Shown here: piece after piece, positions 1 to 36,115 of the stretch
How positions within the stretch are numbered: position 1 is the stretch's first letter
Layout of the letters: each line of letters starts with the position of its first letter
Source of the DNA: Spirochaetaceae bacterium
GTDB lineage: Bacteria > Spirochaetota > Spirochaetia > DSM-27196 > SLAA01
NCBI GenBank assembly: GCA_003556605.1
Contig: PWQX01000041.1
Location: 1 to 36,115 of the forward strand
DNA: 36,115 nucleotides
Direction: 5' to 3'
Translations under genes and position numbers: made by a program
Notes under the pieces: generated by a model
The model's database searches: none
What the model was told of the DNA's origin: nothing
The model's input: only the letters and a program-made list of their open reading frames with translations

Positions 1-146
1 TCGCCCGAGCGACTTGGTGCGACTGTTGACCGACCGTCTGGATGGCGTAGGTAATGGTGGCTTCCGCGAACTCGAATCTCCGCAAAACCTAACCGCATGA
101 GTGCATCGATGGGTTGCTTACCTGTGACGGCAGGAAGGCGACTCAT
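1..146 (-). CDS. hicA: HicA-family mRNA interferase toxin (partial, cut by window edge)
   Basis: Read on the minus strand from ATG 146-144, the frame stays open to the window edge and gives 48 residues starting MSRLPAVTGKQPIDAL. It then shows the HicA core RGSHHYLRHPDGR, which contains the catalytic histidine of the dsRBD-like fold. HicA toxins cleave mRNA and are blocked by HicB; the usual length is about 60-85 residues, so the C-terminus lies outside the window. The start codon overlaps the hicB stop as ATGA (146-143), the normal arrangement for translational coupling in a hicBA operon. The frame is too short for most gene callers. Family assignment is firm; activity is inferred. Confidence 0.85.
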   Translation of the reverse strand, partial: MSRLPAVTGKQPIDALMRLGFAEIRVRGSHHYLRHPDGRSTVAPSRSG

Positions 147-358
147 GTTTCGAGACGAACGCGTTGAACACCGACGAAATCCAATGCTTCCGCCGGCTCT
201 CTCTCAACCTCCAAGCACAGCTCGATAGCTTCCCGGATTCGCGACATCAGCTCATCCGAAGACCTCGCCTGTGTGTGGCAACCGCGGAGTGCAGGCACGG
301 ACGCCACATAGAATCCGTCTACATCCCGCTCAACGACAACATCGTATTCTCGAACCAT
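143..358 (-). CDS. hicB: HicB-family antitoxin
   Basis: A 71-residue protein with the HicB partial RNase H-like fold: an N-terminal strand YDVVVERDVDGFYVASVP, the turn LRGCHTQARSSDEL, and a helix SRIREAIELCLEV. This pattern (DGxYxAxxPxLxGCxxxGxTxxEA) is diagnostic of HicB. It has no obvious C-terminal DNA-binding domain, so it is the short form. It lies upstream of hicA on the minus strand with an ATGA overlap, so antitoxin is translated first. Its job is to neutralise HicA and probably to autorepress the pair. It is divergent from the integron integrase relic; toxin-antitoxin modules are common in chromosomal integron cassette arrays, so it may be cassette-borne (inference). Confidence 0.85.
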   Translation of the reverse strand: MVREYDVVVERDVDGFYVASVPALRGCHTQARSSDELMSRIREAIELCLEVEREPAEALDFVGVQRVRLET

Positions 359-491
359 GATACCGTCATACTACAGAAGGATGGGATCTGGCGACGCTCC
401 GGCAATTGATTGTACCGCAATAACGAGTATAGCGGTCGGAGAGACGGCATTTTCGAAGTATAGTCCACCGCTTAGGCGCGCTATCCGGCGA

Positions 492-535
492 AAACGCTTC
501 ATCTTCGTCCGTATATTGAAGCGGGAGAAGCGTTT
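492..535. promoter_or_regulatory. Inverted repeats ahead of the integrase relic
   Basis: AAACGCTTC (492-500) is a perfect inverted repeat of GAAGCGTTT (527-535), with 26 bases between them. Inside, GCTTCA (496-501) also pairs with TGAAGC (517-522), so two mutually exclusive hairpins are possible. It ends 17 bases before the integrase ATG at 553. It could be an attenuator, an operator, or part of an integrase recombination site; the sequence does not decide. Confidence 0.4.
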
Positions 536-552
536 GTAGTGTCTTCATAGAT

Positions 553-1401
553 ATGAAAGACGACACGGTACCGAACAAACCGGAACTGCTGGATGAGCTT
601 CGTACGGCCCTACGAATGAAGCACTACTCCTATCGCACCGAACAATCCTACGTGTACTGGGCGCGACACTACATTCTCTTTCACGACAAGGAGCACCCCA
701 ACGCCATGGGCGCACCCAAGGTACGATCATTCTGTAGCCATCTCGCGGAGAAGCAGCACGTAAGCGCATCGTCGCAGAATCAGGCCTTCAACGCGTTGGT
801 GTTTCTCTACAGACATGTCGTAGGAGAAGCGCTCGGCGTCGTCGAAGCTGTGCGAGCAAAACGACCGAGACGGCTTCCGGTGGTGCTCAGCCGGTCTGAG
901 CTAGAACGGGTGCTCTCGTTTCTTTCCGGTACGCAGGCGATCATGGCTACCTTGCTCTATGGGAGCGGATTGCGACTAATGGAGTGTCGCCACTCCGCGT
1001 GAAAGATATCGATATTGAGCAACGACAAATCGTCGTCCGGGACGGAAAGGGATCCAAGGACAGGATCACGGTGTTACCCGAAGCGGTGATTCCCGATCTC
1101 ACCAAGCATCTGGAGCGGACGAAGGCGCTGCACCGGATCTTTACCGAGCGCGGTTACGGAGAAATTGAGCTTCTGTATGCGCTTGAACGCAAGTCTCCGA
1201 ACGCGAAGTACGAATGAAGATGGCAATACGTGTTCCCGGCGAAGAACGTCTCTACCGATCCGCGATCGGGAACTCGAAGGCGACACCACATCCATGAAAG
1301 CACGTTGCAGCGGGCGGCAAAGAAGGCGATCCAACTCGCCGGAATCACCGAACATGCCGGCGATCCACGTCAGGAGTCCGGTTGATACGTTGGAGAGATG
1401 A
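553..1401 (+). pseudogene. intI: Integron-type tyrosine recombinase (IntI), decayed
   Basis: The translation matches an integron integrase in order, but in pieces. An N-terminal SAM-like domain (ELRTALRMKHYSYRTEQSY) is followed by the first catalytic region LLYGSGLRLMEC with its Arg. A frame change near 985 leads into RVKDIDIEQRQIVVRDGKGSKDR with the conserved Lys. The IntI-specific insert ALERKSPNAKYE follows, then a stop at 1215-1217 where the family has Trp, then WQYVFPA and RRHHIHESTLQRA. After GITEHAG the sequence jumps to VRSPVDTL, normally the extreme C-terminus, so the HxxR, His/Trp and Tyr catalytic motifs are gone. One frameshift, one nonsense codon and one internal deletion make it inactive. 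The ALERK insert separates it from XerC/XerD. Confidence 0.85.
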
Positions 1402-1779
1402 TGTGCTCTCGGACCATTTCGGATTGCCGCTGCCGGTCACTGGTCCGTCGCGCAGCCACCGCAGGCAGGACGCCGACGTGGCTGCGCGAGGGATGGACAG
1501 ACAACTGGTGGAAGACTTCATGTCGTCGCGGCGGCCTCCGTCTAGAACTCAGCTATCAGCCAGAAGATGAGCCGCGACACTTCGAGAACAAGCGACGATC
1601 GTGGCGGAAGAAAAGTGGCAAGGCCTTTGGCACCGAAAGAACGAAACGGCGGGGCAGATCAAAGAAAAACACCTCCTCGGTGCGAGGGACCGGATCACAT
1701 TTGGACCTTGTGCTTTCATAGCGTCCTCGGTATCCTGCTGAGCGGAGTAACACATCGGGAAGAAATCGTATTACTCACC
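1402..1779. other. Stretch without a recognisable gene
   Basis: About 380 bases between the integrase relic and the ABC transporter genes. All three plus frames hold short open stretches rich in Arg and Ser with no family signature and no good ribosome binding site. It is probably decayed sequence. No attC-like site or terminator could be identified with confidence. Confidence 0.4.
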
Positions 1780-1792
1780 AAGGAGGCATAGG

Positions 1793-2854
1793 ATGAACAT
1801 CAGTCGGATCACACGAGCGTCACGCATCGTGCTATTCGCGGTTGCACTGATAGCCGTCAGACTTGCACCGGCGTTTGCAGCGGGAGTTTCGGAGACGTAC
1901 GAGAACGGCGCTCCAATCGAATCTTCGCGACAGATCACTGATATGCGGGGACGGGTGATCGAGGTTCCTGCTCACATCGACTCGATCGTCGCGCTCGGCG
2001 CGAACTCGCTTCGCATGCTCACCTACTTTGACGCGATAGAGAAGGTCGTTGCGGTAGAAGACGCTGGTCACGCACGGGAGAAGACGGTCCACGACTTCTT
2101 CTATCTGGCGACCTACCGCATCGCGCATCCGGAACTCCAGGAGCTGCCGAGCATCGGAAGCCAGGAGAACCACGAGGCGATCATCGCCGGGAATCCGGAC
2201 ATTGTCTTCAGTTCCACCGTCGACGTGGCGGCGCTCGATCAGCTGCAGAATACGCTCGGGATTCCGGTTTTCGCGATCGACGCAGACGTGGAGGTCGCCG
2301 GGATCGAGGATATCGTCGCAGACCTCAACGAGCGTGCCGAGCGCGTAAGCGAGCCCAAGCGCGGGTACGCCGGCGGAATGATGTTCTACGGACCTGCCGA
2401 TCTGCTCCGCACCACCGGCGACTACGCGCCCTTTGACTACACGAATACCACGAACGTCATGCCGACGAATCCCGTTGGGAACCTCCGGCCGTACATGACC
2501 TCGCTCGAAGAGCTCATCAGCGCGGACCCTGACTACGTCTTTATCGATTCGGCAAACTACGGGCTCTCACTCCGCGGGTACGAGGCCAACCGAGATGTGC
2601 TCGATGAAAACGTTGCCGCCTTCGCGAACGGCGAGGTCTACACAACCCTCGTGTACAAGTACTACGGCACCAACTGGGAGAACCAGATCATCAACATCTA
2701 CTACGTTGGTTCGGTGCTCTATCCGGATGTCTTCGCCGATGTTTCACCGGTTAGAAAGGCAGAGGAGATCTGGGACCTCTTCTTTCAGGTACCGCTCACC
2801 TACGATGAGGTCATGGCGCTCCACGGCCCCGGGATGGGCCGCGCGAACTGGTAA
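1793..2854 (+). CDS. Iron-siderophore/cobalamin-type ABC transporter substrate-binding protein (probably shortened)
   Basis: A 353-residue periplasmic binding protein of the TroA/FepB-BtuF class. It has a signal peptide (about residues 1-30, ending PAFAAG), then QITDMRGRVIEVPAHIDSIVAL, the usual start of the first lobe. ENHEAIIAGNPDIVF follows, and the second lobe has SLEELISADPDYVFIDSAN. Such proteins capture ferric siderophores, haem or B12 and deliver them to a FecCD permease. The start is well supported by AAGGAGG at 1780-1786, six bases before ATG. Around residues 165-175 the text passes straight from VEVAGIED to VADLNERAERV. Homologues carry a long helix of roughly 40-50 residues here, so an in-frame deletion is likely (inference from family knowledge). 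The two following genes show the same kind of loss. Confidence 0.75.
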   Translation: MNISRITRASRIVLFAVALIAVRLAPAFAAGVSETYENGAPIESSRQITDMRGRVIEVPAHIDSIVALGANSLRMLTYFDAIEKVVAVEDAGHAREKTVHDFFYLATYRIAHPELQELPSIGSQENHEAIIAGNPDIVFSSTVDVAALDQLQNTLGIPVFAIDADVEVAGIEDIVADLNERAERVSEPKRGYAGGMMFYGPADLLRTTGDYAPFDYTNTTNVMPTNPVGNLRPYMTSLEELISADPDYVFIDSANYGLSLRGYEANRDVLDENVAAFANGEVYTTLVYKYYGTNWENQIINIYYVGSVLYPDVFADVSPVRKAEEIWDLFFQVPLTYDEVMALHGPGMGRANW

Positions 2855-3418
2855 TGATGGTCGGCCCCAAGGCGGCCGCCGGAGACCTCCTGTCACGTTA
2901 TCGCAGACATGCGCGTGGTAGCTGGGTCTTCATCGCGACGAGCGCGGTGCTGCTTCTTGCCGCCGTGCTCGCCGGCGTCGTGCTGGTTCTCGCGAAGTTC
3001 ACGCGCGTTTCGGCGCAAAGCACGGTCTTGGCCGGAATAGCAGTCGGTGCGATGTTCTCCGCCGGTCTCACGCTTATTCAGTACCTCGCCGACAGCGTGC
3101 AACTCGCGAATATCATCTCGTGGACCTTCGGCGACCTTGGCAGGGCCGACTGGCGGGTAAACGGCGCGGTCGCCTCCGCAGTCGTTCCCGTCTGGATTCC
3201 TCCCCTACGCGCTGCGTTGGCGGCTCAACGCGATGGTCAGCGGGGACCTGCGCCTGCTCCTCGTGGCGGCTCCGCTGATCGGCGCGCTCGTGCTGCTGGT
3301 GGCCGATACCGTCGCGCGGGTGGTGCTCGCACCGATGGTGCTTCCCGCCGGCGTCCTCACGTCTATGCTCGGTGGGCCGTTGTTCGTCTTCCTGCTTCTG
3401 CAGAGACCGAGCCGATGA
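2854..3418 (+). pseudogene. FecCD-type ABC permease, internally deleted and frameshifted
   Basis: The start overlaps the binding-protein stop. Frame one gives a charged N-terminus and first membrane helix (VFIATSAVLLLAAVLAGVVL), then jumps directly to RVSAQSTVLAGIAVGAMFSAG, which belongs near mid-protein in FecCD permeases. It continues through LIQYLADSVQLANIISWTFGDLGRADW. Near 3195-3205 the coding sense moves to another frame (YALRWRLNAM). After a second missing block, normally holding the GPIGFVGLIVPH segment, it ends with LVADTVARVVLAPMVLPAG, the family C-terminus, and a TGA at 3416-3418. About 190 codons remain of the usual 330 or so. A functional permease is very unlikely unless the deletions are assembly errors. 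Confidence 0.8.
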
Positions 3419-4038
3419 TCCTCAACGTCGACGGTGTTGAGTTCGGCTATTCGAGCGCCCCGATCCTCAGGGGTGTCAGCTTCTCCGTGGACGGGGGCGA
3501 GCTGCTTGCGATTATGGGGCCCAATGGCTTCGGCAAGACAACGCTTCTCAAGTGCCTCAATCGAGTTCTCAATCCGCGGGCCGGCAGCGTATTCATCGCC
3601 GAGGCGGAACTCCGCACGATCGGCCGTCGAGAGATTGCCCGCCGCGTCGGCTTCGTCGCGCAACAGAGCGAGGCGTACCGCATGACGGTCTACGATGTGC
3701 TCATGCTCGGGCGCGTTCCGCGGAGACGATCGAGCTGCATGAATTGGGGCCCCTGGCCTTGTGCTGCGCCGACGAGCAGCCTCGACTTGCGCACTCAACA
3801 CCACCTGATGGCCACGATCACGCGCGTCGCCGAATCGACTTCGGTGGCGGTAGTCATGAGCGTGCACGACATCAATCTCGCGATCCGCTACGCGACCAAA
3901 CTGGTGATGATGCGAGACGGGACCGTCCTCGCCGCAGGCGACCGGTCCGTCATCACCGAGGGGACCGTGCAAGCGGTCTACGGGATCGACGTCGCTGTGG
4001 GTGACGTCGGAGGCGTGCCGTGCGTGATCCCGCGATGA
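3415..4038 (+). pseudogene. FepC-type ABC transporter ATPase lacking signature and Walker B
   Basis: ATG at 3415 overlaps the permease stop (ATGA). The 207 residues begin like a FecE/FepC ATPase. Walker A is GPNGFGKTT (about 35-43), with Phe where Ser is usual, followed by the Q-loop region VGFVAQQSEAYRMTVYDVLMLGR. Normal sequence then stops. After VPRR the frame reads through about 25 unrelated residues and resumes at the D-loop TSSLDL, then the H-loop (MSVHDINLA) and the end of the domain. The LSGGE signature and Walker B Asp-Glu are absent, and a second frame near 3720-3760 carries a stray family piece (ELHELGPLAL). The protein cannot hydrolyse ATP normally. Together with its two neighbours this makes a decayed iron-import operon. 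Confidence 0.8.
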
Positions 4039-4628
4039 GGCGGTACTCGCCGGAGGGCGGGCCGGTGCCCCACGGCCCAACGGGAAGCTTCTCACACAAG
4101 GTACTCGTCGCGGCAACCGCGCTCCTCAATCGCTACCCGCTGGCCACGCTAGCCGACATCTACAAAAGTTTTTTCCAGGACGAGTTTGGGCCGGGTCATC
4201 TCCTTGATGACCATGCGGCAGCGCTCACGTTTCTCGACCGAGAGATCGAGACGACGGTGAACCGATTTCGCTACGAACCGGAGCCGTGCGGGCTTGGCCG
4301 TTGCTACTGTCGTCTCAGCCTGGACCTGGTTGTCGGCGGAATCGTAAGCAGGCAGCGCTTCGCCGAAGCGTTTCTTCGGGGGTCGGCCGGGTTCACCGAA
4401 CCGGAGGTCGAAACGTGGAGCCGGAGGTGGACCGACATGCGTATGGCGCTTCTACCGCTGCGCCCTCGGATTGAGGAGTTCGACGAAGCCGCCGAGCGGA
4501 TAGACGGTCGACTTCAGCACGGCCAATACGCGATGCATCACAGCGCGCGCTTCCGCGAGGCGTACGACCCGCGCTACCGCATCGTGAGGATGGAGGATGC
4601 GAAGGTCCTCGTCGGCTCGCATGGATGA
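4035..4628 (+). CDS. Conserved protein of unknown function linked to the importer operon
   Basis: A protein of about 197 residues. ATG at 4035 overlaps the ATPase stop as ATGA; an in-frame GTG at 4020 is an alternative start. No signal peptide or membrane segment is seen. A motif near the N-terminus, NRYPLATLADIYKSFFQDEFGPGHLLDD, looks like a conserved core I recall from uncharacterised proteins, but I cannot name a family. The rest is rich in Arg, Glu and aromatic residues with no recognised catalytic signature. Unlike the three genes before it, it reads continuously with no sign of deletion. The tight overlap implies a shared transcript and a role connected to the imported ligand, but that is guilt by association only. 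Confidence 0.65.
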   Translation: MRRYSPEGGPVPHGPTGSFSHKVLVAATALLNRYPLATLADIYKSFFQDEFGPGHLLDDHAAALTFLDREIETTVNRFRYEPEPCGLGRCYCRLSLDLVVGGIVSRQRFAEAFLRGSAGFTEPEVETWSRRWTDMRMALLPLRPRIEEFDEAAERIDGRLQHGQYAMHHSARFREAYDPRYRIVRMEDAKVLVGSHG

Positions 4629-4632
4629 ACCG

Positions 4633-5055
4633 CTACTCGCCGGAGAGTTCCTCCAGAATCTGGTCAGTGGCCGCGACGGTGGGTTGCCCTACGCCGTCTC
4701 GCACGTCAATGAGTTTACGCGACCACCTGCATACCTCATCGGCCTTGCCGGTGAGCACGAGCACCTTGACGCAGATCTGATCGTTCACGTGCGTTTGGAT
4801 ATTGGTGCTGATTCGAAGCGTGGGATAGTTGGCGAGGAGCACGGTTGGCAGGCGCTTGCCGAGTCGGTAGGTCAGCGTCAGCGTGCCAACAACCCGGCGG
4901 TCGTCCTGAATCGATACGCTCCCCACGGCGTATTGACGGACCAGGCTCCTGATCGTCTCAGACCGGTTTTCGTGTCCCATCGAGCTGGAGATCTCGTCAA
5001 GCAAGGCCACCTGCGGACTGTCCATCGAGACCCCGAACCTGACCGTTTTTCCCAT
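4633..5055 (-). CDS. NikR-like ribbon-helix-helix metal-responsive regulator
   Basis: Start chosen at ATG 5055-5053 (MGKTVRFGVSMD), preceded by GGAG at 5064-5061 with a 5-base gap; upstream in-frame methionines lack this. The 140-residue protein has a ribbon-helix-helix domain (about 1-45, ending NRSETIRSLVRQ) and a C-terminal ACT-like domain, as in NikR. NikR binds nickel through three His and one Cys. Aligned by eye, the loop IQTHVNDQIC keeps one His and the Cys, but the other positions appear to be Gln and Arg/Leu, so nickel affinity or metal choice may differ. A -10-like TATGAT (5082-5077) stands about 20 bases upstream of the start. It is divergent from the PfkB kinase and downstream of a metal-type importer, which it may once have controlled. 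Confidence 0.75.
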   Translation of the reverse strand: MGKTVRFGVSMDSPQVALLDEISSSMGHENRSETIRSLVRQYAVGSVSIQDDRRVVGTLTLTYRLGKRLPTVLLANYPTLRISTNIQTHVNDQICVKVLVLTGKADEVCRWSRKLIDVRDGVGQPTVAATDQILEELSGE

Positions 5056-5126
5056 ACCGACTCCTGCCGCGATCGTATCATATTTGAGGTCGATCATCCG
5101 TACCGCGGCAGTGCGAAGGAGCATCC

Positions 5127-6119
5127 GTGACGCACCAATCCGTTGCCCTGGCGGGGAATCTGCTTCTCGATGTCTTCATCGACACGACGACCCACCCGGT
5201 CCCGGCGGAGATTGACGGGCCGGTGCACCGGCCGTCCGAGGAGCTCAGACGCTTCCTGGATAGGATCGATCTAGGAACCGTGCGGCGTCCCGCACCCGGG
5301 GTAACGATCCGCGCCGGGGGCGCTGCGGGAAACGTCGCGAGAGTGCTCGCCGAGCGAGGGCACGGTAGCTCGCTTTACGGAGCGGTCGGTAGCGACGACT
5401 TCCGGGAGCGTTATACAGCGGTGCTCGGCCGTCCGCCGACCGGCGGCCTGATCAATCCGCACCTTTGGGACGCAGAGACGACCGGGCACAGCATCACCTG
5501 GTACGATCCGACAGGCGAAGAGGAGAGCAGGACCTTGGTGTCCCCGCCGCCGACGCTTCCTCAGGAGATATGGCCTGCGCTGCTCTCAAGCGACGCGGCC
5601 ATCGTCTACATCGACGGCTACGCGCTTTCGGGGTATCTCACCAGTGACGATTCGCACTCTCGCGACTTCGTCGCCTCCGGAGCCTCACTCGTGCTCGACC
5701 TCGCGCACCCAGACATCACCGACCGCTGCGCCGCCGAGCTCGGTGCGCTTCTGGCAAGGCTGGTCGCGGCCAGAAGCCAAACGACCGTCTTTGCCTCCGC
5801 AGCGGAGCTCGCGCCGCTCGGCGGGCTCGAGGTGCTCGCCACATCGATTGAAGGAGGGAAAATGACATTGGTCCTCAAGGAGCCACCTTTCGGCGCAACG
5901 GCATACCGACTCCATCGCGGCGGCGCTGAGGTGCTGACACACTATCGTGGCGAGGTCGTTCGCGCCCTGGAGACGACCGGTCTCGGAGACGCCTTCGTCG
6001 CCGGCTGGATCGCCGCAATCCTCGACGGCCTGCGATCGGCCGACGAGCTCCTTTGGCGTGCGCACGCGGCAGCCCAAGCCTGCGCGTTATGCGTCGGCGG
6101 AGTGTCGAGTCGCGGCTGA
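5127..6119 (+). CDS. PfkB-family carbohydrate/nucleoside kinase
   Basis: A 330-residue cytoplasmic sugar kinase of the ribokinase (PfkB) family, which transfers the ATP gamma-phosphate to a hydroxymethyl group of a sugar or nucleoside. Near the N-terminus are ALAGNLLLDV and the substrate-binding signature AGGAAGNVARVLAERG, followed by YGAVGSDDF. Near the C-terminus the anion-hole and catalytic-base motif reads TTGLGDAFVAGW; the family consensus is GAGD, so one glycine is replaced by leucine while the catalytic Asp is kept. GTG at 5127 follows a GAAGGA-like site. Length is normal. The substrate cannot be named from sequence. It is divergent from the NikR-like regulator across about 70 bases. 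Confidence 0.85.
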   Translation: MTHQSVALAGNLLLDVFIDTTTHPVPAEIDGPVHRPSEELRRFLDRIDLGTVRRPAPGVTIRAGGAAGNVARVLAERGHGSSLYGAVGSDDFRERYTAVLGRPPTGGLINPHLWDAETTGHSITWYDPTGEEESRTLVSPPPTLPQEIWPALLSSDAAIVYIDGYALSGYLTSDDSHSRDFVASGASLVLDLAHPDITDRCAAELGALLARLVAARSQTTVFASAAELAPLGGLEVLATSIEGGKMTLVLKEPPFGATAYRLHRGGAEVLTHYRGEVVRALETTGLGDAFVAGWIAAILDGLRSADELLWRAHAAAQACALCVGGVSSRG

Positions 6120-6250
6120 GCCTGCCGCAGCGCGATCCAGCCCTTGGGAATCACGATCAGCTCGGCGTTCGCCTTTGCGAAGAGTCGCTTTGGGGAGTTC
6201 TCCGACCGCATCGGCATTATTGGATCGAATGATGGGCTCTTGCCACACCG
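6117..6250 (-). pseudogene. Possible alpha/beta-hydrolase C-terminal relic
   Basis: On the minus strand one frame reads EPIIRSNNADAVGELPK and, after a one-step frame change, another reads SPKRLFAKANAELIVIPKG. In that order these resemble the Asp-loop and end of an alpha/beta hydrolase (DxIVPxxNAxxL...PKRLFxxxxAxHxxxP). No nucleophile region was found upstream on this strand. This is a weak, eye-based match. Confidence 0.25.
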
Positions 6251-6869
6251 AACGCCGGATGGTCCAGGAGCAGACCGATGTACTTTCGCAGAACCGGCTC
6301 ACCTTCGGGGTTCTCGATCGCCGGGGAGATGTGGTCGCGCAACAAGAGGTGCTCCTCGGGGAACTCCAGTTCATCATCGCCTGCTGTATCGCGGTCCTCA
6401 TCATATTGGTTCACGATCCCGCCGGACGCGCTCGTCTCACCGTCAGCGACGAGTAGGCAAACTGATCTGGGCTCGCCACGCGCGCGGCAGAATGCAGTCG
6501 CCGACCGTCGTCGTCGGCACTGATGCTGGCCACGGCGGATGCTCCCCACGTGGTCCATCGAGCAGACCAAGGCTCCGCACACCATTAGGAGACTTCGGAG
6601 GATGACCGCTTCGCCGTTTCCATGTCGTCGCCATCCATGGCTCCTCACATCGGTTGCCGGTGACTCGGCCGTGCCAGGACGGCATGGACGGGCCGAGAGG
6701 AAGAACCGCGATCTCTTCTCCCCCGGTACTTCTTGTTCCGTTGGGTGATTCGCGCGGCGGACCAAGGGGGCTCAGGTTTGGTCAGCGCGGCTCTGTGTTC
6801 CGTCTTTCCTCCGTTATCCCGCTCTGCTACGGTGTTGGGCGCTTACATCTCGAGATAAATCTTCCACTA
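6120..6869. other. Long gap before the phosphate regulon
   Basis: About 750 bases between the PfkB kinase and the pstS promoter. A minus-strand frame (6765-6217) stays open, but most of its translation is low-quality Arg/Ser/Cys text. Only the last third (DDELEFPEEHLLLRDHISPA and on) looks protein-like, and I do not recognise it. The hydrolase relic lies at the left end. The rest appears to be decayed or non-coding. Confidence 0.35.
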
Positions 6870-6926
6870 TTAACCAAGTTCTAACCGGAGCGTCACGCTG
6901 TTCTAACCTAGACACGGGCATATTAC
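6870..6926 (+). promoter_or_regulatory. Pho-box-like array and -10 of the pst operon
   Basis: TTAACC at 6870-6875, CTAACC at 6881-6886 and CTAACC at 6903-6908 fall on an exact 11-base period (offsets 0, 11, 33). A degenerate unit, GTCACG, lies at 6892-6897, the missing step. PhoB/PhoP-class regulators bind direct repeats spaced 11 bp. A -10-like TATTAC (6921-6926) begins 12 bases after the last unit, so the last repeat takes the place of a -35, as in classical Pho promoters. The binder is presumably the PhoB encoded downstream. Confidence 0.7.
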
Positions 6927-6953
6927 GCCCGAGAAACACGGGCTTTGGGCCCG
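6915..6953 (+). promoter_or_regulatory. Two tandem hairpins with identical arms in the pstS leader
   Basis: CGGGC (6915-6919) pairs with GCCCG (6927-6931), and CGGGC (6939-6943) pairs with GCCCG (6949-6953). The two hairpins repeat with a 24-base period and share arms, so either left arm can pair with either right arm. The first loop contains the -10-like TATTAC. They could act as an operator at the DNA level or set leader RNA structure ahead of the pstS ribosome binding site. Confidence 0.45.
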
Positions 6954-6977
6954 AATCATGTTCAGGAGGAACAGACA

Positions 6978-8147
6978 ATGAAAACAAACAGACAGCGGGC
7001 CTTACGCACTGCAGGCTTTTCGGTGCTCGGCCTCGCGTTCGTACTTGCGCTCGGGCTTACAGCGACCGGTACGCAGCTCTTTGCGGGGGGATCGGCTGAA
7101 GGCAATCCGGCCCGGGCGGCAGGGGTTGCGCTTGAAGGTGCGGGGGCCTCGTTCCCGGCACCGCTGATCACCGCGATGGCCGACGAATACCGCGATTACA
7201 CCGGCGGCCGTATCACCGTGAACTACCAGTCCATCGGTTCGGGCGGCGGTATCCGCCAATTCATCGAGCAGACGATCATGTTCGGCGCTACCGAGCGCTA
7301 CCTCAGCGATGAGCAGGTCGCCGAGATCGAAGCTTCCACCGGGGGCACGGCGTTCAACATGCCGATTACGCTCGGTTCCGTCGCGCCGACTTACAATATC
7401 CCCGGCGTCGATACCGGCTTGGTGTTCACTGGAGAGGTGCTCGTTGATATGTATCGTGGCGAGATCACCCACTGGAACGACCCGCGCATCGTGGAGTTGA
7501 ATCCCGGGGTTGATCTGCCGGCAGTCCCGGTCCAGATCGTGCACCGTTCCGACGGTTCGGGAACCACGAATGTCTGGACCGACTACTTCTCAAAGGTATC
7601 AGGCTGGTGGGCCGACAACGTTGGGTTCGGTACCAGCGTTGACTGGCCCCGGGGAACCGGTGCCAACGGAAACGAAGGGGTCGCCGGCGTGGTCCAAACC
7701 ACCCCGGGAGCGCTCGGATACAACTCCCTGGTATACGCGACGCTGAACGATATCCCCTACGGCGCGGTCATCAACAGCTCCGGCGAGACCATTCTCCCTG
7801 ATCTTCCGACAACATCCGCGGCGGCCAACATCGACCTTCCGGCCGACACGCGCGTCTCGATCACCGACACCCCGGCCGCGGACGGCTACCCTATAGCGAG
7901 CTTTGCCTGGGTCATGGTGTACGAGCGACTGGATGCGAACTCAGCCATAGAAACGCGTGAACAGGCCGAGGAGCTGGTTCGCTTTCTCTACTGGACGATC
8001 ACCGACGGACAGGAGCTGAGCGAGCCGCTTGATTTCGCCCGCCTGCCGCAGGCAGCGGTAGACCGGGCCACCGATATGCTTCGCCGCCTAACCTGGAACG
8101 GAGAAGCCGTGGGAGCCGAGGTGATCGCTGCGATAGCGCAGCGCTGA
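6978..8147 (+). CDS. pstS: Phosphate ABC transporter substrate-binding protein PstS
   Basis: The start at 6978 follows AGGAGG (6964-6969) by eight bases; the frame extends upstream, but without a better site. The 389-residue protein opens with a signal peptide (about 1-35, ending LFAGGSAEG, a spirochaete-like processing region). It shows the PstS motifs in order: GAGASFPAPL, NYQSIGSGGGIRQF, FGATERYLS, MPITLGSVAPTYNIPG, HRSDGSGTTNVWTDY and GTGANGNEGVAGVV. It binds inorganic phosphate outside the membrane and passes it to PstCA. First gene of the pst-pho operon, immediately downstream of the Pho-box-like repeats, so phosphate starvation should induce it. Ligand-loop residues (Ser, Arg, Asp, Thr) are intact. 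Confidence 0.95.
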   Translation: MKTNRQRALRTAGFSVLGLAFVLALGLTATGTQLFAGGSAEGNPARAAGVALEGAGASFPAPLITAMADEYRDYTGGRITVNYQSIGSGGGIRQFIEQTIMFGATERYLSDEQVAEIEASTGGTAFNMPITLGSVAPTYNIPGVDTGLVFTGEVLVDMYRGEITHWNDPRIVELNPGVDLPAVPVQIVHRSDGSGTTNVWTDYFSKVSGWWADNVGFGTSVDWPRGTGANGNEGVAGVVQTTPGALGYNSLVYATLNDIPYGAVINSSGETILPDLPTTSAAANIDLPADTRVSITDTPAADGYPIASFAWVMVYERLDANSAIETREQAEELVRFLYWTITDGQELSEPLDFARLPQAAVDRATDMLRRLTWNGEAVGAEVIAAIAQR

Positions 8148-8185
8148 CGAATGTCGGTGTTGCGAGGAGATATAGCGCGAAAGAA

Positions 8186-8223
8186 GGCCGAGCTGCACCC
8201 TCTTGCGGGTGCATGGCTCGGTC
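8186..8223 (+). terminator. Intercistronic stem-loop between pstS and pstC
   Basis: TGCACCC (8194-8200) pairs with GGGTGCA (8207-8213) around a six-base loop. An outer stem, 8186-8193 with 8216-8223, extends this after a two-base bulge to about 15 pairs. No U-run follows, so it is more likely an mRNA stabiliser or partial attenuator, letting pstS be made in excess over the membrane subunits, than a full terminator. Confidence 0.6.
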
Positions 8224-8419
8224 TTGCGGGGCTCAGGCCTTGCGGGATTGTTATGATGAATGAGCTTCAGACTACGTTAACAATGTTCGACCCTGCGGAG
8301 AACGGCCCTGCCGCGACCACTATCGGCACGAGCGCGGCAAACGGGCCGGCCGCGTCGTACGGAACACGGCGTTTCGTTCCGCACCCAATCTACCGCGCTT
8401 CGGCGACCGTGTCTTCGCG

Positions 8420-9319
8420 TTGATCATGCTCGTCTTTGGGCTGGCAATCATTGCGTTGGCACTCGGCATGGGGTTCGTGCTCTACACCCAGGGAAGCGTG
8501 CCGATTCGGGGCCAGGGCTTCTTCGGGTTCCTGTTCGAGACAACATGGAACCCGGTTTCCGGCGTGCACGGCGCCTGGCCGTTTCTGCTCGGCACTATTA
8601 TCACCAGTGCGGCCGCGCTGGCGCTTGCGTTCTTTCCGGCTGTAGGTGTCGGGATCTTTGCTGCCGAGTATGCGCCCCCGAAGATCGGCTCGGTGATCAA
8701 CTACCTGGTTGACCTGCTCGCCGCGGTGCCGAGCGTAGTCATCGGGATCTGGGGAATCTTTGTGTTCGCCCCGTGGATGCGCGATACGTTCTACATCCCG
8801 GTTTACTACTGGGCGGTTGAGTCGGCGCCGGCGCTGCTGCCGGTGTTGGGAGCACCGGCGAGTTACAACATCATTACGGCTACGCTGCTGCTTGCGCTCA
8901 TGATTACCCCCTACACGGTGGGCCTCACGCGCGATGCGATTAAGCTCGTGCCGCGCGAACAACGTGACGCGGCCTGGGCGCTCGGTGCAACGCACTGGGA
9001 AGTGATGCGGCTCGGCATTCTGCCGTACGCGCGGGGCGGTATTGTTGCCGGGGCAATTCTGTCGCTGGCGCGCGCGTTGGGCGAAACCATGGTAATAGCG
9101 ATGCTGATCGGCAACTCCAACCGCCTGCCGTTCACCTTCTTCGGCCCGGCATCCACAATGCCGTCGGTCATTGCAAATGAGTTCCGTGAAGCGGTTGAAA
9201 CTATGCATCTCGCGAGTCTTATGGCGGTGGGGTTCTACCTCTTCCTGCTGACCTTTGTGGTCAATCTGATTGCCGCCTATATACAACGCAAACTCAACAT
9301 CGGCGGGAGGGTGCTATGA
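8420..9319 (+). CDS. pstC: Phosphate ABC transporter permease PstC
   Basis: At least 299 residues with six predicted membrane helices and the inner-membrane permease loop EQRDAAWALGATHWEVMRLGILPYARGG (EAA motif). It also has the PstC marks GIFAAEYAP, SVVIGIWGIF and ARALGETMVIAMLIGN. It forms the phosphate channel with PstA. The N-terminus is uncertain. TTG 8420 and ATG 8426 have no ribosome binding site. The same frame is protein-like upstream (LPRFGDRVFAL) but has no start back to a stop at 8261. The preceding frame starting at ATG 8253 (MMNELQTTLTMFDPAENG) ends at 8423, overlapping TTG as TTGA. A frameshift near 8370-8400, or coupling from a small upstream frame, would explain this. The pstA start overlaps the stop. 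Confidence 0.9.
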   Translation: MIMLVFGLAIIALALGMGFVLYTQGSVPIRGQGFFGFLFETTWNPVSGVHGAWPFLLGTIITSAAALALAFFPAVGVGIFAAEYAPPKIGSVINYLVDLLAAVPSVVIGIWGIFVFAPWMRDTFYIPVYYWAVESAPALLPVLGAPASYNIITATLLLALMITPYTVGLTRDAIKLVPREQRDAAWALGATHWEVMRLGILPYARGGIVAGAILSLARALGETMVIAMLIGNSNRLPFTFFGPASTMPSVIANEFREAVETMHLASLMAVGFYLFLLTFVVNLIAAYIQRKLNIGGRVL

Positions 9320-10173
9320 CGGTGCGCGCTCGGTACATCAGAGACGGCGTTATGCGTAGTCTCTTGATTGCTTCCACTCTGTTTATCGTCGTGCCGTTGC
9401 TCATTATCATTTCGTACGTTCTCATAAACGGCATCGGCGCTCTCAACTGGAACTTCTTCACTGTGGAGCTCGGCTCGCCGGCGCGCGCCATGCAGGGCCG
9501 GCCTACCGGTCTTGCGCATTCTATCGTCGGTACTGTGATCATAGATCTCATGGCGCTTGCTTTCGCCGCCCCGGTGGGCATTGCCGCCGGGATCATGCTC
9601 AGTGAGTACCCAGATAACCCCATAAACCCGCCGCTGCGCGTGCTCAGTAGCACGCTCAACGGAATGCCGGCGATTCTGATGGGTTTGCTGGCGTTCGCGC
9701 TGGTGGTGCGCCCGTTCGGAGGGTTCTCGGCGGTCTCGGGATCGGTGGCGTTGGCATTCGTGATGTTCCCGATTATCGCGCGCTCGGTTGAGAGCGTGCT
9801 GCGCACCACGCCGTGGTCGCTCCGCGAGGTGGGGTTGGCGCTGGGGCTGCCCCGATGGCGGGTCATTATCTCTACCGTGTTGCCGGCGGCTAAGACCGGA
9901 ATACTGACCGGCGTGCTGATCGCGTTTGCCCGCGCCGCCGGTGAAGCGGCTCCCTTGCTGTTCACCTCGTTTGGGCAGAACTACATGAACCTGGACCCCG
10001 GCCGGGCGATGGATACCTTACCGCAGCGGCTCTACAGTCTTGCGATCAGTCCCTACCGAGAGTGGCACGCCATGGGATGGGCGGCGGCGATCGTGCTGCT
10101 CGTGTTCGTAATGACCTGTTTCTTCGTCGCGCGGCTCGTTGCCGGCAGGTTCGGAACCCGGGCGGACGGATGA
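9316..10173 (+). CDS. pstA: Phosphate ABC transporter permease PstA
   Basis: A 285-residue inner-membrane protein with six predicted helices. The EAA loop reads [30 protein letters not shown]. Family marks include [32 protein letters not shown] and [14 protein letters not shown]. It pairs with PstC. ATG 9316 overlaps the pstC stop by four bases (ATGA), so translation is coupled. Length and motifs are complete. A short repeat-bearing gap separates it from pstB. Confidence 0.94.
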
Positions 10174-10244
10174 AAGCAACACCGATGAACGCAACACCGA
10201 TGAACGCAACCGAGAAGGAGAGAAAACAATGGCAAGAGAGATGA
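10170..10244 (+). CDS. Possible 24-residue linker peptide between pstA and pstB
   Basis: ATG 10170 overlaps the pstA stop (ATGA) and opens a 24-codon frame reading [20 protein letters not shown] plus four residues, ending at 10244 inside pstB. It overlaps the pstB start in another frame, an arrangement that could carry ribosomes from pstA to pstB. Its repetitive composition comes from the tandem DNA repeat. It may simply be a spacer; no function is claimed. Confidence 0.3.
10176..10210 (+). repeat. 15-bp tandem repeat, 2.3 copies
   Basis: The unit GCAACACCGATGAAC occupies 10176-10190 and 10191-10205, followed by GCAAC (10206-10210). It fills most of the pstA-pstB gap. Its length is a multiple of three, so copy-number change would keep any reading frame but alter the spacing to pstB. 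Confidence 0.9.
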
Positions 10245-11095
10245 GCGATACGACGATAGCGGTCGATCAGCGGGTCGAGAAGATAGCGTGGGATCTCACA
10301 AGCCGCCCGGCTGAGTATGACCCGGACGTGCACTCGGAAGCGGTACGAATGGAGACGCGGGAGCTCTCGGTGAAGTACGGTAAGGTGGTCGGCGTTGAGG
10401 GGATCTCGGTGCCGATCTACAGCAATACCGTCACGGCGCTGATCGGCCCTTCCGGGTGCGGGAAGACGACCTTTCTGCGCGCGTTGAACCGCATGCACGA
10501 CCTGATGCCGAGCGCTGCGGTGACCGGGGAGGTGCTCCTTGACGGCGAGAACATTTACGGGCGGCGCGTGGATCCGGTGATGATCCGGCGGAAAATCGGG
10601 ATGGTCTTTCAGAAGCCCACGCCGTTCCCGACGATGTCGGTGTACGAAAACGTAGTTGCCGGACTGCGCCTTGTGGGCATCCGCAACCGCGCGGCGCTCG
10701 ATGAGGTGGCTGAACAGTCGCTCAGACAGGCGGCCCTGTGGGAGGAAGTGAAGGACCGGCTTAAAGCTCCGGCAAGTGCGCTTTCCGGGGGTCAGCAGCA
10801 GCGGCTCTCGATCGCGCGTGCGCTTGCGGTGGAGCCGGAGGTTCTCTTGATGGACGAGCCCACGAGCTCGCTTGACCCCAAAGCCACTGCGCGAATCGAG
10901 CAGTTGATCAGTGAGCTGAAGAGCGCCGTGACAATCGTGATCGTAACCCACAACATGCAACAGGCCGCGCGCGTCTCGGATTTCACCGCGTTCTTCTTTC
11001 TCGGGAGCTTGATAGAGTTCGGCACCACCAATAAGATCTTCACCAGCCCGGAGGAACAGCGCACTGAAGACTACATCACCGGCCGCTTCGGCTGA
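10229..11095 (+). CDS. pstB: Phosphate ABC transporter ATPase PstB
   Basis: ATG 10229 follows GAAGGAGAG (10214-10222). The 288-residue ATPase has Walker [10 protein letters not shown] (73-81), Q-loop [19 protein letters not shown] with Gln near 128, signature LSGGQQQR (185-192), Walker [12 protein letters not shown] (206-216) and H-loop His 241. The FQKPxPFP sequence is specific to PstB. It powers phosphate import through PstCA. All catalytic residues are present. The N-terminal 40 residues are longer than in E. coli PstB and rich in charged residues, as in several other phyla. Confidence 0.96.
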
Positions 11096-11201
11096 TGGCT
11101 GTGCGGCGGCCGCTGACTACGGGTCCGAAGAACAAGAGCCCCCGGGGGAGACGGGGCCCAAAGGCGATGCGGCTCTCGGCTCGCGCACGAAGACGCAATC
11201 T

Positions 11202-11882
11202 GTGATACCATACCGCGAACCAATGGAACAGCAATACGAGATGGCGAAGAGCCTCGAAGGTCTGTACAACGGCATGCTGCATATGGGCTCGCTCGTCGAG
11301 GAGGCCCTTCGCAAGGCGCTCATCGCGCTTTCCAATTGGGATGACGAGCTCGCTTCGGCAGTGATCGATGAGGACGCGCGCATCGACGGCAGGCAGATTG
11401 AGCTCGAAGACGAGTGCACGAATCTGATCGCGCGCATGCAGCCGGTGGGGGCGGATCTGCGCGAAATCATATGCTGCATCAAGACACTGACCGACCTCGA
11501 GCGCATCGGCGATCACGCGCGCCATGTGGCGCGGTCGCTCACGAAGTCCGCCGGGCCGCACTACAGCAGTATGTTGCCGCGGGTGCGCGTGCTCGGCAAC
11601 AAGGCGCTCGCGATGCTGCATGACTCGCTCACCGCGTTGATAGATCGTGACGCGGAGAAAGCGCAGCAAATCGCGTATCGCGATAGCGAAGTCGACGAGC
11701 TACACCATACCCTGACCGAAGACGCTCTGGCCATAATGAAGACCGAAACGCAGGGCGTGGAGGCCGGGCAGCAGATCATTCTGCTCAGTCGCTATCTTGA
11801 GCGCATTGGGGACCACGTCACCAATATATGTCAATGGATCGTTTACGCGCGTACCGGCGCACACGTGGAGTTCGATCGGTGA
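11202..11882 (+). CDS. phoU: Phosphate transport regulator PhoU
   Basis: A 219-226-residue all-helical protein with two PhoU repeats. Each carries the metal-binding signature: TDLERIGDHARHVAR in the first and RYLERIGDHVTNICQ in the second. PhoU links PstB activity to the PhoR kinase and keeps the Pho regulon off when phosphate is plentiful. The start may be GTG 11202 or ATG 11223; neither has a convincing ribosome binding site, and ATG 11223 (MEQQYEMAKSLEGL) fits the family better. About 100 bases separate it from pstB. The stop overlaps the phoB start (GTGA). Confidence 0.93.
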   Translation: MIPYREPMEQQYEMAKSLEGLYNGMLHMGSLVEEALRKALIALSNWDDELASAVIDEDARIDGRQIELEDECTNLIARMQPVGADLREIICCIKTLTDLERIGDHARHVARSLTKSAGPHYSSMLPRVRVLGNKALAMLHDSLTALIDRDAEKAQQIAYRDSEVDELHHTLTEDALAIMKTETQGVEAGQQIILLSRYLERIGDHVTNICQWIVYARTGAHVEFDR

Positions 11883-12598
11883 AATCGAAAGAGCGCATTC
11901 TTGTTGTCGACGATGAACGCGATATTCTCGAGCTGATCAGGTACAACCTCGAGAAGGAAGGCTATACTGTCCTGGCCGTTGAGACCGGTGAAAAAGCTCT
12001 GCGACAGGTTGGAGACTCTGCGCCCGACCTGATCGTGCTCGATCTGATGCTTCCGGGGCTGGACGGGCTGTCGGTTTGTAAGCGCCTGAAGACGGGGCCG
12101 GCTACCGCGGCTATTCCCATTCTCATGCTTACCGCGAAAAGCGAAGATTCCGACGTTGTCGCCGGTCTCGAGCTCGGTGCAGACGATTACCTCACCAAGC
12201 CGTTTAGCCCGCGGGTGCTCGTAGCACGCATCCGCGCGGTGCTTCGCCGCCGTAACGAGCAAAACGGCGACGGGGCGCCGCAGTCGGTGAAGGTCGGTGA
12301 CCTGACGATGGATCGCGACCGGCACGAAGTCCACTGCGGCGGCAGGGGAGTCGACCTGAGCGCTACCGAGTTCGCCATCCTGTGGTTTCTCGCGTCACAT
12401 CCGAAATGGGTATTCTCACGGACGAAGATCATTGACGCCATCAGAGGTGAGGACTATGCGGTTACCGAGCGCGCGGTGGACGTACAGATCCTCGGGCTAC
12501 GGCGCAAGCTCGGTAACTACGGGAGCTACATACAAACCGTTCGCGGGGTGGGTTATCGTCTGAACCCGGAGGAGCAGGGCAGCGGCGAGCATGGCTAA
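11879..12598 (+). CDS. phoB: Phosphate regulon response regulator PhoB
   Basis: GTG 11879 overlaps the phoU stop by four bases; this gives 239 residues with the expected MKSKERILVVDDE start. The receiver domain (about 1-120) has the acidic pair D11/D12, phosphoacceptor D55 (LIVLDLMLPG), Thr in MLTAK and Lys in LTKPFS. The C-terminal OmpR-type winged helix (about 140-232) shows LSATEFAILWFLASHP and RAVDVQILGLRRKLG with GYIQTVRGVGYR-like text. Context and domain type identify PhoB. It should bind the 11-bp repeats ahead of pstS. It overlaps phoR by eight bases. Confidence 0.93.
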   Translation: MKSKERILVVDDERDILELIRYNLEKEGYTVLAVETGEKALRQVGDSAPDLIVLDLMLPGLDGLSVCKRLKTGPATAAIPILMLTAKSEDSDVVAGLELGADDYLTKPFSPRVLVARIRAVLRRRNEQNGDGAPQSVKVGDLTMDRDRHEVHCGGRGVDLSATEFAILWFLASHPKWVFSRTKIIDAIRGEDYAVTERAVDVQILGLRRKLGNYGSYIQTVRGVGYRLNPEEQGSGEHG

Positions 12599-13985
12599 AA
12601 CCCTCAGGCGGCAGGTGCTGCCGGTTTACTTGAGCATGGTGACGCTCTCGGTGATTGCGGCCACCGCGATAGCGGTGGCTTCTCTCGTTACGCTCGAAGG
12701 TGTGCCGCGCCTTGCCGGGATGCTGGCTGCCGGTGTGGTGGTCGCCGGCTCGGCCTGGGTCGCCGGCCTCTGGGTAGTGCAGAGAATCTCTCGCCCGCTC
12801 GTTGAGATGCGTGCTGCGGCGCGGCGTTATGCCGCGGGCGACCTGGAGTATCGCTTCTCGGTGACCGAGCCGGAGGAGGTCGCCGCGATTGCCGAAGCGC
12901 TCAACAGCATGGCGATCGAGCTCAAGGCTCGGATGGCTACTATGCAGCGCCAACGAAGCGAGCTCGAGGCGATTCTCTGGAGCATGTCCGAGGGTGTTGT
13001 GGTGCTGGACGCTGCGAGCCGCGTACGCTCGGCCAATGCCGCAGCGGCGCGACTGGCCGGGTCCACCCCCGTGGAGGCGACGGGCCGGTCGCTGCTCGAT
13101 GTATTTCGAAGCACCGAGCTTGCCGCACTTGCGGACGAAGTGGCGGTGAACGATGAGGCGGTGGAGCGGAACATCACGCTCTACCTGGAGGCGCCACGCA
13201 TCATTCACGTGCACGGCTCGGCGCTCCACTCGGCCGCCGATCCGCGTCCCGGAACGCTACTGGTACTGCACGACATTACCCGCCTCAAGCGTCTGGAGGA
13301 TATCAGACGCGATTTTGTGGCCAACGTCAGCCATGAGCTGAAGACCCCGATCACCACGATAAAGGGCTTCGTCGAGACTCTGCTCGACGGCGCGCACGCA
13401 GACGCCGGCCAAGCGGTGCGATTTCTCGAGATCGTGAAGCAGAACGCCGACCGGCTGCACGCGATCATCGAAGACCTGCTCAGCCTCAGCCGTCTGGAAC
13501 AGGCCGACGCCGAGATTCCGCGCGCCCGAACGGACTTGAGTTATCTTGCGAAGCGTGTGGCCGAGGCCTGCGCCCGTTCGGCCGCCGAAAAAGGAATAAC
13601 CATACGCCGGCAGTGCGAGAGCCCGTGCGTGGCCGAGGTGAGCGCCAGCCTGATCGAGCAAGCCCTGGTGAATCTGGTCGACAACGCGGTGAAGTACAGC
13701 GACGCGGGCGCCGAGGTCGAGATTCGCATCGGCGCAGTTGACGGATTGGTCGAGGTTGCCGTCTCGGACACCGGTCCCGGCATCGTGCCGACCGCGCTAC
13801 CGCGGATCTTTGAGCGCTTCTACCGCGTGGACCGCGCCCGCAGCCGCGCGATGGGCGGGACGGGACTGGGGCTCGCGATTGTGAAGCATATTGCGCTTGC
13901 CCATGGGGGCAATGTCGAGGTACAGAGCACCGTGGGGCAGGGAAGCACGTTTACGCTCACCCTTCCGGTGCAAGCCCCGGCGTAA
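12591..13985 (+). CDS. phoR: Phosphate regulon sensor histidine kinase PhoR
   Basis: A 464-residue membrane kinase. Two helices (about 10-33 and 40-64) are joined by only a few residues, so almost no periplasmic sensor domain exists, as is normal for PhoR. A HAMP region (about 65-118), a PAS domain (about 122-232), HisKA with phosphorylated H248 (NVSHELKTPITTIKG) and HATPase_c follow. The ATPase domain has the N box NLVDNAVKYS, G1 DTGPGI, F box FERFYRVD and G2 GTGLGLAIVK. It overlaps phoB by eight bases. Signal input is presumably through PhoU and PstB acting on the PAS domain. All boxes are intact. Confidence 0.93.
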   Translation: MAKTLRRQVLPVYLSMVTLSVIAATAIAVASLVTLEGVPRLAGMLAAGVVVAGSAWVAGLWVVQRISRPLVEMRAAARRYAAGDLEYRFSVTEPEEVAAIAEALNSMAIELKARMATMQRQRSELEAILWSMSEGVVVLDAASRVRSANAAAARLAGSTPVEATGRSLLDVFRSTELAALADEVAVNDEAVERNITLYLEAPRIIHVHGSALHSAADPRPGTLLVLHDITRLKRLEDIRRDFVANVSHELKTPITTIKGFVETLLDGAHADAGQAVRFLEIVKQNADRLHAIIEDLLSLSRLEQADAEIPRARTDLSYLAKRVAEACARSAAEKGITIRRQCESPCVAEVSASLIEQALVNLVDNAVKYSDAGAEVEIRIGAVDGLVEVAVSDTGPGIVPTALPRIFERFYRVDRARSRAMGGTGLGLAIVKHIALAHGGNVEVQSTVGQGSTFTLTLPVQAPA

Positions 13986-14076
13986 CAGCCCCACCGAGGC
14001 GCCGATCCATACCTGTCGCGAGGAAACTTGACCGACTGCAGGTTGCAGGAGGCAGCACCGCGATCCTCATCGAAAT

Positions 14077-14093
14077 CTAACACAAGCGTGACA
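14077..14093 (+). promoter_or_regulatory. Possible Pho half-sites before the phosphoesterase
   Basis: CTAACA (14077-14082) and GTGACA (14088-14093) are 11 bases apart, the same spacing and similar sequence as the array ahead of pstS. They directly precede the GTG at 14096. Only two units are seen, so chance is quite possible. Confidence 0.3.
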
Positions 14094-14095
14094 CC

Positions 14096-15169
14096 GTGAA
14101 CCCCATGAGTGAGGATGCTTTCAGCTTTGGCAAGCTCGAAGAAGTCTTTGAGAGCTCGCCTGAGATTAGCCTGCACGATGGCGACCGATACGTGATCTTC
14201 AGCGACCTGCATATGGGTAACGGCAGTTGGACGGACGACTTCGTCACCAATTCCGAGATGTTGGCTACCGTGCTTAGCCGCCACTATCTCGTCGGCAGTT
14301 TCAACCTGATTCTCAACGGCGATGTTGAGGAGCTACAGCGCTTCTCACTCGCCGAGATTCAACGCCGCTGGGCACAGGTATATGCGGTGTTCGAGCGCTT
14401 TCATGCCGAACGGCGGGTGCACAGAATTGTCGGGAATCACGACTATGAGCTCTTGAACGACGGAGTGAGTGAGGACGGCATGAGCCCGATCGAAGGGCTC
14501 AGGTTCCGCCACCGCGACGACACGCTCTTCATCTTTCACGGCCACCAGGCCTTGTGGTGCTACGAGCGTTTTAATCGCTTCATCGGCTATGTGCTTAAAT
14601 ACGCGCTCAACCCGCTGAGAATCCGCAACCGGACGGTTGCTCATGACAGCCGCAAACGATTCCTAACCGAAAAACGCGTCTACGAGTTCTCGAGTGCCCG
14701 CAGCCTGCTCTCCATTATCGGGCATACCCATCGCCCCCTGTTCGAATCGATGTCGAAGATCGACACGCTGCGTTTTGAGATCGAGCGTCTCTGTCGGGCA
14801 TACCCAGGCGCAGGCGAGGCAAAACAGCACAAGATCGAACTGCAGATCAAAGAGTACCAGCGCGAGCTCGAGCACATTCACCGCCATAACGCCGCCGAAG
14901 GTGCACAGCGCAGCCTCTACAACGCCGATCTCGTGGTGCCGTGTGTCTTCAACTCAGGATGCGTGCTCGGCAAACGCGGAATGACCGCGCTCGAGATTCA
15001 AAACGGTACACTCGCCCTGGTGCACTGGTTCGACGCCGAGCGTGACGACAAGTACCTCCGGCGCGGCAGCTACCAGGCACACCGGTTAGGCGGAACGTCG
15101 TTCTACAGGGTTGTGATCAAGCAGGACAGTCTCGATTACATCTTCAGCCGGATCAAGCTGCTTACCTAA
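14096..15169 (+). CDS. Calcineurin-like metallophosphoesterase
   Basis: A 357-residue cytoplasmic enzyme with the five metallophosphatase blocks: FSDLHMG (Asp, His), LNGDVEE (GD), VGNHDYE (GNHD), IFHGHQ (GH) and IGHTHRP (GHxH). A long charged helix is inserted after the last block (about 240-275, EAKQHKIELQIKEYQRELEH), and the usual final strand and C-terminus follow. It should be a two-metal phosphomonoesterase or diesterase; the substrate is unknown. It follows phoR by 110 bases, so a phosphate-scavenging role is plausible. The start is unclear: GTG 14096 or ATG 14105, with the only AGGAGG at 14046-14051, too far upstream. Confidence 0.85.
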   Translation: MNPMSEDAFSFGKLEEVFESSPEISLHDGDRYVIFSDLHMGNGSWTDDFVTNSEMLATVLSRHYLVGSFNLILNGDVEELQRFSLAEIQRRWAQVYAVFERFHAERRVHRIVGNHDYELLNDGVSEDGMSPIEGLRFRHRDDTLFIFHGHQALWCYERFNRFIGYVLKYALNPLRIRNRTVAHDSRKRFLTEKRVYEFSSARSLLSIIGHTHRPLFESMSKIDTLRFEIERLCRAYPGAGEAKQHKIELQIKEYQRELEHIHRHNAAEGAQRSLYNADLVVPCVFNSGCVLGKRGMTALEIQNGTLALVHWFDAERDDKYLRRGSYQAHRLGGTSFYRVVIKQDSLDYIFSRIKLLT

Positions 15170-15189
15170 GGCGCCTACGCCGCAGACTC

Positions 15190-15271
15190 GCGGCCGTTCT
15201 CGGGAGGACTGCGCCCCCAGTAGGCGGTGCATGATCGCGTTGATGATACCCCACAGGTACCGTCGCACCAT
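15190..15271 (-). pseudogene. ISL3-family transposase fragment
   Basis: Minus-strand text RRYLWGIINAIMHRLLGAQSS resembles the conserved ISL3 transposase region HLWGILNxxxHRITNAxAE (matched from memory). Only about 25 residues match, with no inverted repeats seen around it. It lies in the gap between two convergent genes, a typical place for an insertion scar. Confidence 0.35.
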
Positions 15272-15364
15272 CCTGCCGGCAACCGGTTCACCCTGAGCTG
15301 GAGCGTGCCGGGCGGAGCGGTGGCCGGAATAGAGTAAGGCGCAAAGCGGCTGCCTGCGAAGCGT

Positions 15365-17671
15365 TCATTTCGGGGCGGTTGCGAGCGTGTTCGGTTCGCT
15401 CTCGACAGCCGTGTCGTAGGCAGCCAGCGTCTGCCTCATCATCTTCAATTCAGCAAGGGCAAGCAGGAACGAGAGGATCGACTCGGCGCCCATGTTGCGG
15501 TTGACCCTGTCGATCTGCAGCCCGTCGTAGCACCCGGCGTACTGCGGGTCGTACAGCGGCAGTCCGAGATCGTTCCTGCCGAGGAACCAGTCGAAGGCGA
15601 TCTGCGCCTCCTCGTGCCAGCGCGGCTCCTGGGTCACGAGGTAGGCGACGAGCGCCGCCGAGACGGTCGAGTAGGCCTCGATCGGCTGTTGATCGTATAT
15701 CGCGGCGGTGCCGTTGCGCGCAAAGAACCCGTTGTTGCCGACCGCCCTGAAGCAGCCGGCCTCGGACTTCTGAATGCGGCACAGCCACTCGAGCGCGCGT
15801 AGCCCGATCTGCAGCAGCTCCTGATTCTCGAGCATACGGCCGGCGAGGAGAGCCGCCGCCGGAAGACGCGCGTTGGCGTACGATAGGGTCTGCTCGAACC
15901 ACGGCCAGTCGGGCTTCGCCGCCGCACGGTAGAGCTTAAGCAGTTTTGCCGCGAGTGCCTCGGCGACCTGCCGCGCGGCGCGGTCGCCGGGAAACCGCCT
16001 TGTATACTCGTACAGACCGCTGAGCGTGAACGCCCAGGCGCGCGGCGAGCTCGTCTCGATCGCCCGCGGAAGGGCGACTGCCAACAGCTCGGCAGCCCAC
16101 GACAGCAATCCGGCATCCTGCGTGCGGCCGACCGCGGTGCCGAGCGCCCAGAGAACCCGACCGTTGCTGTCTTCCGATCCGCGCTTGTCGAGCCAGCGCC
16201 GGTCGAATGACATGAAGTTGTGAAACGTGCCGGTCTCGGGGATGTACGCGTAGGTAAGGAACGCTGCATAGGTGCTGCGCAGCCCGGCAAGCTCCGTGTC
16301 GGGATGGTTCAGCTCCTCGAGCAGAACCGCGAGCATGAAAGCCCGCGCGGCGTCGTCGGTGCAGTATCCGTGGGAGAAATCCGGCACGGTATACGCGGCG
16401 TGCTGTATCACGCCGGTGTAGTCGCTGAGCCGCTTCAGGTGTTCGAGCCGCAGCTCGGGCAGTCTTCGTCCGGCCTGGGCGAGGGTCTTCACCGGAGCCG
16501 CCGGCGCGGCGAGCGCGGCACGCGCCTCGCGCGCCGAGCGGAACATGGCCAGATACTGATGGGCCACCTGACTCCAGGTCATCTCCCTGCCGAGCAGGTA
16601 CGCGCGTTTTCGATACGCGTGCCGCCGCACCTCGTCGGCGAGAAGCTCCGACACCGCTTTAGCGAGCGCCGAGGAGTCGCGGAACGGCACGAGGACACCG
16701 CGTTCCTCAGCGAGCATCTCGGCCGCGTGCCAGTAGGGAGTGGAGACCACAGCCTTGCCGCAGCCGAACGCGTAGGCCAGGGGTCCCGAGGTGATCTGCG
16801 CTTCGTTGTGATACGGGGTGACGTACACGTCGGCGGCGCCGAGAAACTCCTTGAGCTCCTCGGGCTCCACGAAGCGGTTGAAGAATATCACCCGATCTTT
16901 GACCCCGAGCTGCTCGGCCAAGCGCTCGAGGCTCATGCGGTAACTCTCGCCTTGCTTACGCAGCAGGTTAGGGTGCGTCGCGCCGAGTACGACGTACACG
17001 ACATCCGGCACCCGCTCGGCGACCTCCGGCAGGGCGGTTATCATCTCCTCGATACCCTTGTCGGGAGACAGCAGACCGAAGGTAAGGATGACCTTCTTGC
17101 CTTCCACGCCGAACTGGTCCTTGAAGAAATTGGGATCTATGAACGGCATGTCCGGAATGCCGTGGGGTATGACCGTGACCCGTTCCTCCTTGATTCCGTA
17201 GATCTCCTGAAGCATGCTCCGGCCGCGCTGGGTCATCACAACGAGCGTGGTCGAGACCGCGGCGAGCTTCTCGAGAACGCGCCGCTGGTCGGCGGTCGGC
17301 TCCCGCAGGATCGTGTGCAGCGTCGTGACTACCGGCGCCTGTACGGCGCGCGCAAGCGCGAGGATGTTGCTTCCGGCAGGGCCGCCGTAGATGCCGTACT
17401 CGTGCTGAATACAGACGAGCCCGGTCTTGCTCAGATTGATGAACTCCGCCGCCTGCTCGTAACTCTGCAGATCGTTCTCGGCGATCTCGAAACGGACCTC
17501 CGGCGGATAGTCGTAACCCTCGGGGGTGTCGCTGACCGAACACACGAAGCAGTCGGCCTCGGGGTCCTGTTCGGCAACCGCGTTGCGCAGATCGTAGGTG
17601 AAGGTGGCGATGCCGCAGCGGCGCGGGACATAGTCGCCCACGAAAGCGATCTTCTTCGGGCTGCTCGTCAT
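15365..17671 (-). CDS. Two-domain GT4 glycosyltransferase with C-terminal six-hairpin-like domain
   Basis: A 768-residue cytoplasmic protein. Residues 1 to about 385 form a GT-B glycosyltransferase of family 4: FVGDYVPRRCGIATFTYDL at the acceptor side, VIPHGIPDMPF, then TFGLLSPDKGIEEMI and the nucleotide-sugar region TSGPLAYAFGCGKAVVSTPYWHA. After an Ala/Pro linker (about 390-405), residues 410-755 are an all-helical domain (YCTDDAARAFML, NGRVLWALG, EAYSTVSAALVAY) like six-hairpin glycosidase toroids. The same file thus joins synthesis and a glycan-binding or trimming fold. The ATG overlaps the GH130 stop (ATGA, 17671-17668), so the two are co-translated. Donor and product are not identifiable from sequence. 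Confidence 0.85.
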   Translation of the reverse strand: MTSSPKKIAFVGDYVPRRCGIATFTYDLRNAVAEQDPEADCFVCSVSDTPEGYDYPPEVRFEIAENDLQSYEQAAEFINLSKTGLVCIQHEYGIYGGPAGSNILALARAVQAPVVTTLHTILREPTADQRRVLEKLAAVSTTLVVMTQRGRSMLQEIYGIKEERVTVIPHGIPDMPFIDPNFFKDQFGVEGKKVILTFGLLSPDKGIEEMITALPEVAERVPDVVYVVLGATHPNLLRKQGESYRMSLERLAEQLGVKDRVIFFNRFVEPEELKEFLGAADVYVTPYHNEAQITSGPLAYAFGCGKAVVSTPYWHAAEMLAEERGVLVPFRDSSALAKAVSELLADEVRRHAYRKRAYLLGREMTWSQVAHQYLAMFRSAREARAALAAPAAPVKTLAQAGRRLPELRLEHLKRLSDYTGVIQHAAYTVPDFSHGYCTDDAARAFMLAVLLEELNHPDTELAGLRSTYAAFLTYAYIPETGTFHNFMSFDRRWLDKRGSEDSNGRVLWALGTAVGRTQDAGLLSWAAELLAVALPRAIETSSPRAWAFTLSGLYEYTRRFPGDRAARQVAEALAAKLLKLYRAAAKPDWPWFEQTLSYANARLPAAALLAGRMLENQELLQIGLRALEWLCRIQKSEAGCFRAVGNNGFFARNGTAAIYDQQPIEAYSTVSAALVAYLVTQEPRWHEEAQIAFDWFLGRNDLGLPLYDPQYAGCYDGLQIDRVNRNMGAESILSFLLALAELKMMRQTLAAYDTAVESEPNTLATAPK

Positions 17672-19170
17672 GTCGTATGGTAGCCTCCTTCGCCTTGGTG
17701 TTTGCGGCCGGTCGGACCCCAGCGCAAAAGCTCCTCGAGAAGCTCATCAAGCGCTATCAGAGCGAAGCTCGAGGACTGGTCGCTCATTGCGTAAGGCAGC
17801 ACAAGTCTTCCGGCATGTACCAGGGCGCCGCAGCTGTACAAGACGTTCGGTACGTAGCCTTCCCGCTCGTGCTCTATCGGGGTCATCAGCGGCTGCGGCA
17901 GACGGCCGAGGACTACGGCCGGATCATTCTTCTCGAGCAGGACGGCGCCGAGAGAGTATTTGCGCATCGGTCCCACCCCGTGGGTGATCAGCAGCCAGCC
18001 GGCCTCGGTCTCGATCGGCGATCCGCAGTTTCCGATCTGGACCGCTTCCCACCAGAAGGTCGGACGCAGGATGCGCCGGCGCGTGTACCAGAAGTGCAGC
18101 ATATCGGAGTACATGAGGTAGATGTTCTCGTTGTCCTGCCGGGCGAGCATCGCGTAATGTCCGTTGATCCTGCGCGGGAAAAGCGCGAGGCCCTTGTTCT
18201 CGACCATCGGGCCGTTGAGCGTGGTGATACGAAAGCGCTGAAAATCGTCTGTCTCGAGCATCTGCGGCAGTATCAGCTCGCCGCTGAAAGCGGTGTACGG
18301 CGCGTAGTAGGTGACGCTCCCCTCCTCCTCGGTAAACGCTACAAAGCGGGCATCCTCGATTCCGTAACGCTCGGCCGGAGAGTTCGGGTAAATTACGCAT
18401 TCTGAGAGACGGCGGGTCGCTTGAAACTGCAGCTCGTAGTTCGCCTGTGCGAGTGCGCGGACACCTTCGAGCAGGTGCCGCTCCTCGGCCGTTACCGAGC
18501 GGTCACGGCGCAGCTCGCGCGCGACCTGCCCTTCCAGTTCGGTCAGCGTGAAGCTGTCGTCGAGGCGCGCCATGACCGAGTCGACCCGCCGGCTCAGAAG
18601 GCCGAGCTCGCCGAGCTTGCGCAGAAACAGCTCCTTGTCGTAGTAGGGGTCGGGATTGCTGTCGCCTGCGGTGGAGTACTCCGCCGGTGGAAGGATCTCG
18701 ATGGTTCCGTCGGTGCTCACTATGCCGTCGCGGAAGACGATCGAGGAGATGTGTCCCTCGCCGACCGCCCGCAGACTGAGGACGAACCGAAGCGCCCCTT
18801 CAGGAAGCTCCGACTGGTCGGGGTGCGGAACGATCGACGGATTGAAGAGCGCAGCCGCCTCGAGCGCGTACTCCTGCGTGAATGCGGCGCCGATGAGGAT
18901 CTTGCGGCTATCGCTCAGCGTACGATCGGTCGGCAGGTGCGGCTCCACCTGTTCGAATCGGCGAAGCAGATACGCGCGGAGGCGATCATGACGACCGTCG
19001 AACTCGAGGGCAATGCGCTGTGCGAGGCGGGTTGCTTCGGTCTCCGGCAGATACAGCAGCCGAGAGACAACGCGCGAGGCGCGTTCTTCCGGACCGATGC
19101 CGAGGGGGCGGAACAATACCCGCGAGCTGTCCGGCCTGACGTAGACACCGGTGCGGTGAACTTCCAGCAC
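17668..19170 (-). CDS. GH130-type glycoside phosphorylase/hydrolase
   Basis: A 500-residue protein starting at GTG 19170, with GGAGAAGGGAGAG upstream. The C-terminal two thirds form the five-bladed beta-propeller of family GH130: RYGIEDARFVAF carries the conserved catalytic Asp, and GNCGSPIETEAGWLLITHGVG and YSLGAVLLE are typical. GH130 enzymes act on beta-mannosides, many by phosphorolysis giving mannose 1-phosphate. An N-terminal extension of about 200 residues, partly helical, precedes the propeller, making it longer than the usual 300-400. Overlap with the glycosyltransferase and divergence from a second GT4 gene suggest a shared oligosaccharide pathway, probably mannose-based (inference). 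Confidence 0.85.
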   Translation of the reverse strand: MLEVHRTGVYVRPDSSRVLFRPLGIGPEERASRVVSRLLYLPETEATRLAQRIALEFDGRHDRLRAYLLRRFEQVEPHLPTDRTLSDSRKILIGAAFTQEYALEAAALFNPSIVPHPDQSELPEGALRFVLSLRAVGEGHISSIVFRDGIVSTDGTIEILPPAEYSTAGDSNPDPYYDKELFLRKLGELGLLSRRVDSVMARLDDSFTLTELEGQVARELRRDRSVTAEERHLLEGVRALAQANYELQFQATRRLSECVIYPNSPAERYGIEDARFVAFTEEEGSVTYYAPYTAFSGELILPQMLETDDFQRFRITTLNGPMVENKGLALFPRRINGHYAMLARQDNENIYLMYSDMLHFWYTRRRILRPTFWWEAVQIGNCGSPIETEAGWLLITHGVGPMRKYSLGAVLLEKNDPAVVLGRLPQPLMTPIEHEREGYVPNVLYSCGALVHAGRLVLPYAMSDQSSSFALIALDELLEELLRWGPTGRKHQGEGGYHTT

Positions 19171-19202
19171 GGTACGTACTCTCCCTTCTCCTGTGTGAGC
19201 TA

Positions 19203-19243
19203 ATCATACATAGTCGCGTACCGCGCGGCAATACGTAATGCCG
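19203..19243 (-). promoter_or_regulatory. Promoter and palindrome ahead of the GH130 gene
   Basis: Read on the minus strand, TTGCCG (19231-19226), a 17-base spacer and TATGAT (19208-19203) form a good housekeeping promoter. A near-palindrome, CGGCA (19226-19230) and TGCCG (19239-19243) around a central TACGTA, overlaps the -35 and could be an operator. Confidence 0.6.
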
Positions 19244-19254
19244 CACGGTGAGCC

Positions 19255-19288
19255 TTGACAAGAGAGGGATGGTGAGCTAGGTTCTCAC
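19255..19288 (+). promoter_or_regulatory. Promoter and inverted repeat ahead of the second GT4 gene
   Basis: A consensus -35 TTGACA (19255-19260) is followed after 17 bases by TAGGTT (19278-19283). GTGAG (19272-19276) and CTCAC (19284-19288) flank the -10 as an inverted repeat. GTGAGC also occurs at 19195-19200 and 19248-19253, so three copies lie in the divergent region, consistent with one repressor controlling both directions. Confidence 0.55.
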
Positions 19289-19296
19289 AGGCGCAC

Positions 19297-20358
19297 GTGA
19301 AGATCGGAATTATCGCACCTATCGCTTGGCGGACTCCGCCACGTCACTACGGGCCGTGGGAACGAATCGCCCATCTGCATGCCGAGGGGCTCGTTGCTGC
19401 AGGGGAGGAGGTGACGCTCTTTGCCACGCAAGACTCCCGTACCTCGGGACGGCTTTCGGCGGTCTGCCCCAGACCGTACGAGGAAGACGAGAGTCTCGAT
19501 CCAAAGGTCTGGGAATGCCTGCATATCGCCCACGCTATGGAGCATGCCGGCGAGTTTGAGATCCTGCATAACCACTTCGATTTTCTCCCATTGAGTTACT
19601 CGCTCCTGATCGAGACGCCGCTGGTCACCACGATTCACGGCTTCTCATCACCCCGGATCCTGCCGGCGTATCGGGCGTACGACAACCGCGCCTACTACGT
19701 TTCGATCAGCGACGCCGACCGCGCCCCGGAACTGAGTTACGCCGCGACCGTGTATCACGGGCTGCCTATTGAGCAGTTTCCCTTCAGCCCGGACCCGGCG
19801 GACTATCTCTTGTTCTTCGGCCGCATCCATCACGACAAAGGCACGCGCGAGGCGATCGAGATCGCTCGCCGAGCGGGGATGCGTCTCCGGATCGCCGGCA
19901 TCGTTCAGGACCGGCAGTACCATGAGCGCGAAGTGCTGCCGCACGTCGACGGCCGGCGGATCACGTATGAGGGACCGGCCGGCCCTGAGGAGCGCCGGCG
20001 GCTGTTGGGGGGAGCGCTCGCGTTGCTGCACCCGATCAATTTCGCCGAGCCGTTCGGATTGAGCGTCGCCGAAGCGATGCTCTGCGGCACGCCGGTGATC
20101 GCGTTCAATCGCGGATCGATGCCGGAACTGATCCGGCATCGGCGGACCGGGTTCCTGGTGAACGGCATCGAGGAGGCCGTTGAGGCGGTCGGGCGGGTGG
20201 GGGAGATACGCCGCAGCGACTGCCGTGACTGGGCTGCCGCACGATTTACCGCCGAACGGATGGTGGAGGACTACCGAACACTCTACCGGCGCATCCTCGC
20301 CGGTGAGCTCACGCCGATGGGCGTGGCCTGCGGCGGGGTCAGAAAACCTCGAGTATAA
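19297..20358 (+). CDS. GT4 glycosyltransferase
   Basis: A 353-residue GT-B fold enzyme starting at GTG 19297, a few bases after the predicted transcription start, so the message may be nearly leaderless. The N-terminal domain begins MKIGIIAPIAWRTPP, with YGPWERIAHLHAEGL, and has the acceptor-side IHGFSSP. The C-terminal domain has FFGRIHHDKGTREAIEIA and the donor-binding EX7E region AEPFGLSVAEAMLCGTPVIAF with RGSMPELI. Family 4 enzymes use nucleotide sugars with retention. It is divergent from the GH130/GT pair. The three together resemble a small conserved glycan module, but the product is not known. Confidence 0.9.
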   Translation: MKIGIIAPIAWRTPPRHYGPWERIAHLHAEGLVAAGEEVTLFATQDSRTSGRLSAVCPRPYEEDESLDPKVWECLHIAHAMEHAGEFEILHNHFDFLPLSYSLLIETPLVTTIHGFSSPRILPAYRAYDNRAYYVSISDADRAPELSYAATVYHGLPIEQFPFSPDPADYLLFFGRIHHDKGTREAIEIARRAGMRLRIAGIVQDRQYHEREVLPHVDGRRITYEGPAGPEERRRLLGGALALLHPINFAEPFGLSVAEAMLCGTPVIAFNRGSMPELIRHRRTGFLVNGIEEAVEAVGRVGEIRRSDCRDWAAARFTAERMVEDYRTLYRRILAGELTPMGVACGGVRKPRV

Positions 20359-20782
20359 CGCGGTGGGCGCCGCCGGAGGCGATACGCGGGTTCATCCCGT
20401 TGCATGTGCGGCGAGAACGCGGCGTTCAGGTCGGTTTCGGGGCATGGCCCTCGAGTTCCTGCTCCCGTCGCGGCGAATGAGCTGCAGGCGTTTCGGCGGG
20501 ATGTGTTGCGCAAGCTCGCCGAGGTTCTCCTGTGAGGCCCGTGGAGCACGGGAACACCGTCATCAATACTAATACCGAACCCCCTTAGAACAGAATACGG
20601 ACCTAAATGAGCGATTCCGGCAGGCAGAAAAAATACCTCCACATGGTGCAATGAGTTAGACAAACTCCCTGCTTTTTTCTTTGACGGCGCCGACGCGCAG
20701 CAGCACGAAGGGGTTGAGCAGGCCCGCAAGAAAGTGAAGGGCTCCCAGCCGCTGCAGGTGTTCTAAAAGCGGATGCTGCTGG
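20359..20782. other. Gap with no clear gene
   Basis: About 420 bases. One plus frame near 20460-20560 reads PVAANELQAFRRDVLRKLAEVLL before a stop, which has a protein-like look but no family I can name. No promoter or terminator stands out. It may hold more of the decayed kinase that follows. Confidence 0.3.
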
Positions 20783-21060
20783 ATGCGATCTTTCGAAACG
20801 GCACAGCGCACAGCAACCACGGCAACCATCACGCAGCACGGTGAACCGTCGCGTCCCCGGGCGCAGCTCTTCGCGGCTCTTCCCGTGCAGATCGTCAACG
20901 TGAACGAAGCCGGTGACGCTTTTGTCGCCCCTTTTGCCTGTGGTATCGTTATGCACCGCATCCCGGCGGCGAGGATCTGCATGCGACTGGGACGTGCGCT
21001 CACCGTGTGCAGCTTTCCGGACAGTGGCATCGGGGATCTCCGTGGACATGAGCATCGGCT
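20783..21060 (+). pseudogene. psuK: Pseudouridine kinase (PsuK/PfkB) C-terminal remnant
   Basis: In the same open frame as psuG, the text LPVQIVNVNEAGDAFVAPFACGI matches the end of a PfkB kinase, where the family has VVNVTGAGDAFVAG. The catalytic Asp is kept, but Thr-Gly is replaced by Asn-Glu. The helix RICMRLGRALTVCSFPDSG follows, as in PsuK. The whole N-terminal substrate domain is missing. psuK and psuG are often neighbours in pseudouridine catabolism, which supports this reading. No stop separates it from psuG. Confidence 0.65.
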
Positions 21061-21097
21061 GCGGAGATGCACAAAAAAAACACAACAGAGGAATACA

Positions 21098-22099
21098 ATG
21101 GATAGAGACAGGACCGCACCCGATACCCGCGGTAGAACTACGAAGCTGCCCCTGGCGATCCACCCGGAGGTGGAGAACGCACTTCGGGAGGGACGTCCCG
21201 TGGTGGCCCTGGAATCGACGATCATATCCCACGGGATGCCCTACCCGCAGAACGTGACCACCGCCAGGGAGGTGGAAGGGGTGGTACGCGCCAACGGAGC
21301 GGTGCCGGCCACGATCGCTATCATGGACGGGAGCTTTCGCATTGGTCTGACGGCGGAGGAGATTGAACGCCTGGGGAACACACTAGACGTGCTCAAGGCA
21401 AGCCGTCGCGACGTAGGCCTGGCCTTGGCGGGGCACCGCATCGCCGCCACCACCGTGGCCACCACCATGATCGGCGCCGCCGCTGCCGGGATCCGCCTCT
21501 TTGCCACGGGCGGAACCGGGGGCGTACACCGGGGCGGGGAAAGCTCCCTGGACATCTCCGCAGACTTGCCGGAGCTGGGCCGTACCCCGGTGGCGGTGGT
21601 CTCCGCCGGGGTCAAGTCTATACTGGATATTGGGCGCACCCTGGAGTACCTTGAGACGCTGGGCGTGCCGGTAATCACCTATGGTTCGGACCAGTTTCCC
21701 GCCTTCTACAGCCGGGAAAGCGGTGTTGCCACTCCGGCGCGCCTGGACTCGCCGCGGGAAATCGCCTCCGCTCTGGCCTCGCATTGGACGATACCCGCCG
21801 CCGGGGGCGCGTTGATTGCCAATCCCATCCCGGAACGTGACGCGATCGCCTACGCGGAGATGGAGGCTACCATAATCCGGGCGGTGCGGGACGCGAAAGA
21901 AGGGGGTATAACCGGCAAGGAAGTCACGCCCTTTCTCCTGAGACGTATTGTGGAGCTCACCGGCGGGGAATCCCTGGCGGCGAATATCGCCCTGATCAGG
22001 AACAACGCCGCGTTCGCTTCGCATATCGCCGGTGCGCTTCGGCTGACCGCCGGCTGGAGTGCCGATGGAAACGCAGTCAAGAGCATTCCACCGGCCTGA
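21098..22099 (+). CDS. psuG: Pseudouridine-5'-phosphate glycosidase
   Basis: ATG 21098 follows AGAGGA (21087-21092). The 333-residue enzyme reversibly splits pseudouridine 5'-phosphate into uracil and ribose 5-phosphate. Motifs in order: VVALESTIISHGMPYPQN near the N-terminus, DGSFRIGLT, FATGGTGGVHRG, VSAGVKSILDIGRTLEYLETLGVPV, TYGSDQFPAFY and NPIPERDAI. These include the family's catalytic Glu and Lys and its Mn-site Asp. The length is normal. The upstream kinase is broken, so pseudouridine would have to be phosphorylated elsewhere, or the enzyme may run on imported or RNA-derived phosphate. Confidence 0.95.
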   Translation: MDRDRTAPDTRGRTTKLPLAIHPEVENALREGRPVVALESTIISHGMPYPQNVTTAREVEGVVRANGAVPATIAIMDGSFRIGLTAEEIERLGNTLDVLKASRRDVGLALAGHRIAATTVATTMIGAAAAGIRLFATGGTGGVHRGGESSLDISADLPELGRTPVAVVSAGVKSILDIGRTLEYLETLGVPVITYGSDQFPAFYSRESGVATPARLDSPREIASALASHWTIPAAGGALIANPIPERDAIAYAEMEATIIRAVRDAKEGGITGKEVTPFLLRRIVELTGGESLAANIALIRNNAAFASHIAGALRLTAGWSADGNAVKSIPPA

Positions 22100-22477
22100 T
22101 CCATTGTGCGTTCCCGGAGTCGTTACCCATGGCGCACCACCGCAAGCGCGGAGCCCGCTTCATACCCGGCTCATTAACTCCCGGAGCTTTGTCGCGGTGT
22201 TCCGGTTCCGGATAGTGATCTGCCGGTAGACCGTCGTGCCGGCGATCCTGTTACCGCAGCTTGTGGTGGCGAGCGCAGGCTGCCGCTTCGGAAACGGGGC
22301 AACCCATAGCTCGCGCTCACGCACGTAGAGCAATGATGTTTCGGAAACGTTTTGTGGAAGGCACCCGTCACGTTATGCATTGCCAACGGCTCCGGTCCGT
22401 GGCAACATAAGACGTTCGGTACGGTGTTGAGTGAGGCTGTGGGGCCGCGCTGGTGCTGTACCCCGGTGCTCAAGCCC
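22100..22477. other. Gap before the carbonic anhydrase
   Basis: About 380 bases. A minus frame (22370-22160) reads protein-like text such as ETSLLYVRERELWVAPF and TTVYRQITIRNRNTATKL before a TGA, but it has no good start and no family I recognise. It may be a fragment of a lost gene. Confidence 0.3.
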
Positions 22478-22486
22478 TGGTATACT
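22478..22486 (+). promoter_or_regulatory. Extended -10 promoter of the carbonic anhydrase gene
   Basis: TGGTATACT (22478-22486) is an extended -10 (TGn plus TATACT), 17 bases before ATG 22504. No strong -35 is seen, which fits this promoter class. The leader would be about 10 bases long, with no clear ribosome binding site. Confidence 0.5.
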
Positions 22487-22503
22487 GACGGCGAGCTAGC
22501 GCC

Positions 22504-23136
22504 ATGTACGCGATTACCCCGAATTGTACTGCTGAAGAGGCTCTTGCGCGTTTGCGCGAGGGTAACAACCGCTTTGTTGCGAACTCGCTTGGGCTTGTAG
22601 AGGCGGTTAAGTGCACCCATCTTGCCGATTTAGTTAGGGCTCAGAAACCGTTCGCCGTAATCCTCGGCTGCTCGGACTCGCGCGTGCCGGCCGAGGTAAT
22701 ATTTGATTGCGGCCTTGGGGAGTTATTCGTGATCCGCGTGGCGGGCAATATTGCTGCCGAGTCGCAGATTGGAAGTATTGAGTACGCGGCGACGCAGTTG
22801 GGGCCTTCGCTGGTAGTGGTGCTGGGTCATACGTGCTGCGGTGCGATCGGCGCTACGCTTGATGCGCTACAGGGTGCGCAGAATGACGAATCGTTAAACA
22901 TCAAGGCGATCGTGGATCTGATCGGCCCGGCCGTGGCGCCGCTGCTAAACGGGGCGCAGAGTATGGATCGCGATGAGCTGATTCACCGGGCGGTGCGCGC
23001 CAATGTGCGCCGAACTATGCAGACCTTGCGCAGCGGCTCCCCGGTAATCGAGGATCTGGTGCGTGCGGGTAAGCTGCGTATCGTCGGTGCCGAATACTCT
23101 CTGGCAGATGGAGAGGTTGACTTCTTCGAAAGCTGA
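22504..23136 (+). CDS. Beta-class carbonic anhydrase
   Basis: A 210-residue cytoplasmic enzyme that interconverts carbon dioxide and bicarbonate. The zinc ligands are C56, H109 and C112, and the Asp-Arg dyad is D58 and R60 (CSDSR and GHTCCGA motifs). Other marks are LREGNNRFV, RVAGN and IEYAATQLGPSLVVVLGH. The length is typical. It is convergent with the MATE transporter frame, whose open frame runs 154 bases into the 3' end of this gene on the other strand. Confidence 0.95.
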   Translation: MYAITPNCTAEEALARLREGNNRFVANSLGLVEAVKCTHLADLVRAQKPFAVILGCSDSRVPAEVIFDCGLGELFVIRVAGNIAAESQIGSIEYAATQLGPSLVVVLGHTCCGAIGATLDALQGAQNDESLNIKAIVDLIGPAVAPLLNGAQSMDRDELIHRAVRANVRRTMQTLRSGSPVIEDLVRAGKLRIVGAEYSLADGEVDFFES

Positions 23137-24514
23137 CAGGCGGAGCGGCGTGTCCCGGCGTTGCGTGAGCACGCGATATAGCCGACTAGCCGCCACGTGC
23201 GTGATCTAGCAATCCGGAATCTGGAAACAACTACTTGCGTCCGTTCCCGTGCAAGGGCTTCTACCTTTGGCTCTTTTGCAGATAGAAACGGACCCTGCTC
23301 TGTAGCCCCCGCGCTGCGCCATCCCACGTAGCAGCCTGCGGCGATCAGTACCGCCACTGCCTCGGCGAAGATTGGGGTTATCCAGATACCGTTGGCTCCC
23401 CACAACGTGGGGAAGAGTGCCAGGCCGAGTACCGGCAGAACCAGACCGCGCGCGAGGGCCACCACAAGCGATTTTGCCGCCTGCTCCAGCGCGGTGAAGT
23501 ATACGGAGGCAATCATCGCCATAGGCAGGAAGAGCATGGACCAGCGCACCAGCTGTGAAACCTCCCCGGTGAGGGCCTGCGCCTCAGGATGCCCCGGGAG
23601 AAAGAGAGCTGCCAGCGTCTGCGCCGGCGCTCCCATCACGAAGAAAATGACTGCGCCCACAAGCGTGGAAACAACCGCAGCACGCAGCAGCGTCTCGCGC
23701 ACGCGCCGCTGCAGACCCGCGCCATGGTTGTAGCTGAATATGGGCTGAGTTCCGCTTCCAATCCCCATGATCACCATCACGCCGAGCATCATCGGATACT
23801 GCACCACCGTAAGCGCTGCCACGCCAAGTGCCCCCACGTAGGCCAGGATCAGGCGGTTGAACAGGAAGGTGGTGATGCCGGCCGAAAGGCTATTGAAGAA
23901 CTCCGAAGAGCCGTTGACGGCCACCGCGCGTACCGCCGCCGGATCCCAGTTGGGGCGGGCAAAGCGCAAACCGGGTTTGATGGTCACCGTCTTGTGCACG
24001 AAATAGCCGATGAACACCACTGCACCCAGCGACTGTGATATCCCGGAGGCCATGGCAGCGCCGGATACGCCCATCTCCAGCACGAATGTCAGGATCATGA
24101 AGACGAAGAACGGCAGGATCCCCTTCAGGTATCCTCCCGCGTAGTATCCCAACAAGCCCGAGGTTCCCAGTATCTCCAGCAGCAGCGGCATGAACAGGAC
24201 CGCCGCGAGAGAACCAGCGCCCCGAGCCCGATCCCGAGCGCGACAATCATGCCGAGCACCCGACCGGCTTCCTTCTGTTTGCCCGCACCCAGGAGAACCG
24301 CGATCCGCGCGTTGCCGCCGGTCCCGATCATGACCGCCAGTCCCGAGACCAGTGCCACCAGCGGATAGAGCACGTTGACCGAGGCCATCGCTTCGGGTCC
24401 GAGGCTGCGTCCCACCATGATCCCGTCCACGATCTGGTACAGTGCCAGAAAGAGCATTGATGCCACCGCGGGTGAGGCGTGGCGCCGGATGAGCCTGCCG
24501 GGCGCGTGCGTCAA
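22983..24514 (-). pseudogene. MATE-family multidrug/sodium antiporter with a frameshift
   Basis: Minus-strand membrane protein in two frames. The first part (from TTG 24514) has RHASPAVASMLFLALYQIVDGIMVGRSLG and GNARIAVLLGAGKQKEA, the start of a MATE efflux pump. After GLGALVL the sense moves one frame over (AVLFMPLLLEILGTSG) and continues through about ten helices, including GVAALTVVQYPMMLGVMVIMGIGSGTQPI and WGANGIWITPIFAEA. The break lies at about 24206-24212 and looks like a single missing base in GAGAG text, so it could also be an assembly error. The open frame continues past the family C-terminus and overlaps the carbonic anhydrase gene; the true stop may be lost. The only start seen is TTG. 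Confidence 0.8.
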
Positions 24515-24671
24515 GAACTCGTGGCGGGTGGCAATGAAAGTGTCAAGCGAATTCCCTCAAAACACCGGGAAAACGCGCGGAAATTGCAGCCGGCGGCGGC
24601 TATGAGGCGGGCGCGGCAATTAGGTATCACCGTATTCGGACTGGCTACGGCACAGTACATCGCCCGGCCGA

Positions 24672-27600
24672 ATGTGCTCCCAGCTCCTTGCGCCGCGAGA
24701 TCGCTTTTACTATTATTCGACGGTGGCCACAGACAGGCAAAGCCTCGGCCTGCTGATCGGGCAGGCGTTTCTCGTTGGGCTTGCGTTCGGTTTGCTGTAC
24801 AATGTCGCCTACACGTCACTGGTGTACGAACACGGCTCGGCCGGACTGCGGGTGGTGTATGTACTGGTGGGTGCCGTCGTTCCGATTGTGACGGTCGGCT
24901 TCAATGCGCTTGAAGAACGCCTCTCGTTATCGAGCCTTTCTCTCTTCACCGTCGGGTCCTTCGCGGTTGCAGTTTTCCTGCTGTATTTCCTGACTTTGAC
25001 TTCGAACGCCCCGTGGATCGCGTATATTCTCATGTTGGTCAACACCATGGGGAGCCTGTACTGTATGATGCTGCGCGGCGCTCAAGCTTCGCAGCTGTAC
25101 GATGCGAGGACGCTAAAGCGACGCTACCCCCGCGTTACCGGTGGCGAGATTCTTGCGGTTGTCCTCGCCGGTATCATCGTTGCTCCTCTCGCCGGCGTGC
25201 TCGGTTCGCTGGAGCGGGTGATACCGGTGGCCGGCGCAATCATGCTTGCTGCGCTGTACCTGGTGCATCGTATCGGTACGGACTTTCTCGCGCCGCAGGA
25301 GCTTCCGCACTCGCACGCGGGTCGGGAGCCGGAGTCGGCACACGAGCGGCATGGTTTCGCGGCGCTGCGGGCGATAATCAGCAAGAAATACACGCTGGTT
25401 GTCTTCGGGTATCAATTGGCCTGCTACGCGACTTCGCTTCTGGTTCAGTACCTCGTATACTCCGAGGCGCAGCAGTTCTTCGCTACCCAGGCCGAGTTGA
25501 GCCGGTTTATCGGTCTGGTGAAGTCCGGTACCACCGGGCTGGGCTTTCTGTTCCTCACTTTTGTGGCCGGTCGGCTGCTAGTGAAGTTCGGGATGCCGGT
25601 GGGTCTGGCAGGAAGCCCGGTCGGTGTCGGGCTGTTGCTGTTTGCAGCTGTGATCGCCGGAGTGTTCGACGACGGTACCGGGCGCAGCTTCTTCGTGCTC
25701 ATCGTTGCTTCACAGTTCGTCGATTACATGCTCTATTCGGGGTTCACAAAGACCTCGGTGCAGAGCGCCTTTCAACCATTGCCGGCGCATGAGCGCGAAG
25801 CGGTTCACACCTTCGTGCAGGGCGTCGGAATCCCCCTGAGTTACGGCGTGACGGGGCTGCTGCTGATCGGCTTTGCTCAGATCCCTGGTTTCACTACCGC
25901 CCACGCCGTGTATCTGACACTCGGTGCGGTCGGCGTCTCGGGCTTTCTCGGTGCGCTGCTCTATCGCGGCTACGGAGGCGAGCTGCGCAACTCGCTTACG
26001 CGCCGGCATATCGACGCGGTCGACTTCAGGCTCGAAGATGCATCGACGCTGCAGATTATCGATTCGCTGTTCAGTTCAAACGACCCGCGGCAGATTAGGA
26101 GCGGACTGGAGCTGCTGCAGGAAACCGGGCACCGGAGCTACGCAAATCGGCTCGAGACGCTGATCGACCACCCGAATCCCGAGGTCCGATGCGACGTATA
26201 TCACCGAATCGAGGCGATTGCTCCCGGCTGGGCGACCCCGGCACTCACCCGTGCAATCGCCGCAGAACAGGATGTAGCCGCCCGCGGGAGCGCCATCTGC
26301 GCGCTGTGCGCGGTGCTCGATGAGCCGGCTCCTACGATCAAGCCGTATCTCGAGTCTGATACACCGGCGCTGCGTACTGCGGCCGTCACCGGGCTTTTCC
26401 TGTACGGCGGGATCAACGGCATCCTGCAGGCCGGCGACGTGTTCAACAGGCTGGCTGAATCGGCAGACTCGCGCGAACGCAAGGATGCCGCGGAGATTCT
26501 CGAGCGGGTGGGCATACGCAACTTCTACCATCCGCTGCACGCACTGCTACGGGACTCGGATTTTCAGGTGGTGCGGGCCGCGCTGCGGGCCGCCCGCGCG
26601 GTTGCCCACCCGGCGCTGATTAACGACATCCTGCCGTGGATAGACCCGGTTACCACCCGCGCCGAGGCACTCGGTGCGCTGGCGGCCCAAGGGCCGGCGC
26701 TAACGCCGTTGCTCGAAAGCTGTCTCACCGGAAGCTCCACGCTGCGGCGCGCCTCGATACTGCGCGTGATCCATGCTGCCTCGCGGGTGAATGACGAGAG
26801 CATTGTACGCACCTTCGAAGCGGCGCTGGAGCACCCGGATCCGCAGATCGCCCACGCGAGCTATACGGCGTTGAATCGGCGGGGATACTCAGCCGGCGCC
26901 CGGACGCGGCCGATTGTCGTTCGCAGGCTGTATGTGTATACGCAGATGGCTGCGCGGGCGACCTTGGCGCTTTCGGAGCTAGGCGGAGACCGCCGGCTGC
27001 AGCCGATCATCTCGGCTCTTGAGGATGTTTACAGCCGGCAACTTGAATCGGTCTTTCTGCTCCTGACCTTTGTGCACGACCCGGATGAGATCATGGGTAT
27101 GCGCCACAAAATCGTTGCCGGCGATGCCAAACAGCGCGCGCTCGGTCTCGAACTGCTGGAGGTAGAGCTGTCGGGACAGATCAGGCAACGAGTGCTCGCT
27201 ATAGCTGAATACCCCGATAACCGGAGGCTGGACTCGGCCGGCTACGGTGAGCTGTTCGGGCTGGCTGCGGTCGCACCAAGCGAACGGGTGCGGGAAATAC
27301 TCGAGGATGATGATCGGTGGCCGCCGGAAGCGTGGTTGCGTACTTGCGCCACGCACGCGGCATATACTCTCGGCCTTGGCGCCGAAGCACCGGAGGATAC
27401 CGTGCTTACTATGATAGAGCGGGTAATTACGCTGAAATCAGCGGATATTTTTTCCAGCATCCCGGACGCCATTCTGGCACACATTGCGTCGATTGCCGAG
27501 GATCTGGAAGTCTCGCCCAAACAGACCTTCATCCGCCAGGGTGATCTTGGAACCTGCATGTACATCATCCGAAACGGCCGGGTCGCGATTCACGATGAGC

Positions 27601-27824
27601 AGACCCGTTTCGCGGAGCTGGACTCCGGGAGGGTGGTCGGTGAAATGGCGGTGCTCGACCCTGAGCCCCGTTCGGCGTCGGCTACGGCGCTCGAGAATAC
27701 CTCCCTGCTGAGGATCGACAAGGATGCGTTCGACTCGGTGATGGTTGACCACCCGGATATCGCGCAGGCGGTGATCCAGGTACTCTGCCGTCGCATGCGC
27801 GCTATGATCAAGCAAAGGGAGTGA
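24672..27824 (+). CDS. Nucleotide-transporter-like membrane protein fused to HEAT repeats and a cyclic-nucleotide-binding domain
   Basis: A 1050-residue protein in three parts. Residues 1 to about 440 hold some ten to twelve hydrophobic helices resembling the ATP/ADP translocase-like (NTT/MFS) group, for example LYNVAYTSLVYEHGSAGLRVVYVLVGAVV. Residues about 450-900 are a helical array with HEAT-like spacing (SGLELLQETG, EVRCDVYHRIEAI, AEALGALAAQGPAL, PDPQIAHASYTALNRRG). The last 120 residues are a CRP/PKA-type cyclic-nucleotide-binding fold: FIRQGDLGTCMYIIRNGRV, then VVGEMAVLDPEPRSASA, which keeps the Glu and Arg that hold the cyclic phosphate. NTT-HEAT fusions are known from free-living bacteria. 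The likely model is a cNMP-gated transporter or sensor; the substrate is unknown. The start is not backed by a ribosome binding site. Confidence 0.75.
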   Translation: MCSQLLAPRDRFYYYSTVATDRQSLGLLIGQAFLVGLAFGLLYNVAYTSLVYEHGSAGLRVVYVLVGAVVPIVTVGFNALEERLSLSSLSLFTVGSFAVAVFLLYFLTLTSNAPWIAYILMLVNTMGSLYCMMLRGAQASQLYDARTLKRRYPRVTGGEILAVVLAGIIVAPLAGVLGSLERVIPVAGAIMLAALYLVHRIGTDFLAPQELPHSHAGREPESAHERHGFAALRAIISKKYTLVVFGYQLACYATSLLVQYLVYSEAQQFFATQAELSRFIGLVKSGTTGLGFLFLTFVAGRLLVKFGMPVGLAGSPVGVGLLLFAAVIAGVFDDGTGRSFFVLIVASQFVDYMLYSGFTKTSVQSAFQPLPAHEREAVHTFVQGVGIPLSYGVTGLLLIGFAQIPGFTTAHAVYLTLGAVGVSGFLGALLYRGYGGELRNSLTRRHIDAVDFRLEDASTLQIIDSLFSSNDPRQIRSGLELLQETGHRSYANRLETLIDHPNPEVRCDVYHRIEAIAPGWATPALTRAIAAEQDVAARGSAICALCAVLDEPAPTIKPYLESDTPALRTAAVTGLFLYGGINGILQAGDVFNRLAESADSRERKDAAEILERVGIRNFYHPLHALLRDSDFQVVRAALRAARAVAHPALINDILPWIDPVTTRAEALGALAAQGPALTPLLESCLTGSSTLRRASILRVIHAASRVNDESIVRTFEAALEHPDPQIAHASYTALNRRGYSAGARTRPIVVRRLYVYTQMAARATLALSELGGDRRLQPIISALEDVYSRQLESVFLLLTFVHDPDEIMGMRHKIVAGDAKQRALGLELLEVELSGQIRQRVLAIAEYPDNRRLDSAGYGELFGLAAVAPSERVREILEDDDRWPPEAWLRTCATHAAYTLGLGAEAPEDTVLTMIERVITLKSADIFSSIPDAILAHIASIAEDLEVSPKQTFIRQGDLGTCMYIIRNGRVAIHDEQTRFAELDSGRVVGEMAVLDPEPRSASATALENTSLLRIDKDAFDSVMVDHPDIAQAVIQVLCRRMRAMIKQRE

Positions 27825-27881
27825 TGCGAGGTCTCTACACCGCTTGTTTCGTTTCTCACCCGGCTGATCTATGTGATCAAT

Positions 27882-28136
27882 CTATTCGCAGGTGCAGCGT
27901 GCGGCGAGCGCAGTGTAGAGCTTCGGCGGTGCCTCGCGGTTGAGCCGGGAGCGCAGAACAGAGTACCCGTGAACAACCTCGGACTCGATGCGCCGCTCAC
28001 CGAAGGCACGCTCAGCCTGCTCCTCGCCGTGGCGGCGATAAGACCGGTGCGCGAGCGTCTGGGGGTCGAGCACCCAATACTCCTCGGCGCGGTGCTGCTC
28101 GCACTCGGCGAACTTCCGGCCGGCGTCGCGGCGCTA
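27882..28136 (-). pseudogene. Uma2-family endonuclease fragment
   Basis: Directly after the rhodanese stop and in its frame, the minus strand reads RDAGRKFAECEQHRAEEYWVL and then DPQTLAHRSYRRHG, matching the DxxRKxxxYxxxGVxEYWxVDP core of Uma2 (DUF820) nuclease-like proteins, and continues to a normal-looking end. The N-terminal half is missing and there is no start codon. It is a relic. Confidence 0.5.
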
Positions 28137-28550
28137 CGGGCGCACAATTGGTCCATTCCAGCGGCTTATGCCTCCGAAATCGACGATGTCCGAGAAACCG
28201 TGACGCCGCAGTTCACTCAGCGCAACACCGGAACGGCGGCCGGTGCGGCAGTAAAGCACCAGCACACGGTCCGTCGGCTGATCCTGCAACCCCGCCGCGA
28301 TCCGATCATACGGAATGTTGATAGCCGTCGGGATATGGCCGGCAGCGTATTCCCCAGCAGTGCGCACGTCGACCAAAAGGTAAGGCTGCTCACCAGCATG
28401 TATCAATTCGGCCAGCCCCTCGGGTGTACTGTAGCGCTGCAATGCAAGCGCGCCGTCTTCATCCGGAGAGGATCCGGCTCGGGCTACAGCAGCGAACCCC
28501 ATAACAGCTAAAACAATACCAAGTAAACCGATCAACAATCGCATCAGCAT
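28134..28550 (-). CDS. Exported rhodanese-domain protein
   Basis: Start taken at ATG 28550 (MLMRLLIGLL); an in-frame ATG lies 6 bases on. The 138 residues begin with a signal peptide or single anchor (about 1-25, LGIVLAVMGFAAVARA). A rhodanese domain follows: LLVDVRTAGEYAAGHIPTAI, NIPYDRI, and the active-site loop VLYCRTGRRS with the catalytic Cys. The domain ends with FGGISRWNGPIV. It should carry sulfane sulfur or transfer thiols outside the cytoplasm. It is intact, between broken genes on both sides. Confidence 0.85.
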   Translation of the reverse strand: MLMRLLIGLLGIVLAVMGFAAVARAGSSPDEDGALALQRYSTPEGLAELIHAGEQPYLLVDVRTAGEYAAGHIPTAINIPYDRIAAGLQDQPTDRVLVLYCRTGRRSGVALSELRRHGFSDIVDFGGISRWNGPIVRP

Positions 28551-28617
28551 GGATAGAATATAGCCGAGAAATTGGGTGAGGTCCAGCACGCGCTTCAGTT
28601 CTCGACGCGCCCGCGCA

Positions 28618-28758
28618 CGGCGAGAGCTGCAGGCGCGAGCTCACCGAGCACTTGCGAAAGACGCTGCGCAGATGGGTATCGACGGTTCGGGGTGATATGA
28701 ACAGCAGGTCGGCGGCGTGGCGAATCCGCGGCTCGAGCAGACCGAAGGCATCGCGCAA
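28618..28758 (-). pseudogene. LuxR-type helix-turn-helix fragment
   Basis: Minus-strand text ADLLFISPRTVDTHLRSVFR and then KCSVSSRLQLS is the C-terminal LuxR/NarL DNA-binding helix pair, with the family's SxRTVxxHLxxVFRKLxVSSR pattern. The receiver or sensor part is absent, and the upstream edge abuts RND transporter sequence on the other strand near 28740. A rearrangement scar. Confidence 0.6.
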
Positions 28759-30100
28759 ACGTTCGTCATGGGCGGTCGCGATCCGGTGGTGCGAGTCGAT
28801 ATATCGCGTGCTCGGCTAGACGCCTACCGCTTGAGCTTCGCAGAGATCGCCGAAGCGTTGCGTGAGCAAAACATCGATATGAACGCCGGAAAGCTGCTTG
28901 AAGGCGAGCGCGACTACCTCGTGCGGACCAACGGCGCGTTTCGTAGTCTCGACGGGGTTGCAACTGCCGTGGTTTCTGAGCGTGGCGGTCGCGTTGTGCG
29001 CCTGCAGCACCTCGGGCAGGTATCGAGCGGGTACCGGTGCGAGCAAAACCGTGTCTACATAGACGGCGAGCTGCCCGGCGGAGTTCGCCATGCGTTCATC
29101 TCCGATACAACCGAGATTATCCGTAATTCGTTGGCAACGATGTCCGGACAGGCGGCAGCCGGCGCTGTGCTCGCGGTGCTGGTGCTGTTCGTCTTTCTGC
29201 GCAGCGTACGCTCTACGCTGGTGGTTGCGGTCTCAATTCCCGCCTCGGTGCTCATCACGCTTGCGGTTATGTACTTTGCGGGCTTTCCGCTCAACCTCAT
29301 GACGCTCGCCGGACTTGTACTTGCAGTGGGTCTGCTGGTCGACAGCTCGATCGTGATTCTTGAGAGCATCTATCGCCACCGCCAGCGCGGAACCAAACTA
29401 CGAACCGCGGCGTTCATGGGAACCCGCGAAATGGTAGGGGCGATCACCGCGGCAACGCTTACCACGGTCTCTGTGTTTCTACCGCTGGTGATGTTTCGCC
29501 GGCAGCTGGAGCTCGCCGGTGAGCTGTTCGCGAGCCTGGCGTTTACGGTTGTGATCTCCCTGCTTGCTTCGCTTGTGGTAGCGGCATTTCTTGTGCCGGT
29601 ACTTGCCGCGCGCTTCTTCCCGCTTATTAGCACACGACAGCGCCCGCTGCGCAGCCGCCCGGCGCGGCTTAATGCATTGGTTGCGGCCGGCTTCGCGCGC
29701 CTCGAGACCGCCTGCACGCGAAGCCATCGGTGATCATGTCACGCTCGGCGACGAGGTTGCTCTGCGGTTTGAGGGTGATTACGCCGGCTTGAAGCGCTAC
29801 GGGGGCGTATTCGCCGCGGTAGTCGCTGCGGCGGTACTTCTGGTCTTCGGAGTGATGGCGGCGCAGTTCGAGTCGTTCAGCGACCCGTTGATCATCTCTT
29901 TCGCGATTCCATTGACGTTTGTCGACGTGATCGCGGCCCACTATCTGCTTGCAGTTTCGATCAGTCTCTTTAGTGCGCTCGGGTTCGTGATGCTTCTCGG
30001 TATGGCGGTGGATAACGGTATCGGAGCAGCACTGCTCTTAACGCTCTACCTGGTACCGGTACTCTACGCCGCGCTCAACCGCTACACCGAGCGCTGGTGG
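28738..30100 (+). pseudogene. RND-family efflux transporter, truncated and frameshifted
   Basis: Two pieces of an AcrB/MdtB-like pump. The first (to 29733) starts inside the first porter domain (GIAQTFVMGGRDPVVRVDIS). It runs through the helices with GLVLAVGLLVDSSIVILESIYRH, where the proton-relay Asp is kept, and stops after LVPVLAARFFPL. Near 29710-29735 the frame changes, and sequence from the second half resumes (GDHVTLGDEVALRFEGDYAGL, GVMAAQFESFSDPLIISFAIPL). The second porter domain is missing, and part of the last helices is also lost (GMAVDNGI is followed directly by GAALLLTLYLVPVLYAAL). The N-terminal helix and start codon are gone. It cannot make a working trimer. Confidence 0.85.
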
Positions 30101-30256
30101 CCGTCGCGCGCGAAGCTCGAATCGAGGGCTGCACCGCCGAAACTCCCGCCAAGGTGCTCATCCCATTGCGGCACAGCCAAACGCCCAGTATCATACGGCA
30201 ATGACGAGAGAACAGCTTGCCGCAAGCCCGGGAAAAGCGCATACAAGGAGGAAACG

Positions 30257-31411
30257 ATGTCGGTGCAATCAATCCGCCCGATGCAACAGGACGAACAGCG
30301 CGCGCTGAAACGGCTTGCCCGGCGCGCGTTCGGGTTTGTACAAGGCAGTTTCGTCAAGCCGACCGAGCATACGTTTGTGTACGAGCTTTCAGGAGAGATT
30401 GCAGGGGTTGTGGTGCTTGACACCTTCACCTTCAAGCGCAATCGGCTCGGCGGCGTCGTGAAGTGGTTGTTCACCGATCCGAGGGCACGTGGCCGCGGCG
30501 TAGCTGCCGCGCTGATCGAGCATTCGGTCCGCCAACTGCAGGAACACGGCTGCGACGAGCTGTTTACCACAGTTGAAGGCTGCAATACGGCCTCGAGTAA
30601 CCGTTTCGCCGATCAAGGCTTTGTCCCGCTTAGTGCTATGCAGCAGATCCGTCGTTACGGTATGAGCTTACTGAAGATCGGCCCAAACACGTTTCACACG
30701 ATCGACCTCGGCCATTTCCTCTGGGCCCGAGCCGGGCAAACGCCCCGGAGTCCGGAAGCGCCTGAGAGTCCACAAGGCACCCAAACGCCGGTTGCGGGCG
30801 GCGGCGCAGCGGCTTGGTTGGCGAATGTGCTGATTGCGGCAGCTATTCTGCCGCTGCAGCGACTGCGTGCCGGCGCAGCGAGTGAGCTGTATCTGGAGCT
30901 CGTGTGGCAGTTGCCGGTCGCGGTTGCGTTGGTGTTCGGCGTACGTTCGCTTGCAATGAAGCTGGCGGCGCACCGGCTTGGCTTGGAGCTTCGTTATCGA
31001 ATCTGGGAAACCGGACTTACGCTCTCGGCGCTGGTCGCTGTGCTGTTAAGCGGCGTGTTGCCGTCTCCGGGGTCGTATTATCCTAAGCCGGCGCGCTGGA
31101 GCTACCGAGCGGAGCTGCCGCGGCTTGCAATCGTGGCGTTTTTCGGTGCGCTCTCGGTGCTGGTACTCGCCTGGCTGCTGTGGGCCTACGAAGCAGCAGC
31201 ACTCGGCAGCAGCGCACCTGCGGTGGTCAACGACCTGCTCCGCCTTGCGGTCGTACCGGTGCAGGCGTTACTGGTTTTCGAGGTGCTTCTGCCGTTCTTT
31301 CCCTTCGCCTCGTACAACGGCCGGCGGGTATGGGACCACGACCGCGCGCTCTGGGGCATTTTGGCCGCCGGAACCGTCGCCCTTCTGCTGGTTCGCAGCA
31401 CCGGAATCTAA
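30257..31411 (+). CDS. GNAT acetyltransferase fused to a membrane domain resembling an inactive M50 protease
   Basis: ATG 30257 has a strong site, AAGGAGG (30245-30251). Of 384 residues, about 1-155 are a GNAT domain: VVVLDTFTFKRNRLGGVVKWLFTDP and the acetyl-CoA loop RARGRG (76-81), then TTVEGCNTASSNRFADQGFV. A Pro-rich linker (160-182) leads to about six membrane helices. In these, KLAAHRLGLELRYRIWETGLTLS (about 235-257), GVLPSPGSYYPKP and FFPFASYNGRRVWDHD resemble membrane proteases of the site-2/M50 type. The place expected to read HExxH reads RSLAM and the LDG site is ASYNG, so no zinc site is evident. It would be an acetyltransferase on a membrane scaffold; the substrate is unknown. The M50 likeness is by eye. 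Confidence 0.75.
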   Translation: MSVQSIRPMQQDEQRALKRLARRAFGFVQGSFVKPTEHTFVYELSGEIAGVVVLDTFTFKRNRLGGVVKWLFTDPRARGRGVAAALIEHSVRQLQEHGCDELFTTVEGCNTASSNRFADQGFVPLSAMQQIRRYGMSLLKIGPNTFHTIDLGHFLWARAGQTPRSPEAPESPQGTQTPVAGGGAAAWLANVLIAAAILPLQRLRAGAASELYLELVWQLPVAVALVFGVRSLAMKLAAHRLGLELRYRIWETGLTLSALVAVLLSGVLPSPGSYYPKPARWSYRAELPRLAIVAFFGALSVLVLAWLLWAYEAAALGSSAPAVVNDLLRLAVVPVQALLVFEVLLPFFPFASYNGRRVWDHDRALWGILAAGTVALLLVRSTGI

Positions 31412-31975
31412 GACTCCGAAGGTTGTCTGGACATACACTACTATCCTCAGCATTCTGCGCTGCCCTAACGCCGTGCCGGCCGCGTCTACATCGGCCGGGT
31501 TGCGAGCTAGCGGTGCAATGAGACGGCGCGTAGGTGAAGCGCAGGTTCGCGAACACGCGAATGTGCCTGCTTTCGTCCGTAGCCTTGCAACGGCCGTAAA
31601 GGCGCTCGCCCCTTGTCATCGGGCGCCTTTCGGCGCCGCAGCAGGGAGACCCGCAACTGGATTTTCGGATAACGGGCCTCGGCGGCGGATGAACCGGCGA
31701 AAACGGGCAAACACTGCCGTATTCCGGTTGCCGGCTGCATTCGTGTACAACGAAAGCCCCCGGGCGAAAAGCCGTAGCACCCAGACGATAGCCTTACTCT
31801 GAGGCTCCGACTTACACTCGAGCTGCCGCCCGTGCCGGGTGCCGCGAAACTGTCGTGGTTTCCGCCGGCCAGTCATAAAGGCCAAGATAACTGTTTCTCG
31901 GTAGGCCATTCGATGAGAAAATAGAGGAGAAGACGGTACAGCGCTAGGATAGCTTCTTGCCGGAGAGAGGGGGCG
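31412..31975. other. Non-coding gap with hairpins
   Basis: About 560 bases without a recognised gene. Open frames on both strands give Arg/Ala-rich text with no family signature. It contains the stem-loop at 31598-31630 and a GC-rich structured stretch around 31756-31805 (AGCC 31791-31794 and AGGCT 31802-31806 can pair). A small RNA cannot be excluded. Confidence 0.4.
31598..31637 (+). terminator. Stem-loop pair, possible terminator or RNA element
   Basis: AAAGGCGC (31598-31605) pairs with GCGCCTTT (31623-31630) around a 17-base loop. GGCGCC (31622-31627) can instead pair with GGCGCC (31632-31637) around TTTC. The two are mutually exclusive. The outer stem ends in a short T-run, weakly terminator-like. 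Confidence 0.35.
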
Positions 31976-32650
31976 ATGGAAGGGTTCATGAGCACGCTGG
32001 GTGCGTTATTCGTCACCGGGCTGACCGTGGGGGTAGGTCCGTGTATGCTGCACTGCGCTCCGGCGGTCGCATTCTATGTCACCGGTACTGCCGAAGGTTG
32101 GCGAGCCGGCTTCAAAGCGGCTATCAGCTTCGCGCTCGCGCGCCTGGCGGCTCACACGCTGCTCGGCGCGCTCGCCGGGGGAATCGGCATGCAACTGGTA
32201 AACCGCATAGCGGAGGAAGCCCTTGCCGTCTGGGCACAACTCGGCGCTGCGGCTTTTATTCTCCTTCTGGGAGCGCTGATCGTGATGGGCCGCAAGAGCG
32301 GGATCCGCGTGTGCCGCTACTTGAGTCGTCACACTCTGGAGCAAAGCACCATTTCGATGGCACTGCTTGGTTTTCTCATCGGCATCGTTCCCTACTGTGC
32401 CCCGTTCCTGGGCGTCCTGACCTATATCGCCTTTGCCTTGGGGGATGTCGGCCTCGGAGCACTGTGCGGACTTGCCTTCGGGCTCGGCGCCGCGCTGATA
32501 ACCCCTTTGCTGATCGTTGGGCCGGCGGCCGGCTTGCTTGCAAAGGTGTTGAAGACTCCGATACTTCTAGGAGTTCTCAGACGCGCTTCCGGGTTCTTTC
32601 TCCTGCTTTTCGGCTTCACCCTTGCTTCGGCGGTTGTGGGAAGACTGTGA
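31976..32650 (+). CDS. CcdA/DsbD-like transmembrane protein (UreH/SafE superfamily)
   Basis: A 224-residue inner-membrane protein with about six helices in two similar halves. Each half begins with a Cys-Ala-Pro motif: GPCMLHCAPAVAFY (C23, C27) and VPYCAPFLGVLTY (C141). Paired helix-embedded cysteines followed by Pro are how CcdA and DsbD pass electrons from cytoplasmic thioredoxin to the outside. ATG 31976 follows GGAGAGAGGGGG. It heads an apparent operon with two radical SAM genes. A role in delivering reducing equivalents or thiols to them is inferred. Alternative: a sulfite or metal exporter of the same superfamily. Confidence 0.75.
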   Translation: MEGFMSTLGALFVTGLTVGVGPCMLHCAPAVAFYVTGTAEGWRAGFKAAISFALARLAAHTLLGALAGGIGMQLVNRIAEEALAVWAQLGAAAFILLLGALIVMGRKSGIRVCRYLSRHTLEQSTISMALLGFLIGIVPYCAPFLGVLTYIAFALGDVGLGALCGLAFGLGAALITPLLIVGPAAGLLAKVLKTPILLGVLRRASGFFLLLFGFTLASAVVGRL

Positions 32651-32786
32651 ACTGCCTGCCTGCCTGCCGCATTCGGTATAGTTCGGAGACGTGCTGATTT
32701 TTTCCCTGGCAGGGCAGCGTATTGGGCGGTAAAATAGAGGGGAGCAATGGCGAGCGAATTCGTTGAGCGGGATTGCGAGGGCGATC

Positions 32787-33917
32787 GTGAGGGGAAATCC
32801 GCTGCGGAGGCTGGTCGAGCTACTGGTCCTGGTATCCTTTATCATTGTCGGGGCGGTGGTGGTCCTGCTAGGTATGCCTTCTTCCGAAACTGCTGACGGC
32901 GAGCTCAAACTGACGCCGGCACGGTTTTGGAGGGAGTTGGCGGGGAACGCCGTCCAGTGTGAGTTGTGCTTTCGCAACTGCACCATCCCTGAAGGGCAGC
33001 GGGGTTACTGCCGAGTTCGAGAAAACAGGGGCGGGAAGCTCTACACCCTGGTATATGGAAGGGCGGCGGGGTTTGACCTGGCCACCATCGAAAAGGAGCC
33101 CATGTATCATGTTCTTCCGGGGCACCAGAATCTGGGAGTGTTCACCGCCGGCTGCAATTTCAGGTGCAGTTTCTGCCATAATTGGCATGTTGCTACCAAG
33201 AGCCCTGAGGAGGTGAGGTCTCTGACGCTGCCGCCCGAAGAGCTTGTCGGTATGGCTTTAGATAAGGGCTGCCGATCAATATCGTTCACGATAAACGAAC
33301 CCACTGTATTCTATGAGTACATGTACGACACAGCCGCGATTGCGCGGGAGAAGGGGCTGATTACCCTCTTTCACACCAACGGCGCAATAAACCGCGAACC
33401 TCTAAGAGAGCTTCTCCGGCACATGGATGCGGTTTGTGTGGACCTCAAAGGGTTTACGGGCCAGTTTTTCCGCAAGACCTCCTTTTCGCAGCTCGAGCCT
33501 GTGCTCGAGACCCTGAAGACCGTCAAAGAGTCGGGGGTGTGGTTTGAAATCGTGAATCTCGTGATTCCTACCCTGAATGACGACCCCACGCAAACACGCG
33601 AGATGTGCCGGTGGATCAAGGAGAATCTCGGAGAGCACGTGCCGGTGCACTTCAACCGTTTCTTCCCCGCCTACAGGTTGACGAGAGTTCCTCCCACGCC
33701 GATTGAAACCTTGGAAAGGGCGCGGCAGATCGCTATTGAGGAGGGCTTGCGTTACGTTACGATCGGCAACGTGCCCGGGCATGAGTTCAACAGTACCTAC
33801 TGCCCGGAGTGCAACAATACACTCGTCAAGCGGGTTCATTTCTCGGTGTTGGAGAATAATATCGAGGGCGGCACCTGCCGCTACTGCGGCCACCGGATAC
33901 CGGGGGTGTGGAACTGA
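32787..33917 (+). CDS. Membrane-anchored radical SAM protein, AmmeMemoRadiSam (AmrS) type, copy 1
   Basis: The start is set at GTG 32787 (MRGNPLRRLVELL), which has GAGGG at 32777-32781; a TTG at 32763 is in frame, and ATG 32747, with a good site, is out of frame. The 376 residues have one N-terminal helix (about 10-30). A four-Cys cap follows (C58, C61, C65, C75 in QCELCFRNC and GYCRVRENR), then the SAM cluster motif CNFRCSFC (C123, C127, C130). ITFTINEPT-like text (SFTINEPTVFYEY), VNLVIPTLNDD and HFNRFFPAY mark the AmrS family, and a C-terminal zinc ribbon (YCPEC, CRYCG) ends it. Positive charges before the helix predict N-in, putting the enzyme outside the cytoplasm. Substrate unknown. Confidence 0.88.
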   Translation: MRGNPLRRLVELLVLVSFIIVGAVVVLLGMPSSETADGELKLTPARFWRELAGNAVQCELCFRNCTIPEGQRGYCRVRENRGGKLYTLVYGRAAGFDLATIEKEPMYHVLPGHQNLGVFTAGCNFRCSFCHNWHVATKSPEEVRSLTLPPEELVGMALDKGCRSISFTINEPTVFYEYMYDTAAIAREKGLITLFHTNGAINREPLRELLRHMDAVCVDLKGFTGQFFRKTSFSQLEPVLETLKTVKESGVWFEIVNLVIPTLNDDPTQTREMCRWIKENLGEHVPVHFNRFFPAYRLTRVPPTPIETLERARQIAIEEGLRYVTIGNVPGHEFNSTYCPECNNTLVKRVHFSVLENNIEGGTCRYCGHRIPGVWN

Positions 33918-33954
33918 CACGGGCCGTCTTCGGGGCCTGATTTGGGAGGCTGAG

Positions 33955-35085
33955 ATGAAAAAGCTCTCTTTTCACCGCTTGCTCGAGGTAGCCCTGCTGA
34001 TGGCGTTCGTGGGGTTCGGAGCGATGATCGTACGGCAGGGCTTTCCGGCTCCCCGTCCCGAGCTCAATGAGGAGCTTACCGAAGCGAAATACTGGCTGAG
34101 CCTCGAGGGGAACGCGGTCCAATGCCGGCTCTGTTTCCGCAGTTGCACCATCGCGGAGGGCGCGAGAGGTTACTGCGAAGTAAGGGAGAACAGAGGCGGA
34201 ACTCTGTATACGCTTGTCTACGGCAAACCCTGCGCCCTCACCCCTGGCAGTCCCATGGAGAAGCTGCCGCTTTACCACGTGAAACCCGGCAGTCTCAGAT
34301 TCAATGTTGCTACCGCCGGATGTAACTTCAAGTGCAGCTTTTGTCACAACTGGCACATCGCCGTTCGTCCGCCTGAGGAGGTCACGTATCAACGGCTTTC
34401 CCCGGAGGAAGTGGCGGCGAAGGCGGCTGAACATGGCCTGGAGTTCATTGCCTTTACCTACAATGAACCAACGGTATTCTACGAATATATGTACGATATT
34501 TCGGTGGCTGCCAAGCAAAGGGGCATACGGACGCTCCTCAACACAAACGGGGCGATAAAGCCCGAGCCTCTGCGTGCGCTCCTTGAATACATAGACGCGG
34601 TGAACGTTGACCTGAAGGCTTTCACCGCGGAGTTCTACGATATAACCTCTCTCGCCGAGCTCCAGCCGGTGCTCGATACCCTGCAGCTGTTGGCCGAGGA
34701 AGAGGTGTGGTTTGAAATCGTGAACCTGGTGATCCCCACCTTGAACGATGACACCGAAATTATACGCCAGATGTGTCGCTGGATACGGGAGGAGCTCGGC
34801 GACGAGGTTCCTGTGCATTTCAACCGTTTCTTTCCCGCTTATAAGCTGACCAGGGTCCCTCCAACCCCTGTTGAGACGCTGGAGGACGCAAGGAGGATAG
34901 CGCTGGAGGAGGGGCTGAAGTACGTCTATATCGGCAACGTTCCCGGCCACCCGGCAAACAACACCTACTGTCCCGGCTGCAATGAAAAGGTGGTCGGCAG
35001 AACCGGGTTTGCCGTGACGGAGCTCAATGTGGAAGAGGCGAAATGCAGGTTCTGCGGCCGCCATCTTCCGGGAGTTTGGAACTAA
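33955..35085 (+). CDS. Membrane-anchored radical SAM protein, AmmeMemoRadiSam (AmrS) type, copy 2
   Basis: ATG 33955 follows GGGAGG (33944-33949), 37 bases after copy 1. The 376 residues are colinear with copy 1: N-terminal helix (about 9-26, LLEVALLMAFVGFGAMIV), four-Cys cap (C57, C60, C64, C74), SAM cluster C123, C127, C130 (CNFKCSFC), AFTYNEPTVFYEY, VNLVIPTLNDD, HFNRFFPAYKLTRVPPTP, and the terminal ribbon C339, C342, C364, C367. Both copies keep every cysteine, so neither is decaying. No AMMECR1 or Memo gene, the usual partners, is in the window. The stop (35083-35085) overlaps the convergent gene's stop by two bases. The copies may act as a pair on different substrates or as a heterodimer (inference). 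Confidence 0.9.
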   Translation: MKKLSFHRLLEVALLMAFVGFGAMIVRQGFPAPRPELNEELTEAKYWLSLEGNAVQCRLCFRSCTIAEGARGYCEVRENRGGTLYTLVYGKPCALTPGSPMEKLPLYHVKPGSLRFNVATAGCNFKCSFCHNWHIAVRPPEEVTYQRLSPEEVAAKAAEHGLEFIAFTYNEPTVFYEYMYDISVAAKQRGIRTLLNTNGAIKPEPLRALLEYIDAVNVDLKAFTAEFYDITSLAELQPVLDTLQLLAEEEVWFEIVNLVIPTLNDDTEIIRQMCRWIREELGDEVPVHFNRFFPAYKLTRVPPTPVETLEDARRIALEEGLKYVYIGNVPGHPANNTYCPGCNEKVVGRTGFAVTELNVEEAKCRFCGRHLPGVWN

Positions 35086-36115
35086 AGCTTCGCGCCGATG
35101 AAAAGGGCGGCGCATGCGGCCAGGCTGAGGGCCGCTATCACGACAGTGGTACTGACGATGCCGAGAACCGGAATGAGGAGGATCGAAGCGAGGAACGCCC
35201 CCAGCACCGAGCCCCACAGGTCGGCTGCATACAGTAAGCCGACCGCAGGCGCAACACTCACGGTTCTTTGCAGGTAGACCTTGCAGGCGAGGGGGAATTG
35301 TAAACCGATAAGAAAGCCGCCGGTGAGATTGAGAAGCGAAAACGGGAGCTCTCCGGGGATCCCGTAATGCCCGCTCAGCGCCTGCGCGAGCCACGGCAGC
35401 GAGCACGCATAGAGGGCGAGTACCAAGACTATCCGCGCGAGAAGGGCAACCTCGCCGGTGAGCCTGTTCATTATCCGGTTCATCACCCATCCACCGAGCC
35501 CCAACCCGAGCATGAACGCGGCGGTAAGAACGCCGATTTTCTGGTACAGATGCCCATAGGACAGCTGAAAGAGGAAGAGGAGCACGATCGTGAAGGTCAT
35601 TCCGGCGAAACCGCTTGTGAACAGCGCAAGGACAACGGGGTACCGGGTCGATCTTCTTCTGCGCAGGCTCTCCACAACCGGCACGAGGAAAAGGGGCACA
35701 ACAGCGAGAACCCGCCAAAGCCTCGCCCCACGGGCGAGGTCAAAAGCAGCCCTGAGGCGGGGGTGGAACATCGCGTTCCACAGCGCGAGGCTGTGAAAGG
35801 TGGCGATTGGCCTTCTGTCATGGTTAATCTCGCCGCTCTCATCAAGATATGCGGCAAGCCGGCTGACCCGCTCGGGGCGAAGCTTGTGCTCTATGTAATG
35901 AGAAGTGAAAAGCCTGGTTTCGAGTTTCCTTTCCGCAAGGCGGTCGCTTATCTCTGCGGCGTCAACAGCGGGCAGGAGAGGATCATCGGAAGCGAGGAGA
36001 ATCGTGAAGTCATTGGGGATCACGGAGACCGCCGGGAAGACTTCTTTCAGCGTCGTGTGGATGCTGCGGTTCAGCCGTATCATCTCCGAGCCCATATACG
36101 CTTCCGAGGAGGGAA
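35082..36115 (-). CDS. Membrane-fused spermidine-synthase-like protein (partial, runs off window)
   Basis: The minus-strand frame is open to the window edge, and the upstream codons read PSSEAY before MGSEMIRLNRS, so the gene begins outside. At least 344 residues are visible. The first 100 or so are the end of an aminopropyltransferase-type Rossmann domain: RLNRSIHTTLKEVFP, VIPNDFTILLASDDPL. Then HDRRPIATFHSLALWNAMF leads to about seven membrane helices (LGLGLGGWVMNRIM, LTGGFLIGLQFPLA, LYAADLWGSVLGAFLA). Proteins joining spermidine-synthase and membrane domains are widespread; true polyamine activity is often unproven. It is tail-to-tail with the radical SAM pair with overlapping stops and no terminator. 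Confidence 0.8.
   Translation of the reverse strand, partial: PSSEAYMGSEMIRLNRSIHTTLKEVFPAVSVIPNDFTILLASDDPLLPAVDAAEISDRLAERKLETRLFTSHYIEHKLRPERVSRLAAYLDESGEINHDRRPIATFHSLALWNAMFHPRLRAAFDLARGARLWRVLAVVPLFLVPVVESLRRRRSTRYPVVLALFTSGFAGMTFTIVLLFLFQLSYGHLYQKIGVLTAAFMLGLGLGGWVMNRIMNRLTGEVALLARIVLVLALYACSLPWLAQALSGHYGIPGELPFSLLNLTGGFLIGLQFPLACKVYLQRTVSVAPAVGLLYAADLWGSVLGAFLASILLIPVLGIVSTTVVIAALSLAACAALFIGAKL

Follow-up and report, generated by a model that had tools for sequence, protein, structure and literature searches.

Can a membrane protein that carries a cyclic-nucleotide-binding domain (cNBD) on its own chain be a transporter under second-messenger control, and would its cargo be a nucleotide? 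This question is raised by a single gene in the window, by which we mean the whole 36,115-nucleotide stretch of Spirochaetaceae bacterium DNA that was analysed (contig PWQX01000041.1, assembly GCA_003556605.1). A preliminary description had read the gene as one 1050-residue chain joining a nucleotide-transporter-like membrane domain, a HEAT-like array and a cNMP domain that keeps its phosphate-binding Glu and Arg, and had suggested that transport is gated by cAMP or a related nucleotide. Conservation is given below over 18 aligned rows, the window protein and 17 relatives, and the features that enter the argument are these.

24672..27824, forward strand: whole three-domain gene, 1050 aa, ATG start, no internal stop
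24741..25991, forward strand: membrane domain, residues about 24-440, 12 predicted TM helices, assigned to the NTT/TLC superfamily, MFS fold
24858..24860, forward strand: Tyr63, aligned with AtNTT1 Lys155; Tyr in 17/17 rows having a residue
25044..25046, forward strand: Thr125, closest in alignment to AtNTT1 Glu245; 0/18 rows have an acidic residue at most five positions away
25446..25448, forward strand: Gln259, aligned with AtNTT1 Glu385; Gln in 18/18 rows
25722..25820, forward strand: predicted cytosolic loop 10-11, residues 351-383; 16/33 residues invariant, the highest conservation among the membrane domain's long loops
25842..25844, forward strand: Tyr391, aligned with AtNTT1 Lys527; Tyr in 18/18 rows
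26040..27368, forward strand: HEAT-like alpha-solenoid, residues 457-899, about 26 helices (Pfam, AlphaFold)
27402..27821, forward strand: cNBD and C-terminal helix, residues 911-1050, the best-conserved domain of the chain
27633..27677, forward strand: phosphate-binding cassette, residues 988-1002, with Glu991 and Arg1000, each in 18/18 rows

The fusion of three domains in one chain is borne out, as the frame is intact and a 12-helix N-terminus is followed by Pfam HEAT_2 (PF13646, E 1e-12, five stretches C-terminal to the membrane domain) and, at the C-terminus, by cNMP_binding (PF00027, residues 946-1025, E 6e-19). The domain search that the preliminary description had proposed thus recovered two of its three families; the third, TLC (PF03219), was not found in the chain by Pfam at E up to 1, and NCBIfam gave sub-cutoff matches only, to the cNBD and HEAT parts. 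In a full-length AlphaFold model built on a shallow alignment of six sequences, the helices of the HEAT region mostly have pLDDT 73-92, and the membrane domain and cNBD have pLDDT under 50.

No Pfam transporter family reaches its cut-off with the window protein's own membrane domain (MFS_1 comes closest, E 0.12), and it is more distant relatives that connect the domain to a known superfamily. Pfam TLC is found at E 3e-15 in L019 and at E 1e-4 to 1e-3 in L018, L015 and L016, and L019 alone retrieves AtNTT1 from the PDB at E 9e-9. In profile-profile comparison the close clade matched seven PF03219-positive fused relatives with a probability of 99.6% (E 3e-24, 409 columns), with the controls (MatE, AcrB and SNF-type proteins and a reversed set) all under 0.4%; the match to four stand-alone TLC proteins was weaker (probability 70%, E 4e-5). 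Searched against the PDB, a profile of 19 membrane domains, hand-picked for score and completeness (alignment A5: nine of the 18 close rows, three of four intermediates and seven proteins from phylum loci), aligned over nearly the whole domain with Chlamydia pneumoniae NTT1 (9j3n, E 1e-21) and AtNTT1 (9j3j, E 2e-16), and the nine close rows alone gave 9j3n as their single hit (E 4e-4). AlphaFold modelled the isolated membrane domain poorly (mean pLDDT 48, pTM 0.49). On this low-confidence model AtNTT1 ranked first among solved structures in Foldseek (E 8e-5) and first again in VIA-align (Z 25.3, rmsd 4.0 Å, 366 of 429 residues), with other MFS carriers at Z about 22 and below, instead of the unrelated membrane fold that the preliminary description had named as the prediction that would count against it. 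Profile and fold searches together indicate that the membrane domain belongs to the NTT/TLC superfamily and has an MFS fold, though Pfam TLC misses it; the earlier wording, nucleotide-transporter-like, is supported at the level of the superfamily, with no sequence model naming the domain directly.

Hydropathy analysis gave 12 peaks over residues 24-430, and because Lys and Arg number 23 in the even loops versus 4 in the odd loops, both the N- and C-termini are predicted to be cytosolic. Conservation within the domain is highest in the predicted cytosolic loops, with a mean of 0.76 (a value that excludes most of loop 6-7, residues 202-236) versus 0.62 for the TM helices and 0.67 for the periplasmic loops; loop 10-11 has a mean of 0.84, and loop 6-7 is poorly conserved at 0.38.

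The identity of the cargo was approached through the transport site of AtNTT1, whose positions were mapped by profile alignment to the PDB and by alignment A5. K155, E245, E385 (which we take from earlier work to be an essential residue) and K527 correspond to Tyr63, Thr125, Gln259 and Tyr391 of the window protein. Across the 18 rows, all four charged positions are replaced in every row covering them, either by the residue found in the window or by an uncharged one, with Thr, Ile or Ala at position 125. In AtNTT1 itself, according to PMC3306366, nucleotide binding is lost or weakened when K155 or K527 is mutated, and exchange almost ceases in E245K. The K155 and K527 positions are replaced in the seven fused TLC-positive relatives too, so the loss of this pair is not peculiar to the window's branch; the acidic pair is kept in 7/7 of these relatives (Glu at E245, Glu or Asp at E385). 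In a tree of the 19 A5 rows, which carries a long-branch warning and for which no root is claimed, a branch with 100/100 support separates the nine close rows from the rest.

These replacements bear directly on the idea of a cAMP-gated carrier of ATP/ADP or other nucleotides whose transport is adjusted to the energy state of the cell. Such a carrier would fit the NTT superfamily membership seen in profiles and the intact cNBD cassette, and it is the hypothesis put forward by Major et al. 2017 (PMC5381601), but the loss of all four charged positions in every row covering them, together with the AtNTT1 mutant phenotypes, makes it an unlikely account of this protein. Because of the same replacements the label 'nucleotide transporter' is doubtful for the window's branch, even as the domain reading of the preliminary description stands, and the cargo is probably not ATP exchanged against ADP as in AtNTT1.

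At the other end of the chain, the cassette motif VVGEMAVLDPEPRSASAT holds Glu991 and Arg1000, which line up with their counterparts in cGMP-dependent protein kinases, and Gly990, Glu991, Arg1000, Ser1001 and Ala1002 are invariant in 18/18 rows. By alignment, then, the residues that bind the cyclic phosphate are retained in the cNBD, as had been claimed for the Glu and Arg. Among solved structures in the PDB, cGMP-dependent kinases match the cNBD best, with a cAMP-dependent kinase subunit and SthK next. The Ser after the cassette Arg does not settle the choice between cAMP and cGMP. Since the protein's own genome encodes six class III cyclase domains, which may use either ATP or GTP, a source of ligand exists. 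Not every CRP-fold domain binds a cyclic nucleotide, as some take other ligands and some none, and the AlphaFold model of the cNBD is of low confidence; the fold could accordingly have been kept for structure or dimerisation, or for a ligand other than a cyclic nucleotide. We regard this as improbable for a domain that is the best conserved of the chain, in which Glu991, Arg1000, Ser1001 and Ala1002 do not vary and whose top PDB matches are cGMP- and cAMP-dependent kinases and a spirochaete channel.

The reading that we favour, at a probability of roughly one half, is that the protein is a cyclic-nucleotide-responsive secondary transporter whose cargo is probably not exchanged as ATP/ADP. The HEAT solenoid and cNBD follow on the predicted cytosolic C-terminus of the 12-helix domain; cAMP or cGMP made in the cell would bind the cNBD, and the solenoid could relay the resulting change to loops 4-5 and 10-11, which are conserved and predicted to be cytosolic, altering transport. 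The replaced site residues suggest that the cargo may be some other solute, possibly a related nucleotide, a phosphorylated compound or an uncharged one. Such a putative gating route via the cytosolic face is in keeping with the higher conservation of the predicted cytosolic loops. We also put forward, tentatively and as a clearly less probable proposal, that spirochaetes possess an unrecognised branch of the NTT superfamily in which the substrate has changed and which is now a second-messenger-gated secondary transporter, cAMP or cGMP controlling a cytosolic gate via a HEAT lever. The membrane domain might instead not transport at all and serve as a solute sensor or anchor, making the HEAT-cNBD part a membrane-bound signalling scaffold. 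Replacement of the NTT transport-site residues and the concentration of conservation in the cytosolic loops and cNBD are what such a scaffold would predict, but the retention of twelve helices with many invariant polar membrane residues is as expected of a working carrier, and we give the scaffold little credence.

Relatives with the same architecture in 17 cases rule out an assembly chimera. All three domains are covered by 17 of the 18 aligned rows, the window among them, and the 17 relatives are 45-61% identical to the window protein along the whole chain. The mean share of the commonest residue over the 18 rows is 0.62-0.69 in the membrane halves, 0.55-0.63 in HEAT and 0.79 in the cNBD part. 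These rows omit sequences cut by contig or locus ends (L010/L042, L012/L044, L013/L045, L038, L039, L043, L047 and L048), L026, which duplicates L009, and L015-L019, which are more distant relatives. Two close pairs gave dN/dS near 0.1 (0.030/0.263 for L038/L039; for L031/L032 about 0.016/0.14-0.18 in membrane plus HEAT and 0.005/0.15 in the cNBD); the membrane-domain value for L027/L028 was discarded as the pair was unaligned and out of register. The chain is under purifying selection, and because it is kept along its whole length at this identity in 17 relatives with dN/dS about 0.1, the fusion is conserved beyond chance. Two apparent HEAT-cNBD-only versions in the same genus, L038 and L039, were set aside, as both stop at contig edges.

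Matches at E 1e-40 or better occur in 22 of the 46 genomes of the window's order, and matches at E 1e-30 in 7 of 296 genomes sampled from the phylum; both counts include the protein's own genome. A search of genome contigs gave five loci, four from Spirochaetales or Spirochaetaceae MAGs and one, L011, labelled Chitinispirillum; in the phylum of that label, 1 of 167 genomes matched, and this was the same locus. The Chitinispirillum-labelled relative (L011:6570-9722) nests among spirochaete sequences in the tree, and reflects either horizontal transfer or a misbinned contig. Matches in a search of 72,556 plasmid records were to the cNBD alone, in 2 records, and no relatives were found in viral contigs. 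The protein's own genome has no PF03219 match, which means little since that model also misses the 1050-aa protein. No conserved operon that would name a substrate was found, and over 17 stretches no neighbour is common beyond near relatives.

The architecture itself is not new. The preliminary description had presented the triple fusion as a step beyond known NTT-HEAT proteins, but both NTT-HEAT and NTT-HEAT-cNBD fusions are described by Major et al. 2017 (PMC5381601), who suggest that ATP uptake is adjusted through cAMP binding at the cNBD. The same paper reports such fusions, uncharacterised, in cyanobacteria, chlamydiae and oomycetes as well, and a two-cNBD arrangement in oomycetes and Bacilli, and its survey gives no NTT in Spirochaetes. 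In our phylum sample, PF03219 at E up to 0.01 is found in 22 of 296 genomes and exceeds the family cut-off in 14, many of the matching frames being 1000-1200 residues long. PMC6995639 repeats the 2017 fusion finding only, and beyond it no functional study or later paper on the fusion was found in the literature searched. The words charged, residue and lysine are absent from the main text of PMC5381601, so site replacement seems undiscussed there.

With an NTT domain by profiles and fold ranking, HEAT C-terminal to it and a C-terminal PF00027, the window protein is, on the sequence evidence, a divergent branch of this known fusion family, and new as a branch. It shares with the published fusions the same three domains, their order and the proposed cAMP link; it differs in being too divergent for Pfam TLC and in lacking the two acidic residues that the seven other fused relatives keep. 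The canonical ATP-ADP carriers (AtNTT1, 9j3j/9j3m; C. pneumoniae NTT1, 9j3n) share its membrane fold and full-length profile similarity but have neither HEAT nor cNBD, and the window protein has none of the charged residues K155, E245, E385 and K527 that mark an AtNTT1-type carrier. Closer at hand in the same phylum, L015-L018 (about 1180-1210 aa) also combine TM, HEAT and cNBD in one chain and are homologous along most of its length, but bear two C-terminal cNBDs, with a weak TLC match in 3 of the 4. SthK, the cAMP-gated K+ channel of Spirochaeta thermophila, has a C-terminal cNBD in common with the window protein (E 3e-15 for the isolated domain), likewise on a membrane protein of the same phylum; its membrane domain is unrelated, being an ion channel and not MFS. 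Ligand-gated channels bearing a cNBD are well known, and we know of no secondary transporter shown to be controlled by a cNBD within the same polypeptide. Both the domain arrangement and the proposal of cAMP-adjusted transport had thus been published before; the subfamily itself was not found in the literature searched. The most notable feature of the branch is the loss of all four canonical site residues alongside a fully kept cNBD. The branch offers a potentially separable cNBD and invariant residues for direct test, and it cautions against calling every member of the NTT-HEAT fusion family a 'nucleotide transporter', a name that may not fit some of them.

Two other regions of the window deserve mention. 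Just downstream (28717-31411, forward strand), an AcrB-like RND pump seems broken into two overlapping frames, its pieces matching ACR_tran positions 308-495 and 832-934 and the second frame continuing into a GNAT-type protein. Elsewhere in the order this GNAT-type protein is free-standing at about 380-440 aa and AcrB-like frames are mostly about 1050-1160 aa; the window's broken gene is probably either a pump gene that has decayed or an artefact of assembly. As a candidate conserved neighbour of the fusion the AcrB-like gene was rejected, being present in the window and three other stretches, those three near relatives of each other. At 15365-20358, two GT4-type glycosyltransferases stand around a GH130-type mannooligosaccharide phosphorylase-like gene, possibly a set for glycan synthesis and turnover.

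Follow-up and report, generated by a model that had tools for sequence, protein, structure and literature searches.

Putatively exported AmrS-type radical SAM enzymes and a conserved MFS/spermidine-synthase-like partner: a possible extracytoplasmic variant of AmmeMemoRadiSam

Radical SAM enzymes form one of the largest enzyme superfamilies and are understood to be cytoplasmic, as that is where both SAM and low-potential electrons are made. To our knowledge, the occurrence of SAM outside of the bacterial cytoplasm is not established, nor do we know of a function for the AmmeMemoRadiSam system, of which two members, Memo and AMMECR1, have human relatives. The locus considered here lies at one end of a 36,115-nucleotide contig from a Spirochaetaceae MAG (the window, i.e., the whole stretch of DNA that was analysed), and encodes two AmrS-type radical SAM proteins, each starting with a membrane helix. 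On which side of the membrane might such enzymes act, and which of the neighbouring genes are their partners? Four genes are of relevance:

31976..32650, + strand: CcdA/DsbD_2-type membrane electron carrier, 224 aa (PF13386, DsbD_2, 56.7 bits; cut-off 24.9)
32763..33917, + strand: RS1, membrane-anchored AmrS-type radical SAM enzyme (TIGR04337, 361 bits; N-terminal anchor MRGNPLRRLVELLVLVSFIIVG)
33955..35085, + strand: RS2, second membrane-anchored AmrS, of another sub-clade (TIGR04337, 355 bits)
35082..36113, - strand: MFS/SpdS-like partner, C-terminal 343 aa, i.e., the last part of the SpdS-like domain and the second half of the membrane region (N-terminal part on contig C120)

The CcdA-like protein possesses Cys motifs in both of its halves (GPCMLHCAP and VPYCAPF), that is, the paired cysteines as well as the PF13386 match, and is the sole such match in this 3.88 Mb genome. 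RS1 and RS2, separated by 37 bp and with one N-terminal helix each, both exceed the curated TIGR04337 (AmmeMemoSam_rS) cut-off of 220 bits. For RS1, a GTG start at 32787 is more likely than the TTG at 32763, based on a GAGGG upstream, as read by eye. Across an alignment of 46 AmrS rows, the cap cysteines (C57, C60, C64, and C74) are invariant, as are those of the CX3CX2C cluster (C123, C127, and C130; 46 of 46), with the C-terminal CxxC pair invariant or nearly so. The AlphaFold model of RS2 (pLDDT 94) consists of a helix (residues 6-28), a floppy linker, and then a body with pLDDT of approximately 97. Its best Foldseek matches are to pyruvate formate-lyase (PFL) activating enzyme (3cb8/8fo0/3c8f) which, in contrast, is cytoplasmic and is without cap, C-terminal Cys pairs, or anchor.

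An initial annotation, made from the sequence alone, had described a two-half Cys-bearing membrane protein followed by two colinear AmrS proteins with helix, four-Cys cap, CX3CX2C, and CxxC, and both descriptions are upheld by these profile matches and aligned motifs. The convergent, membrane-fused spermidine-synthase-like gene that it also described is real, but is interrupted at the contig end, with the missing portion supplied by C120. Bases 1-284 of the latter overlap window positions 35832-36115 (280 of 284 identical, with four mismatches), and joining the two yields an intact partner open reading frame of about 750 aa. Such an overlap suggests that strain variation broke the assembly within the partner gene. 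Since this MAG carries 4.4% contamination, these and other contig-to-contig links are likely rather than certain.

Which of these genes belong together? Among 80 loci collected by similarity to RS2 alone, several of them cut by contig ends, the MFS/SpdS-like gene is found beside AmrS in 56, spanning approximately 15 named phyla, with most of this evidence coming from MAGs and a few sediment projects being over-represented. Other neighbours within the 80 are Memo (18), AMMECR1 (15), NapH-like Fe-S membrane proteins (14), DUF362 (11), and CcdA (8), while 50 loci have one AmrS gene, 21 have two, and 6 have three. In a reverse search, with the partner as query against 198 genomes of the same phylum, the partner was present in 23 genomes, and AmrS directly adjoins it in 18 of 23 loci, all outside of C120 and the window contig (C51). 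At one further locus, in the single-contig genome G013, it is a signal-anchored PflA-like radical SAM gene, along with a CcdA gene, that lies beside the partner; in the remaining four no radical SAM gene was in view. The conserved unit, that is, is AmrS plus the MFS/SpdS-like gene. The initial annotation had sought it instead in CcdA plus two radical SAM enzymes, and the conserved member turns out to be what it had called spermidine-synthase-like. Its broader idea of a membrane-associated radical SAM system, to be judged by neighbourhood conservation, nevertheless holds. CcdA as a core component is rejected given its presence in so few loci. As for CcdA providing the system with its own thiol supply, a link is plausible, considering those eight loci and the gene being the only genomic copy here, but it is not a core one.

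MFS/SpdS-like genes with no radical SAM gene in view occur at L145, L146, and L147, some of them next to DNA polymerase III alpha-like pieces. These may belong to a related family that serves some other role, or instead their radical SAM partners may be found elsewhere.

What sort of protein is the partner? When aligned, 55 full-length sequences display seven hydrophobic segments, then a domain of roughly 300 residues, and then seven more segments. Lysines plus arginines average 2.5-3.6 per loop predicted to be inside (1.1 in the short C-terminus) versus approximately 1 or less per loop predicted to be outside. The same arrangement of seven transmembrane helices, domain, and seven transmembrane helices is seen when the L039 homologue is modelled with AlphaFold (pLDDT 92.9, pTM 0.92), and TM1-6 repeat TM9-14 (hhalign E 2e-16). 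The top Foldseek rows were all spermidine synthases (SpdS fold, Z 30.1 to 1uir, 26% identity), with the MFS match emerging upon a second look (SV2A, Z 29.4, 354 residues). From the 14 helices, their repeat, and the two folds, the partner therefore would appear to be an MFS protein whose two extra central helices present an SpdS-like domain outside. The L039 and L118 partners exceed the cut-off of NF037959 which, together with PRK03612, is an annotation family of fused MFS/spermidine synthases; within open-licence papers we found no link of either family to radical SAM enzymes.

With true spermidine synthases the partner shares the fold and the ribose/adenine-binding acids (E332 and D361, each retained in 51 of 55 sequences), and differs in its 14-helix host protein and in what has been lost. 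The Asp of GGGDG, which by alignment to 1inl binds the decarboxylated-SAM amine, is gone from all 55, the three with Glu at this GGG(D/E)G position (L109, L110, and L117) all having degenerate glycine motifs. Of the catalytic Asp pair (DSTDP), the first is present in 12 of 55 and the second in 27 of 55, with the window protein reading NLPPPST. Just after this old catalytic site comes N389 R390 xx T393, a new motif that is almost invariant. The partner as a maker of spermidine is rejected due to these losses of dcSAM-binding and catalytic residues.

On which side of the membrane AmrS resides can be approached through its N-termini. We classed 142 AmrS rows, which are related rather than independent, by the stretch preceding the cap cysteines. 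Those with the partner within 6 kb number 96, of which 67 are Tat-like, 24 are Sec-like, anchor, or KR/RK, and 5 fall below the hydropathy cut-off. By eye, these five carry RRxF/FL-type signals, giving export-type N-termini in 96 of 96 (91 by script plus 5 by eye), and about three quarters of partner-adjacent AmrS bear Tat, i.e., RRx-hydrophobic, signals. The roughly 19 signal-less rows, from a list read by eye and most with only 1.5 kb of flank, are never with the partner. The window copies are less distinct: RS1 has just a weak Tat motif, LRRLVEL, and RS2 has none, with three K/R preceding the helix in each. Of 31 non-Tat anchors, 20 carry the higher net charge ahead of the helix, a modest bias. 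The genome encodes TatC. Adjacent Memo-AMMECR1 fusions possess Sec or lipobox N-termini and, in two Atribacterota-type MAGs (L046 7160-9112 and L051 2766-4724), one protein of 650 aa joins a signal peptide and Memo to AmrS. Export of AmrS, as predicted from such signals, is well supported, and the AmrS domains of the window's own copies presumably face outward as well. That AmrS catalytic and SpdS-like domains both lie outside, the latter based on charge bias and the AlphaFold model, is well supported but not proven. This outer-face placement by signals and topology is the main point absent from the initial annotation.

In a quick tree, exported AmrS are nearly one group, with SH-aLRT 98 for the branch holding all of them. 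The export label changes 3 times versus 19 in shuffles, or 2 following a correction at L015, with a reversal inside the exported group being of the Seramator type, where signal-less Memo and AMMECR1 are adjacent. Tree and adjacency are not independent, and an independent-pairs test of export versus partner had too few pairs. RS1 groups with L039_7/L040_6 (96) and RS2 with L038_2/L039_5/L040_4. As these separate sub-clades recur together around one partner gene in Thermoflexales (L039 and L040), RS1 and RS2 are therefore seen as old paralogues, probably with different targets, which fits the earlier suggestion that the two copies are specialised. The AmrS of G049, of the same class, groups with those of Spirochaetales L050 and L052 (support 100), in line with a probable spirochaete origin for the genome studied here.

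What of the rest of this genome? Memo and AMMECR1 are absent from both the window contig and C120, and C120 extends 8.4 kb beyond, which argues against their lying just past the contig end. Both nevertheless are encoded elsewhere, on contig C202, without signal peptides and thus apparently as a cytoplasmic set, so that the two are present in the same genome and not in the same neighbourhood. The absence of AMMECR1 and Memo as initially claimed therefore stands for the locus but not for the genome, and not for the many relatives in which exported Memo-AMMECR1 is found in the operon. Two more AmrS genes exist, one Tat-type (C110) and one signal-less (C104). On C110 (L118 1-4719), a radical SAM gene of the PflA-like kind is followed by the AmrS with its Tat signal and by a complete MFS/SpdS-like gene of 819 aa, making this the genome's second locus of the AmrS plus MFS/SpdS-like type. 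The C104 AmrS together with the C202 Memo and AMMECR1 may form an ordinary cytoplasmic set, with the three exported AmrS copies then working without exported Memo or AMMECR1. Elsewhere, eight regions (L167, L169, L172-L174, L176, L178, and L180) combine lipoprotein or Sec-type Memo-AMMECR1, Tat-like AmrS, and the MFS-SpdS protein, arranged as operons or clusters.

We thus view these loci, with a probability of roughly 0.6, as an extracytoplasmic variant of AmmeMemoRadiSam in which the partner handles SAM on the outer face. Shared with AmmeMemoRadiSam AmrS are the above-cut-off profile match, the cap cysteines, CX3CX2C, and C-terminal CxxC, plus, in many relatives, an operon with Memo and AMMECR1. 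Different are the export signal or anchor, the two to three tandem paralogues, the MFS/SpdS-like partner, and Memo and AMMECR1 being exported or missing from the locus. Exported AmrS would employ its [4Fe-4S] cluster and SAM to generate a 5'-deoxyadenosyl radical, and this would abstract a hydrogen from an envelope protein or lipid, much as PFL-activase does inside of the cell. The partner may carry SAM in, or clear 5'-deoxyadenosine, across the membrane, and/or may perform a methyltransferase-like step with SAM. Electrons might cross via CcdA here or via NapH/NosR-like ferredoxin proteins elsewhere, candidate routes thus including CcdA, NapH/NapG-like proteins, and FMN_bind/Fer4_5 (as in L050), while in many relatives an exported Memo-AMMECR1 fusion would complete the set. 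SAM supply, chemistry, substrate, and electron route are all, that is, matters which we infer.

Several other readings need to be weighed against this one. In one of them, the partner serves as an extracytoplasmic methyltransferase acting on the envelope target of AmrS, with SAM reaching the periplasm by other means. The model would be fungal NHMT (AN4663), an ER-resident enzyme with seven transmembrane helices and an SpdS-like domain that methylates secreted proteins, including LPMOs, and for which ER SAM supply may be limiting (PMC10349129). The likeness is one of architecture and residues, i.e., seven helices followed by an SpdS-like domain, the acid lost from GxG(D/E)G, and the ribose Glu kept (PMC10349129), so that a protein of this type with this same loss can methylate secreted proteins; the N389 R390 xx T393 motif also suggests a real active site. 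Unlike NHMT, however, the partner has a second, C-terminal membrane half that completes an MFS fold, exceeding what an anchor needs, and it pairs with radical SAM enzymes, indeed with two different exported families of them, the second being the PflA-like one of G013, which favours a general SAM-handling role over service to one AmrS reaction. We consider methyltransferase activity alone to be possible though on the unlikely side. Unlikely, too, is that AmrS is loaded and active inside and then exported folded for a structural, metal, or electron-transfer role, with no radical chemistry outside. Tat does export folded Fe-S proteins, and the cluster accordingly could be made inside, but the radical SAM cluster and PFL-activase-like core residues are all retained, and a SAM-type domain sits on the same side as AmrS.

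Quite unlikely is that both the AmrS and SpdS-like domains are cytoplasmic, with the N-terminal helix a plain anchor and the whole a membrane-tethered but otherwise ordinary intracellular system. The window copies having no clear Tat motif is consistent with this, as is SAM and low-potential electrons being known from the cell interior. Against it are the RRx-hydrophobic signals of most partner-adjacent AmrS, the lipobox and Sec signals of Memo-AMMECR1 partners, and the positive-inside bias which, with seven preceding helices, places the SpdS-like domain outside. The model offered by the initial annotation, a CcdA-centred redox system with AmrS copies as thiol clients, gains from the genome's only CcdA lying directly upstream of RS1 and from CcdA recurring both among the 80 loci and in L175. 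Most loci do without CcdA, however, some having NapH-like, NapGH-like, or FMN_bind/Fer4_5 proteins instead, and we view this model as very unlikely.

If the extracytoplasmic reading is true, then a widespread, conserved exported branch with its own membrane partner for handling SAM would break the cytoplasm-only rule for radical SAM enzymes and would imply that bacteria have some way of moving SAM through the membrane. This branch would also provide a concrete handle on AmmeMemoRadiSam, via the location of AmrS, the movement of SAM by the partner, and the envelope molecule that is changed. Within the open-licence PMC literature, we found no paper with the phrase 'periplasmic radical SAM' and none on exported radical SAM enzymes, and AmmeMemoRadiSam receives a single mention in each of five papers. 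More generally, and tentatively, bacteria and some archaea may possess extracytoplasmic SAM radical chemistry, comprising Tat- or Sec-exported AmrS, a PflA-like family, and Memo-AMMECR1, a dedicated MFS transporter that supplies SAM and bears a SAM-binding domain on its outer side, trans-membrane electrons (CcdA, NapGH, or NosR-like) and, in places, an anchored Fe-S assembly protein.

A number of minor observations may be added. Proteins of the PflA-like family are about 340-375 aa long, start with signals of the Tat (SRRxFL), lipoprotein-like, or anchor type, and adjoin exported AmrS and/or the MFS/SpdS gene (members: L127 7281-8408, L081 5631-6698, L128 1493-2554, L063 2191-3210, and L175 8306-9424). 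Two Spirochaetales loci (L050 10339-14455 and L052 7624-11574) encode a nitroreductase with a signal peptide, a membrane protein combining FMN_bind and Fer4_5, a CcdA-like protein, and a FeS_assembly_P (DUF59) protein anchored at its N-terminus, the last of which looks like an Fe-S assembly factor located outside of the cytoplasm. By eye, no small precursor peptide recurs between genes. At L042, the two AmrS genes flank a gene (6560-6952) for a protein of 130 aa that has a membrane helix as well as CxxCxGxG repeats of the DnaJ type. Elsewhere in the window, an RND (AcrB-type) transporter is present at 28717-30040 as two out-of-frame pieces, the second of which continues into a GNAT acetyltransferase open reading frame, suggestive of an efflux gene that has decayed or been misassembled. 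The window further encodes, at 24672-27824, a protein of 1050 aa that begins with a transporter-like membrane part, contains HEAT repeats, and ends in a cyclic-nucleotide-binding domain.
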